Shown here piece by piece: positions 1 through 59,101 of a DNA stretch of 59,101 nucleotides (positions are counted from its first letter, which is position 1; each line of letters opens with the position of its first letter). The stretch is from NCBI GenBank assembly GCA_903885965.1, contig CAISKQ010000057.1:1-59101 (forward strand). The letters run 5' to 3'. Below the pieces are notes generated by a model, which was given only the letters and a program-made list of their open reading frames with translations, did no database searches and was not told where the DNA came from. The position numbers and the translations under genes were made by a program. The DNA is from an uncultured bacterium. Its GTDB lineage: Bacteria > Patescibacteriota > Minisyncoccia > Moranbacterales > GWC2-37-73.

Positions 1-134
1 AAATGGAAACCAACACAGCGACAAAATTAATCTTGATAGTAAAAAAAAGCGAATCTAATATTGGAGAGCCGGATGCGGGAAAACTGCTTGTCCGGTTCAA
101 CTAGGGGTTTCAGATGAGAGTCTAGGAATCTACT
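1..134 (+). mobile_element. 3' end of a group II intron (domain V/VI); 3' boundary approximate
   Basis: AGAGCCGGATGCGGGAAAACTGCTTGTCCGGTTC (about 66-99) has domain V features: AGC near the 5' base, GAGCCGGA/TCCGGTTC lower stem, two-nt bulge, short A-rich loop; followed by a domain VI-like hairpin CTAGGGGTTTCAGATGAGAGTCTAG. Confidence 0.72.
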
Positions 135-176
135 ATAAAAGAAGAAGGTTAGTGAAAAATATTATTTTCAATTATT

Positions 177-1139
177 ATGCTCGGACACAAACTTAAAAAG
201 AGATTAGCTGATGAGTTTGATCTAGTTAAACAGGCAGAGGATCTTGGTGTCAGTGTTTGGCAAACTCCAAGTTTTTTATTCATTGTAATGGGTTTTGTTA
301 TTCTGGTTGCCATGACTGGGGTATACTTCATTTCAAATAATTATGATTCTCCGGACGTGCTTGTTATTAGCGAATCGGCGGTAGTTGCAATACTCTTTAC
401 TATCGGAAATTTCATCATTAATAGTTTTAATCAGGTGGCTAAGGCCAACAAAATGAAAACTGAGTTTGTTTCAATCGCCTCACATCAACTCAAAACTCCG
501 ATTGCTGAAATGAACTGGCAAATCGAATTGCTTTTATCGAAATTTCCCGAAGGTCTTAGTGAGAAACAGCAGCTTTTAATTGGGCAAATTGAGCGATCAA
601 GTCAAAAAATGGCCAGGCTTGTCAATGATCTTCTTGATGTGGCGCGTATTGACCAAGGGAGGTTGGCACTAACAAAAGAGGCGGTTGATTTATGCGATGT
701 AGTCAGTGATGCTATCGCTAATCAACAACCATTTTCTACTATTGCTGGTATTGAACTGAAATCAGCTTGTCCGGTGAAGTCTCCAAAGATTTTAATTGAC
801 AAAAAAAGAATTGGGGTTGCATTGGATAACCTTATTTCAAATGCGATAAAGTATACAAATAAACAAGGGGTGGTAGAGGTTTTCTTAGAAGTGAAGAATG
901 ATCTTGTTCAAGTTCGTGTGAGAGATAATGGAGTAGGCATCCCAAGCAACGAACAATGCGATATTTTTAAAAAGTTTTTTCGTAGTAATAATTCTATGAA
1001 AAATAATACCGATGGAACCGGACTTGGTTTATATATTGCAAAAAATATTATTGAACAATCAGGTGGTAAGTTATGGTTTCAATCAATTGAGGGCGCTGGA
1101 TCAGAATTTCTTTTCAGTTTACCGATAATTAAAGCATAA
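177..1139 (+). CDS. Membrane sensor histidine kinase
   Basis: TM segments, H-box SIASHQLKTPI, N-box LDNLISNAIKYT, DNGVGIP and GTGLGLYIAK motifs. Confidence 0.95.
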   Translation: MLGHKLKKRLADEFDLVKQAEDLGVSVWQTPSFLFIVMGFVILVAMTGVYFISNNYDSPDVLVISESAVVAILFTIGNFIINSFNQVAKANKMKTEFVSIASHQLKTPIAEMNWQIELLLSKFPEGLSEKQQLLIGQIERSSQKMARLVNDLLDVARIDQGRLALTKEAVDLCDVVSDAIANQQPFSTIAGIELKSACPVKSPKILIDKKRIGVALDNLISNAIKYTNKQGVVEVFLEVKNDLVQVRVRDNGVGIPSNEQCDIFKKFFRSNNSMKNNTDGTGLGLYIAKNIIEQSGGKLWFQSIEGAGSEFLFSLPIIKA

Positions 1140-1247
1140 GAAAGAAATTCTAGCTTGATTGGCAGTCTGACATTAAAATTCTATTATCGTTTCAGAAAGA
1201 AGACCCAAGTAAACGTTTTTTGTTTTATTAAATAGTAAGGTAATTAA

Positions 1248-1631
1248 ATGTATATGGAAAAAAAGAAACTGCTTATCGTCGAAGATGATCTGGTTTTGCA
1301 AAACTCACTCGAAGAATTTTTGCTTGCAGAGGGATTTGATGTGGTTTGTGCTATTGATGGAGAAGAAGGAATTCAGAAAGCTTTCTCAGAAAAACCAGAT
1401 TTAATTTTATTGGATATTGTACTTCCCAGGAAAGATGGGTACGAGGTATTGAGAGAAATTAAGGAAAATCAAGAAACAACACATGTCCCGATAGTGTTGC
1501 TTACAAATTTAGGAAGCATTGCGGATGTAGAAAAAGCTCTTGAGTTAGGGGCTACGACCTATCTAGTCAAGGCAGATTATAGACTTGATGAAGTGACGCA
1601 AAAAATAAAAGTAATTTTGAATAGAAAATAA
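1248..1631 (+). CDS. Single-domain response regulator (CheY-like receiver)
   Basis: LLIVEDD, LILLDIVLPRKDG, VLLTN and terminal K motifs; directly downstream of the kinase. Confidence 0.95.
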   Translation: MYMEKKKLLIVEDDLVLQNSLEEFLLAEGFDVVCAIDGEEGIQKAFSEKPDLILLDIVLPRKDGYEVLREIKENQETTHVPIVLLTNLGSIADVEKALELGATTYLVKADYRLDEVTQKIKVILNRK

Positions 1632-1718
1632 GACTAGTACTACTTTATCAGGGATGTCTTATGGGGTAGGTAGATATAGAGGAAAAAAATAAAAAAACAA
1701 AAGCCTAGAGCACCTTGG

Positions 1719-3488
1719 GTGGCTGTAAAACAAAAAATAATGCAAATAGCAAATAAACAATTGAGGGATTTCATCATTGATTCAGGAATGCTGGATAGCG
1801 GCGTGATTGAAGAAAATTTCAATGAAGCAACCAAGCAAGATAAGAAGTTTGGCGATTTATTGATAGAGAAAAACATTATCAGTGAAATTGATCTTAAGAA
1901 GTTGTACTCTTACATCTTAGGAATTCCATTTGTGAATTTGGAAAAAGAGGTAATTGAAAATGACATCCTGCATATAGTGCCAGAACCAATTGCGAAAAAA
2001 TATGGAATCGTAGCTTTTGAAAAAGATGGCAATAATCTGAAGGTAGCGATGAAAAATCCGGAAGATCTTCAGACAATAGATTTCATTCGAAAAAAAACAG
2101 GCCTCAAAATTGTCCCTTGTCTTACTAGTGAGGACAACATTAAGATAGTTTTAAAGCAGTATGAAAAGAGTCTAAAGGCTGAATTTGGAGATATCATTAA
2201 AAAAGATTCTGAGGATGCTGCATTAAATGATTCGGAAGATGATTTGGAAAAGATTGCTCAGGATCTTCCAATTGTGCGCATAGTTGACACCCTTATTAAG
2301 CATGCAATTTTGCAATCTGCCAGCGATATTCATATTGAACCTGACGAAAAAGAAATCCGAGTCAGGTATAGAATTGACGGAATTTTACACGACGCCATGA
2401 CTCTTCCAAAGCAGGTCATGGGTGGACTGATAGCTCGCATTAAGGTGTTGTCAAACTTAAAACTTGATGAACATCGATTGCCTCAGGATGGTCGCTTTAA
2501 GATTGAGAAAGATGGGTACAAGATTTCATTTCGAGTCAGTATATTGCCAGTTTTTGAAGGTGAAAAAATCGTTATGCGTCTTTTAGATGAGACATCGAAG
2601 GGCTTAACGTTGGAAAAAATGGGTCTCTTTGGGGATGATCTTGAGAAAGTTCATCAACATATTAAACGCCCAAATGGCATGATACTGGTTACGGGTCCCA
2701 CTGGTAGTGGAAAAACAACAACTCTGTACACGATAATGGATATTTTGAATACATCCGAGGTTAACATTAGTACCGTTGAAGATCCCGTGGAATATCGCAT
2801 GCAGCGAGTTAACCAAACGCAAGTCAATACAAAAATTGGAATGACTTTTGCTGCAGCACTTCGTAGTCTCCTTCGTCAAGATCCTGATATTATCATGGTA
2901 GGTGAAATTCGAGATGGAGAAACTATGCAGATTGCGATTGAAGCTGCGATGACTGGTCATCTCGTGCTCTCAACTCTTCACACGAACAGTGCTGCTGGAA
3001 CTTTGCCACGCCTTTTAGATATGGGAGCTGAAGCATTTTTGGTTGCATCGACAGTCAATGTTATCATTGCTCAACGGCTTGTGCGAAAATTATGCAATGA
3101 CTGCAAGGTTGCTTATAAGTTTGAAGAAAAAGATGTAAAGAATTTGCAAGCAAGTTTTGACATGGCTGAAATATTGGAAGTTTACAAAAAATCACCACAG
3201 CTGAAGGGCGTTATCGATGCAAAGAGTACTTGGAAAAATATTCAATTTTATAAGGCGCAGGGCTGCGAAAAGTGCAGCAATGAGGGATATCATGGACGAC
3301 AAGGAATTTATGAGGTTTTAGTTATGGATGAAAAAATTGGAAAATTGATTACCTCAAACGCGTCAGCTGATGAAATAGAGAGAGAGGCAAGAAAAGACGG
3401 AATGCATAAGATGTATGAAGATGGTTTCATTAAGGCGGCTATGGGTGTAACATCCATCGAAGAAGTATTGAGAGTGACCAAGGAGTAG
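1719..3488 (+). CDS. pilB: Type IV pilus assembly / type II secretion ATPase (PilB/GspE family); start may be 1719 (GTG) or 1740
   Basis: Walker A GPTGSGKTTTLY, Asp box, RSLLRQDPDIIMVGEIRD, GHLVLSTLHTN, CxxC near C-terminus. Confidence 0.95.
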   Translation: MAVKQKIMQIANKQLRDFIIDSGMLDSGVIEENFNEATKQDKKFGDLLIEKNIISEIDLKKLYSYILGIPFVNLEKEVIENDILHIVPEPIAKKYGIVAFEKDGNNLKVAMKNPEDLQTIDFIRKKTGLKIVPCLTSEDNIKIVLKQYEKSLKAEFGDIIKKDSEDAALNDSEDDLEKIAQDLPIVRIVDTLIKHAILQSASDIHIEPDEKEIRVRYRIDGILHDAMTLPKQVMGGLIARIKVLSNLKLDEHRLPQDGRFKIEKDGYKISFRVSILPVFEGEKIVMRLLDETSKGLTLEKMGLFGDDLEKVHQHIKRPNGMILVTGPTGSGKTTTLYTIMDILNTSEVNISTVEDPVEYRMQRVNQTQVNTKIGMTFAAALRSLLRQDPDIIMVGEIRDGETMQIAIEAAMTGHLVLSTLHTNSAAGTLPRLLDMGAEAFLVASTVNVIIAQRLVRKLCNDCKVAYKFEEKDVKNLQASFDMAEILEVYKKSPQLKGVIDAKSTWKNIQFYKAQGCEKCSNEGYHGRQGIYEVLVMDEKIGKLITSNASADEIEREARKDGMHKMYEDGFIKAAMGVTSIEEVLRVTKE

Positions 3489-3550
3489 CTGTACATAACT
3501 TAGTGTTATTTTAGGTTTCATATTTAGTTGGGAGGTAAGTAGTTAAATTT

Positions 3551-4777
3551 ATGCCAAAATTTATATATACCGCTAAAAATTATAGTGGTGAAAAGAAGGG
3601 CGGTGAAATTATCGCACGTGATGAAAAGACACTGGCTAGTCAACTCAGAAGTGATGGTTTCTTGGTCACTTCCATAGCACTTGTTCGTGAGGATCAATCC
3701 GCGAGTGGTGTTCAGGTAAAATTTTTTGACAGATTTAGCAATGTTCCGTTAAAGGAAAAGATGGTATTTGCGAGAAATCTTAGTGTAATGATAAGCTCAG
3801 GACTCACTGTTTCGCGAGCTGTTGGTAATCTTGCAATGCAAGTTGAACACAAAGGCTTTAAAAAAATTCTTAATGATATTTTTGAAGAAATACAAAGCGG
3901 AAAAACACTTAGTGAGGGGTTTGCCAAATATCCAGGAGTTTTTGGTGATCTTTTCATAAATATGGTTAAGGTCGGCGAGGTGGCTGGAAATCTTGATGAG
4001 GTGCTTAAAATAGTTTCAGTGCAAATAGAAAAAGAGCATGATTTGAAGGGAAAGGTAAAAGGTGCGATGATTTATCCAGCTGTCATTTTATCGGTGATGA
4101 TTATAATTGGAATACTCATGTTAACCTATGTGCTTCCTCAAATGATGGGCGTGTTTAAGGGTATGAATGCTAAGTTGCCGCCAATGACTCAGTTTTTGGT
4201 TGATCTTAGTGATGCAATGAAAAACAACGGCATAGTTGTGGCGATAGGATTTATTAGCTTGATAAGTTTTTTGAACTATTTTCTTCATCAAAAAGCTGGC
4301 AAAAAAGCTCTGGGATATTTTACAGTACACGTTCCTATTTTCAGCCCTATCGTAAAACAAGTTAATTGCGCTCGCTTCGCTAGAATATATAGTTCATTGC
4401 TAAAGAGTGGAGTCAATTCTGTTGAGGCTCTTGGGATTATTTCAAATACCCTTTCCAATTATTATTACAAAGAAGCATTATTGAAAGGTGTGGAGGACAT
4501 TCAAAAAGGAGTTCCATTGAGCACTATTTTATCAAATCGCCCGGATGTTTTTCCAATTCTTGTATCTCAAATTGTTCAAGTCGGAGAAGAGACTGGAAAA
4601 ACAGAAACAGTATTGCTTCAGTTGGCAGAATATTACGAAGATGAGGTTGACCAGGTAACTAAAAACATGTCCTCAATCATCGAGCCTCTCTTGATGGTTG
4701 TGATAGGTGGGTGTGTTGGTTTTTTTGCCGTGGCTATGCTTTTGCCTATGTATAGCCTGATGGACAGTATTAAGTAG
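3551..4777 (+). CDS. pilC: Type IV pilus inner-membrane platform protein PilC/GspF
   Basis: Two T2SSF repeats with FARNLSVMISSGLTVSRA and FARIYSSLLKSGV, VGEETGKTETVL motif. Confidence 0.95.
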   Translation: MPKFIYTAKNYSGEKKGGEIIARDEKTLASQLRSDGFLVTSIALVREDQSASGVQVKFFDRFSNVPLKEKMVFARNLSVMISSGLTVSRAVGNLAMQVEHKGFKKILNDIFEEIQSGKTLSEGFAKYPGVFGDLFINMVKVGEVAGNLDEVLKIVSVQIEKEHDLKGKVKGAMIYPAVILSVMIIIGILMLTYVLPQMMGVFKGMNAKLPPMTQFLVDLSDAMKNNGIVVAIGFISLISFLNYFLHQKAGKKALGYFTVHVPIFSPIVKQVNCARFARIYSSLLKSGVNSVEALGIISNTLSNYYYKEALLKGVEDIQKGVPLSTILSNRPDVFPILVSQIVQVGEETGKTETVLLQLAEYYEDEVDQVTKNMSSIIEPLLMVVIGGCVGFFAVAMLLPMYSLMDSIK

Positions 4778-4839
4778 TTATTATTGTATGGGGATATGAA
4801 CATGTTGGCATGTGAATATCTTTTTATTTTCAATAAAAT

Positions 4840-6225
4840 ATGTTTTTTCAAAAATTGAAAAAAAATAAATGCAATGGCTTCACTCTCATAGAGATGATGG
4901 TTTTTATGTTTATGCTTACTATTGCAGGAGTTACTTTCTACAAGGTATTTGCAACAGGAACACTTGCTATGAGTAATGTTAAAAGTAGACTTGGGGCAGT
5001 TCAGCTCGCAAATGAGAAAATTGAAATAGCCCGTAATCTCAAGTATGAAGATGTTGGAACAGTGGGCGGTATTCCAGACGGGAAACTTTCACAAACAGAA
5101 ACAGAGATTCGTTCTGGTAAAACGTATTATGTTCATAGTTCAGTCGTGGCTATAGATGATCCTTTTGATGGAACCTTGGCAGCCGGAACGGACTCTCGAC
5201 CAGCTGATTACAAACAAGTCAAGATTATTGTTTACTGGGAGGATGATAATCCTGCAAAGTCAACATCGGTAGTGGCAACTATCTCTCCGCCAGGAGTGGA
5301 AGCTATGTACACAGGTGGAATTCTTTCTTTGAATATTGTTGATAGTTCAGGTATCGGTATCCCAAATGCCAATGTTAAAATTATCAATGGTTCTGTTTCG
5401 CCAGTAGTTAACGCTCAATATACAACAGATTCTTCTGGCAATCTTTTTCTCCCTGAGGTTATTCCATCTTTGCAAACCTATAGTCTTCAGATTACAAAGA
5501 ATGGCTATTTTCCAGTTCAGACATATGCGCCTTATCCAATAAGTAGTGTTAACCCGATTGATATTCACGCCAGTGTTGTTAATGCAAGCATCAATCAAAA
5601 AACCATTGTAATGGATAAACTTTCAACAATTAATTTGTATACCAAGTCACCGCTTGGAGAAATAATTCCAAATATTGATTTTTCACTAGCGGGCGGTAGA
5701 AGAACTTCTAATACTATAGCTACGCCGCCACTTCCTGTTTGGTCACTTGTTCAAACGGTTTTCAACTCATCAGCTGATGGAAAAAAAACTTTAACGAACA
5801 TAAGTTCAGGGCCTTATTATTTTACATATCCGTCTGGAATTCAAAATGATAAGTATGCGCTTTTGTATCTTGATGCCGCCGCAGATTTATCTAATGTATT
5901 TAACTTACCTCCAAATACTGCGTTGGATGTCAATGTAGTACTGGCTAATAAGGAGACCGATTCTTTGTTGGTTACAGCCCTTACTGATGCTGATAGTGCG
6001 CCTATCGCGGGCGCTTCAGTTGAGCTCAAGAGCGTAATTGGAGCATATGATGTTACAATGACAACGAATAAATTTGGAAAAGTTTATTTTCCAGACTCTA
6101 ATGCAACTCTTGTTGCCGGTGGTTACAAGTTAAGCATTGTGGCTGCAGGCTTTACTGACATCATAGATAAGGATGTTACGATTAATAAATTTACCACTCA
6201 AGAAGTCAAAATGGTAATAGAATAA
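4840..6225 (+). CDS. Prepilin-type protein with carboxypeptidase-regulatory-like repeats
   Basis: N-terminal GFTLIEMMVFMFMLTIAGVTFY prepilin motif; two Ig/CarboxypepD_reg-like stretches. Confidence 0.85.
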   Translation: MFFQKLKKNKCNGFTLIEMMVFMFMLTIAGVTFYKVFATGTLAMSNVKSRLGAVQLANEKIEIARNLKYEDVGTVGGIPDGKLSQTETEIRSGKTYYVHSSVVAIDDPFDGTLAAGTDSRPADYKQVKIIVYWEDDNPAKSTSVVATISPPGVEAMYTGGILSLNIVDSSGIGIPNANVKIINGSVSPVVNAQYTTDSSGNLFLPEVIPSLQTYSLQITKNGYFPVQTYAPYPISSVNPIDIHASVVNASINQKTIVMDKLSTINLYTKSPLGEIIPNIDFSLAGGRRTSNTIATPPLPVWSLVQTVFNSSADGKKTLTNISSGPYYFTYPSGIQNDKYALLYLDAAADLSNVFNLPPNTALDVNVVLANKETDSLLVTALTDADSAPIAGASVELKSVIGAYDVTMTTNKFGKVYFPDSNATLVAGGYKLSIVAAGFTDIIDKDVTINKFTTQEVKMVIE

Positions 6226-6227
6226 AT

Positions 6228-6866
6228 ATGATTTTTTTGAAAAAAATAATGAATTCAAGAAAGAGAGGAATAACCCTTGTTGAAACGCTCGTCGCTGTAG
6301 CGATTCTTATTATGGGCATCGGTGGTTTCACTATGCTCGCCGCGAAAAGTTGGAAAATGAATGCATTTGTGATTGAATCCGGAAATGCTACAAGCAAGGC
6401 AACAAGTGCGCTAAATCAAACGATTAAAAGTTTAAGGGAGATTAGGCAAGCTGATGATGGAAGTTACCCGGTTAAGGATGTCGCTAAAAATAGTCTCACC
6501 GTGTATCTGGATGATGACAAGGATGGAAAGGCTGAAAGAGTGCATTATTATCTTGAAACTGCTACACAAACGTTTAAAAAAGGAATTACAAAATCAAGTG
6601 GCACTCCTGCTGCTTATCCTGCCGGCGATCAGACGGTAAAAATTATCTCCAATTACGTCGTTAATACAATTTCTCAGCCAGTTTTTGAATACTACAATAA
6701 TGATTACCCAATTGACGCTATAAACAATCCACTTAGCAGCCCCGTTCCTGCAGATGTCAAGTTAGTAAAAGTTCGTCTCTGGATAAATATAAAACCACTC
6801 ACTGCCCCGGACAATATAAATCTGGAATCTTTTGCTGAGTTTAGGAACCTTAATGAAAACAATTAA
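6228..6866 (+). CDS. Prepilin-type protein (PilV/PulJ-like)
   Basis: RGITLVETLVAVAILIMGIGGFTML prepilin motif; pilus operon context. Confidence 0.85.
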   Translation: MIFLKKIMNSRKRGITLVETLVAVAILIMGIGGFTMLAAKSWKMNAFVIESGNATSKATSALNQTIKSLREIRQADDGSYPVKDVAKNSLTVYLDDDKDGKAERVHYYLETATQTFKKGITKSSGTPAAYPAGDQTVKIISNYVVNTISQPVFEYYNNDYPIDAINNPLSSPVPADVKLVKVRLWINIKPLTAPDNINLESFAEFRNLNENN

Positions 6867-8472
6867 TATGAAAGTTGAAAATAAGAAAGCTGCTGTATTT
6901 AGAAATGAAAAAGGTTCGGCCATTGCTTATGCGTTGGTTATTATTGTGATGATTTCAATATTGCTTTCCTCGATGGTGCAATTTATTGTAAATAATTCCA
7001 AAAGTGCATATCAAACTCAAAGTAAAGAAGAAGCATTTCAAATTGCTGAGGCTGGGGTTAATTTTTATCGTTGGTATCTTGCTCATGAAACAGATGGGAG
7101 AACTGCTATGCAAATTCGGGATTTTTGGCAAGGTACAAGTCCTGACCCATATGGGCTGAGGAATAACTCCCCATATGAGCGAGACTATGTGGATGCTCAA
7201 GGCGGAGTGCTTGGAAAATACAGTATTGAAACCTCTGCTCCAGATCCTAGTTCAACAATTGTTTACGTCGCTGTTACGGGCTGGACTAGTAAATATCCAG
7301 CTATTAAAAGAACTATAAATGTGCGCTTCAGGAGACCTTCTTGGAGTGAGGATAGTGTGCTGGCTAATGACTTTATGCGCTTTGGCGAGGGAACTACTGT
7401 TAATGGTAAAATACATTCTAATTCTGGCATTCGCTTTGATGGAATTGCAACCAATGTCGTTTCGAGCTCCTTGAGCACTTATGATGATCCGGATCATACG
7501 GGAGGTAGTGAGTTTGGGGTACATACGCATGTTAACGCTCCGCCAGCTAGTGGAATAAACGACAATCAGAGACCTTCGGAGGCTCCGCCAAGCGTCGTTT
7601 CTCCGCGAATCGATGTATTTAAAGCTGGAAGAGATTTTCCTACGCCACAAGTTGATTTTGCAAGTGTTGTTTCTGATATTTCTTTTATGAGAAGTCAGGC
7701 TACGGTGAAATTTGACAATAGTGGGGCGGGACGCAGAATCATTTTAAAGGCCGATGGCAATTTTAATTCTTGCAAAGTAAATTCTTACTCGGTTTATAAT
7801 CCTATCGGGTACACTGGCTCAAGCGGTATTACTGATTACAATGGAGTCATCACTGGAGCGTCAGGTTCCTATGCTTCAACTAATGGACTTAGTTGCGTTA
7901 CAGTTGATTGTTGCGATGCAGGTAGCTGCTCCCTGATTCAAGCTAGTAAGCCAAGTAAAGGCAAGTGCATAAGCATTACAAGCGGGGTTATTCCTAATGG
8001 GGGAATTATTTTTGTGGCAAATAATCTCTGGCTAGAAGGAACAATAAGTGGCAAAAAAGTTTCTTTTGTTGCGGCCGAACTTTCTGACGAGCCTGGATAT
8101 ACTGGCGGAAATAAAAATGTTTTTTTAGGCATGAATAATTTGCGCTATACAAATCATGATGGTAACGACATTATTGGTGTAATAGCACAGGAAGACGTTG
8201 AGGTAATCAAAGATAGCCTTAATGATTTATTTATCGATGGAGCTCTTTTAGCAAAAGGTGGTCGCGTTGGTAGATATTATTATGGAAATTCTAAAAATAG
8301 CATCACAGTTAATGGTTCAATTGCAACGTATGCCAGATATGGATTTGCATACACAGATGGGACAGGATATCAAACGCGTAATCTTGATTTTGATAATAAT
8401 CTATTATACTTTCCTCCGCCGTATTTTCCTACCGGCACACAATACTCCATAGATTCTTGGGAGGAGGACTAG
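6832..8472 (+). CDS. PilX-like pilus-associated protein; probable start near 6853
   Basis: N-terminal GSAIAYALVIIVMISILLSSMVQFIV helix, overlap with preceding prepilin gene, extracellular Ser/Gly-rich domain. Confidence 0.7.
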   Translation: MLSLGTLMKTINMKVENKKAAVFRNEKGSAIAYALVIIVMISILLSSMVQFIVNNSKSAYQTQSKEEAFQIAEAGVNFYRWYLAHETDGRTAMQIRDFWQGTSPDPYGLRNNSPYERDYVDAQGGVLGKYSIETSAPDPSSTIVYVAVTGWTSKYPAIKRTINVRFRRPSWSEDSVLANDFMRFGEGTTVNGKIHSNSGIRFDGIATNVVSSSLSTYDDPDHTGGSEFGVHTHVNAPPASGINDNQRPSEAPPSVVSPRIDVFKAGRDFPTPQVDFASVVSDISFMRSQATVKFDNSGAGRRIILKADGNFNSCKVNSYSVYNPIGYTGSSGITDYNGVITGASGSYASTNGLSCVTVDCCDAGSCSLIQASKPSKGKCISITSGVIPNGGIIFVANNLWLEGTISGKKVSFVAAELSDEPGYTGGNKNVFLGMNNLRYTNHDGNDIIGVIAQEDVEVIKDSLNDLFIDGALLAKGGRVGRYYYGNSKNSITVNGSIATYARYGFAYTDGTGYQTRNLDFDNNLLYFPPPYFPTGTQYSIDSWEED

Positions 8473-8560
8473 CACATTGCGTTTTAAGTAATTATGAAAT
8501 ATGAAGAAAATAGTGTAAAATTAAAAGGCTAAAAATGCCTGAAAAATATAAAAATAAAAA

Positions 8561-9646
8561 ATGAGCTTTCTAAATAAAAAAATTTGTAGTAATTCTTCCA
8601 GTATATTCGGACTTGATTTGAGTGACCTTTCGGTTAAGCTTATTAAGTTTGAGAATAATGGTGTGGAAGAGAAAATTGTCAGCTATGGATGTGTGTCTCT
8701 GCCAGTTGGCGCCGTGAGTGATGGTGAGATAAAAAAGAAAGAACAGATTGTGGTGGCAATAAAAAAACTTATTGAAACTTCAGGACCAAAAAAAATAAAA
8801 ACGAAAAAAGTTATCTGTAGCCTTCCTGAGACAAAAGCTTTTTTGCGAATTATAAGTATTCCAAAAATGAATGATAATGAAATAGGCGAAGCTGTTAAAT
8901 GGGAAATGGAAGCGAACATTCCGTTGCCGCTCGAACAGGTTTATTACGATTGGCAAATCGTTACTGAGGCCCTAACTACGGAAAAAAACAAAATAAATCT
9001 ATTAGTCGTTGCAGTGTCAAAAACAACAGTGGACGAAACCATAGAGGTTATTGAGATGGCAGGACTTGAAGTTGTTGGGCTGGAGATAGAATCAATTGCG
9101 CAATCCAGGAGTCTCCTTTGCTGCGATGACTACAAAAAAACAGTTTTGATAGTTGATATTGGAGATAGAAGAACGAGCTTTTCAATTTCAAAGGAGGGTG
9201 TTCCATGTTTTACTTCCAGTGTTCCCCTTAGTGGACAATCTCTTTCTGATGTCATCGCTAAGGGAATGGGTATTTCATTTGAGGAAGCTGAAAAAATAAA
9301 ACTAACCCACGGTATCGGCTGTGATCCTAAAAATGATTCTTTGTTCAAGTTAGTAGAACCAGTTCTTGAAAGTTTTTCTCAGGAGATAGAAAGATCGATA
9401 AATTTTTATTTATCAGGATTGGGATACTCAAAAAATATTGATAAGATAATTATTTGCGGTGGAGGTGCGAATACAAAGGGAATTGTGCCATATCTATCAA
9501 AAAAGTTAGGACGAGAGATTCAACCTGGAAATCCATGGTCGAATGTAAATTTAGGAAAAAAATTGCCAATTATTGAAAAAAGTCAATCATTGCAATATTC
9601 AACAGCTATAGGTTTAGCATTAAAAGCACTCCAATATGAAGATTAG
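8561..9646 (+). CDS. pilM: Type IV pilus assembly protein PilM (actin-like ATPase)
   Basis: FGLDLSDLSVKLIKF phosphate-1 motif, DIGDRRTSFSI, CGGGANTKGI; operon position. Confidence 0.93.
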   Translation: MSFLNKKICSNSSSIFGLDLSDLSVKLIKFENNGVEEKIVSYGCVSLPVGAVSDGEIKKKEQIVVAIKKLIETSGPKKIKTKKVICSLPETKAFLRIISIPKMNDNEIGEAVKWEMEANIPLPLEQVYYDWQIVTEALTTEKNKINLLVVAVSKTTVDETIEVIEMAGLEVVGLEIESIAQSRSLLCCDDYKKTVLIVDIGDRRTSFSISKEGVPCFTSSVPLSGQSLSDVIAKGMGISFEEAEKIKLTHGIGCDPKNDSLFKLVEPVLESFSQEIERSINFYLSGLGYSKNIDKIIICGGGANTKGIVPYLSKKLGREIQPGNPWSNVNLGKKLPIIEKSQSLQYSTAIGLALKALQYED

Positions 9647-10190
9647 TCTTGATTTGCTTCCTCAAAACAAAAAAGATGAAATACGAAGAAGTAAATTTTT
9701 TCGTGAACTTTTGCGTACGGAGATATTGTTCTTTTTTCCTATTTTAATTCTCATCGTTATTTTAATTAATGTGCTATATCTGTTGAAGATTCAGCAAAAT
9801 GGAAGTATTGCAGACTATGAATTTCAGCAGAATCAAAGTCAATATCAAGAGTTGGATAAATACGACAAGAATTTTAAAGCTATAAATGAGGCTACTGGTT
9901 TTTTGATAAAAATTCAAAATGGACATTTGCAATGGTCAACCGTCTTGAACCATTTGAGTCAGGTTATTCCAAGTGGTATTGTTATAAATAATTTTTCCAA
10001 TAAGAACTATGACATTTATTTGACTGGGCAGGCCAAAACCCGCGATAAACTGCTTGAATTTAAGGGTAATCTAGAAAAGGATGCATGTTTTGGAAAAATT
10101 AATGTCCCACTCTCAGACCTTGTTGTTAAGGAGAATGTTGATTTTCAAATGGATTTCAATGTTAGCCAGGATTGTTTGAGAAATAAATAA
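9636..10190 (+). CDS. pilN: PilN-like pilus assembly protein
   Basis: Overlaps pilM end; N-terminal DLLP motif, one TM helix, coiled-coil and ferredoxin-like region. Confidence 0.82.
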   Translation: MKISLDLLPQNKKDEIRRSKFFRELLRTEILFFFPILILIVILINVLYLLKIQQNGSIADYEFQQNQSQYQELDKYDKNFKAINEATGFLIKIQNGHLQWSTVLNHLSQVIPSGIVINNFSNKNYDIYLTGQAKTRDKLLEFKGNLEKDACFGKINVPLSDLVVKENVDFQMDFNVSQDCLRNK

Positions 10191-10302
10191 ACAGCGAATA
10201 ATTCAGGATGATTTTATTTATTAGCATGAAAATTTTCTGTGGGATGCAGGTTGCTTGAACTAAAAAAATAGCGAGCGTTTAAATCATTTTTTATATTCTT
10301 AG

Positions 10303-11001
10303 ATGACAAAATTTCTAAAAAATCAACGAGAACTTGTTGTGCTAGCACTATTTTTTGTTGTGATTGGTGGGCTTGGGTATTTTGTCATTATGCCGCTATT
10401 GAAAAGTATTACGCTTGTCAGGGATGGAATACAGGAGGAAGCCATTAAACAAGACATAAGAAGGCAAAAACTAAATGAACTGCCAAAGATAAGGGAACAG
10501 TTTGCAAAAATTAATAATCAACAAAATAAAATAGATATACTACTTAGTAAGGATCAGGCAGTTGTTTTGATTGAGCGATTGGAGAAGCTCTCTCAAGATA
10601 CGGGTAATACAATAGTAATTTCGATTAATGATGGTCTGCAACAAGCAGCTAATCCAGCCCTTGCTAAAGCAGGCTCAGCAACAGCTAACTTGGTAGAGTC
10701 ATTGCCAAGCAATGACTATTTGAAATTAACAATTTCTTTGACTGGGGACTACGATGGACTTTTTAAATTCATTAGTGGCCTAGAAACGTTTGAATATTAT
10801 GGTGATATTATTGGTATTAATATTAGCCACTCAACTGATAGTGGCTTGCCATCCGCGGCCGGTGCAGCGCCGATTAATGGAGTTCTGAATCCATTTAATG
10901 CCCAATTAACACCTGGCGCATCTTCCACAAATACCGCAGCCAAGCAAAATGGCAGCAAATTGGATACCTCGTTGGAAGTAGTTTTTTATACTAAAAAATA
11001 A
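10303..11001 (+). CDS. pilO: PilO-like pilus assembly protein
   Basis: Single TM plus coiled coil, YLKLTISLTGDYDGLFKFISGLE PilO-like motif. Confidence 0.78.
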   Translation: MTKFLKNQRELVVLALFFVVIGGLGYFVIMPLLKSITLVRDGIQEEAIKQDIRRQKLNELPKIREQFAKINNQQNKIDILLSKDQAVVLIERLEKLSQDTGNTIVISINDGLQQAANPALAKAGSATANLVESLPSNDYLKLTISLTGDYDGLFKFISGLETFEYYGDIIGINISHSTDSGLPSAAGAAPINGVLNPFNAQLTPGASSTNTAAKQNGSKLDTSLEVVFYTKK

Positions 11002-11008
11002 TAGCTAT

Positions 11009-11326
11009 ATGAAAATTTTCACCTTCACAGATTTTAATAAATCAAATGTCATTTCAATCGTGGAATCTTTCCGGAGAAAGATATATCGAGTTATATTTTT
11101 TTTATTGCTTTTGGCGTCAATTTTTTTCGGAGGATATATTTGGCATCAAAATTTATATTCTTCAACATGGACAGCCGATAGAGTGCAGGAGTTTGTAAAT
11201 ACTCAGGATAAGGGAATTGTTTTTAATGAAAATAATTATAAAAAAGCACTTGATATTATAGGCCGTCGTAATCAGGAAAACGCTAAGTCGCCAAGTGCTG
11301 GAAGTGACTTCTTTGTCGGCTACTAG
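11009..11326 (+). CDS. Hypothetical single-TM protein, end of pilus operon
   Basis: ORF 8 bp after pilO, one TM helix. Confidence 0.7.
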   Translation: MKIFTFTDFNKSNVISIVESFRRKIYRVIFFLLLLASIFFGGYIWHQNLYSSTWTADRVQEFVNTQDKGIVFNENNYKKALDIIGRRNQENAKSPSAGSDFFVGY

Positions 11327-11400
11327 TTTTTTGATATGAAAATAGGCAATTTTTGGTTGCTTAATGAACTATCCACGTTAGCTTGCTGTGGGGGGGTAAT

Positions 11401-12165
11401 TCATTTTTGTTGGTTGGTTGTTTTCCAGACAAGCTTGAAAATTTGTTGCATTACGTCAGCGATATCTGGGTTTTCAATCAAAATTCCTTGCAAGTAGCGA
11501 TGTGAAATTATCTGCGTAAAATTGTCATAGACTTCAAGGGAAATATTGCTGGAATAATCTTTTTCAATAAGTGTCCTTAAATCCATTTTTAATTTCTTTT
11601 TTGTTTCTGCTGCTAAATAGTTTTTAATTGATGGGTGGAGAGTTGTGATTGCTGTCCTTTTTATGTTATTTTTTGCGTAGTCATCGTTTAATTGTAACCA
11701 GTATTCCTGTAGAAAATTGGGAGTGTGTTTTTGATGAGCATAAAAAGCAATAAAAGATCTTTCAGGAAGAGGTTTCTTTTGCATTTTGGCGATAAGCTGG
11801 TCATACATTTTTTTAATTCCTTCAAATCCCTCAAAATACGCAACGCTAACTTTTTCATCAGCTTTCTTTTGAATTGCCAGTAGCTCTGGCAGCATTTCTT
11901 TGGTGGCAGATAACTTTTCTTGAGCAATGGCAATACATTCACGTGGTGATTTGGCAATGAAATAATGTTTGTCTGCCTGGGGAATCTTAAGGGCAAATCC
12001 TTTAGAAACTAAGTTATCCAGAACAACATAAGCGGTGGCATTTTTCAGCTTGCTTCTGATTCCAATGGTGTAGGCCGTTGCTCTTTCCAAACCTAAAAGT
12101 GCCAAATAGACACTGGCTTCCTTTTCATTTAGGCCTAAATTCAAGAGTGATTCTGTTAATTCCAT
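11401..12165 (-). CDS. TrmB-family winged-helix transcriptional regulator
   Basis: LTESLLNLGLNEKEASVYLALLGLERATAYTIGIRSKLKNATAYVVLDNLVSKGF N-terminal wHTH of TrmB type. Confidence 0.85.
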   Translation of the reverse strand: MELTESLLNLGLNEKEASVYLALLGLERATAYTIGIRSKLKNATAYVVLDNLVSKGFALKIPQADKHYFIAKSPRECIAIAQEKLSATKEMLPELLAIQKKADEKVSVAYFEGFEGIKKMYDQLIAKMQKKPLPERSFIAFYAHQKHTPNFLQEYWLQLNDDYAKNNIKRTAITTLHPSIKNYLAAETKKKLKMDLRTLIEKDYSSNISLEVYDNFTQIISHRYLQGILIENPDIADVMQQIFKLVWKTTNQQK

Positions 12166-12298
12166 AAATCAAGCCTAGCAAGTTTTCATTAATTAGTCAA
12201 TAAATATGATGACTATGAGATATTAACTTAAAAATAGGCTTAAAAAAGCTATAAAAGATAAAATATTAAATCACTAAAGTTGATTATATTTGTATTTC

Positions 12299-12315
12299 AG
12301 CTTAATAATTAAGCT
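12299..12315. promoter_or_regulatory. 17-bp perfect palindrome AGCTTAATAATTAAGCT; candidate operator in the divergent regulator/rSAM intergenic region
   Basis: Perfect dyad 37 bp upstream of the rSAM start codon. Confidence 0.45.
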
Positions 12316-12351
12316 ATTAGTTGATTTAACAATTTACTGTCGGAGGGTATC

Positions 12352-13479
12352 ATGGAAAACTTTGCAATGAATTTGTGGCTCGAATATATTATTGGGAAAT
12401 CTGAAAAAGATGATATTGGAGAAATGTATGCCCAATTAGCAAGGGAATTGCCAAAAGTAATGTCTGTGGTGGCAACGCGGCATTGCAATTTGCAGTGCAA
12501 GCATTGCATTTTTCAAAAAGAGCGGCAATATTTTTTCAATGGAGCTGCTCTAGAAATCGCAGTAAAAACTATTGTTAGCCAAATGTTGCCTAATCCAATT
12601 GTTGTGCATGAGGGTCGAATTTTTGAGCCGAAACATTTAAGTTGGCTTCAGGCAATTCGTCAAATCAGACCAGATAACAAAATTGGAATGATTGATAATG
12701 GCTCATACGCTACGCATATTAGCAAAATTAAATTAGCCGGCTTTAAATTTGATTGGCTGGACATTTCAGTAGATGGCCCAAAAAGAATTCATAATTTTCA
12801 AAGAGGTTCCAAAGATTCTTTTGAAGTAGCGATTAATGGCATCAGAAATGCGCAGAAAGTTTTGACAGCAGACGGTGAAGTAAATTCCTTGATGACGCTG
12901 ACGAAAATAAATTATGCTTCAGTGCTGGAAACTTGTAAAACACTTCCTAAGCAAGTAAGCCAATGGCATATCGCAACTATCACACCAACTAGGGCTGAGT
13001 TAAAGAAATTAACTTTAAGCGAAAATGAATTTAAAATTAGTTGGAATCAAATCAAGTTGGCAAATGTTTTGAGAGTTGTTGTCTTGAAGATTTATGAAGT
13101 CAGTGACATGTTGAAATTGGCTAAAGCTGTTGGTGGCGTAAAATTTTTTGAAGCATTTGAAAAAGCTCAGATGGGATTTTCATCTGTAAATTTTGTGCTT
13201 GAGGGAGTTTTGGTACGTTATTTTCCACAGTCGATGGCACCAAAAGAAACTTTCGTGCTTGATGGTGGAGTTTATCGCGTGCCGTATTATGGAATTTCTC
13301 ATACCCTAGCGGAATTAAATAGGGAAGAGTTAGAGAAATATACAATTGGGAAAGTAACTGCAGAAAGTAATTTCCGCTTGTTATATGAAGAGTGTGTGAT
13401 AGGGTGGCGAGAAAATTTTTCTCGGGAAGCTTTCAAGGAAGAAGCTTTTATTTTTCAACAAATCAAAAATTTACAATAA
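12352..13479 (+). CDS. Radical SAM protein, no obvious SPASM Cys cluster
   Basis: CxxxCxxC motif in TRHCNLQCKHCIFQ; SD-like GGAGG upstream; VDGPKRIHNFQRG radical SAM fold motif. Confidence 0.9.
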   Translation: MENFAMNLWLEYIIGKSEKDDIGEMYAQLARELPKVMSVVATRHCNLQCKHCIFQKERQYFFNGAALEIAVKTIVSQMLPNPIVVHEGRIFEPKHLSWLQAIRQIRPDNKIGMIDNGSYATHISKIKLAGFKFDWLDISVDGPKRIHNFQRGSKDSFEVAINGIRNAQKVLTADGEVNSLMTLTKINYASVLETCKTLPKQVSQWHIATITPTRAELKKLTLSENEFKISWNQIKLANVLRVVVLKIYEVSDMLKLAKAVGGVKFFEAFEKAQMGFSSVNFVLEGVLVRYFPQSMAPKETFVLDGGVYRVPYYGISHTLAELNREELEKYTIGKVTAESNFRLLYEECVIGWRENFSREAFKEEAFIFQQIKNLQ

Positions 13480-13493
13480 AGGGGGTGATTAAA

Positions 13494-13565
13494 ATGTCAG
13501 GAGCTAACACTGGATCGAAAGGCTCAAGAAACGGTGGCGCAAACACCGGAAGCGTTGGAAGCTGA
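13494..13565 (+). CDS. 23-aa peptide MSGANTGSKGSRNGGANTGSVGS; candidate rSAM substrate / RiPP-like precursor
   Basis: ATG..TGA reading frame 14 bp after the rSAM stop, preceded by strong SD AAAGGGGGTGAT, followed at once by a terminator; perfect internal GANTGS repeat. Absent from supplied ORF track because of size. Confidence 0.7.
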   Translation: MSGANTGSKGSRNGGANTGSVGS

Positions 13566-13566
13566 G

Positions 13567-13612
13567 TAAATAGGGAATGCGTAAATAATTATGCGCGTTC
13601 CCTATTTTTTTA
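13567..13612 (+). terminator. Rho-independent terminator of rSAM-peptide operon
   Basis: AAATAGGGAATGCG / CGCGTTCCCTATTTTTT hairpin with T tract. Confidence 0.85.
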
Positions 13613-13653
13613 TACAACAAAAAACCCAGATGAAAATCGGAGTTTTTTCTTTG

Positions 13654-13727
13654 TGCGCTCTGAGGGATTCGAACCCCCGACCTTCTGGTTCGAAGCCAGA
13701 CACTCTATCCAGCTGAGCTAAGAGCGC
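13654..13727 (-). tRNA. tRNA-Arg (TCG)
   Basis: Acceptor GCGCTCT/AGAGCGC, anticodon loop CTTCGAA, GGTTCGAATCC-type T arm. Confidence 0.93.
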
Positions 13728-13807
13728 GTGTCGAAATTGTAATTTTTTGATTCTTTCGTATTGAATTCTTCGAAATTCAATTTTTAGATTTTCTTAAACT
13801 AAAACTG

Positions 13808-13880
13808 GGCGATCACAGGGAATCGAACCCTGGTTCTCGGTACCACAAACCGATGTCTTAACCGTTAGACGATGATCGCC
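13808..13880 (-). tRNA. tRNA-His (GTG)
   Basis: Anticodon loop TTGTGGT, extra 5' G, GGGTTCGATTCCC T arm. Confidence 0.92.
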
Positions 13881-13898
13881 ATACATAATAAAATCCTG

Positions 13899-13970
13899 TA
13901 CCCCCACCAGGAATCGAACCTAGATCTTCAGCTTAGAAGGCTATTGCTCTATCCGTTGAGCTATGGGGGC
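13899..13970 (-). tRNA. tRNA-Arg (TCT)
   Basis: Acceptor GCCCCCA, anticodon loop CTTCTAA, AGGTTCGATTCCT T arm. Confidence 0.88.
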
Positions 13971-13995
13971 AAATTTCTCTTCTGGTGAGAGAATT

Positions 13996-14070
13996 GTGGG
14001 TTATGCAGGATTCGAACCTGCGACCATTGGCTTAAGAGGCCACTGCTCTACCAACTGAGCTAATAACCCA
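13996..14070 (-). tRNA. tRNA-Lys (CTT)
   Basis: Acceptor TGGGTTA, anticodon loop CTCTTAA, GCAGGTTCGAATCCTGC T arm. Confidence 0.9.
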
Positions 14071-14170
14071 GAAATTTTAATAACTAGCCAAGTGTAACAC
14101 TTTATTTTCCTCTAGTCAATTGTCAGTCTTGCTGGCAAAATATGGCTAAGTATGTGGCAGTAAAGGTGAC

Positions 14171-15484
14171 CTAGGTTGCTTTAGCCATATCTTTAAGCAT
14201 TTTTTTGTAGTTTTTCCATTCCTCATCTGACCAATTCGATGGTTTGGCACTTAAAACAGGTCCACCTGGATGAGGATATCGGTATGGAGAATTATAAGAA
14301 CTATTAAACACGTCATTTATGATTTCTTTGCCATCTTTGTCAAAAACATGCTGAGTAAAGGATGCCTTTAATGCACCGTCAGGTTGTCGCTCAGTAATGG
14401 TTGGCCCGTCAACAGTTGTTTTTCTTCCATCATCACTGCCATAAAAACTGAAAGTTAAAGTAGTCCCGACTATTTTTGTCTGAATGAGGATATATCCGGG
14501 CGTATTATTTTTAAAGCGAAGGTCTGGTCGCGGAACATAAACTGTTGAGTCCATTCCCTGGGGATTGTAATAAGACACCGGATAGGCATGGTTTTTGCGG
14601 GCAGTAATCTTTAGTCCTGAATAAATGGCCGCACGAAAAGCTGTTGTTGAAACCTGGCAAATTCCTCCGCCAAATTCTGGTTCGGTCACATTATTCTTAA
14701 TGACCAACTCTGGAAGATAGCCATGGTCACCATCAACTTCACCAAGAATATCTACAAATGAGAATTCCTCTCCTGGTTTAATGAGAAGTCCATTGTATCT
14801 TTCAGTTGCTACTTTGATGTTATGCACTCTGTTTACAGGGGAGCCTTTAAAGTTTGAAGTGCCTTCTCCGATAAGCGCAGATACGCCAAGGTCATTTACC
14901 TCGGCATAGTTTATTTCCGGTTTTTTTGAAGCGTAGTCTAATGAAATTTGTTGTGGAATTGTGACTAAATTTAAAGCGTCAATAATTTTTTGCGTACTTT
15001 TCTCAACGTCAAGAGTTATTCCGTCTTGTGCTTCAGCAAAAGTTGATACTTTTCCATCCGTTACTGTGAATTTTGCATCTGTTGGATCATGGTTTATTTT
15101 TCTTGCTAAATCTTCCAAATATGACTTTATTGAATTTTTATCCACGAAAGTTTCTGACTTGAGTTGCAGGTGATTGCGCCACCCAGTACTCATGGTTAAG
15201 TCGCAGAATATATTACTAACAGGACAATAAGAGGTGTTCTCAACTTCAGTTTTATAATTCGGAGATAATCCCAAATTTGATTTTTGTCTTAGCCATTTAG
15301 CAATGGTATCCCCGGAGATATCTTCCGAATATTTATCAATAGAAACCGTCAACGCTTTTGATTGCGCCACGGTGTTAGCAACTTTTGGCGGCTGAGTTTC
15401 AGCTGCCAATGCTGCGGTTTGCGTGCTAAGAAAAAACACAACAAACAAACAAAAATATTGCCTAGTATTCATGTCCTTAAGCAT
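14171..15484 (-). CDS. VanW family protein
   Basis: Signal-like N-terminus; FVDILG...EFGGGICQVSTTAFRAAIYSGLKITARKNHAYPVSYY VanW motif. Confidence 0.88.
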   Translation of the reverse strand: MLKDMNTRQYFCLFVVFFLSTQTAALAAETQPPKVANTVAQSKALTVSIDKYSEDISGDTIAKWLRQKSNLGLSPNYKTEVENTSYCPVSNIFCDLTMSTGWRNHLQLKSETFVDKNSIKSYLEDLARKINHDPTDAKFTVTDGKVSTFAEAQDGITLDVEKSTQKIIDALNLVTIPQQISLDYASKKPEINYAEVNDLGVSALIGEGTSNFKGSPVNRVHNIKVATERYNGLLIKPGEEFSFVDILGEVDGDHGYLPELVIKNNVTEPEFGGGICQVSTTAFRAAIYSGLKITARKNHAYPVSYYNPQGMDSTVYVPRPDLRFKNNTPGYILIQTKIVGTTLTFSFYGSDDGRKTTVDGPTITERQPDGALKASFTQHVFDKDGKEIINDVFNSSYNSPYRYPHPGGPVLSAKPSNWSDEEWKNYKKMLKDMAKAT

Positions 15485-15609
15485 ACCGCAATTGCTGGAA
15501 TATTACAAGAATTAAAGACTTAATGATGGGCCTCTCGATGGGTCCTCGTGGTTTAAGCAAAAAAAAGAAAGCCTTGCGACTTTCTTTTTGAAAAAATTTT
15601 TTGGAACAA

Positions 15610-16146
15610 TTAGAATCCTCGGACTTGGATTTTTTTGATTTTGGTAACATCAGCCTTCGGCAAACGAATTGTCAAAATTCCGTTTTTCAGTGAAGCCTCA
15701 GCTTTGTCGGAGATGATATCAACAGGAAGCACAACGCTGCGAGAGAAAACTCCCCAATAGCATTCTTGATAGTAATAGTTTTCACCACTAACTACTTCTT
15801 CATTTTTTCGCTCACCTTTGATGGTGACCATGTCGTTATTGATTGAAACATCTAAGTCTTCTGGTTTTACCCCTGCGATTGTGGACTTAATGACAACTTC
15901 ACTTTCGGTTTGGTAAACATCAATAGTTAGTTGCCCTTCCGCGTCATTTGAAGAGGTTGTTTCCTCCTCGAAAACATTGAAGTTTCTGTGCCCACCACCC
16001 AGGCTTGAAGAATCTCTATTATTCATAACCATTTCTGTTTCCTCTTCTTCTGCATAAATAGGCATTGAAGATTCACGCATATTATTCGAATCAACGGACG
16101 AGGCGCCAGTTACTCTTTCGAAAAATGATTTTTTTGTTTTTAGCAT
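15610..16146 (-). CDS. Hsp20/alpha-crystallin small heat shock protein
   Basis: GQLTIDVYQTESEVVIKSTIAGVKPEDLDVSINNDMVTIKGER...FSRSVVLP...LKNGILTIRLPK. Confidence 0.95.
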   Translation of the reverse strand: MLKTKKSFFERVTGASSVDSNNMRESSMPIYAEEEETEMVMNNRDSSSLGGGHRNFNVFEEETTSSNDAEGQLTIDVYQTESEVVIKSTIAGVKPEDLDVSINNDMVTIKGERKNEEVVSGENYYYQECYWGVFSRSVVLPVDIISDKAEASLKNGILTIRLPKADVTKIKKIQVRGF

Positions 16147-16289
16147 TTTAGTGAATGTGAATCGCTGATTTTTTAGTCAGGGATTGATTTTTAAAAATTA
16201 TGTAATTTGCTAGAATAATCCACTTTAAATCAAGTAGTTTAAAGCAATATTCAGCAGTATTTTTCTATGCTTTTATTATATGATGATTT

Positions 16290-16868
16290 TTAGTCTTGTG
16301 CAAGCTCTTGATTGAAACGAAGAAAAAGTTTTAAGTCGATGAAAAGCAAAATTATTAACAGTGCGATGGCAAAGTAACCGGAAAACTGATTTGCTCCAGC
16401 AATGGCCAGATTGTAGAGAACATGTAGGATTGTAGCAAGCAGTAAAGCCAGTAGTGAAAAGTTGGAACCTTTGGAACTTCTGGTTGCAATGAAAAAGCTC
16501 ATGAAGATGGTGGTGCCAAGGTGCAGGGCGGCAATTCCGGCGGTGGTTGGAAGTTGTAAGGTAGGTGAGCTTGCCAAAATGAGCGCAAACTCAACGGCAA
16601 AAAAACCAAGTCCAAACAAGAAAGCATTGAGCAGAAAATTTCTTTCTGAGGAATGTTCCAGAATTCTTTTACTGATGAGTAGATATTTGAAAAGTTCTTC
16701 GATAAAAGCGGTAGTGGCGATGAACACTGGAATAGCGAAAAACTGAGCATAGGATAAGTTGCTAGTAGGGTCAGCGAAGGTTGCAAACAAAATGAAAAAG
16801 ACGAATTGAACAACTCCGGCACCGAGGGCCGCGATGATTCCCCAGAAAAATGATTCAAATTGTTTCAT
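16290..16868 (-). CDS. PrsW-like intramembrane protease family protein
   Basis: Multi-TM; FIEELFKYL motif, GLGFFAVEF, LHLGTTIFMSFF. Confidence 0.72.
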   Translation of the reverse strand: MKQFESFFWGIIAALGAGVVQFVFFILFATFADPTSNLSYAQFFAIPVFIATTAFIEELFKYLLISKRILEHSSERNFLLNAFLFGLGFFAVEFALILASSPTLQLPTTAGIAALHLGTTIFMSFFIATRSSKGSNFSLLALLLATILHVLYNLAIAGANQFSGYFAIALLIILLFIDLKLFLRFNQELAQD

Positions 16869-16973
16869 AAACCCTACGAATATACAAATTAGCTACAAAT
16901 CTACAAATTTAAATTTAAACACTCAGCAAGGATAACAATTAGAACACTGACAACATTTAGAACAATTAGAACC

Positions 16974-19607
16974 CTAAGAAAGTGATTCCAAGTGTTTTTT
17001 GAGTTCGGCAAGTTCGGCTTGTTTTTTGGCAAGGGTTTCTTTTTGCTGGTTGATGACTTGCGCCGGGGCTTTGGAAACAAATTCTTGGTTGGAAAGTCTG
17101 CCGGAAAGTCCTGCAATGAAATTTTCCAGATTGGCAATTTCTTTTTCAGCTTTGATTTTTTCTTTTTCAGTATCGATTGCGCCTTCTAGATTAACAAATA
17201 TGGTATAAGCACCAGCAGTTCTCTTAATGTAATTTCCTAACTCTAATTCTGGTTGATTGTATGAGATTAAGTCAGCCCCTGTCTTTAAGTGCTTAATAAT
17301 TTCTTCTTGAAATTCAGATTTAATCATGTTTGAAAAATCTTTATTGTCTGAATTTATAACGATACTTATTTTTTTATCAAGTTCAATTTTGTTCTCCGTA
17401 CGAACATTTCTAATTGTAGTAATTACAGCCTTAAAGTTTTCCACATATTGCCAACCATCCAGGAGGGTAGCATTATTGCTGAGTGAAGTTGGCCAGGTTG
17501 AAATCATTAGCAATTTTTCTTGCTGGGCTAATGTCCAAATATGTTCAGTGATAAATGGCATGAATGGATGCCAAAGTCGCAGGATTTTATCCAGGACGTA
17601 GCCAAGAACTTTTTGACTTTTTTCAATTTTATTAAATTCTACATACCAGTCGGCGAAATCATTCCAAGTGAATGTTTTCAAGACATCAGCAACAACGGAA
17701 ATCTGTTTTCCGTTAAACAAGCGTTCGGTGTCCTCTATTAATAAATGTAATTTATATAAAATCCACTTATCTGCTGGGGTTTTGATTTCTTCTTCTGAAA
17801 TCTTCTCAACTAATTCAAACCCTTCTTGCGTCAAGCAATATCGGGAAATGTTCCAAAGTTTGTTGGCAAAATTTCGAAAGGTCTCAATCTTTTCTTCGTA
17901 GAGGCGTGAGTTTTGTCCAGGAGCACTATCCATAATAAGGCTCATGCGGAGCGCATCGGCCCCAAATTTATCAATTACGGTCAGAGGATCAATTCCATTG
18001 CCTCGAGATTTGGAAAATTTGTGGCCTTCTTTATCGAGCACTAAGCCAGTGAAAAATAAATTATTGAAAGGCACTTTTCCTGTAGCATAAAGACTCATCA
18101 TAATCATGCGCGATGACCAAAAGAAAAGCAGGTCGCGCCCCATCACCATCATGTCTGAAGGGTAAAAATCTTCAAAATCATTCCCGTGTGATTTTAGGGT
18201 TGTATGTGCCCACTGTCCGGAAGTAAACCAAGTATCAAAAGTGTTCTCATCTTGGGTTAAATTTTTTCCGCCGCAATGTGGGCAGCTGGTTGGTTTTTCA
18301 AGTGAAACGATATATTTTTCTTGTCCGCATTTGTCGCAATACCAAACAGGGAATTGTGGTCCCCACCAAATTTGACGGCTGATGCACCAGTCGCGCATGT
18401 TGCCAAACCAATCAATGAGAATTTTTTTGAGGTTGCTTGGAAAAATTTCAATTAGATTTTCTTCGATAGCTTTCTTCGCCTGTTCCTTGAGCGAATAGTT
18501 TTCTGCGTCAACATTGATAAACCATTGTTTAGAAGTCAGTGGTTCAATGGTTGTTTTGCAGCGTTCGCAAATAGAAACAGCGTGTGAAAATTCTTCAATC
18601 TTTTCCAATAGTCCAAGTTTTTCTAAGTCGCTGACAATTTCTTGGCGAGCTTCGTGAGTTGTCATGCCTGCATATTTTCCGCCGAATTCTGTGATTAGCG
18701 CTTTTTCGTCGATGATTTGGATTTCTTCAAGCTTGTGGTCCTTGCCGATTTGCCAGTCGAGAGGGTCATGCGCTGGGGTTATTTTTACGGCACCAGTTCC
18801 GAAAGCCAAATCAATCCGTTGGTCGGCAATAATCGGAATTGGCCTATTTTGCAATGGCAAGATGGCATTTTCTCCGACCAGCTTTGCGAAGCGTACATCT
18901 TTTGGATTGACGGCAATGGCTGTGTCGCCAAGCATTGTTTCAGGACGAGTGGTGGCAACTGTAATAAAATTTGCTTGCAAATTTTCCAGTGGGTATTTGA
19001 TGAAATATAATTTTCCAGGAGAGTCTTTGTGCAAAACTTCCACGTCAGAAAGGGCAGTAGCGCAGCGCGGACACCAATTGATGATGCGTTTGCCTTTGTA
19101 GATTAAGCCATCCTCATGCATTTTCACGAAGGTTTCTAAGGCGCTTTTTAAAACGTCTGGATCGAGCGTGAATTTTTCGCGTGACCAATCGGCGCTGATG
19201 CCAATCTTTTTTTCCTGACTGCGCATATAGTCAGCGCGGTCCAAACAGAACTCGTAAGTTTTTTTGTAAAACTCTTGGCGGCCAATTTCTTGGCGAGTTT
19301 TTCCAGTTTTAGTTTTCAATTTTTTTTCAAAAACTACTTGAGTTTGAATACCGGCGTGGTCCTTGCCAGGCAAAAGCAGGGTTTTTTCACCCTTCATGCG
19401 GTGGTAGCGACCGAAAATATCCATGACGGTGTAGCCACTAGCGTGTCCGATGTGCAATTCGCCATTGGCATTGGGTGGGGGCAAGATGTTGCAATATTTT
19501 TCTTCAGAATTGATGTTGTCAGGATTAAAGAAACCGCCTTGTTCCCAGCGGGCATAAATTTCATTTTCAACTTCTTGGGGTTGGTAAATTTTAGGGAGTT
19601 CTTTCAT
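16974..19607 (-). CDS. valS: Valyl-tRNA synthetase
   Basis: PPPNANGELHIGHASGYTVMD (HIGH-type), GHKFSKSRGNGIDP (KMSKS-type), C-terminal coiled coil. Confidence 0.97.
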   Translation of the reverse strand: MKELPKIYQPQEVENEIYARWEQGGFFNPDNINSEEKYCNILPPPNANGELHIGHASGYTVMDIFGRYHRMKGEKTLLLPGKDHAGIQTQVVFEKKLKTKTGKTRQEIGRQEFYKKTYEFCLDRADYMRSQEKKIGISADWSREKFTLDPDVLKSALETFVKMHEDGLIYKGKRIINWCPRCATALSDVEVLHKDSPGKLYFIKYPLENLQANFITVATTRPETMLGDTAIAVNPKDVRFAKLVGENAILPLQNRPIPIIADQRIDLAFGTGAVKITPAHDPLDWQIGKDHKLEEIQIIDEKALITEFGGKYAGMTTHEARQEIVSDLEKLGLLEKIEEFSHAVSICERCKTTIEPLTSKQWFINVDAENYSLKEQAKKAIEENLIEIFPSNLKKILIDWFGNMRDWCISRQIWWGPQFPVWYCDKCGQEKYIVSLEKPTSCPHCGGKNLTQDENTFDTWFTSGQWAHTTLKSHGNDFEDFYPSDMMVMGRDLLFFWSSRMIMMSLYATGKVPFNNLFFTGLVLDKEGHKFSKSRGNGIDPLTVIDKFGADALRMSLIMDSAPGQNSRLYEEKIETFRNFANKLWNISRYCLTQEGFELVEKISEEEIKTPADKWILYKLHLLIEDTERLFNGKQISVVADVLKTFTWNDFADWYVEFNKIEKSQKVLGYVLDKILRLWHPFMPFITEHIWTLAQQEKLLMISTWPTSLSNNATLLDGWQYVENFKAVITTIRNVRTENKIELDKKISIVINSDNKDFSNMIKSEFQEEIIKHLKTGADLISYNQPELELGNYIKRTAGAYTIFVNLEGAIDTEKEKIKAEKEIANLENFIAGLSGRLSNQEFVSKAPAQVINQQKETLAKKQAELAELKKHLESLS

Positions 19608-19768
19608 TTTTCAGTAATCAGTAACTAGTAATCAGTAACTAGTAAATAAAAACTAGTAACTATTAATTAGCAACTGGAAAATTGTAATTATATTCTTATC
19701 CTAGCAAAGAAAGGGGGAAATTTCAACCAAAAAATTTTCGCTAGCTGAGGGTAAATGATGCAATTGAC

Positions 19769-19882
19769 GCAATATGCTAATTCCCGCATATGCGGGAATT
19801 AGCATATTGCTTTTTTATCCCCATTTTAATTGGTTTTTATTATTCAGTGTATCAAAAAAATGCATATGCATTTTTTTGATAC
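19769..19882. repeat. Double-palindrome cassette, copy 1 (A1 19769-19810; B1 19849-19882)
   Basis: A1 is a 42-nt perfect palindrome GCAATATGCTAATTCCCGCATATGCGGGAATTAGCATATTGC; B1 is GTATCAAAAAAATGCATATGCATTTTTTTGATAC. Confidence 0.9.
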
Positions 19883-19911
19883 GCTTTTGTTTTTTGTTTT
19901 TTCTTTAAAAG

Positions 19912-19965
19912 ACGTGTCAAATCATCTAACTATGACACCGAAACTGCATTTTCTGGAACCTTTGA
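19912..19965 (-). mobile_element. 54-bp remnant identical to the 3' end of the transposase copy at 22731-22784
   Basis: acgtgtcaaatcatctaactatgacaccgaaactgcattttctggaacctttga occurs at both sites. Confidence 0.9.
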
Positions 19966-20284
19966 CACTTTTTTGGCTTTGTGTTAAGCTAAAAACATAT
20001 TCAAGAACTAGGATTGAAATTCCTTTCTTTTTTGCATTTTTTGGGGGTGGAAAAAGTGCATAATCTTTTTTATTTTAAAGCTAAAAAAGCCTTAAAATAA
20101 GCCTAATTCTCAAGTAAAGAGTGAGAATGACAATCGAAACTAATTAAATTAAATAGCCTTAATCTTAAACTCATTTTGGCTCTTTGTTTTTTGATATAAA
20201 CTCAAAAACAAGGAGAAACTGATGAGCGTTGTTTTTATGGTCAATGAAAAGAAAGCCCTCAAGGTGAAGGAGTCCTATGGTGCA
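19962..20284 (+). repeat. Degenerate duplicate of the rpoB promoter, leader and first ~21 codons
   Basis: Collinear with 47842-48166: TTGACA-N17-TAA box, TGCA...TGCA hairpin, ATTCTCA...TGAGAATGACAA hairpin, AAATAGCCTTAAT.TTAAACTCATTT.GGCTCTTTGTTTTTTG, then ATGAGCGTTGTTTTTATGGTCAATGAAAAGAAAGCC. Confidence 0.92.
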
Positions 20285-20308
20285 TTCTTCGCAGGAGCAG
20301 GTTTGTAA
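20222..20308 (+). pseudogene. 28-aa truncated rpoB N-terminus MSVVFMVNEKKALKVKESYGAFFAGAGL
   Basis: First 21 aa match RpoB MSVVFMVNEKKALKVKDSYGA with one substitution, then diverge to stop. Confidence 0.88.
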
Positions 20309-20404
20309 CCTGCCCCTTATGTTTACTGGTAATATTTTTCAGCTCGCGAACTTTAAGGTTCAAGTTGCAAACTTGAACCTGCAGGAGGTCAAACTGCAAA
20401 ACTC

Positions 20405-21253
20405 TTGGTTGATCATTTCAAAAAAACCAAACAAGTCATCATCACAGGATCTTCAAGTTTCAACTTACTAGACAAAACCCAAGAGTCTCTTGCGGGTAGG
20501 AAAATTGTCTATCATTTGTATCCGCTGAGTTTGGAAGAAATTTATCCTCAAAAAGACGTACTTCAGTTGCAAAAAGAACTGGAGAATTATTTGATTTTTG
20601 GTAATTATCCTGAAATTGTGAGCCAAGAAACTTTCACTGAAAAAATTGAATTGTTGCGTGAGCTGACAAGTAGTTATCTTTATCAGGATATCTTGGAATT
20701 TCAACAGCTTAAAAATTCAGCGGTTTTGCTTAATTTGCTCAAGGCTTTGGCCTTTCAAATTGGACAAGAAGTTTCTTATGCGGAGTTGGCTAATCTTTTA
20801 GGCGTGGATAAAAACACAGTGGAACGGTATGTGGATTTGTTGGAGAAAAATTATATTTTGTTTCGACTTCCGCCATATGCACGCAATAAGCGTCGGGAAA
20901 TTTCAAAATTGCGAAAAATATATTTTTGTGATTTGGGAATCAGAAATGCTTTGATTAATAATTTTAATTTTTTGGCCCAGCGAGATGATGTCGGAGCGCT
21001 GTGGGAAAATTTCATAATTTGTGAGCGTTTGAAATTTCAAGCATATCACAGAATTTATGCAGATAATTATTTTTGGCGGACTTATGATGGTGCTGAAGTT
21101 GATTTTATTGAGGAGCGAGAAGGGAAATTGTTTGGTTTTGAATTTACTTGGAGTGGCAACAAGAGAAAAAGAAATCCTCAGAAATGGCAACAATATCCAA
21201 ATAGCAGTTGGCAAGTGGTAACCAAAAATGATTTGGATGATTTTGTTTGGTAG
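20405..21253 (+). pseudogene. N-terminally truncated AAA+ ATPase with DUF4143-like C-terminal domain
   Basis: VIITGSSSFNLL, GRKIVYHLYPLSLEEI, YLYQDILEFQQL..LLKALAFQIGQEVSYAELANLLGVDKNTVERYVDLLEKNYILFRLPPY; no Walker A/B upstream, only GGQTAKLL readable in frame before the start. Confidence 0.85.
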
Positions 21254-21312
21254 GATGTGAATGCTGGTTGATTGGCTTGGCTGAGTGAAAAAAGAATTGA
21301 ATTTTTTAGCGA

Positions 21313-21367
21313 CCGCCAGACTCGCGTCGACGAACGGTCATCTCCGCGAGTCGAGGCGGGCAATTTT
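21313..21367. repeat. GC-rich hairpin in AT-rich context
   Basis: CCGCC..GACTCGCG ... CGCGAGTC..GGCGG followed by T7. Confidence 0.6.
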
Positions 21368-21782
21368 TTTCAATTATTCTAAAAGTTAAGTTTTGTTTGT
21401 TTGAAATTGTGAAATGAGGCTTTGCTTGGCTATTTTTGACGCGTACTATTGACACAAGACAGAAAATATGCTAAGCTTTTAGGTTAGTACAGGACCTACC
21501 GACCAGCCTCAATCCGAACACTCAAATACTCATTTATACGAGCCAAATTGTACTCTAAAGCACTAGGAGGATTCAGAAAGACTTGATTTTTCTTGGTCAT
21601 CCTTGTTCTTTAGTAAAAAATGATTCAAATTTGACTCGCTCACATGCTATCAATATGTGTTCGGATTCATATGAGAATCTAGGGGAGTGGTACGGATTTC
21701 TGCATTGTGCTGAAATCCTTTGACAATTTTATAAAAGAAAGAAGAAAAAACAATAACTATAAAACCGATAAAGGAGTCTGCC

Positions 21783-22214
21783 ATGGGTGTGTATGTAAAT
21801 ACTATAGCTGGCGTTCGTCAGCAGTTGAGACCTATCAATGAAAAAGGTAGTCTTACTGGCATGGGTGTTGACCCATCCAAGGTTGAAAAATTCAAAAGGG
21901 ATTTTATTGCCACCCCCCCCGATAACAAGATTTTTGTTAGAGTGAGGGGAGCTATAAATTCTGATATTTGTTTTTTTCAGCCATGTCGGTCAACAATGGA
22001 TTTGGTAGTTTTGTTTACGGGTGAAGACATTGCACTTTGCTCAGAGCAAAACCCTAATAATCTTTTGAAAATGACGCCGAGCAAAGAGACTCTCGAGGAA
22101 CTTTTCAAGGGATATTATACTTTTCTTTATGGGATTGCCATTGAGGCAATTGAGGGGTGCAAAACAGCGGAGCAATTTTTGTGTGGAGATTGGAAACATA
22201 AAAAAACTAATTAG
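21783..22214 (+). CDS. Hypothetical protein, 143 aa
   Basis: ORF with AAAGGAG SD; no family recognised. Confidence 0.65.
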   Translation: MGVYVNTIAGVRQQLRPINEKGSLTGMGVDPSKVEKFKRDFIATPPDNKIFVRVRGAINSDICFFQPCRSTMDLVVLFTGEDIALCSEQNPNNLLKMTPSKETLEELFKGYYTFLYGIAIEAIEGCKTAEQFLCGDWKHKKTN

Positions 22215-22265
22215 CCTGATGCACTACATGATTGGCTGAATCTTTTTGATTTTTTAACATTTTCA

Positions 22266-22469
22266 ATGGGAGCTTTTATGTCAGGAGGCACGGGATCTGG
22301 GGGGGGGCTTGGAATTCTTGAGGTAATAATTGCAAGGGTTCCAAACAATGATGACGGCATGGTTCACTTGGAAGTCCAAATCAGGGAAGTGGACTTAAGT
22401 GAAATTTGCAATGGTTGTAAAGATTGTGACGGCTGTTGCAAGCCCAAGCCCAAGCCCAAAAAGGAGTAG
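22266..22469 (+). CDS. Small Gly-rich, Cys-rich protein (start 22266 or 22278)
   Basis: MSGGTGSGGGLG N-terminus and C-terminal CNGCKDCDGCCKPKPKPKKE; downstream of 21783 ORF. Confidence 0.6.
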   Translation: MGAFMSGGTGSGGGLGILEVIIARVPNNDDGMVHLEVQIREVDLSEICNGCKDCDGCCKPKPKPKKE

Positions 22470-22748
22470 TAGCAAAAAATTGCCAAGAACTCACTAATTC
22501 GAGAAATCGGAAAGGTGAGTTTTTTTTATTTCTAATTTTTTGTAATTTTTAATCATAACTTGAAAATTGCGAGCTTTGCCTGACTAGGCTCAGATTCTTC
22601 GACTGCGTTTTTTTGTCTTTAGCGACAAACCAACTTCGCTCAGAATGACAATTTCCTTTGTCATGCAACAATGTAGTCAAAAAACAATGTAACAATATAG
22701 CAATTTAACAATGTAGCAATTTTCCCTTCTACGTGTCAAATCATCTAA

Positions 22749-23909
22749 CTATGACACCGAAACTGCATTTTCTGGAACCTTTGAAAATGACGCTAAAGAA
22801 GGGCTTAATTTCTTGTTTAAATCAACATTTTCTAGACCTTTTTTCTTCTGATAAATCTTAAGAAGATTATCTAATTTTTTATCAAGCGTTCTCTTAATCA
22901 AGGCTGGGTTAAGTGTTTGATAAAATGCAGATAATTCTGCTTTTTTCTCTTCCGATATTTGATCAGATTCTATCAAACGACGATAGGGAGTTTTTGCTCT
23001 GCCATACTTCCGTTTAATCTTGCCACCAATTCTTTCTTTGCTTTCTAATTTAATTACTGGCTGAAAAAAATTCTTGTACAACCTCAATTCATTTCGATAG
23101 ATATCATTTAGACATTCTCTTTCCTCCTCACTATCATAACGCAAATAGCCAATCACTTGCCGGATGTGGGTAGAATTTTTCTGTTCAATAAAGCAGTTAT
23201 CATTTTTATGATATGGACGAGAACGAGAATATTTCAATCCTTCTTTTTCAGCATAATCATAAACAGCAAAGTTTAAAAGATTTGTTCCATTGTCAGGATG
23301 AAATTCTTTCCAACCAAAAGGCATCCTTTCTCGACAGCCAGCTATGCCCAAAAGTGCTCCATGTTGACCTTTGCCCATCACAGCCTCACCTTCCCACCAA
23401 GAGCTGAAAATATCGCAGGTAGAGAGATTATTGACATACTGTCCTGAAGCTGAGGTGCCACAACTTTCCACGAAATCAACTTGCACATTGCCAGTTTCCA
23501 ATCTATTCCATTCTGAGCTAGTTTTAGTTGGAACAGTTGAAAGTAGAAACGAACTTTTTTTCTGATATTTTCCTTTCAATTTTAAAACTTCTTTTTCATG
23601 ATTTAGTCTACGATCAATTGTGGCAGATTTCATTTGCTTGAGTTGAGTAGCGATCTCATCCGAACAAATGATTTCTTTCAGCGTGCGTAAGTTGTCAGTT
23701 TCAGTTTCTAGAATTTCTATCAATCTTTGCCCGCAAGGAAAATCAAAGATTGTCCAAATTTTTATTAAAACTGCAATAACTTTAGAATCATACAGGCAGG
23801 CTCTTTTCTTGTATTCTTCTTTTTTCTTAAGCTTCACTTTGTAGTTAAATTTCTTGCTGACATACTTTCTCTCTTGCTTAGTATTGCAACAATATTTTAG
23901 TTTATCCAA
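22749..23909 (-). CDS. DDE integrase-type transposase, possibly N-terminally truncated
   Basis: VQVDFVESCG, HPDNGTNLLN, NDNCFIEQKN DDE residues; 8-nt overlap with the Fic ORF. Confidence 0.85.
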   Translation of the reverse strand: MDKLKYCCNTKQERKYVSKKFNYKVKLKKKEEYKKRACLYDSKVIAVLIKIWTIFDFPCGQRLIEILETETDNLRTLKEIICSDEIATQLKQMKSATIDRRLNHEKEVLKLKGKYQKKSSFLLSTVPTKTSSEWNRLETGNVQVDFVESCGTSASGQYVNNLSTCDIFSSWWEGEAVMGKGQHGALLGIAGCRERMPFGWKEFHPDNGTNLLNFAVYDYAEKEGLKYSRSRPYHKNDNCFIEQKNSTHIRQVIGYLRYDSEEERECLNDIYRNELRLYKNFFQPVIKLESKERIGGKIKRKYGRAKTPYRRLIESDQISEEKKAELSAFYQTLNPALIKRTLDKKLDNLLKIYQKKKGLENVDLNKKLSPSLASFSKVPENAVSVS

Positions 23910-24969
23910 AATAATTTTCCACTGAAAACTTGAATTGCTGGAGAAAAATTTCTTTTAGGTAGGAAATATTATTTTGTTCATAAAAAAGCACCATGGCTTT
24001 TTTGTATTCAAGTGCATTTATGTTGCGATAAGACAGCATTGCTTTGTCGTGGGCGTGCAAGATGGCGTTAGCCAGAATGCGGGCAGTGCGTTTGTTGCCG
24101 TCTTCAAATGGTTGGATATAGGCAATCACAGCTAAAACAAAAAGCGCTTGCATAAAAGGATCTTGCAAACCTGAAAGCACGGCTGTTAATTTTTCCATCG
24201 CGATTTCAATTTCATTTCTTTTTGGCAAGGGACGATAAAGTGTGCCAGTGATGCCAACTGGATGATTTCGGAAATCTTTTTTGATGTCTATTTTTTCTGT
24301 TAGCATTTCATGAATTTGTTTGATTTTCTCAAGATTAATCTCCTTGAAATAATCTTTGTTGGCCAAGATGAAATCGAGAGCTTTTTTGTGATTCAAAATC
24401 ATTTGCGCTTCGGACTTTTCCTTGCCTTGGGCAAATTGCATCTCCTTGAGAAGCGCTTCTGTTTCTAATAGCGTGTAGGTGTTGCCTTCAATTGCTGAGG
24501 ATTTCCAGGATAATTCTATAACCAAGCGTTCCCATTCTCTTTTCAAAATCGCAGGACTTTCTTTGCTAAGTTCGTTTTTTGTTTGAAGATATTTTGTATT
24601 TATTTTCTGTAAATCGCTTTCTTCCTCTTTTGAAAAAATAGTTTCATTCAGGATAGAAAAAATGTCATCATTAAAAATGGGCTTGGCATTTCTTTCTGAA
24701 AGGGGGAGGGAAAAGTACTTCACGGTATCAATCTTTTCCAACATTAAATAGCGGGGGGATATTGCATAGGAAACCGACCTTCCTTGACCAGTTTTTTGCA
24801 AAATTCCATTTTTTTCCAAAAATGACAAATCGCGAACAACAGTCAAACGCAAAACTCCGAATTTTTCCTCAATGAGAGGAGAAATATCCCCTGTTTGAAA
24901 GCTTTTTTCTTTTTTGGCAAAAGCCAGAATGAATTCTTGGCGATCACTAAGTGCTTGGTATGGCAACAT
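23902..24969 (-). CDS. Fic-domain protein with N-terminal winged-helix; Fic motif starts with Gln (QPFEDGNKRTAR)
   Basis: SSAIEGNTYTL inhibitory-type motif and YIQPFEDGNKRTARIL Fic motif; HTH-like N-terminus. Confidence 0.9.
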   Translation of the reverse strand: MLPYQALSDRQEFILAFAKKEKSFQTGDISPLIEEKFGVLRLTVVRDLSFLEKNGILQKTGQGRSVSYAISPRYLMLEKIDTVKYFSLPLSERNAKPIFNDDIFSILNETIFSKEEESDLQKINTKYLQTKNELSKESPAILKREWERLVIELSWKSSAIEGNTYTLLETEALLKEMQFAQGKEKSEAQMILNHKKALDFILANKDYFKEINLEKIKQIHEMLTEKIDIKKDFRNHPVGITGTLYRPLPKRNEIEIAMEKLTAVLSGLQDPFMQALFVLAVIAYIQPFEDGNKRTARILANAILHAHDKAMLSYRNINALEYKKAMVLFYEQNNISYLKEIFLQQFKFSVENYFG

Positions 24970-24970
24970 A

Positions 24971-25056
24971 ATTGTATCATTTTTAAGTGTTATTACGCTT
25001 TAATTGTATCATTTATGATGCAATTAGTCAAGCTAGCTGAGCAAAAATGATACAAT
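24971..25056. promoter_or_regulatory. Three copies of ATTGTATCATTT (two direct, one inverted) upstream of the Fic gene
   Basis: 24971-24982, 25003-25014, inverted AAATGATACAAT 25045-25056. Confidence 0.6.
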
Positions 25057-25207
25057 TAAGGGCATATATCATTTCTTGGCATATGTGAGGATTTATAGTT
25101 TCCGAAGGTTGAACCTTCTTTTATGTTGCCAACGCAATTTGACAAATCGTGGGGGGGGGTAGAATAAAATTACAATTTATAATTTCTTTAAAAAGTAACA
25201 AATGTAT

Positions 25208-25646
25208 GGGAGAGATTATGGGGATTACTGAAAACAAAGCAGAAATGCATAAGTCATTAAGCACAGAGGAATTGCTGAAATTAGCAATAATTTCAGATGG
25301 CAACGGCAGTAATGAAGGGCGTGCTGAGTTTGTTCGTTTGCTGGGGAAAACGGATATAAGGCCAGGGGTTGATGCATTTAATTTTCTAAAGGAGGGTAAT
25401 TATGATAATGCTCTAAATGATGCGTTTAGGGAAATTATTGAAAAGTACTATGAAATAACGATTGAGAAAAATGCATTATCTCGTGAACAATGGAATACAT
25501 TGCGAGGTGATTTATTGGAGCGCATACGCAATGTTGAGCATCGTATACGGGAATTTCCAGAAGATCGTGCAGATAATGAAATTGATTTATTAGGAAAACA
25601 ACGAGCTTTAGAGAAGCTAAGATTACGCGAGCCAAAATTAGAGTAA
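25208..25646 (+). CDS. Hypothetical protein, about 145 aa (ORF track start 25149; internal ATG at ~25208 or 25218)
   Basis: Charged helical ORF followed by hairpin terminator AAAACCGTCACTTTTGAGTGGCGGTTTTTTT. Confidence 0.55.
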
Positions 25647-25667
25647 TTGAGTCTAGGTTATTTCAAA

Positions 25668-25695
25668 AACCGTCACTTTTGAGTGGCGGTTTTTT
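25668..25695 (+). terminator. Rho-independent terminator
   Basis: AACCGTCACTTTTGAGTGGCGGTTTTTTT. Confidence 0.8.
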
Positions 25696-25832
25696 TCTTG
25701 GGAAATCATAAAGATCCTAAAAATATCCTAACGGAATCCATTGCACGGTGCAACTGCCAATTTTTTCTTCAGCCAAATAATCCTTGGTTAAAATGATGTT
25801 TTCAGTAAACTCCTATTTTAGCTATAAGATAA

Positions 25833-25956
25833 ATATGCTAATTCCCGCATATGCGGGAATTAGCATATCGCCTGGGCAACCTCATGTTTACAGGGGTTTA
25901 TTATCTTCTATTACAAAAGCGTGTCAAATAAATGCATATGCATTTATTTGACACGC
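25833..25956. repeat. Double-palindrome cassette, copy 2 (A2 25833-25868; B2 25919-25956)
   Basis: ATATGCTAATTCCCGCATATGCGGGAATTAGCATAT and GCGTGTCAAATAAATGCATATGCATTTATTTGACACGC, both perfect palindromes. Confidence 0.9.
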
Positions 25957-25995
25957 TTTTGTTTTTTTGAAACATTCTCACATGCTTGAGAATGT

Positions 25996-26100
25996 GATAC
26001 TAGATTAACTTAATTTGTTACACAATAAGACGTTAGAGGCTAAGCCTCCTATAGGAGGCTTAGCCTCTTTGAAACTAGCGCTAATTTAGTTAATTCGGTA
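25996..26100. mobile_element. MITE-like palindromic element, copy 1, with flanking TGAGAATGT direct repeats
   Basis: Core AGAGGCTAAGCCTCCTATAGGAGGCTTAGCCTCT, right end AATTTAGTTAATTCGGTA, degenerate left TIR TACTAGATTAACTTAATT; TGAGAATGT at 25987-25995 and 26101-26109. Confidence 0.7.
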
Positions 26101-26338
26101 TGAGAATGTTGTTTTGTTGAAGAATTGAAATTTTTAGTGATTGTTAAAAAATTTCAACTTTGAAAAATTAGGCTCTGTCACGAAATAAATTGTGCAGTTC
26201 GTGCTCAGATTTGCGTCAGATTTGTTTCAAAAAAATTGAGAAGCTATCGAGATAACTTTGAGATTTTTTTGAGCAAAGATGATGTAAAGATGATGTAAAG
26301 ATTAGTGCTAGATGCATAAGTTATTTCGCGGTAGAGAC

Positions 26339-27652
26339 TTATTGCATTTTTAAATTCGCGTTGGGTTGGAGAGTTTTCCAATTTCCCAGGGCGGATTTTT
26401 TTTGGGCGTCAGTCATGGAATCCCAGCGGAAAGATCCAGCTATGCCGATCATGCCAGCGTTGTCGCCAGTTAAACTTAAAGCTGGAATGCAATAGGAAGT
26501 AGTAGGCATGTTTTTTTCGATGGCTTGACCTAGTTGCCCGCGAAGCTCGGTGTTGGCACTGACTCCACCGGCCAGCAAAATGGTTTTCGGTGCGTATTTT
26601 TCAGCTGCCCTGAGCGTTTTAGTAACTAGGACGTCTACGCAGGCTTGCTCAAATTCATGGCAAACCTGCGCGATGTAGTCTTTTGGGAGCTCAACTCCCT
26701 TTGTGGGAGTTGAGCTCCCATTGGCGGCAACAAATTTTTTTACTTCATACAGCACAGCGGTTTTGAGTCCGGAAAAAGAAAAATTGAAATTTTGCTTATT
26801 CAGCATTGGCCGAGGGAAATGGATTTCAAATTTTGAATTTTGAATTTTGAATTTTGAATTAATTTCTGAATTTTTAATTTTAGAATTATTTTCGTTTCGA
26901 AATTCGAAATTCGAAATTCGAAATGTTGCTGCCCAAGCAGCAACATTTGGTCCTCCAGGATAGCCAATGCCGAGAATGCGAGCGACCTTGTCAAAGGCTT
27001 CACCAACGGCATCGTCAACAGTCTGGCCAATGATTTCATATTCCAAATGATCCTTCATCAACACTAACTGAGTGTGACCGCCGGAAACAACCAAACATAA
27101 AATTGGAAATTTTATGTTTGGTAAATTTGAAATTTTGGAAGGGGTATCTTTTTTGATATTTGAATTCTGTTTGGAATTTGTTTCTTGGTTATTGGAGCTT
27201 ACGCTAATTTTATCGGAGATAAAATTAGCGTAGATGTGTCCCTCGATGTGATGAATCCCAATAAGTGGTTTTTCCCAGAGATAGGAAAGGGTTTTGGCAT
27301 AGTTTACCCCCACCAGAAGCGCTGGGATGAGCCCTGGGCCTTGGGTGACCGCAATGGCATCAATATCCGCAGGCAAAATTTGGGCCTCCTGGAGGGCATT
27401 TTTGAGCATCAAATCGATGTTTTTGACATGCTCTCGAGCAGCCAAATTCGGCACAACACCACCCCATTTGGCATGTAGTTTTATTTGCGAGGAGACCTCG
27501 CTAGAAAGAATTGTTAGAATATTTTTTTCCCGACTGAGGATTGAAATTGCAGTTTCATCGCAGGATGTTTCAATAGCAAGAATCGTGAGTTTGCCTGACT
27601 GAGAATTTTCTTTCTTACAGTTTCCTTTAAAAGTAGTGTTATTGGTTGACAT
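26339..27652 (-). CDS. tsaD: tRNA N6-threonylcarbamoyladenosine biosynthesis protein TsaD, with low-complexity inserts; ORF track extends to 27790
   Basis: ILAIETSCDETAISIL, GGVVPNLAAREHV, HIEGHIYANF, LVVSGGHTQLV, LLAGGVSAN, LTGDNAGMIG. Confidence 0.95.
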   Translation of the reverse strand: MSTNNTTFKGNCKKENSQSGKLTILAIETSCDETAISILSREKNILTILSSEVSSQIKLHAKWGGVVPNLAAREHVKNIDLMLKNALQEAQILPADIDAIAVTQGPGLIPALLVGVNYAKTLSYLWEKPLIGIHHIEGHIYANFISDKISVSSNNQETNSKQNSNIKKDTPSKISNLPNIKFPILCLVVSGGHTQLVLMKDHLEYEIIGQTVDDAVGEAFDKVARILGIGYPGGPNVAAWAATFRISNFEFRNENNSKIKNSEINSKFKIQNSKFEIHFPRPMLNKQNFNFSFSGLKTAVLYEVKKFVAANGSSTPTKGVELPKDYIAQVCHEFEQACVDVLVTKTLRAAEKYAPKTILLAGGVSANTELRGQLGQAIEKNMPTTSYCIPALSLTGDNAGMIGIAGSFRWDSMTDAQKKSALGNWKTLQPNANLKMQ

Positions 27653-27736
27653 AACAGTGTTTTTATTATATAGTCTCACTGACTTGCTAAATCTCTCGCT
27701 TATTTTATTTGGATAATAATTAATCGATATTATCAC

Positions 27737-28561
27737 ATGGTAGCGAAAAAGGAAAGCATCACTGCTAATCCAAAAGCAAAAAATGTACAAAATATGAAAC
27801 TAAAAAAGCATGCAGCTTTAGCTGCTGATGTTTTTTTGTTTCGTCGCCGCACTGATCTTGGTAGAGATTTGCTGTTCATCAAGAAAGCAGATGAGAAGGA
27901 GGTATTTTTTTCTAATAGTAAGAGATTTTATCGAAGGAAGACAGATATAGAGAGTTGCAAGGATTTAACTGACAATGAATTGATAGAAGTTATTCAAAAT
28001 CAAAATCATCAGGCTTATGTCGATCTTTTCAGGCGTTATCAAAAAAAGCTTTTTTTATACATATATCGCTTAATAAGGGATAGGGACGAAACGGAGGATA
28101 TTTTGCAGAATGTGTTTGCAAAGGCATATAAAAACATTCAGCATTTTGACCTGGAACGTAAATTTTCATCTTGGATATATCGCATTGCACACAATGAGGC
28201 CGTCAATTATTTAAAGCGCAAGAGCAAAAGGTATATTGTTTCATGGGAGGATGTCACGACAAGCAAGGACAAATTGGAAACCGCTAGTAATGAGGAGCCG
28301 ATAGAGGATCAATGGCTGCATCAAGAGATTGCTCAGGAAATAGGGGAAGCGCTCAAAAAACTGCCGAAACAATACCGACAGATATTGAATATGCGATATT
28401 TTAAAGAATATTCTTATGAGCAAATAAGTAAAATTTTAGGTAAACCAGTTAATACGGTTGGAACGATTATTAATCGGGCAAAAAAGAAATTGTTTGAAAT
28501 TGTGAAAGGGGAAGCGCAAAAACGAGAGCAAGTCGTTCTTCGTAGTAGCAATGAAAAATGA
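27737..28561 (+). CDS. RNA polymerase sigma-70 family (ECF-like) factor
   Basis: LFRRYQKKLFLYIYRLIRDRDETEDILQNVFAKAY (sigma2), LPKQYRQILNMRYFKEYSYEQISKILGKPVNTVGTIINRAKKKL (sigma4). Confidence 0.92.
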   Translation: MVAKKESITANPKAKNVQNMKLKKHAALAADVFLFRRRTDLGRDLLFIKKADEKEVFFSNSKRFYRRKTDIESCKDLTDNELIEVIQNQNHQAYVDLFRRYQKKLFLYIYRLIRDRDETEDILQNVFAKAYKNIQHFDLERKFSSWIYRIAHNEAVNYLKRKSKRYIVSWEDVTTSKDKLETASNEEPIEDQWLHQEIAQEIGEALKKLPKQYRQILNMRYFKEYSYEQISKILGKPVNTVGTIINRAKKKLFEIVKGEAQKREQVVLRSSNEK

Positions 28562-28755
28562 TAATTTTTTCTTTCGCAAAGCCTTATTTAGGCGTAAATT
28601 TCTTGGTGGAAGGATTTGTTTGATTTATGTTGCAAGATAATAATCAGGTCAAAGTAGAAAAGACTTGATTATTTTTTTATTTCTGCTATATTGTATCAGT
28701 AGTCATTAGAAAAAGAATCAGTCTCTGGTTCTCTGTTTTTTTAAAGAACACATTT

Positions 28756-28827
28756 GGCGCTATCGTCTAGTGGTTAGGACACCAGGTTTTCATCCTGGTA
28801 ACAGGAGTCCGATTCTCCTTAGCGCTA
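28756..28827 (+). tRNA. tRNA-Glu (TTC)
   Basis: GGCGCTATCGTCTAGTGGTTAGGACACCAGGTTTTCATCCTGG...; anticodon loop TTTTCAT. Confidence 0.95.
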
Positions 28828-29016
28828 CAAATTTTTAAAAGTCCCATTTCGTGGGGCTTTTAAATTTGTCTAGCGATAAGAGAGAATCGGACGGGCGCGA
28901 GTAGGATGCGATCCACCAGCTGGCGAAAAGCATTCTAATTTTAGTCGAGGACGGTCCTCGACTGAGTTTTATTTTGTCAAACCAAATTCTATGGCTGTAA
29001 ATTCTATGGCAACAAA

Positions 29017-29055
29017 AGACCCCATGTCCTTTTCGGAGACATGGGGTTTTAACTT
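29017..29055 (+). terminator. Rho-independent terminator-like hairpin
   Basis: AAAGACCCCATGTCCTTTTCGGAGACATGGGGTTTT. Confidence 0.75.
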
Positions 29056-29131
29056 TTCATTTTTCTGCTGTTTTGCATGTTTATAAAATTTTCACTTGTA
29101 TATTCTTTAGTCTGTCATATAATTTAGCCAT

Positions 29132-29726
29132 ATGGAACAACTTGGACAAACTACTCTTGATTTTCTTAGGCACTATGGCTACTGCGCTATGCTGCCTGCC
29201 ATTGATGGTTGTGGAAGGCGCTGGCGCAACGGTTGTTTGCGCAATGCTGGCGTCTTTGGGAGTTTTCTTCTGGCCTTTGGTTTTGTTTTTTTCAATTCTG
29301 GGAGATTTGATTGGCAATGTGATTTTGTATTGGGTGGGTTATCGTTGGGGCATGCAGTTTGCGGCCGGCCGGGGAAAATATCTGGGGCTTAATGAAAGGC
29401 GAGTGCTGAAAATGGAAAAATATTTTCATCGGCACGGCGGTAAAACTCTTTTTGTGGTCAAATCAATGACGGGCCCTTATTTGCTGGCTTTTATCACAGC
29501 TGGGATTGTGAAAATGAATTTTGAAAAATTTTTGCGCTATTCTTTTTTGGGCGCGATTGCTTGGAGCAGTTTTTTTGTAGCGATGGGCTATTTCTATGGT
29601 TATCTCTGGAAAAGCATCGCGCGCTATGTCAGTTGGGCCGGGATCGTTATTTTGGTTGTCACAATTGTCATTTTTGTCGTGCTTGGGTTTTATGAGAAAA
29701 AGCAATCAGAAGAATTTTTAAAATAG
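29132..29726 (+). pseudogene. DedA/SNARE-associated membrane protein, frameshifted near codon 22
   Basis: MEQLGQTTLDFLRHYGYCAMLP in one frame then LPLMVVEGAGATVVCAMLASLG... in another; intact paralog at 29763 reads straight through. Apparent CTGC duplication in atgCTGCCTGCCattg. Confidence 0.85.
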
Positions 29727-29762
29727 TTTTTTGCTTTCAATATTTCCCAAACCAGCCTATAA

Positions 29763-30362
29763 TTGAAAAATATGGAGCAAACAGGACAAATCATTTTTCA
29801 ATTTCTCAAACACTACGGCTATTTCGCCATGCTGCCGCTGATGATCGTGGAGGGGCCAGTGGTGACCATCATTGCGGCAATGCTGGCCTCACTAGGGGCT
29901 TTTGCTTGGCCAGTGGTGCTTTTGTTTTCAATTTTGGGTGATATGCTTGGCGATGTGCTACTTTATGGCGCAGGGCGCAAATGGGGTATGGGTTTTGTGC
30001 ACGGTCCAGGAAAATATCTGGGCATTACGGAAAAGTTGGTTTTGAGAATGGAAAAATATTTTCAAAAACATGGAGGCACAACAATCTTTGCGGTCAAATC
30101 GACCACTGGGCTTTGCTGGGCGACTTTTGCTGCAGCCGGCATCGTGAAAATGGATTTCAAAAAATTTCTCAAATATTCTTTGCTGGGCGGAGTGGTGTGG
30201 AGCGGCTTTTTGGTCGCAATGGGATATTTTTACGGTTATCTCTGGCGAAGTATCAAGCAATACATCAGCTGGGTCGGCTGGATTATTTTTGCAGCCGCTA
30301 TTATTTCTTTCATCGCTATTACACTTTACAAGAAAAAACAAGCAAAGGAATTTCTGAAATAG
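29763..30362 (+). CDS. DedA/SNARE-associated family membrane protein; likely start 29772
   Basis: MEQTGQIIFQFLKHYGYFAMLPLMIVEGPVVTIIAAMLASLGAF; GKYLGITEKLVLRMEKYFQKHG. Confidence 0.85.
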   Translation: MKNMEQTGQIIFQFLKHYGYFAMLPLMIVEGPVVTIIAAMLASLGAFAWPVVLLFSILGDMLGDVLLYGAGRKWGMGFVHGPGKYLGITEKLVLRMEKYFQKHGGTTIFAVKSTTGLCWATFAAAGIVKMDFKKFLKYSLLGGVVWSGFLVAMGYFYGYLWRSIKQYISWVGWIIFAAAIISFIAITLYKKKQAKEFLK

Positions 30363-30454
30363 TCATAATGAGTGTGCATTTTTTAGGCTGCCATTAAGTG
30401 CAGTTTTTTCTTGCAAAAAGACGCTAAAAAGGTTAAAGTTGGAAGTATAAAATC

Positions 30455-31303
30455 ATGGTAAATCAAATCATAAAATTGGCAGAAAAGGCTGTTGGAAAAG
30501 CGAAAAGTATCCTTTTCGTTGATCCGAGACTTTTATATAAAAAAGAGCGGCATTTGATAAATCAACCGTTTTTTTGGGAGGGCTCAAATGGCAAAGGAGT
30601 TTTGTTGGTGCATGGTTGGTCATCAACCGCCTATGAAGTTCGCCGGCTTGGAAAATATTTAAATGAAAATGGTTATACAGTTCTGGGTTTGATGTTGTCT
30701 GGTCATGGCACCGTACCGAAAGATTTGGAGGGTGTGACAGCTCAGGACTGGATAAATGATGTCGAAGAGGGATATGGGAAACTGAAAAAAAATTGCGAAA
30801 AAGTATTTGTCGCAGGGACCTCAATCGGCGCCAGTATTGCTTTAATTTTAGCTGAGCAAGAAAAAGAGATGTCCGGGATTGTGCTGATGGCAACTCCGCA
30901 CAAATTACGTTTTGAGAGGATTGGCGTTATTTTGGTGAAATTAGCACTTTTTTTTAATCGAAAACAATATCGCACTAAATTTTATCCGCCGACTTTCGGT
31001 TCAGCCGAAAGCATTACCCGGATGATTTCTTATCAAAGTTATCCAGTGGCCAGCGTGTTGGAAGTTTTTGAATTGGTCAGGCGGGCGCGCAGAAATCTTG
31101 GCAGCATTTCCCAACCATGTTTGCTGCTTCAATCTACCCATGATCACATGGTCACCAAAGATAGTATGGAAAAAATTTATGAGAAAATAAGTTCCAAGAA
31201 AAAAAAGAAAATCTATATCCAAAAAGCTTATCATACTTTTATCCCTGACATCAAAAATCAGCACGTGTTTAAGGACATCCTTAATTTTTTTGAGGAGAAT
31301 TAA
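30455..31303 (+). CDS. Alpha/beta hydrolase (carboxylesterase-like)
   Basis: GVLLVHGWSSTAYEVR, VAGTSIGASIAL nucleophile elbow, STHDHMVTKDS, AYHTFIPD. Confidence 0.88.
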   Translation: MVNQIIKLAEKAVGKAKSILFVDPRLLYKKERHLINQPFFWEGSNGKGVLLVHGWSSTAYEVRRLGKYLNENGYTVLGLMLSGHGTVPKDLEGVTAQDWINDVEEGYGKLKKNCEKVFVAGTSIGASIALILAEQEKEMSGIVLMATPHKLRFERIGVILVKLALFFNRKQYRTKFYPPTFGSAESITRMISYQSYPVASVLEVFELVRRARRNLGSISQPCLLLQSTHDHMVTKDSMEKIYEKISSKKKKKIYIQKAYHTFIPDIKNQHVFKDILNFFEEN

Positions 31304-32537
31304 CAAAGCTATGCGCATCGCCATTTTTACAAATAATTATCTTCCAAATCCATACGGCGTCAGTGGTTCAATCGAAAGTTTTCGCAAAGAACTCGAGCGA
31401 ATGGGCCACACGGTATACGTCTTTGCGCCGAATTTTAAAGGCTATGTGGATGAAAATGAAAATGCTTGTCCGTCGGAGAGGCGGGTTTTTAGGTATCCAG
31501 CAATTGATTTTAAATTTAAGGACATTAGGTTTCCAATTGCAATTCCATATTCCTGCCTCGGTGGCAGACAAGCCTACCGAATTAGTAGGCTTTTGAAAAA
31601 ACTTGAGCTAGATATCATCCACTGTCAACATCCAAACCTTTTAGGCTGGGCTGGGGCAAAATGGTCCAAGAAAAAAAAGGTGCCACTGATCTTTACTTGG
31701 CACACCCTGTATAATCACTATGCTCATTTTGCACCATTGTTACCAGAAAAATTTGCAGCTAATTGGGCAATTAAGAATGCGAGAAACTTTGCCAATGCAG
31801 CTAATTGTATTATCGTTCCAACGCCATCAGTAAAAGAAATGATTTTGCGTTGGGGAGTTTCGAACAAGAATATTGTCTCGATTCCATCCGGGGTTAATGG
31901 GAGTGAATTTGAAAACGCCGACAAGGAGAGTGTGCGCAAAGAACTTGAAATTGCTGAGGATGAAGTCGCCTTACTACTGGTTTCTCGCATCACAGATGAA
32001 AAAAACGTAATTTTTTTGGCTAATGTAATTGCGAGAGTTCTTAGTGAGGATAAAGAAAGTAATCTCAATAAAATAAAATTTATTCTTGCTGGGGATGGGA
32101 ATAAGCTCAGTGAAATTAAAAAAATATTTTCCCACGCCGGTGTTGATGAAAAAGTTTCTTATCTTGGTCTTATTGCTGGAGAACGACGAAAAAATGTGTA
32201 TGCCGCCGGAGATATTTTCGTCTATGCTTCGAAGTCTGAAACTCAGGGCATGATAATTTCCGAAGCTATGTATATGGGTTTGCCAGTCGTGGCCTTGTCT
32301 GCAACTGGTGTAAATGATATGATTACTAACCAGGTTACAGGATTGTTAGTTAAAGAAAATGAACAAGAATTTGCAATGGCCATACGTAGGTTAGTAAATG
32401 ATGAAAAGCTTAGGAAGAAATTTTCTGAAAATGCTGGCAAAATCTCAAGGCAATGGTATACCTCAGCAGTTTGCACTCAAAGACTAATTTCCTTGTATGA
32501 AAAAACGATTTTGGAAAGTAAAGAAAGAAAAAACTAA
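31290..32537 (+). CDS. Glycosyltransferase family 4-type (GT-B); likely start 31311
   Basis: MRIAIFTNNYLPNPYGVSGSIESF, LLVSRITDEKN, YASKSETQGMIISEAMYMGLPVVAL. Confidence 0.93.
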   Translation: MRRINKAMRIAIFTNNYLPNPYGVSGSIESFRKELERMGHTVYVFAPNFKGYVDENENACPSERRVFRYPAIDFKFKDIRFPIAIPYSCLGGRQAYRISRLLKKLELDIIHCQHPNLLGWAGAKWSKKKKVPLIFTWHTLYNHYAHFAPLLPEKFAANWAIKNARNFANAANCIIVPTPSVKEMILRWGVSNKNIVSIPSGVNGSEFENADKESVRKELEIAEDEVALLLVSRITDEKNVIFLANVIARVLSEDKESNLNKIKFILAGDGNKLSEIKKIFSHAGVDEKVSYLGLIAGERRKNVYAAGDIFVYASKSETQGMIISEAMYMGLPVVALSATGVNDMITNQVTGLLVKENEQEFAMAIRRLVNDEKLRKKFSENAGKISRQWYTSAVCTQRLISLYEKTILESKERKN

Positions 32538-32592
32538 ATTTTAGTGTAATAAGAACTAGACGCATTAATTTATTAAAAGAAACATAAAAGAT

Positions 32593-33198
32593 ATGAATGA
32601 AGACTTTCTAGAAGAAATAGAGGAATTTTATGATAGACCAATTATTGGAAAACAGCTTCCTGATTTTCAGCTAAAGGCGTTTCATGAGGACGATATAAGG
32701 GACATAAAGTTTTCAGATTATAAGGGAAAATGGATTGTGTTGGTTTTTTATCCTGCAGACTTTACCTTCATTTGCCCAACGGAGCTTGCTGCTGTGGCTG
32801 AGCTTTATCCTCAATTTCAAAAGCTTGGGGCGGAAGTTTTGAGTGTCAGCACGGACACTGCTTTTGTCCACAAAGCTTGGCACGACAGTTCTCCGATGAT
32901 TAAAACGGTAACCTTTCCAATGATTGCTGACCCGACTGGTGTGCTTTGTAAGGCACTCGGAACGTATATTCCACAAGAGGGTTTGTCGCTGCGAGCCACC
33001 TTCATCATTGACCCGGAAGGAATTGTCAAAGCTATGGACATTCATGATAACAGTATTGGTAGAAGCAGCGATGAGATTTTGCGCAAGCTTCAAGCAGCAA
33101 TTTTTGTCAGGGAGCATAAGACCGAAGTTTGTCCAGTCAACTGGCATCCTGGTTCCAAAACCCTTAAGCCAGGGTTGAAATTGGTTGGAAAACTATAG
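32593..33198 (+). CDS. Peroxiredoxin (AhpC/TSA family)
   Basis: FYPADFTFICPTELAAVAE, SVSTDTAFVHKAWHD, EVCPVNWHPG. Confidence 0.96.
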   Translation: MNEDFLEEIEEFYDRPIIGKQLPDFQLKAFHEDDIRDIKFSDYKGKWIVLVFYPADFTFICPTELAAVAELYPQFQKLGAEVLSVSTDTAFVHKAWHDSSPMIKTVTFPMIADPTGVLCKALGTYIPQEGLSLRATFIIDPEGIVKAMDIHDNSIGRSSDEILRKLQAAIFVREHKTEVCPVNWHPGSKTLKPGLKLVGKL

Positions 33199-33286
33199 TC
33201 AGCTTTTTGGATTTTAAATTTTAATATAAAAGGATTTTTTCTTCGCACTGAAAAGCTGAGAAGTTAATGTCTGATAAACTAATTTT

Positions 33287-33874
33287 ATGTATGAAATAAA
33301 AAAATTTGATCATTTGTTAGGCTTGGAAGGATTTTCTGACGAGCTACTTAAAAATCATTTTACCTTGTACGAAGGTTATGTGAATAATATCAATAAGCTT
33401 GTTAACCTTACAGCTGAAATGGTAGAGAGTGGCAACGGGGCAACGCCTGAATTTGCTGAGACAACTCGAAGATTTGGTTGGGAATTCAATGGCATGAGAT
33501 TGCACGAACTATATTTTGAGAATTTGATGAAAGGTGGATCTATTCTTGATCCTGTTTCACCTTTGGGCAAAAAAATTATCGAAGAATTTGGGTCCTTAGA
33601 AAAATGGGAGAAACACTTTCGAGCAATTGCGATGATGCGAGGAATTGGTTGGGTTATTTTGTATCGAGATAATTTTACAGGGGCACTTAATAACGTTTGG
33701 ATTAATGAGCACGACGGAGGGCATTTGGCTGGATCAACACCGATCCTCGTGATGGATGCTTTTGAACATGCCTACATGATTCAATATGGTCTGAAAAAAG
33801 CTGACTACTTGGAAGCATTCTTGAAAAATGTCTGCTGGCACGTGGCCTGTGGTCGCTTTGCTGAGGCGCAGTAA
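33287..33874 (+). CDS. Fe/Mn superoxide dismutase
   Basis: FTLYEGYVNNIN, FNGMRLHELYF, GWVILYRDN, VMDAFEHAYMIQYG. Confidence 0.92.
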   Translation: MYEIKKFDHLLGLEGFSDELLKNHFTLYEGYVNNINKLVNLTAEMVESGNGATPEFAETTRRFGWEFNGMRLHELYFENLMKGGSILDPVSPLGKKIIEEFGSLEKWEKHFRAIAMMRGIGWVILYRDNFTGALNNVWINEHDGGHLAGSTPILVMDAFEHAYMIQYGLKKADYLEAFLKNVCWHVACGRFAEAQ

Positions 33875-33954
33875 GATTTTTTACGAAAATAAAAATGATA
33901 AAAGGCTCATCACAAGAGATGAGCCTTTTTGTTTAAAAATATAAAAGGTTGTTA

Positions 33955-34056
33955 TACCGAATTAGCTTAATTCATTCCACCATATTTAGGGACTAAGTCC
34001 CCTATAGGGGACTTAGTCCCTTTGCGTTAAGTAGCACTAATTTAGTTAATTCGGTA
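33955..34056. mobile_element. MITE-like palindromic element, copy 2
   Basis: TIRs TACCGAATTAGCTTAATT / AATTTAGTTAATTCGGTA; core AGGGACTAAGTCCCCTATAGGGGACTTAGTCCCT; TTA on both sides. Confidence 0.75.
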
Positions 34057-34183
34057 TTAGCTGGTAACCATAGGACAAATATAAAAAGCCCTTCTTTGGG
34101 AAGAGCTTTTTTGAAGATGGCAATGTCTCTATGCCAGATTTTTCATTAAACAAAAAGTTTTTATAAATTTTTATAAGTTACTC

Positions 34184-35059
34184 TCATCTTTTTAATTTCA
34201 TATGTATTAAATATGTTTTTTTGAAATGAGCAGGTGGAACTAATTTAGTAGGCAATAGAATAAATTTAGCTTTTAATTTTTTAATCTGGGAAGTTGAAAG
34301 TCTTTTAAATAGGGAAAAGAAATGGGTGGCAAGCTGAAAATGGGCCGCGAATAATTCATAGAAGAAGAATGAAAGAGCAATCAACATCGATGAAATATAT
34401 AGAAATGCAACTAGTGGAACAGGAGATAACTTTTCGGACATTGTGGTAAGGACTTTTCCTGCTGAACTAAAATTAGGGTAGGAACTTTTTTGAGAGTTGT
34501 CAGTCAGGGTGGTGCTGTTTGCAATTAAATTTTTGTTGGAGGCAGCGCCAGCAACTGCTTTTTCAACTGGCAATTCATTGGCTTTGGCGCCAAATTCTTG
34601 AACTGTTACGATTGTTTGTTTTCCATTAATTTTGCCAGTTATAACGGCAACACCAATTTCTTTATATCTAATGTTTAGAATATTTTTTTTGTGGCTTTCA
34701 CTTTTCATGAATGCATCATGTTGTGATTGTGGATCAGCGAAATTTATTGCAAGATTTTCTCCGGCAAATAAATAGTCATAACCGCTGCGACCAATCCATT
34801 GCCATGGGGTTATGCCATCTGGTGAAACGTGGGCAAAATAATTGTGCAAGATCATGTCGTTAGCTTTCCCTGTGGCAGCTTGAGTCAGCTCCTGGTTGAC
34901 TTTCAGTGGTGGGATGTTAAGGTTGGCTCTGTCATTATTGACTAGGTCGACAACTGATTGGGAATTGAAAACAGAAGCAAAGCAACTTTGAAAAGGAGCT
35001 ACTAGTATATAGGCTGCTAGAATTAAGAAACATCCGTTTTTAAATAATTTTTGAGACAT
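34184..35059 (-). CDS. CAP/SCP-domain protein (YkwD-like) with C-terminal TM region
   Basis: LVNNDRANLNIPPLKVNQELTQAATGKANDMILHNYFAHVSPDG, HKKNILNIRYKEIGVAVI. Confidence 0.92.
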   Translation of the reverse strand: MSQKLFKNGCFLILAAYILVAPFQSCFASVFNSQSVVDLVNNDRANLNIPPLKVNQELTQAATGKANDMILHNYFAHVSPDGITPWQWIGRSGYDYLFAGENLAINFADPQSQHDAFMKSESHKKNILNIRYKEIGVAVITGKINGKQTIVTVQEFGAKANELPVEKAVAGAASNKNLIANSTTLTDNSQKSSYPNFSSAGKVLTTMSEKLSPVPLVAFLYISSMLIALSFFFYELFAAHFQLATHFFSLFKRLSTSQIKKLKAKFILLPTKLVPPAHFKKTYLIHMKLKR

Positions 35060-35072
35060 TTAAATAAAAGAA

Positions 35073-35107
35073 AAAGGGCGCTTCACCCGAGTGAAACGCC
35101 CTTTTTG
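35073..35107 (-). terminator. Hairpin terminator-like sequence
   Basis: AAAAAGGGCGCTTCACCCGAGTGAAACGCCCTTTTT; lies just upstream of the CAP gene on the minus strand, so the transcript it ends is uncertain. Confidence 0.6.
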
Positions 35108-35238
35108 AAGACATTTATACCTTCATTATACACCTTTTTAGGGAAAAGTCAATCTCTCTCTAGGTTATATAATTTTATAAATAAAATCTTGCTTAGCTTC
35201 TGCCCGTTTGATTCCCCATCCCGCTAGCAAAATAAAAA

Positions 35239-35262
35239 CATCCAGGGTAACCCTAGATGTTT
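35239..35262 (-). terminator. Terminator of tRNA-Gly
   Basis: ACATCCAGGGTAACCCTAGATGT hairpin with A/T flanks. Confidence 0.75.
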
Positions 35263-35272
35263 TTAAATTTTG

Positions 35273-35344
35273 AGCGGGTAGGGGGAATCGAACCCCCCTC
35301 CTCAGCTTGGAAGGCTGATATAATAGCCACTATACGACACCCGC
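35273..35344 (-). tRNA. tRNA-Gly (TCC)
   Basis: Acceptor GCGGGTG, anticodon loop CTTCCAA, GGGGGTTCGATTCCCCC T arm. Confidence 0.93.
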
Positions 35345-35512
35345 TTTATTTAACTCTTCCAATTATACTGGAAATAATTTTTTTGTCTAGTGTTGGCATT
35401 TCTTTGCTGATTTTTGGTATGGACAAAATGAAAAAAGTATGCTAAGCTTGAAAAGTCGTAAAAGGCGGGTGATTTTCACCCACCTTTTTAATTTTTTAAA
35501 AAAAACAAAAAA

Positions 35513-36613
35513 ATGATTCAAGCAAGCATCTTCCCTGGACGATATGTCCAAGGAGCAGGCGCACTTTCTCGCCTAGGAAAAGAAGCATCAAGATTTGGAA
35601 AAAATGCTTTCGCAGTTTGCGATCCTTTTGTAATTGAATCCATTATTCCTGCCTATGAAGAGGGAATAAAAAAGGAAATTGAAATTGTGTTTGAGAAATT
35701 TAATGGGGAATGTTGCGACAAGGAAATAAACAGAATAGTCGAATTAGTTAAAAGTGACACAAGCCAAGTCGTTATTGCTATTGGTGGTGGAAAAACAATT
35801 GATACCGCCAAAGCTGTTGCGCATAGTTTGTCTTTGCCGGTAATTATCGCTCCAACAATTGCTTCTACAGATGCGCCTTGCAGCGCGTTGTCTGTTATTT
35901 ATACCGATGAAGGAATTGTGGACCGTTATCTTTTCCTGCCAACAAATCCAAACAGTGTGCTTGTTGATACTTCGGTTATCGCTAAAGCTCCAGTGAGATT
36001 TTTAGTTTCAGGAATGGGCGATGCACTTTCTACTTGGCTTGAGGGACGCTCTTGTCAGTTGAAATATGCAAACAATTTTGCAGGTGAAAAAGGTTCTATG
36101 ACGGCTTATGCGCTAGCTGAACTTTGCTATGATACTCTTTTGGAATATGGTGTGGCTGCGAAAGTCTCAAACGAGGCTGGTGTTGTAACCCCAGCTTTTG
36201 AGAAAGTTGTTGAGGCAAACACCTTGCTTAGTGGTCTTGGTTTTGAAAGTGGTGGAATTGCATCTTGCCACGCTGTACACAATGGTTTGACAGTACTACC
36301 TCAAACACACAAATATTTTCATGGAGAAAAGGTTTCAATTGGAGTTGTTACTTCTTTGTTTCTTACTGACAAGCCTGCTGAAATCATTGATGAAGTCTAT
36401 GAATTTTGTGAATCGGTTGGTCTACCTACGACACTTGCACAAGTTGGCTTGATTGAACCTAGTGATGAAGATCTTATGAAGGTAGCTCAACGAGCATGCG
36501 CTGAAGGAGAAACAATTTATAATGAACTTGTTCCAATCACTCCTGAGGCAGTATTTTCTGCAATTAAAGCAGCTGATGCTTATGGAAAATCAAGAAAAAA
36601 AGGATTATACTAA
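35513..36613 (+). CDS. gldA: Glycerol dehydrogenase (iron-type ADH superfamily)
   Basis: IAIGGGKTIDTAKAVA, PTIASTDAPCSALSVIY, VSGMGDALSTWLEGRSC, GIASCHAVHNGL, YFHGEKVSIGV. Confidence 0.9.
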   Translation: MIQASIFPGRYVQGAGALSRLGKEASRFGKNAFAVCDPFVIESIIPAYEEGIKKEIEIVFEKFNGECCDKEINRIVELVKSDTSQVVIAIGGGKTIDTAKAVAHSLSLPVIIAPTIASTDAPCSALSVIYTDEGIVDRYLFLPTNPNSVLVDTSVIAKAPVRFLVSGMGDALSTWLEGRSCQLKYANNFAGEKGSMTAYALAELCYDTLLEYGVAAKVSNEAGVVTPAFEKVVEANTLLSGLGFESGGIASCHAVHNGLTVLPQTHKYFHGEKVSIGVVTSLFLTDKPAEIIDEVYEFCESVGLPTTLAQVGLIEPSDEDLMKVAQRACAEGETIYNELVPITPEAVFSAIKAADAYGKSRKKGLY

Positions 36614-36702
36614 GTTGAAAATGAAAGTTGAAATAGCGAAAATAAAAAACATCCCATTTGTGGGGATGTTTTTTGTGTTAGGGATTTTAGTTGTCCACTT
36701 GT

Positions 36703-36711
36703 TGTGGATAA
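36703..36711 (-). promoter_or_regulatory. DnaA-box match (TTATCCACA on minus strand) upstream of nrdA
   Basis: TGTGGATAA within ttgtccacttgtTGTGGATAAg. Confidence 0.45.
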
Positions 36712-36812
36712 GTCGGTGGATATCTTTTGCAAAACTGCGTCAATGGCGGACATTTTTGGCAAGAGAGCAGTCTTGCTGGTTTTCTTGCCTTGTGGTATTA
36801 TTATCTAACGTC

Positions 36813-36828
36813 ACACTATATATAGTGT
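36813..36828. promoter_or_regulatory. NrdR-box-like site ACACTATATATAGTGT
   Basis: Perfect palindrome matching the known NrdR box pattern (ACACwATATATwGTGT-like), 33 bp before nrdA start. Confidence 0.8.
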
Positions 36829-36860
36829 TTTAAGCTAATAATATAAAAATAACAAAAAAT

Positions 36861-39476
36861 ATGAGCATTAAACAAGTTAAGCTGCGCAGTGGAGAATTAG
36901 CAGCTTTTGATCGGGGAAAAATTGAAAGAGCAATTGAACTAGCTTGCGATGCTACAGGAGAAATTGATAATGGCTTTATTATAAAAATGGCAGATGACAT
37001 CATTGCTGAGCTTATTGCTTTTTCTGGCGACAGTCTGAATCCAAGCATTCCTGGTGTGGAAACAATCCAAGACATTACCGAGAAACATTTAATGAAGGAC
37101 GGGATGTATGAAATTGCCAAGGCTTTTATTTTGTATCGCAATAGACAAAGTGAAAAGCGTGACGAGAAAAAGGAAAAATTGCTAAAGCAGTTTGAGAGGC
37201 ATTCTATGCAGGTTATTAAGGCAGATGGCAAGAAAGAACTCTTTGAAATTGGCAAAATTAAAAATGTTTTCGATCGCAGCGTGGTTGGATATGAAGAATT
37301 TTGCTTGTTTGAAAATTTGCTGGAAGCTTTCAAAAAAAATATCGTTGATGAAATTAAAACTTCAGACATCAATAAATTGCTGGTTAAAACTTGCATTGAC
37401 TTGGTGACGGTAGAAAATATTCATTGGCAAGAGGTTGCCGGACGCATTGCGCTGTTTAATTTGTATAAGGAAGCAATTCGCAATCGTAGCCTTGAGCACG
37501 ATGATGTGTATAGTCCGCAGTCGGTGTTGGCACTTTTTCATGAATATATCGAGAAAGGTTTGTATGCCAAGGAATTGCGGCAGACTTATAGCGACGAGGA
37601 AATTCTGCTGGCCGCCAAAAGCATTGATGGAAAATTAGATTTGACCTATGGATACACAACAGTGCTCTCACTCCAAAAGCGCTATTTGCTTAATCCAAAT
37701 AAGATCATTAAAGAATTGCCACAGGAAATGTATTTTTTTGTGGGCTTGTTTTTGGCGATGCCGGAACCAAAAGAAACGCGGGTGGAAACAGCCGTGCAGA
37801 TGTATCTGGCTTGCGCTCAGCAGAAAATTTCGCTGGCAACTCCATCACTCATGAATGCGCGCACAACTTTTCATCAGCTTTCGAGTTGCTTCAAATTGAA
37901 TGTGGATGATGATCTTCGGGCGATTTACCATTCGATTGAGAACATTGCGCAAATTTCAAAATTTGGTGGCGGAGTCGGGGTCTATCTTGGAAATATTCGT
38001 GCGCGCGGAAGTGCAATTCGTGGAGTGATGGGCATGTCAGGAGGTGTTAATCCTTGGGTGAAAGTTATTAATGACACAGCAATTGCAGTCAATCAGCTCG
38101 GTTCACGTCTGGGAGCAATTTCCGTGACGCTCGACATTTGGCACCACGATATCTATGATTTTTTGGATTTGCAAACTGAAACCGGCGACATCAGGTCTAA
38201 GGCTTTTGATATCTTTCCGGCGATTTCAATCCCTGATCTTTTCATGAGGAGATTGCAAAACAATGAGGAAATTACACTTCTTGATCCACACGAGGTTCAA
38301 AAGTTGCATGGGAAATGCTTGCAGGACACTTTTGGTCTGGAATTTGAAAAATTTTATGCAATTTTGGAAAAAGATGAGCGAATCAAAATGAAAAAGGTTG
38401 TACCAGCCAAAGAACTTTTCAAGAAATTTTTGAAAGTGGTAGTTGAAACTGGGATGCCATATGTGTTTTTTCGTGATACGGTCAATAGACTTAATCCGAA
38501 CAAGCATGTAGGAAACATCTACTCTTCGCAGCTCTGCACAGAGATTTGTCAGAACACTTCAGCTTCAAAATTCGTGGAAGAGACATTGGAGGATGGAAAG
38601 ATTTTGATTAAATATGAGCCAGGCGACACTGTGGTTTGCAACTTGGCATCAATCAATGTTGCCAAGGTAAACACGTCAGAGGCGATTGAAAAGATTATCC
38701 CCATTGCAATGCGGATGTTGGATAATGTAATTACGCTGAATTATTATCCAATTCAGGAGGCAAAGAGAACTGCGATGCGATATCGTTCAGTTGGCTTGGG
38801 ATATCTTGGTTTGGCGGAGTATCTTGCCACACAAAAAATTGCCTATGATAGCGAGCAGGCACGAACCGTTACGGATGAACTGTTTTCAAAATATGCGCTT
38901 GCAACTTATCGAGCTTCAGTTGATTTAGCTAAAGAGCGCGGAGCATATCCGCTCTATAAAGGGAGCGAATATGATAACGGAAAAATTCTTGGTCGTAGTC
39001 AGCAGTGGTTTGTGGAAAACACTAAAGATGGTGAGAAATGGAAAAAACTTTTTGCGGATATGAAAGTTTCCGGAGTTCGTTTCGCCTATAACACGGCGCC
39101 TGCCCCAAATACTTCAACTGCTGGCGTAGTTGGCACGACTGCTGCACTGCTGCCGATTTATAAAAAATTTTTCGTGGAAACAAATCTTTCAGCACCGACG
39201 GTGCGGGTTGCTCCAAAGCTTAGCAAGGAAAATTTTTGGTACTACAAAGAATATATCAACATGGATATGAATGAAGTTATTGATATGATGGCGGTGCTTT
39301 ATAAATGGATAGATCAATCAATTTCTTTTGAGTGGATGATTGATCCTTCAAGGGTTAGCCCGGCGCAGCTCTATGAATATTATTTGAAATCATGGAATAG
39401 TGGAATTAAGACTGTTTATTACGTACGTAGTCTTTCGGGTGAGGTAAAGGATAATTGCGTTAGTTGCTCTGGATAA
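36861..39476 (+). CDS. nrdA: Ribonucleoside-diphosphate reductase alpha subunit (ATP cone present)
   Basis: N-terminal ATP-cone, FHQLSSCF, GGGVGVYLGNIRARGS, NLASINVA, MPAPNTSTAGV-type APAPNTSTAGVVGTTAALLPI, C-terminal CVSCSG. Confidence 0.96.
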   Translation: MSIKQVKLRSGELAAFDRGKIERAIELACDATGEIDNGFIIKMADDIIAELIAFSGDSLNPSIPGVETIQDITEKHLMKDGMYEIAKAFILYRNRQSEKRDEKKEKLLKQFERHSMQVIKADGKKELFEIGKIKNVFDRSVVGYEEFCLFENLLEAFKKNIVDEIKTSDINKLLVKTCIDLVTVENIHWQEVAGRIALFNLYKEAIRNRSLEHDDVYSPQSVLALFHEYIEKGLYAKELRQTYSDEEILLAAKSIDGKLDLTYGYTTVLSLQKRYLLNPNKIIKELPQEMYFFVGLFLAMPEPKETRVETAVQMYLACAQQKISLATPSLMNARTTFHQLSSCFKLNVDDDLRAIYHSIENIAQISKFGGGVGVYLGNIRARGSAIRGVMGMSGGVNPWVKVINDTAIAVNQLGSRLGAISVTLDIWHHDIYDFLDLQTETGDIRSKAFDIFPAISIPDLFMRRLQNNEEITLLDPHEVQKLHGKCLQDTFGLEFEKFYAILEKDERIKMKKVVPAKELFKKFLKVVVETGMPYVFFRDTVNRLNPNKHVGNIYSSQLCTEICQNTSASKFVEETLEDGKILIKYEPGDTVVCNLASINVAKVNTSEAIEKIIPIAMRMLDNVITLNYYPIQEAKRTAMRYRSVGLGYLGLAEYLATQKIAYDSEQARTVTDELFSKYALATYRASVDLAKERGAYPLYKGSEYDNGKILGRSQQWFVENTKDGEKWKKLFADMKVSGVRFAYNTAPAPNTSTAGVVGTTAALLPIYKKFFVETNLSAPTVRVAPKLSKENFWYYKEYINMDMNEVIDMMAVLYKWIDQSISFEWMIDPSRVSPAQLYEYYLKSWNSGIKTVYYVRSLSGEVKDNCVSCSG

Positions 39477-39497
39477 TTCAAAATAAATAACTAATAT

Positions 39498-39652
39498 GGG
39501 ACTTACTCGTTTGCTTTTTTCCGGTCCACTTTCCGGCGCTTGGAGATTTCTTTGAAAAAGGTGACATCGACGCTGTGATTGTTATTTGAAGTATTAGGGG
39601 GATCGTGGTCGCCTATAAACATGGTCCTCAAAAAACAAACGTGTAAGTCCTA
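39498..39652. repeat. About 155-bp element bounded by long imperfect inverted repeats between nrdA and nrdB
   Basis: GGACTTACTCGTTTGCTTTTTT at left, AAAAAACAAACGTGTAAGTCC at right. Confidence 0.75.
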
Positions 39653-40719
39653 TGATATATAAAAATTCAATAAAATATATGGAAAAGATGAAAATGAATT
39701 TAATGTTTAATCCTGAGGGTAACGATGAAGTGTCGGCCAGGACGATTATTAAGGGCCGGACGACCGGGTTGTTTAATCTTAACGTTGTTAAATATTCCTG
39801 GGCAAAGTCACTTTATCAGGTGATGATTGGAAATTTTTGGGTGCCTGAAAAGGTATCAGGACTCAAGGATGATGCCAGGATGTTTCATGGAGACCTTTCG
39901 CCCGAAGAGCAGCGCGCGTATAAGGGAATTTTGTCCTTCTTGATTTTTTTGGATTCAATTCAGACTGTCAATTTGCCACATATTTCTGATTTTATTACTT
40001 CTCCTGAGGTTAATTTGATTTTAGCAATTCAGACTTATCAAGAAGCGATTCATTCTCAATCGTACGCAACGATTTTAGAGTCAGTTGTGGAGAGCAAGGA
40101 GCGCGATGAAATTTATTATTTTTGGCGTAGCGATAGTGTTTTGCTTGAGCGAAATAAATACATTGGTCAGATTTATGAGAATTTTATTCAGGACTCTTCG
40201 GATGAAAATTTTTTCCGTGCAGTCGTGGCAAATTTTTTGCTAGAATCAATTTATTTCTATAATGGTTTTGCCTTTTTTGATACACTTGTTGATAAGATGA
40301 AAATGTTGGCAACTGGAAGGGTGATTGCCTATATTCGTCGTGACGAGTTGACACACATCACAACTTTTGCGAATATTATTAGAGAAATTCATAGTGAATT
40401 TCCGCAGATTTATAGTGAAGAAATTATTAAGGAAATGATGAGCGTAGCAGTTGAGCAGGAAATCCAGTGGAGTAATCATATTCTTGGTAATCGCATTCCA
40501 GGGATGAATGGTCAAACTACCCAGCAGTATACTCAGTGGTTAGCAAACAATCGTTTGGCCATGCTAAATATTGGCCCACTTTATCCGGATGCGGTGACAA
40601 ATCCGTATAAACATCTCGATCGACTTCAGGACGCAAATGGTGACAAGAGCAATTTTTTTGAAAGCACGGTTGTCAATTATACTCAATCAAGTAGTATGAA
40701 TGGCAGTTGGGATTTCTAA
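39652..40719 (+). CDS. nrdB: Ribonucleoside-diphosphate reductase beta subunit; start may be 39670 or later
   Basis: LDSIQ, YQEAIHSQSYATIL, LLESIYFYNGF, IRRDELTHITTF metal-ligand motifs. Confidence 0.95.
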   Translation: MIYKNSIKYMEKMKMNLMFNPEGNDEVSARTIIKGRTTGLFNLNVVKYSWAKSLYQVMIGNFWVPEKVSGLKDDARMFHGDLSPEEQRAYKGILSFLIFLDSIQTVNLPHISDFITSPEVNLILAIQTYQEAIHSQSYATILESVVESKERDEIYYFWRSDSVLLERNKYIGQIYENFIQDSSDENFFRAVVANFLLESIYFYNGFAFFDTLVDKMKMLATGRVIAYIRRDELTHITTFANIIREIHSEFPQIYSEEIIKEMMSVAVEQEIQWSNHILGNRIPGMNGQTTQQYTQWLANNRLAMLNIGPLYPDAVTNPYKHLDRLQDANGDKSNFFESTVVNYTQSSSMNGSWDF

Positions 40720-40809
40720 ATTTATGGATGGGTGCTATAATGTTTAAATTAATGTTTATAGGACCTATAAGTCCTAGCCTGGTTTGTAATTTTTTAAAGA
40801 CAAAAATCA

Positions 40810-41421
40810 ATGGAAGGAAAAAAAATATTGGTCGTGCTTGTCCTTGTGGCAGCAGCAGTGACTGGCTATGTGCTCGTCCAAGACGCCAAAACAAACATGA
40901 ATAATCCTCAGCAAGATATAGGGAGGACTCAAGACAATGTTTCTTCGGATGCAAAGACACCAGCAGATGAGTCAGTAGCTAGCACAAGCTTGAATGCTGC
41001 AGACAAGGCTCCTGCTGAAAGTGCTGCACCGAAAAGTGCTGAGTCGGCGAGCGTGAATGCTATTAAATCTACTAATTCTAATGACAAAAAAATGAAACTG
41101 GAAATTAAAACAACTCAAGAAGGTACGGGCGATCGCGTAGTTAAATCGGGAGATAAAATCTCAGTTCAATATACTGGAAAACTTACAGATGGAACAGTGT
41201 TTGATGCAACATCTTTACATGGTGGAGCTCCTTTTGATTTTATTATTGGACAAGGACAAGTTATCAAAGGCTGGGATCAAGGTCTTCTGGGCATGAAAGT
41301 TGGCGAGAAACGAACAATCACAATTCCTTCAGATTTGGGATATGGCGCAACTGGCGCTGGTTCATCTATCCCACCAAATGCAACAATAATTTTCGATGTC
41401 GAGCTCGTTTCAATTAAATAA
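40810..41421 (+). CDS. FKBP-type peptidyl-prolyl isomerase with N-terminal TM/linker
   Basis: [70 protein letters not shown]. Confidence 0.95.
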
Positions 41422-41441
41422 TTCATTTAATTCAAAAAACT

Positions 41442-41531
41442 ATGCTTTTATCATACACACATAGATTCACAATCGGACTCAGTCCTGAGGATGATGAAGA
41501 CGATGAAGATGGTAGCGACTTCGGTTGCTAA
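41442..41531 (+). CDS. Possible 29-aa peptide MLLSYTHRFTIGLSPEDDEDDEDGSDFGC
   Basis: ATG..TAA frame 20 bp after FKBP stop and just before a terminator; no clear SD. Confidence 0.4.
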   Translation: MLLSYTHRFTIGLSPEDDEDDEDGSDFGC

Positions 41532-41547
41532 TAAGCCTCAAAAATAA

Positions 41548-41582
41548 AAAAGAACTCGCCATAAGGCGAGTTCTTTTTTATT
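41548..41582 (+). terminator. Rho-independent terminator
   Basis: AAAGAACTCGCCATAAGGCGAGTTCTTTTTT. Confidence 0.88.
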
Positions 41583-41733
41583 GAAATAAAATTTGCTAAC
41601 GGTGCGTAGAAATTTGAGGATACCCCCAGAGGGTATAGGTAAGAATCCTAATTCGCAAGTTTGTGGATTAATGCTTAACTCTTGGTTGTTGAGATTAAAA
41701 AGAAAAAATTTTTCGTAAACAGTTCTTTAAAAA

Positions 41734-43221
41734 ATGAGGTGCATTATGACAAAAAAAATAACTCGTTTATTTCTGAATCCTGATGAAATGGCATTTCGTA
41801 AATATTTTTGGCCGCAGCTAGAAAGCCAAGCTATCACTACGGTTTTTAGGCCAGGAAGTCGCCTGGAAAATGATGAGCGTGGCTATAGGGAAGGTCAAAT
41901 TGTTGTGGCTCGCGTCATTGATTCAATCGGTTCTGATTGGGCTGGAATCCCACCGGAATTCTTTAAAGAATTTTCAAAAACGATTAAAATTAAAAAAACA
42001 CAGGTTAAAAAAATCGGTGATTTAAAAAAGGGAGATTTCGATGGAGCTAGTTCTGATATTCAGGATAAAAAATCACTGAAAACTCAACTGGGGCTTATTT
42101 ATAATCTTTTTCCTGGAGATCTTACCGATGATTCAATTGTAACAATAATTTCTTTTTCCTATCTTTCTATGGCAAATCATCCAATTTCATCAAAAAAAAC
42201 AATCAAAGAGCTTGAAAATGAGGGCATTATCAAAATTGCAAAGATACCGCAAAATAATGCTATTGGTTTTATGTATGGGAAATCACACACAATCACATTT
42301 GTGGAAGATGATTATCCTGCTAAAACTCCAATAATGTGGAATGCTGTTTATGCTGCTTTTGAACTGCCTCATTCACAGGCGATGTTTGTTTCTCAAGCAA
42401 AGCATTTGCCTGAGATCTTGGACGGTCTGCGTCGAGATAGGGATTATCGAGGTGGCGGTTTCGGTGTTGGCTTCAAGGATCAGGCTGCTGCCTATCTTGA
42501 TAAGGTAGATGATATGGCTAGAAAAATTGGCGCTGTGAATGTCGTAGTGAAAAGTTCCGATGGTTTGCTTGTTGGGTACAACACTGATGGCATTGGCTAT
42601 GCAGAAAGTTTGGCTGAATTTTTTATGAAAAAAGGGCAGTACTTGGCTGGCAAAAAAGTCGTATTGATTGGTTCTGGAGGGACGGCTAATGCAATCGCTT
42701 TTGCTTTAGCACTTCGCAAGATGAATGTTGTAATTTTAAACAGAACGGTGGAAAAAGCACAGTTGCTGGCCAAGAGAATTAATGTCCACTTTGGTTTCTC
42801 TGATGATGAATCTGTAAAATTCGGAGCTGAATCAGAAATTTCTAAAGAAGTAATTGATGCAGATGTTGTTTTGAATGTTTCCACTAAGGGAGCTTGTGGA
42901 CATTTGGAAAAATATCTTCCACTTGCTTCGGCAACATTACCAGCAACAAAGGAAAACATTGCGGAAAATTATCGCCTGTCCTTGGAAGTTTTTGAAAAAA
43001 TTCCAAAGCATGCCTTGATTAGTGATGTTATCTTGAGTGATGGTGATACAGCATTTGTCGCAATTGCAAAGGAAAAGAAATTCCAAACTCTCAACGGTGT
43101 TCCTATGGTTATAAACCAGGGTGTTGAGGCGATGTGGCTTGTTCATGGTTTAGAGATGGAGGCTAGGGGAATTTCTAAGATTGATTTGTATAACGTGATG
43201 AAACAAGCTGCTGGTTTCTAA
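41734..43221 (+). CDS. AroE-like (shikimate dehydrogenase superfamily) protein fused to an N-terminal domain, possibly ASCH/PUA-like
   Basis: C-terminal KIGAVNVVVKSSDGLLVGYNTDGIGYAESL, VVLIGSGGTANAIAFAL, NRTVEKAQLLAKRIN, GVPMVINQG; N-terminal ~190 aa GYREGQIVVARVIDSIGSDWAGIPPEFF. Confidence 0.82.
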   Translation: MRCIMTKKITRLFLNPDEMAFRKYFWPQLESQAITTVFRPGSRLENDERGYREGQIVVARVIDSIGSDWAGIPPEFFKEFSKTIKIKKTQVKKIGDLKKGDFDGASSDIQDKKSLKTQLGLIYNLFPGDLTDDSIVTIISFSYLSMANHPISSKKTIKELENEGIIKIAKIPQNNAIGFMYGKSHTITFVEDDYPAKTPIMWNAVYAAFELPHSQAMFVSQAKHLPEILDGLRRDRDYRGGGFGVGFKDQAAAYLDKVDDMARKIGAVNVVVKSSDGLLVGYNTDGIGYAESLAEFFMKKGQYLAGKKVVLIGSGGTANAIAFALALRKMNVVILNRTVEKAQLLAKRINVHFGFSDDESVKFGAESEISKEVIDADVVLNVSTKGACGHLEKYLPLASATLPATKENIAENYRLSLEVFEKIPKHALISDVILSDGDTAFVAIAKEKKFQTLNGVPMVINQGVEAMWLVHGLEMEARGISKIDLYNVMKQAAGF

Positions 43222-43322
43222 TTTTTTTAAAAAAACAAAAAAGGGACTCTAAATGAAGAGCCCCTTTTACCTTGTATATACAAATTTTTTAATATTGAAG
43301 AAACAATAGTTTAGGGTGTAGT

Positions 43323-45467
43323 ATGCATTATATGAAGAACAATCAACGAAAATCAGGCTGGTTTTATGTCAGGCAAGCTTTAATGGGCTTTTTTGATGCG
43401 TTCGTTCTGCTATTTTTCATGTGCGCTGGAGCTTTAGCGTGGCTTTACTATTCGGCAACTCCAGCTGCAAGTGAATTGGTAACGCGTAAGATTGATCAGA
43501 CATCAACAATTTATGATAGCAGTGGCCAGCATATTTTGTATGAATTGCATGGCGAGCAAAATCGCAAAATAATTTCGCACAGTGAAATTCCTGACGTTAT
43601 TAGAAATGCAACAATAGCCACTGAAGATAGCAATTTCTATCACCATATTGGAGTTGATCCTTTGGCAGTTTTGCGTGCGTTGAAGGTAAATATTGAAAAT
43701 GACGAAATTCGCCAGGGGGGCAGCACAATAACGCAGCAACTTGCTAGGAGTGCATTTTTGACAAGAGATCAAACTATTCAGCGCAAAATTCTGGAGGCAG
43801 TTTTTGCAATTAAGATAGAGCGCAATTATTCAAAGGAGCAAATTCTTGATCAGTATTTGAACGAGGTTCCATATGGAGCAAATGCTTATGGCATCGAAAC
43901 TGCCAGTCAAACATACTTCGGAAAATCTGCCAATAATTTAACTTTGGATGAGGCTGCGTTTTTAGCGGCGCTTCCAAAAGCTCCTTCATATTATTCTCCA
44001 TACTCCACAAATCAAAATGAACTGGCGCTTAGACAAAGAGATATCCTTATTCGAATGGGCGAACTAAAGCTTGCATCTCAGACGGAAATTGACAGTGCAA
44101 TTAAAGTAAACACTTTTTTAAAAATCAAGTCGCTCTCTCAGCCGATTGCAGCGCCACATTTTGTTTTTTATGTATTAGGCCAACTGGAAGAAAAATATGG
44201 AAAAGATTTTTTGCAAACAGGCGGACTAAAAATATATACCTCACTTGATTTTGACATGCAAAAAACAGCCGAGCAGGTTGTTGTCAGTGGCGCTGCAAAA
44301 AATATCTCGCGCGGTGCGACTAATGCTGCACTGGTTGCAATTGATCCAAAAAATGGGAACATCCTTGCGATGGTTGGCAGTAAAAATTACTTTGATCAAA
44401 CAATTGATGGTCAAGTTAATGTGGCGACAAGTCCACGGCAGCCAGGCTCCTCTTTCAAACCATTTGCATATGCACATGCTTTTGAACTTGGTTATCAACC
44501 AGAGACTAAGATTCTGGATGCCCAAACTGATTTCGGGCCCGATGGCAGCGGGCATGATTATATTCCGCGAAATTATGATGGAAGATTTCATGGACTTTTG
44601 ACGATGCGCGAAACGCTTGCACAGTCTCTAAATATTCCAGCAGTTAAGACTTTATATTTGGCAAGTATTGATGGCACAATTGATCTTGCACATCGTATGG
44701 GTATTACAACCTTAAATGATCGCAGGCGTTATGGGCTATCCCTGGTGCTTGGTGGTGGAGAAGTAAAGCTTGTGGATATGACTAGCGCTTTTTCAGTATT
44801 TGCAACCGAAGGAATTAAAAATAAGGTGCAATCAGTTGAGAGGATTGTTGATCAATCAGGAAAAATCGTTCAGCAGTCAATAGTTGACTCTAAAAAAGTA
44901 TTAGATACTCAAGTTGCAAGGAAAATTAATTCTATTCTTTCAGACAATGTCGCAAGAACTCCTATATTTGGACCGAAAAGTGCCTTAATCCTTGATGATG
45001 GTAGAGCTGTGGCAGCTAAAACCGGAACAACGCAAGAATTTCGCGATGCTTGGACAATTGGATATACTCCATCGATTGTGGCTGGGGTTTGGGCTGGAAA
45101 TAATGACAATCATCCGATGAAAGATGGAGCTGATGGAGTTTTCGTGGCGGCACCAATTTGGAAAGATTTTATGCAACAAGTTTTGCTAAACAAGCCCAGG
45201 GAAAACTTTGTTGCATACGACAGTCAAGATAGCAACGTAGCTCAGGAAAATGGAATGTCTGCGGTTATCACTTATTACAAAAAAAAATCAGGTAAAAAAA
45301 TATCAGAAGAAAAGGCAAATAAAGCTGATCCATCAAGGATAGGGCAAAGGATTGAGTATATTCCTAGTATTGATGCTCAAAATAGCGCTCTTGAGAATTC
45401 ATTTAGCATTGCGATGCCATCATTATCAGATCCAATGTATGCGAGATGGGCCTCTGGACAAGAATAG
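43323..45467 (+). CDS. Penicillin-binding protein 1A (transglycosylase/transpeptidase)
   Basis: ATEDSNFYHHIGVD, RQGGSTITQQLAR, RKILEAVFAIKIERNYSKEQILDQYLN, PGSSFKPFAY, AAKTGTTQEFRDAWTIGY. Confidence 0.96.
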   Translation: MHYMKNNQRKSGWFYVRQALMGFFDAFVLLFFMCAGALAWLYYSATPAASELVTRKIDQTSTIYDSSGQHILYELHGEQNRKIISHSEIPDVIRNATIATEDSNFYHHIGVDPLAVLRALKVNIENDEIRQGGSTITQQLARSAFLTRDQTIQRKILEAVFAIKIERNYSKEQILDQYLNEVPYGANAYGIETASQTYFGKSANNLTLDEAAFLAALPKAPSYYSPYSTNQNELALRQRDILIRMGELKLASQTEIDSAIKVNTFLKIKSLSQPIAAPHFVFYVLGQLEEKYGKDFLQTGGLKIYTSLDFDMQKTAEQVVVSGAAKNISRGATNAALVAIDPKNGNILAMVGSKNYFDQTIDGQVNVATSPRQPGSSFKPFAYAHAFELGYQPETKILDAQTDFGPDGSGHDYIPRNYDGRFHGLLTMRETLAQSLNIPAVKTLYLASIDGTIDLAHRMGITTLNDRRRYGLSLVLGGGEVKLVDMTSAFSVFATEGIKNKVQSVERIVDQSGKIVQQSIVDSKKVLDTQVARKINSILSDNVARTPIFGPKSALILDDGRAVAAKTGTTQEFRDAWTIGYTPSIVAGVWAGNNDNHPMKDGADGVFVAAPIWKDFMQQVLLNKPRENFVAYDSQDSNVAQENGMSAVITYYKKKSGKKISEEKANKADPSRIGQRIEYIPSIDAQNSALENSFSIAMPSLSDPMYARWASGQE

Positions 45468-45518
45468 GTTATTAATAATGGATTGTCAGTCTATGTATCT
45501 TTGTGGTAGTGTTTATTA

Positions 45519-46355
45519 ATGGAAAAGAAAAAAATTGTTTTCACTATCATTGTGGGCGTTGCAGCTATAGTCGGTATTTTTTTTGGATGGAGAAAGTTTC
45601 AGCAAATAAAAATTTCTCGTCAACAGCCAGTTGTAGTGAGCCGGAACTCAATAACTAGTATTCAAGATGAGACGAGAAGCGGACAAGAACCAGTCAGCGC
45701 AACATCAGTCAATAATAGTCAGCCTACTTCGTTGGAAGACTTATCGGAAATCATTACGCAGAAAAAAAATGATGAACAGGTGGCAAATGATGCACAATCA
45801 ACAAGCAGCAAGTCATTAAATAATAGTCCGCAGAAAGTAGAATCTGTGGTATCAAGCGCGGATAGTGCTGCAGTTAAGAATGGAAATGATACGGGAAAAA
45901 TTGTACAGCGCGTGGTTTCTTGGGGATTTCAAAAATCTGCGGAGCGAAAAATCGACACCATCATCTTGCATTCATCTTATGACGCGTTGGGTAATGATCC
46001 TTTTTCTGTTTCAGGCGTGATTGCTGAATACAAACAAGCGCAGGTTTCGCCGCATTATCTGATTGCGCGCGATGGCACGATTTATCAATTGGTGTCGGAT
46101 CAAAATATCGCTTGGCATGCCGGGGTGGCCAAGATGCCAGACGGTCGCACAGACGTGAATTCATTTTCTATTGGCGTTGAAATCATCAACACGCAAACTG
46201 GAAAATTCACGAGCGCTCAATACGATTCAGTTAATCGCCTCATCGGCGATTTGAAAAATAAATATCCCATCAAAAATATTCTCGGTCATAGTGATATTGC
46301 TCCCGGGCGCAAGACTGATCCTTGGGGGATTGAGTGGAAAAAAGTACAAAAATAA
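45519..46355 (+). CDS. N-acetylmuramoyl-L-alanine amidase (Amidase_2) with TM/linker
   Basis: TIILHSSYDALG, SPHYLIARDGTIYQLVSDQNIAWHAGVA, SFSIGVEIINT, ILGHSDIAPGRKTDPW. Confidence 0.92.
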   Translation: MEKKKIVFTIIVGVAAIVGIFFGWRKFQQIKISRQQPVVVSRNSITSIQDETRSGQEPVSATSVNNSQPTSLEDLSEIITQKKNDEQVANDAQSTSSKSLNNSPQKVESVVSSADSAAVKNGNDTGKIVQRVVSWGFQKSAERKIDTIILHSSYDALGNDPFSVSGVIAEYKQAQVSPHYLIARDGTIYQLVSDQNIAWHAGVAKMPDGRTDVNSFSIGVEIINTQTGKFTSAQYDSVNRLIGDLKNKYPIKNILGHSDIAPGRKTDPWGIEWKKVQK

Positions 46356-46421
46356 TTTTAAAATTTGATTGTTTAATAAGTTAATAATGGTAAAAAATTC
46401 CAGAATAAGAATTACTAATCT

Positions 46422-46688
46422 ATGATTTTGCAAATATCCTTAGACGGAGACAACATAAAATTATCCTTAAGAAATGGTCGTAAGTGTGTGGATGTTTTGA
46501 CGTGGAATGATGAATACACTTTGAGTGAACAGCTTTTGCCGAATATCGATAAGCTTTTGCAAAAAAATAAAATTGCCAAAAAACAAATTGAAAAAGTGAC
46601 CACCAAGATCACCAAAACTTCTGGGGTGACCAGCGCGCGCATTGTCCAAACAATTGCCAAAGCTTGGAATTTGGGAAGCAGATTCTAG
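46422..46688 (+). CDS. Hypothetical small protein; possible short TsaB/ASKHA-like fragment
   Basis: LLPNIDKLLQKNKIAKKQIEKVTTKITKTSGVTSARIVQTIAKAWNLG resembles the helix/glycine-turn region of TsaB-type proteins. Confidence 0.55.
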   Translation: MILQISLDGDNIKLSLRNGRKCVDVLTWNDEYTLSEQLLPNIDKLLQKNKIAKKQIEKVTTKITKTSGVTSARIVQTIAKAWNLGSRF

Positions 46689-46944
46689 CTGCTTGAATTT
46701 TAAGCCTTATGCGCTTGCTCTCAAATTCCTAGAGCGTATTTTCTTTGCTAAGTAAGCTCTCCCTGGTCTACTTCAAGTCTTTCTCGCTAAAAAAGTCAGC
46801 TGTAAGTAATTTTTCGATCAAACGCATAAGCCTTAAAATAATTCATTGTTTTGATTTGTTTGGGTGAGTGTTGAAATTTGTGGTATACTTGCAATGTACT
46901 AGAAGATGAGCTCATTGAACAACTTTAAAATTTAAAATAAAAAA

Positions 46945-47304
46945 ATGCCAACAAAAACCAAAGTAAAAAAACCAACCAGATCAATCGCCAGCGAAAAAGC
47001 AAGTTCCACTAGAACAGGTTCCAGGGCCAGTCACAGTGATTGGAAAAATTTGGTCCAAGGATTTGTGGAAAATGTGTTTGAGCAGCTTAGTGATAATGTT
47101 TCGCAAAAAGTTCACGCTTGGATTAAGATGTTGAAGCGAAAAACCGTGGGTTCTATTTTGATAATTTTGGGTTTGATTTATTTGATTGTTGGCTTGGCGC
47201 AGTATGTGAATTCAATCTTGAGTCTGTTTTTGCCAGGATTAGGATATGCCATCATTGGAGTCTTGGTGATGCTAGTTGGTTATGTGCTGAGCAGTGACAA
47301 ATAG
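46945..47304 (+). CDS. Hypothetical membrane protein, two TM helices
   Basis: Basic N-terminus and two hydrophobic helices. Confidence 0.75.
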   Translation: MPTKTKVKKPTRSIASEKASSTRTGSRASHSDWKNLVQGFVENVFEQLSDNVSQKVHAWIKMLKRKTVGSILIILGLIYLIVGLAQYVNSILSLFLPGLGYAIIGVLVMLVGYVLSSDK

Positions 47305-47464
47305 TAAAAACAGTAATTTTTGTCTAGCAAAAAAAGAATACCTACTTGCTGAGTGGGAATAAGATTTAAGTAATTTAATTAATTAATATAAATCACAAAT
47401 CTTACGCAAATTAATTCGCGAATATTCGCAAATTTGTTGGTAATTGATTTGGGACAAAATTCAC

Positions 47465-47722
47465 ATGAATAAACAACAAGTTAAAAAAGTTGCAACCAAA
47501 ACAGTGAAAAAGGCTCAAGCAACTGGAGCTGAGTTTGAAAGAGTTGCCAAAAAAGAATACGAAAAAATTAAAAAACAAATGGACGCCACCGCCAAGAAAG
47601 TTGAAGGTTTCATCAAAAAGAATCCAGAAAAAACGGCGGCAATTTCTGCTGGCATCGGCATGGCACTTGGCACAATCGCTGGCATTTTGGCTTCAGGTGG
47701 AAAGAAGAAGAAAAAGAAATAA
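47465..47722 (+). CDS. Lys-rich small protein with C-terminal TM (YtxH/DUF883-like); ORF track start 47444
   Basis: MNKQQVKKVATKTVKKAQ...KNPEKTAAISAGIGMALGTIAGILASGGKKKKKK. Confidence 0.7.
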   Translation: MNKQQVKKVATKTVKKAQATGAEFERVAKKEYEKIKKQMDATAKKVEGFIKKNPEKTAAISAGIGMALGTIAGILASGGKKKKKK

Positions 47723-47777
47723 CGAAACAGCTTTTAGCTTCGTTAGCTTATAGCTTTTAGGAAATATAAAAATGTTT

Positions 47778-47816
47778 TTGAAAAGGTCGGGATTTGGTTC
47801 TCGGCCTTTTTTTGTT
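47778..47816 (+). terminator. Hairpin terminator
   Basis: AAAAGGTCGGGATTTGGTTCTCGGCCTTTTTTT. Confidence 0.75.
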
Positions 47817-47841
47817 GGATAAAAGTCGGAAAATCAATTTG

Positions 47842-48102
47842 TTGACACTTTTTCCAATCTATGTTAACTTATTTATATATTCAAGATTTAGGATAGAACT
47901 TCCAAATTTTATGCACTGCTCAAGGGTGAAAACAGTGCACAACTTTTTGTCAAAATAAAGCCGTTAAAAGCTTTATTAGACGCATAATTCTCAAGCTCAA
48001 ACTGAGAATGACAAACATAATTAGCCAAATTAAATAGCCTTAATTTTAAACTCATTTCGGCTCTTTGTTTTTTGTTTTAATTTCAAAAAATAAAGAGAAC
48101 TG
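47842..48102 (+). promoter_or_regulatory. rpoB promoter and structured leader
   Basis: TTGACA (47842-47847)-N17-TAACTT; hairpins TGCACTG..CAGTGCA and ATTCTCA..TGAGAAT; duplicated at 19962. Confidence 0.8.
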
Positions 48103-51100
48103 ATGAGCGTTGTTTTTATGGTCAATGAAAAGAAAGCCCTGAAAGTGAAGGACTCCTATGGAGCATCTTCATCGCTGAGTCGAAGAAAGTTTTTCAAAAA
48201 GCAATTGGTAGTGTCGCTACCAAACTTAATTGAAGGTCAAATTGATGCGTATCAATGGTTTTTGAAGAAAGGTCTTCGCGAACTGTTCGACGAAATCAAT
48301 CCAATTAATGATTTCACAGGAAAAGATCTTGAACTTTCCCTGACTGACTATTATTTGGATGAGCCGAAAACTTCTGAGCTTACCGCTAAAAGCAAAAACA
48401 TCTCATATGAAGCGCCTCTTCGAGCAAAGGCGCGTTTAGTGATAAAGAAAACCGGAGAAATCAAAGAACAAGAAATTTATCTTGGAGATTTTCCTGTGAT
48501 GACTGAGCGAGGAACTTTTGTGATTAATGGAGTTGAGCGTGTTGTTGTTTCTCAACTTATTCGATCTTCAGGAGTTTTCTTCACGATGGAATATCAGAAA
48601 GGTAAGAAGCTTTTCGGAGCTAAACTTATTCCGAATCGTGGAGCTTGGATTGAAATTGACACAGACTTGACTGGTGTGCTGAATGTCCGCATTGATCGCA
48701 AGCGAAAAATTCCCGTAACTTCATTGTTGCGAGCTTTTGGCATGCAAAAAGATGAAGAAATTTTGGCAGCCTTTGATGGCGCTGATAATGGAGAAGTGAA
48801 TTTCATCAATGAAACATTGGCAAAAGATATTACTAAAAATCAAGGAGAAGGGTATAAAGAAATCTATAAGAGAATTCGTCCAGGAGATTTGGCAACTGAG
48901 GAAAACGCCAAGCAACTTGTTAATGGAATGTTTTTCAATTTCGAAAAATATGATTTTGGTAGCGTTGGACGTTATCGTTTGAATCAACGTTTGATGGTAG
49001 ACCGTGAGGACAACGAAGAAAACAGGGTGCTTTTGATGGAAGACTTGCTTTTGATTATCAAAGAAATTATCCGACTTAATAATGATCCTCAAGCAATGGC
49101 TGATGATATCGATCATCTTGGAAACAGAAGAGTTAGAGGAGTTGGAGAATTAGTTCAAAACAAACTTCGTATTGGTATGTCACGTATGGCTCGAAATATC
49201 AAAGACCGTATGAGTACTTGCGATGTTGAAACTGTGGTTCCTGGACAACTTATCAACTCTCGACCGGTCGCTGCTGCGATTAAAGAATTTTTCTCAAGTT
49301 CGCAGCTTTCTCAATTCATGGATCAGGTGAATCCTTTGGCCGAACTTGAACACAAACGTCGTCTTTCAGCGATGGGACCAGGAGGACTCACGCGAGAACG
49401 AGCTGGGTTTGAAGTTCGAGATGTTCATCATTCTCACTATGGACGAATTTGTCCGATTGAGACGCCTGAAGGTCCAAATATTGGTTTGGTAGGACACATG
49501 GCTTCATATGCCCGAATCAATGATTTCGGATTTTTGGAAACACCCTATATTAAAATTGAAAAAGAAGTTCCTGCAACTTTGGAAGGTCTAGTGAATAGGA
49601 TTTTAAATGAGGACATTGCTGGTGTTGGAAAAGTTTGGGACAAAATTGATGAAACACTTGCCGGCAAGATTATCAAGTCAGGAAAAAAGATTGTTCAAAT
49701 CAAACCACATATTTCAAATGAGATTGAATATGTTAACGCAACTGTTGAAGATCGACAAGTCATTACACATGCACGTGTAGCGACTGATGAAAACCGAAAT
49801 ATTGTTGACAAAATGGTGGAAGCTCGCGTGAAAGGACATCCTGAAATGATTGAGGCTGAAAAAGTTGACCTCATTGATGTTTCTGCCAAGCAATGTATTT
49901 CGATTGCAACATCACTTATCCCATTTTTGGAACATGATGATGCTAACCGAGCTTTGATGGGTTCAAATATGCAACGTCAAGCTGTGCCTTGTATCGTGCC
50001 GCAAGCTCCTTTCGTGGGGACTGGAATCGAAGACAAAGCCGCTGCTGATTCAGGACAAGTTGTGTTGGCTGCCAATGACGGAGAAGTTGTTGAAGTTGAT
50101 GCTGCACATATCGTAGTTAAGGAAGTTGCGCCAGCTGGTGCTAAAAAGGAGAATTTCAAGCGAGAATATCGTTTGCAGAGTTTCGTGAAATCAAATGCGT
50201 TTACCAGCATGAGTCAAATTCCACGTGTGGAAAAAGGTGAAATTGTTAAAAAGGGACAATTGTTGGCTGATGGAGCTGCAACTGAACACGGCGAATTGGC
50301 TTTGGGACAAAATCCACTAGTAGCCTTTATTCCTTGGGATGGATATAACTTTGAAGATGCTATTATTCTTTCAGAAAGATTATTGCGTGAAGATTGGTAT
50401 AGTTCAATTCATATCGAAGATTTTGCGATTGATATTCGCGACACTAAACTCGGAGCCGAAGTTGTGACTCGAGATATTCCAAATATCGGAGAAGAAAGAT
50501 TGAAAAATTTGGATGAAACCGGAATCATTCGTATCGGAGCTGAAATTTCTTCAGGCGACATCTTGGTTGGAAAAATTACTCCGAAAGGAGAAGGAGATTT
50601 GACTCCGGAAGAAAGATTGCTGCGCGCTATCTTTGGTGAAAAATCCAAAGACGTGAAAGACTCTTCGCTTTATTTGCCACATGGTGAACACGGAAAAGTT
50701 GTAGACATTAAAATTCTTTCCAGAGAACAAGGCGACAAGCTTTCAACTGGGGTTATTAAGCAAATTCAAGTTTCAATTGCTCAGCTTCGAAAGGTTTCTG
50801 TTGGAGACAAATTGGCAGGGCGTCATGGAAACAAAGGTGTAATCTCAAGGATTGCGCCAGTTGAAGACATGCCATATCTGCCAGATGGTACGCCGGTGGA
50901 TGTGATTTTAAATCCATTGGGTGTGGCCTCTCGTATGAATATTGGTCAAATTTTGGAAACTCATCTTGGTTGGGCAGCGCTTAAGCTTGGATACAAGGCA
51001 GCAACTCCTGCCCTGGATGGTATGACCGAAGAAGACATTAAAATAGAACTTAAAAAAGCGGGTCTTCCTGAGAGTGGGAAAATTAGATTGATTGATGGAA

Positions 51101-51558
51101 AAACTGGAGAAAGTTTTGATAATGAAACAACTGTTGGTGTGATGTATGTGATGAAGTTGAACCATTTAGTGGAAGACAAGTTGCACATGCGATCAATCGG
51201 ACCGTACTCATTGATTACGCAACAGCCGCTTGGAGGAAAAGCGCAGTTTGGAGGTCAGCGTTTTGGAGAGATGGAAGTGTGGGCGCTAGAAGGATATGGC
51301 GCCGCTTACACCTTGCAAGAAATGCTCACCATCAAATCTGATGATGTACTTGGACGCTCAAAAGCGTATGAATCTATTATTAAAGGAGAAAAAATCAAAA
51401 GCCCAAACATTCCAGCTTCATTCCATGTGCTCGTGAATGAACTTAAAGGACTTTGTTTGGATGTCGAACTTGTTGATTCAAAAATGAAAGAAGATGATGG
51501 TTTGGATGATGAACTCGGTGGCTATGAAAAGACCGAGGAAGATGTTGACCAGCTTTAA
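48103..51558 (+). CDS. rpoB: DNA-directed RNA polymerase subunit beta
   Basis: SSSQLSQFMDQVNPLAELEHKRRLSAMGPGGLTRERAGFEVRDVHHSHYGRICPIETPEGPNIGL. Confidence 0.99.
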   Translation: MSVVFMVNEKKALKVKDSYGASSSLSRRKFFKKQLVVSLPNLIEGQIDAYQWFLKKGLRELFDEINPINDFTGKDLELSLTDYYLDEPKTSELTAKSKNISYEAPLRAKARLVIKKTGEIKEQEIYLGDFPVMTERGTFVINGVERVVVSQLIRSSGVFFTMEYQKGKKLFGAKLIPNRGAWIEIDTDLTGVLNVRIDRKRKIPVTSLLRAFGMQKDEEILAAFDGADNGEVNFINETLAKDITKNQGEGYKEIYKRIRPGDLATEENAKQLVNGMFFNFEKYDFGSVGRYRLNQRLMVDREDNEENRVLLMEDLLLIIKEIIRLNNDPQAMADDIDHLGNRRVRGVGELVQNKLRIGMSRMARNIKDRMSTCDVETVVPGQLINSRPVAAAIKEFFSSSQLSQFMDQVNPLAELEHKRRLSAMGPGGLTRERAGFEVRDVHHSHYGRICPIETPEGPNIGLVGHMASYARINDFGFLETPYIKIEKEVPATLEGLVNRILNEDIAGVGKVWDKIDETLAGKIIKSGKKIVQIKPHISNEIEYVNATVEDRQVITHARVATDENRNIVDKMVEARVKGHPEMIEAEKVDLIDVSAKQCISIATSLIPFLEHDDANRALMGSNMQRQAVPCIVPQAPFVGTGIEDKAAADSGQVVLAANDGEVVEVDAAHIVVKEVAPAGAKKENFKREYRLQSFVKSNAFTSMSQIPRVEKGEIVKKGQLLADGAATEHGELALGQNPLVAFIPWDGYNFEDAIILSERLLREDWYSSIHIEDFAIDIRDTKLGAEVVTRDIPNIGEERLKNLDETGIIRIGAEISSGDILVGKITPKGEGDLTPEERLLRAIFGEKSKDVKDSSLYLPHGEHGKVVDIKILSREQGDKLSTGVIKQIQVSIAQLRKVSVGDKLAGRHGNKGVISRIAPVEDMPYLPDGTPVDVILNPLGVASRMNIGQILETHLGWAALKLGYKAATPALDGMTEEDIKIELKKAGLPESGKIRLIDGKTGESFDNETTVGVMYVMKLNHLVEDKLHMRSIGPYSLITQQPLGGKAQFGGQRFGEMEVWALEGYGAAYTLQEMLTIKSDDVLGRSKAYESIIKGEKIKSPNIPASFHVLVNELKGLCLDVELVDSKMKEDDGLDDELGGYEKTEEDVDQL

Positions 51559-51595
51559 TTTAACTTTCATAACAAGCTTCTTATAAAAAAATTCT

Positions 51596-54500
51596 ATGGA
51601 AAATATTACAAAAGTGAGTGATTTCAATAGTGTTCGTCTGCGACTTGCAAGTCCAGATTCCATTATGAATTGGTCTCATGGTGAAGTTACCAAACCAGAA
51701 ACTATCAACTATCGAACTCAACGTTATGAAAAAGACGGTTTGTTTTGTGAAAAGATTTTTGGACCTTCAAAGGATTGGGAATGTTATTGTGGAAAATACA
51801 AACGTATTCGATATAAGGGAATAGTTTGCGACAAATGTGGCGTGGAAGTTACTCGCTCAATTGTCAGAAGAGAACGCATGGGCCATATCAAACTGGCTGT
51901 GCCCGTTTCACATATTTGGTTTTTGCGCGGCGTGCCTTCAAAGATTGGTCTAGCGCTTGGAGTTGGCGTGCAAGATATGGAAAAGGTTATCTATTTTTCT
52001 GCTTACATTGTCAAAGATGTTAATGAAGAAGTTCGAGATCGAGTGCTTGATCAACTTGATCAAGAATACAAAGCCAAGCAAAAAGAAATCAAATCCGGCA
52101 GCACTGAAAATGATCGCGGAGTTGAAAAAATGTTAGATGAGCTCAAGGATCAATATAAGGGGGTTAAAGATGATTTGAAAAATCTTAAACCGATGCAGAT
52201 TCTTTCTGAATTGGAATATTTCAATCTCTCAACTCGTTATGGTCAAGTTTTTTCAGCTGGAATCGGAGCTGAAGCAGTTCGCAATGTTCTTGAAAATATG
52301 GACATTGAGAACATGATTAAAAAAATCAAGAAAGAACTCGAGAGCGAAGATACAACCGACAAAAAGAAATTATTCAAGCGAATGAAACTTTTTCAAGGAT
52401 TCAAGAAGGCTAAACTTCAGCTTGAATGGATGCTGCCTACTGCTATTCCAGTTATTCCACCTGATCTTCGCCCGATGGTTGCACTTGATGGAGGACGCTT
52501 TGCAACTTCAGATTTGAACGATCTTTATCGTCGTATCATTAACCGAAACAATCGTTTGCGAAAATTGATTGACCTTGGTGCTCCTGAGGTTATCACGCGA
52601 AATGAAAAGCGTATGTTGCAAGAGGCAGTTGATGCTTTGTTTGACAATAGTGCTCGCAAAGGACAGTCATCTGTAGCTGCTTCAACCGGACAACGAAGGC
52701 CACTTCGTTCATTGGCTGATGCGCTTAAAGGAAAGCAAGGACGTTTCCGACAGAATTTGTTGGGAAAACGTGTGGATTATTCAGGGCGATCTGTAATTGT
52801 GGTTGGACCGCAACTTAAACTTCACCAAGCGGGGCTTCCAAAGAAAATGGCGCTAGAACTTTTCAAACCGTTTATCATCAATAAGTTGATTGAAAAAGAA
52901 TATGCTCACAATGTGCGAACTGCTGGTCGAATGGTTGACGCTGAAGCAACTGAAGCCTATGAAATTTTGGACGAAATCATCGAACATCACTTCGTGCTTT
53001 TGAATCGCGCGCCGACTCTTCATCGTTTATCTATTCAAGCTTTCCAACCCGTGTTGATTGAAGGAAAAGCTATTCAAGTTCATCCGATGGTTTGCGCCGC
53101 TTTTAACGCTGATTTCGATGGAGACCAGATGGCCGTACATGTGCCACTAACTGATCAAGCTCGGCAGGAAAGTGCAAATATTATGCTTTCATCAAAGAAC
53201 TTGCTCAAACCTGCTTCTGGAGCTCCGATTGCGGTTCCTTCTAAGGACATCGTGTTGGGAATTTATTTCATCACTCACATTAAAGCTGGGGTGAAAGGCG
53301 AGGGCAAGATTTTTGCTTCTGATGAAGAAGCACTGTTGGCTTATCAATTGGATCATGTTGCTGTTAATGCAAAAATCAAAGTTGATATCAATGGGATTGT
53401 GGAAACTTCAGTTGGAAGAATCATGCTTAATGATATTTTGCCTGAGGACTTGCGCTTTGTGAATGAAGAGCTGACCAAAAAAGAAGTTGAAGAATTGGTG
53501 GCTCAAATTTTGCGAACCAGGGGACAGGAAGAAACTGCAGCTTTCATTGATCGCATCAAAGCGCTTGGTTTCAAGATGGCCAGCAAGTCCGGAATTAGTT
53601 GGGGCATGGATGACTTGAAAATGCCACCAGAAAAAGCAGCTGCAATGACCAAGGCTGAAGAAGAAGTTTTGGTAATCAATGGACAATATGGCATGGGACT
53701 TTTGACAGAAGAAGAAAGAAAGTATCGTGTGATTGAAATTTGGAACCGGACTAAAAATACTATCGCTGATGCAGTGAAAGCCTCAATGGATAAAGAAGGG
53801 TCTGTATACACCATGGTTCATTCAAAGGCTAGAGGTAGTGAATCAGTAGTTGTGCAGATGATGGGTATGAAGGGACTTGTGGCTGGACCGACTGGAGAAA
53901 CGATTGAATTGCCAGTAAAAAGTTCATTCAAAGAAGGATTTAACGTTTTGGAATATTTCATTTCAACTCATGGAGCTCGAAAAGGTATGGCTGACACCGC
54001 TCTTCGAACAGCTACTGCTGGATATTTGACCAGAAGACTCGTGGATGTTTCACAGGACATTATTGTTCGTGAAGAGAATTGTGGAGACAGCGAAGGAACT
54101 TTCCTTCATCGCCAAGATTCAGATAGAATCGGTCAGAGTTTTGCAGTGCGAGTTGAAGGCCGCGTGGTTGTTGACGACGTGCTTGATCCGAAGACAGGCG
54201 AAGTCTTAGTCAAGGCTGGAACATTAGCAACCAAAGAAGAAGGCATTGCTGTTGAAAAAGCGCAAGTTGAAAAAGTCAAAATTCGCAGCGTGGTGGCTTG
54301 CAAAAGCAAACGCGGAATTTGCAAAACTTGTTATGGAATCGACCTTGGTCGCAGCGAATTGGTGGCAATTGGCCAGGCTGTCGGAGTTGTTGCAGCTCAA
54401 GCTATTGGTGAACCTGGAACGCAGCTAACTATGCGTACTTTCCATACCGGAGGTGTAGCTGGAACTGACATTACCCAAGGTTTGCCTCGTGTGGAAGAAA

Positions 54501-55168
54501 TTTTTGAATGTCGACCTCCAAAGGGTGAAGCTATCATCGCCGAAGTGGATGGAAAATTGATCGACGTTGTCACTGAAAACAAAAAAACAGTGACCTTGAA
54601 AATCGAAACTGCCGAAGGTGAAATCAAGGAATACGCTGTGCCGATTGAATCAACTTTGGTTGTTTCCAAAGGACAACTCATTGGCAAGGGAACACGCTTT
54701 AATGAAGGTCACATCGATTTGAAAAAACTTTTCGAAACCATGGGCCAAGAAGCTTTGCAGCGCTATATCATTGGAGAAATCCAAGAAATTTATGCCGCGC
54801 AAGGTGAAGGTATCAATGATAAGCACGTGGAAGTCATCATTCGTCAAATGCTTTCTCGCTTTAAAGTTTTGGAAGCTGGTGACACTGATTTACTGCCTGG
54901 TGACATTGTGGAGCGCGATCAATTCAATGAATCCAATGAGGAAGTTAAAGCTACCAAGGGCGAGCAAGCCACTGGTGAGCCGCTCGTTATGGGAATCACG
55001 AAAGTTGCGCTTTCAACCGAATCTTTCCTTTCAGCTGCTTCTTTCCAAGAAACTGCTCGTGTTTTGATTAACGCTGCGGTGACTGGCAAAGATGATCGTC
55101 TGCGAGGACTCAAAGAAAACGTGATTATCGGACGCCTCATTCCTGCGGGAACAGGATACCGAAAATAA
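51596..55168 (+). CDS. rpoC: DNA-directed RNA polymerase subunit beta'
   Basis: CYCGKYKRIRYKGIVCDKCGVEVT zinc site, NADFDGDQMAVHVPL. Confidence 0.99.
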   Translation: MENITKVSDFNSVRLRLASPDSIMNWSHGEVTKPETINYRTQRYEKDGLFCEKIFGPSKDWECYCGKYKRIRYKGIVCDKCGVEVTRSIVRRERMGHIKLAVPVSHIWFLRGVPSKIGLALGVGVQDMEKVIYFSAYIVKDVNEEVRDRVLDQLDQEYKAKQKEIKSGSTENDRGVEKMLDELKDQYKGVKDDLKNLKPMQILSELEYFNLSTRYGQVFSAGIGAEAVRNVLENMDIENMIKKIKKELESEDTTDKKKLFKRMKLFQGFKKAKLQLEWMLPTAIPVIPPDLRPMVALDGGRFATSDLNDLYRRIINRNNRLRKLIDLGAPEVITRNEKRMLQEAVDALFDNSARKGQSSVAASTGQRRPLRSLADALKGKQGRFRQNLLGKRVDYSGRSVIVVGPQLKLHQAGLPKKMALELFKPFIINKLIEKEYAHNVRTAGRMVDAEATEAYEILDEIIEHHFVLLNRAPTLHRLSIQAFQPVLIEGKAIQVHPMVCAAFNADFDGDQMAVHVPLTDQARQESANIMLSSKNLLKPASGAPIAVPSKDIVLGIYFITHIKAGVKGEGKIFASDEEALLAYQLDHVAVNAKIKVDINGIVETSVGRIMLNDILPEDLRFVNEELTKKEVEELVAQILRTRGQEETAAFIDRIKALGFKMASKSGISWGMDDLKMPPEKAAAMTKAEEEVLVINGQYGMGLLTEEERKYRVIEIWNRTKNTIADAVKASMDKEGSVYTMVHSKARGSESVVVQMMGMKGLVAGPTGETIELPVKSSFKEGFNVLEYFISTHGARKGMADTALRTATAGYLTRRLVDVSQDIIVREENCGDSEGTFLHRQDSDRIGQSFAVRVEGRVVVDDVLDPKTGEVLVKAGTLATKEEGIAVEKAQVEKVKIRSVVACKSKRGICKTCYGIDLGRSELVAIGQAVGVVAAQAIGEPGTQLTMRTFHTGGVAGTDITQGLPRVEEIFECRPPKGEAIIAEVDGKLIDVVTENKKTVTLKIETAEGEIKEYAVPIESTLVVSKGQLIGKGTRFNEGHIDLKKLFETMGQEALQRYIIGEIQEIYAAQGEGINDKHVEVIIRQMLSRFKVLEAGDTDLLPGDIVERDQFNESNEEVKATKGEQATGEPLVMGITKVALSTESFLSAASFQETARVLINAAVTGKDDRLRGLKENVIIGRLIPAGTGYRK

Positions 55169-55263
55169 GCTTTCTCTACGAATTACGAACTAATACGAAT
55201 GTACGAATTTTGGAAAAGACGCATTTGATATTAGATTCTTAATTTAAAATTTATCAGGGTTTA

Positions 55264-55322
55264 TCCCGTGAAATTGTTTTACCTTAGTAAAACACCTGCC
55301 ATAGCAGGATTTCACTGTGGGA
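55264..55322. repeat. Three-way-junction palindromic structure downstream of rpoC
   Basis: TCCC.GTGAAAT / ATTTCAC.tgt.GGGA closing stem around hairpins GTTTTAC-ctta-GTAAAAC and CCTGC-cata-GCAGG. Confidence 0.65.
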
Positions 55323-55331
55323 GTATGGAAC

Positions 55332-55364
55332 AAGAAACGACTCACTTTGGTGGGGCGTTTTTTG
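55332..55364 (+). terminator. Probable rpoBC terminator
   Basis: AAACGACTCACTTTGGTGGGGCGTTTTTTG. Confidence 0.7.
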
Positions 55365-55549
55365 TTGTTTGATATTTTGTTGAGATTTACATATATTATA
55401 AGAATGTTAATATGGAAGGAGAATTGAAATTGATATTAAATTAAAGATAAATAACCTAGCGAGTTATTCTGATAAATAGCAAATATTTTTCTATTTGTAT
55501 AAAATATAAATCAAAAATTATTAACATCAAAAAGGTATTCCAATATGCT

Positions 55550-56226
55550 TTGCTGTTAACCCAATATGCTCTGTTGTTAACCATTGTAGTGTTCTTTAGT
55601 GCACAAATAGAAGAGTCTAGCCTTATTGATTACATACTTAAAAATTACATACATTGCTCCATGCGTTCATCTCTTTTTAATAGGTTATCTTTGACTAGTA
55701 TTTTACCTATTTTGGGCGTTGTTTGTCTGTTTGTTATTAGAATCTTAAAAAGTATTTTTTCAAGAAATCAACAGGAGACTAATTTTGAAAATAGTCTATT
55801 TTATATCTTCGAAGATAGTTTGCTGAAATTTTCATCAGGATTCTTTTTTTGGTCAGCTTTATTTGGCCATTTTCTATGATGTTTGTAAAAAATGATGGAA
55901 CGTGGCTTATTTGGCTGCCTTTTGTCTTTATTTCTGGGTTTGTCTTTGCCACTATTTATTCAATAATAAAAGCGTTTATTTTTAGACGAAAACAAGCATT
56001 ACTCGGAATAGGGCAGAAGACAGCAGCGTGGGATGTTATTTTTATTGTTTTAATTTCAGCTTTCGTGATTGCCCCACAGATCGTTATTGCTGTGATTATA
56101 TTGCAGTCATACGATAGCTGTAAGAAACAGCCCGTGTCTAAACAAAATGTGAGAGTGCAGAATTCAGCAGAAAAAAAAGTAACCGCGTCGTCAGATGTCG
56201 TATCTTTGTCTAGCAATCATAACTAA
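55550..56226 (+). pseudogene. Hypothetical multi-TM protein split by a frameshift (ORFs 55550-55879 and 55849-56226)
   Basis: Overlapping ORFs meet at a T7 run (55854-55860); the second frame continues a hydrophobic protein without its own start context. Confidence 0.55.
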
Positions 56227-56568
56227 AGCAAATCAGCGCCAGACTGTTGCGCTATATTTTGATAAAAATGAATCACAAGAAAAGATTAGCTCATACGCAA
56301 TGCATGGTTCCAACCAAAGACTATCTCTGAATTTTTACGAGCTTGTTTGCTTTTTAGACCATTATGAACGACAGTGAATACTGAGCGATTGGCTATAACT
56401 CCTAGCCAAGAGTGTGTCCTAAAAAGTAAACAAGGGAAGTAAAAATTTCTAACTTAGCTTCCAAGAACCATAAATTGCGTATGACCCAAAAGATTAGCAG
56501 TTTTGGAAATGAAATTAAAAAAAATAAGTGGCGTTACTGCAGTCACAATAAAAACAAAAGATGAAGTG

Positions 56569-57000
56569 TTACAAGATTTTAAGAAACCCAAAATGTTTGA
56601 GGGCTGGGAGAATGTTGGGGGCCAGTTCTTCATGGGCAAGTTTTGCTAGCGGAATCCATTTCCACTTCCTGATGTCAGCACCAGGGGAAATTTCACCAAT
56701 TCTTTTAGCGAGATAGTGTGCCAAAATGACATCGCAGTCGCCGTCTTCATTTTGCTTGAAAGTGTGCATGAGAAAAGGAGTTGAATTCAAAATTTCAATT
56801 TCAATTCCCATTTCTTCTTTGGCTTTTCTTTTGGCAGTTTCAATAAGAGTTGTTTCTTTGTTTTCAACTCTGCCGCCGCAAAATTTCCAGAAAGGCGTGT
56901 CACCGTGCTGGTCTAGTAAAACTTTGTTATCTTCAACAATAACTGGCCCCGAGGCAATGATTATTTTTGGCATATAGTTTTCATTTAAACATTTAAGCAT
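56569..57000 (-). CDS. NUDIX hydrolase
   Basis: FCGGRVENKETTLIETAKRKAKEEMGIEIE Nudix box-like motif. Confidence 0.9.
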   Translation of the reverse strand: MLKCLNENYMPKIIIASGPVIVEDNKVLLDQHGDTPFWKFCGGRVENKETTLIETAKRKAKEEMGIEIEILNSTPFLMHTFKQNEDGDCDVILAHYLAKRIGEISPGADIRKWKWIPLAKLAHEELAPNILPALKHFGFLKIL

Positions 57001-57052
57001 CTAAACATTCAAAAAATTAGAACACTTAGAACAATTAGAACAATTATAACAG

Positions 57053-58819
57053 CTATAACTTTTTCACTAAATACGTATCCTTCAACTTATACCCAGCTTT
57101 GCGATAATAATTTCGCACGCCGACGCCGGAGATGACGACAATTTTTTTGAGATTATATTCTTCCTTGGCGATGCGCTCAGCTTCAAGCAAAAGTTTTTTT
57201 CCAAGGCCAATATGCTGAGGTGATTTTGAATCTTTCTCATCAATCTGGGTCATTTTACCATAGGTGTGCACTTCGCGGATGATAGCTGCGTTTTGAAGAA
57301 CAGGCAACATTTTATACATTTTGTCATTCCCACGCGAACTTGGAATTCGCAAACGCAAAAGCGCAAACAATTTCTTCTTGTCCGGAGAAACATATTGCAA
57401 AAAGATTTCCTTTCCATTGGAAGCAGCATAATCAATTCTGTCTAAAATAATAGGTTCTTTAATGGTGTAACCTTCGCGAACTTCACGGCAACGAATGCAG
57501 GGACAATTTGAATCAGGAATAATAATCTGACGCAGATTGGAAATTGTCGGACCAGCGATGATGGAAGAAGTTGGCACATCACGGATCAGACGAGCAATGC
57601 GGACATAGGGCACAATGGCTTCGTTCTTGATTTTCAAAACCAATTTTTCAAAAACTTGGTTTGCTAGTGGTTTATAATTTTTTATTTTTTCCAAATCCAT
57701 CTCAGCATCCGTATTACACTTCTTTGCGGTCGCAAACTTTTGAAGTATCGGCAATTTTTGTTTTTTCCAAATTTTGTAGAGCAAGCTGTCTTTCAAAACG
57801 ACGGTTGGATAGATTTTAAGCATGTCGGGTTGAAATTCAGGGCTTTGGAAAAGCCTCCTGAACATCTCAAAATCACGCTTGGGGGTCGATCCTGGCAGGC
57901 CTGGCATCATGTGATAGTTCAGCTTAAAGCCAGCATCCTTGAGCATTTTGGTGGCCCTGATGGTGCTTGCAGTGAGGTGTCCACGTCGGTTTAGCTCCAA
58001 AACATCATCAAAAATGCTTTGCACGCCAAGCTCTACGCGGGTGCAACCAAGTTGACGAAAATTGAGCACCTCTTTTTCGTCGATATAGTCCGGTCTGGTC
58101 TCCAATGTTAGGCCAATAATTCTATGCCCCGCCTTTTCATTTTTCTTTTGCTCATCCAAAAGTTTTTCTTCAGCTAAACTCCTCCCATTAGTAAGGGGGT
58201 GAATGCGAGCGAGCGCAGTATTCACGGAGGGATTTGTGAGTCTTGGTTTATTTTTCGAATCCCCCTTTAATCCCCCTTTTCCAAAGGGGGAAAACTCATT
58301 GCACGCCTGAAAACATCTGGTGATAAATTTTTTTTGATAAGCTTTGGGTAGATAAGAAAATGTTCCGCCCATCACAATGAGTTCAATTTTGTCGGTTTTG
58401 TGACCATTAAGTTCGAGCGAACGCAGACGACTTTGGACTTGAAGATATGGATCAAAATGCGAATCAATGGCGCGCATCACGGCTGGCTCATTGGAGAGAT
58501 AACTTTTCGGCATTTCTTTTTCACTTGGGCAATAAATACATTGTCCAGGACAAGGGTAAGCCTTGGTCAGGACAGCCACCACTGCAACACCAGATTGAGT
58601 TCGAATGCGACGGCTGAGTAAAATTTCTTCAAAAGCCGGACTGGGTTGAATGATTTTTGTCGTGACCAATTCATTGTAGCGATCGCGCAAGTCAGCATTG
58701 GTTGGAATTGGAAGTTTGTATTGCTTGGAAAGTTTTTTCTTCAGTTGCAAAAATTCCTCCTGACTGGCCGGAAGCTGCTCGATTGCTGATTTTAGATATT
58801 GGTCGTAATTTTTTTCCAT
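57053..58819 (-). CDS. Elp3-family radical SAM/acetyltransferase; ORF track start 58855, likely start MEKNYDQ at 58819
   Basis: TKAYPCPGQCIYCPSEKEMPKSYLSNEPAVMRA, LIVMGGTFSYLPKAYQ, GLTLETRPDYI, C-terminal GNAT GLGKKLLLEAERIA. Confidence 0.94.
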   Translation of the reverse strand: MEKNYDQYLKSAIEQLPASQEEFLQLKKKLSKQYKLPIPTNADLRDRYNELVTTKIIQPSPAFEEILLSRRIRTQSGVAVVAVLTKAYPCPGQCIYCPSEKEMPKSYLSNEPAVMRAIDSHFDPYLQVQSRLRSLELNGHKTDKIELIVMGGTFSYLPKAYQKKFITRCFQACNEFSPFGKGGLKGDSKNKPRLTNPSVNTALARIHPLTNGRSLAEEKLLDEQKKNEKAGHRIIGLTLETRPDYIDEKEVLNFRQLGCTRVELGVQSIFDDVLELNRRGHLTASTIRATKMLKDAGFKLNYHMMPGLPGSTPKRDFEMFRRLFQSPEFQPDMLKIYPTVVLKDSLLYKIWKKQKLPILQKFATAKKCNTDAEMDLEKIKNYKPLANQVFEKLVLKIKNEAIVPYVRIARLIRDVPTSSIIAGPTISNLRQIIIPDSNCPCIRCREVREGYTIKEPIILDRIDYAASNGKEIFLQYVSPDKKKLFALLRLRIPSSRGNDKMYKMLPVLQNAAIIREVHTYGKMTQIDEKDSKSPQHIGLGKKLLLEAERIAKEEYNLKKIVVISGVGVRNYYRKAGYKLKDTYLVKKL

Positions 58820-58966
58820 ATCTTCAAGCCTAATATACAAAAGGGCAATAAGCAAGGGTTTGAGAATTTAAAATTTTTGGAACTTATGCTTGAAAATAAG
58901 TAAAGCAAAAAACTGTATTTTTTCTTCTTGGAGAAATGCGGTTTTTTTGATATAATCAAGGAGTAA

Positions 58967-59101
58967 GTGCGCCAAGAGAAGCTGAGTGTTTACAGTTGGT
59001 TCAAATCCAACCTGCTTAAAGGCTAACCACCAGAGCAGTACAGAACTCTGCATGTTAATTCAGTAATGAATTAGTGTGAAGCCAGAGCAATGGACTTGTT
59101 A
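58967..59101 (+). mobile_element. 5' end of a group II intron (domain I), truncated by window end
   Basis: Starts GTGCGCC, followed by AAGCTGAGTG...GGTTCAAATCCAACCTGCTT...GGCTAACCACC...GTGTGAAGCCAGAGCAATGGAC, typical of bacterial group II intron 5' ends. Confidence 0.7.

Follow-up and report, generated by a model that had tools for sequence, protein, structure and literature searches.

A putative radical SAM peptide-modifying system with A-N-x-G-S micropeptides in Patescibacteria

The window analyzed here, a 59,101-nucleotide stretch of DNA from an uncultured patescibacterium, contains a very short open reading frame whose 23-residue product carries the motif GANTGS twice. Because this frame lies directly behind a radical SAM gene, and because the pairing recurs in scattered Patescibacteria, the micropeptide most likely serves as substrate to a peptide-modifying system that has not been described before. 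With a divergent TrmB-like regulator, the locus is best read as a three-gene radical SAM RiPP-type system in which the micropeptide would be the precursor and each A-N-x-G-S a single site of modification; we place the probability of this reading at about three in four. The original prediction had drawn no link between the peptide and the adjoining enzyme. Loci are designated by L numbers and genomes by G numbers.

The micropeptide and its repeat

The relevant features of the window are as follows.

13480..13489, + strand: Shine-Dalgarno sequence AGGGGGTGAT of the micropeptide, strong by direct reading, beginning directly after the enzyme stop codon
13494..13565, + strand: micropeptide MSGANTGSKGSRNGGANTGSVGS, 23 residues plus stop, putative substrate/precursor
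13500..13517, + strand: motif copy 1, GANTGS (GGA GCT AAC ACT GGA TCG)
13536..13553, + strand: motif copy 2, GANTGS (GGC GCA AAC ACC GGA AGC)
13568..13607, + strand: strong intrinsic terminator, 16-pair stem plus T run, about -23 kcal/mol, two bases past the peptide ORF
13653-14069, - strand: four tRNA genes (Arg tcg, His gtg, Arg tct, Lys ctt), directly beyond the terminator
1719-11001: type IV pilus cluster (T2SSE, T2SSF, N_methyl, PilX-like, PilM, PilN), just upstream of the TrmB-like regulator

The micropeptide ORF begins 14 nt past the radical SAM gene (12352-13479). Four of the six motif codons (Gly1, Ala, Thr and Ser; 6 nt in total) differ between the copies, and those for Asn (AAC) and the second Gly (GGA) are the same; five differing codons had been counted originally, which was a miscount, whereas the use of TCG in one copy and AGC in the other for Ser was given correctly. 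Independent draws from local codon usage would yield 3.9 differences, so the codon difference alone excludes a fresh DNA copy and nothing more. The repeat is nonetheless not due to chance, since a repeated 6-mer appeared in only 44 of 200,000 shuffles of the micropeptide residues and the GANTG coding pattern is found at one place in the 1.27-Mb genome, namely this ORF. Searches for families returned no match in Pfam for the window micropeptide, and none in NCBIfam for the micropeptides.

The comparison of synonymous and nonsynonymous change between orthologues that had been proposed beforehand was carried out with L020, the locus with the most similar enzyme. The two peptides differ at 11 codons, in each case synonymously, with 0 nonsynonymous differences, although about 74% of random single changes in the peptide would be nonsynonymous, and their single indel comprises one whole codon between the motif copies. 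The proposal that selection acts on the peptide, as opposed to a fresh duplication of the DNA, is thus supported, and the selection is purifying. The TCN/AGY serine split is common to both species; the two motif copies are therefore older than the divergence of these species. A comparable ribosome site precedes most of the homologous peptides (no clear one was seen in L027, L029 and L042, the L029 peptide being the least certain), and such sites, together with the selection, suggest that the micropeptide is translated.

An ORF of chance origin or of leader type, its conservation due solely to overlap with RNA signals, would also be short and adjoin a terminator. Such an origin is very improbable given the exclusively synonymous change, the retention of the motif in loci with the ORF on either side of the enzyme gene, and the fact that terminator sequences differ between loci: hairpins 3' of the peptide in L020, L021, L022 and L025 are unrelated in sequence to that of the window.

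Past the tRNA genes are VanW, HSP20 and PrsW-like genes (Pfam), followed by a large ORF that we take, from its translation by eye, to encode valyl-tRNA synthetase. A separate observation was made on contig C3 of G009 (L043, 4365-6500), where ValS-like, PrsW-like, HSP20 and VanW genes likewise adjoin a divergent TrmB-like regulator, a radical SAM gene and the micropeptide MASVAGSKGGVKKPPKKPKKEK. This peptide (MASVAGSKGG...) lacks the motif Asn, and the L043 enzyme has extra C-terminal cysteines.

The radical SAM enzyme and the adjoining peptides

12352..13479, + strand: radical SAM enzyme, 375 aa, putative peptide maturase (PF04055, E 3.1e-8; CxxxCxxC at C45/C49/C52)

Membership in the radical SAM superfamily is indicated by a PF04055 match above the gathering score, the invariance of C45, C49 and C52, and Foldseek matches to radical SAM structures. 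The AF2 model is confident (pLDDT 90); its Foldseek matches, with TM scores of about 0.5-0.6 to the query, are headed by DesII and followed by anSME, SkfB, viperin and CteB. The family profile weakly matches SkfB, YydG/EpeE, cytosylglucuronate decarboxylase and anSME, and single members weakly match the profiles of WgkB, DynA and HxsB. Against NCBIfam, every listed cut-off went unreached, with scores far below. The only invariant cysteines in the family alignment (A4) are the three of the cluster motif; invariant auxiliary-cluster cysteines, as in rSAM/SPASM maturases, are thus absent from A4. The AF2 secondary structure has no N-terminal winged helix of the RRE type.

Whole-genome searches identified enzyme homologues with identities of 89% (L020, G003), 55% (L021, G111), 44% (L022, G059), 52% over a partial gene (L023, G009) and 31% (L028, G186; L029, G246). 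Loci L024-L027 came from one scan of genome contigs and L042 (G703) from the phylum sample, and a 29% homologue (L040) is located on an uncurated IMG/VR contig outside the Patescibacteria set. The enzyme is rare and patchy, occurring in 4/381 genomes of the phylum sample and, at E 1e-10, in 7/132 genomes of the order, though G069 and G115 count among these seven by weak matches only; the loci are accordingly few. A scan of viral contigs with the window enzyme alone found no relative; searching plasmids with the L040 enzyme gave nothing, and with the window enzyme one NirJ match at 24%. Weaker radical SAM matches in relatives (L006-L010, L012, L013, L016, L017) have no such peptide alongside.

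Several further observations concern individual loci. In G009 (L005/L023), the contig end falls within the enzyme gene and the preceding stretch reads like a transposase C-terminus; since the gene is cut near the contig end with a transposase-like stretch 5' of it, this copy may have been broken by an insertion. A Cys-containing small ORF (MVVKKYEKPVVVSPGYSPEPVEAGCCLTSCGGSPGG...) was noted upstream of another radical SAM gene on contig C12 of G006 (L006), possibly a different peptide system. In L041 (2363-8758, on an IMG/VR contig), the distant enzyme homologue and the MGAANSGSVG... peptide are situated inside an oligopeptide-type ABC transporter cluster comprising a double ABC ATPase, SBP_bac_5 and two permeases.

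A motif-bearing peptide adjoins the enzyme on the same strand in 13 loci, the window and 12 others, with its ORF upstream in some and downstream in others. The peptides of the relatives are given by locus.

L020: MSGANTGSKGSRGGANTGSVGS
L021: MSGANTGSAG...
L022: MGGANTGSTGK and MDSGASTGSAGK
L023: MTGANTGSVG...MSGANTGTAG...
L024: MAGANAGSTF...
L025: MAGANTGSAG...
L026: MAGANSGSVH...ATNIGS...VSNIGS
L027: MNMNLGSKNR... and MNLNLGSKNR...
L028: ...ASNCGSKGG...
L029: ...ANAGTSGD...
L040: MGAANSGSVG...
L042: MAGANTGSAG...

Altogether, these 13 loci hold 20 motif copies in 15 peptides (four overlapping regex matches being omitted from the count), with the consensus A-N-x-G-S; Asn is conserved in 19 copies, Gly in 20 and Ser in 18. 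In 13 of the 15 peptides the first residue of the motif is at position 3-5, and a Lys/Pro-rich basic tail often follows. Where the enzymes are about 30-55% identical, the motif is kept and the remainder of the peptide is changed. For short ORFs (8-90 residues) that have a ribosome-site-like sequence, NxGS occurs in 10/16 adjacent to the enzyme vs 2/304 others (Fisher p 1.9e-13), a p-value that is descriptive because the loci are partly non-independent (the close relatives window and L020 are both included) and the motif was defined on the same loci. Nine matches to a DNA pattern of ribosome site plus MxGANxxG were found on viral contigs, and tblastn placed a related enzyme near 0/9; the N-terminal motif alone is therefore not diagnostic.

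Each peptide holds one, two or three motif copies, and in L022 and L027 the copies are spread over two tiny ORFs. Such an arrangement is more easily reconciled with a series of substrate sites than with a stoichiometric partner, which makes it distinctly unlikely that the micropeptide serves as the enzyme's small partner or carrier (an activator or scaffold, for example) and that the enzyme acts on another molecule. That role would be in keeping with the very short, basic, low-complexity peptides, with DesII, which is not a peptide maturase, as the top Foldseek match, and with the lack of linked export machinery.

The TrmB-like regulator and the intergenic dyad

11401..12165, - strand: TrmB-like regulator, 254 aa, transcribed divergently from the enzyme-peptide operon (PF01978, E 6.7e-13)
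12194..12215, no strand assigned: operator-like dyad TAGTCAATAAATATGATGACTA in the shared regulator/enzyme intergenic region

The regulator has the TrmB HTH domain (PF01978), and its AF2 model (pLDDT 85) finds TrmBL2 as its best Foldseek matches. Homologous regulators are encoded divergently beside the enzyme in ten loci (the window, L020, L021, L022, L024, L025, L026, L028, L029 and L043), that of L043 being more divergent than the other nine; none adjoins the enzyme in L027, L041 or L042. The pattern GTCAA-N6-TGA[CT][GA]A is present in nine of the ten homologous intergenic regions vs 0.0025 expected from dinucleotide shuffles, a comparison that is descriptive, as the pattern was derived from the same ten regions. 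A longer form of the dyad has one exact match in the window genome, at this locus; at three mismatches its genomic matches are no commoner than in the control. The TrmB-like protein probably controls the operon through this conserved dyad, to which it would bind.

The peptide, modified or not, might itself be the effector sensed by the regulator, closing an autoregulatory circuit that would be compatible with the RiPP-type reading. Conservation of regulator and dyad alongside the enzyme-peptide pair, the uniqueness of the dyad in the genome, and the control of RaS-RiPP operons by Rgg/SHP quorum sensing in Streptococcus (PMC13361665) are in its favor. We regard such a circuit as unlikely, because the closest structural matches are to an archaeal chromatin protein, TrmBL2, and not to a peptide sensor, and because L027, L041 and L042 have no regulator beside the enzyme.

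Proposed chemistry and relation to known systems

In the RiPP-type reading, the micropeptide would be a ribosomal precursor that, in the window, presents two sites to the adjoining enzyme. The [4Fe-4S] cluster bound by CxxxCxxC would generate a 5'-deoxyadenosyl radical, which would abstract a hydrogen inside the motif; the resulting change would be possible without a core Cys or an aromatic ring. Epimerization, a small ether or C-N ring based on Asn/Ser/Thr, and a new C-C bond are all candidates. The window peptide and most of its relatives contain no core Cys for a thioether, as in sactipeptides and ranthipeptides, and no core aromatic residue for a cyclophane, so both chemistries are unlikely.

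This reading draws on the same-strand pairing in 13 loci, the NxGS enrichment, the one to three motif copies, the 11:0 ratio of synonymous to nonsynonymous differences, and the conserved regulator and dyad. It draws also on the weak enzyme matches to SkfB, YydG/EpeE, anSME, WgkB, DynA and HxsB and on the precedent of TvgA/TvgB. Counted against it are the rarity of the system, the L043 peptide without Asn, the lack of an N-terminal winged helix of the RRE type in the AF2 model, and the lack of any evidently linked transporter or protease in the Patescibacteria loci. The peptides also have no recognisable leader, and hence depart from the usual, though not universal, RiPP architecture of N-terminal leader and C-terminal core.

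Conversion of a single residue in each motif to its D-form, as by the single-cluster proteusin epimerases or EpeE, is a specific chemistry within the RiPP-type reading that we consider possible but doubtful. The sole invariant cysteines are those of the radical SAM cluster, the family profile weakly matches YydG, and proteusin epimerases, which have only that cluster, act leader-independently (PMC8326336). Known epimerases, however, use a critical Cys, and none is invariant outside the cluster motif in A4, where its position could differ among members; strong sequence similarity is also absent. The resemblance to proteusin epimerases and EpeE/YydG lies in a putative peptide-modifying radical SAM enzyme, with weak profile similarity.

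A TIGSVS-type repeat system exists. The nearest published logic is that of TvgA/TvgB, in which TvgB acts on the TVGG repeats of TvgA to give poly-cyclopropylglycine, every copy of a short motif that lacks Cys and aromatics being modified (PMC9062424). In both cases a radical SAM gene adjoins that of a precursor in which a short motif free of these residues recurs, modification of the ANxGS peptide being putative. The TVG pathway differs in its TVGG motif, its rSAM-SPASM enzyme, and its linked dioxygenase and transporters; the present loci have ANxGS, none of these genes and no auxiliary-cluster Cys. Streptococcal RaS-RiPPs, whose subfamilies are named by core motif and which are under Rgg/SHP control (PMC13361665), likewise combine a radical SAM enzyme, a short precursor and a transcription regulator in a small operon, but NxGS is found in 0/16 of the listed motifs, the regulator is Rgg instead of TrmB-like, and the precursors have leader and core. 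Graspetide clusters are predicted RiPP clusters in the same bacterial group, the Candidate Phyla Radiation (PMC8939145), and differ in their ATP-grasp ligase chemistry and unrelated precursors. No description of an ANxGS system emerged from the open-access literature searched on GANTGS and on radical SAM RiPPs in Patescibacteria/CPR. Judged by sequence, no known family appears to fit, as NCBIfam cut-offs are unreached and auxiliary-cluster Cys, leader and, mostly, core Cys and aromatics are absent.

A broader proposal, held tentatively and at somewhat less than even odds, is that these loci represent a new class of leaderless radical SAM peptides, with precursors of 11-12 residues at the shortest, in which a single-cluster enzyme introduces a novel modification at each A-N-x-G-S under a dedicated TrmB-like regulator. 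The class would be found in Patescibacteria and possibly beyond, the latter on account of one distant homologue whose gene adjoins those of an oligopeptide-type ABC transporter. Few of the acceptor groups that radical SAM enzymes commonly use are present in the motif, and the chemistry could therefore be new; chemical synthesis of such short precursors is feasible, and the motif specifies the residues to test. The product may serve as a secreted signal, a cofactor or a toxin-like peptide. Few secondary products have been described from Patescibacteria, whose genomes are small, and a recurring peptide-modifying system among them would be relevant to their interactions with hosts or rivals.
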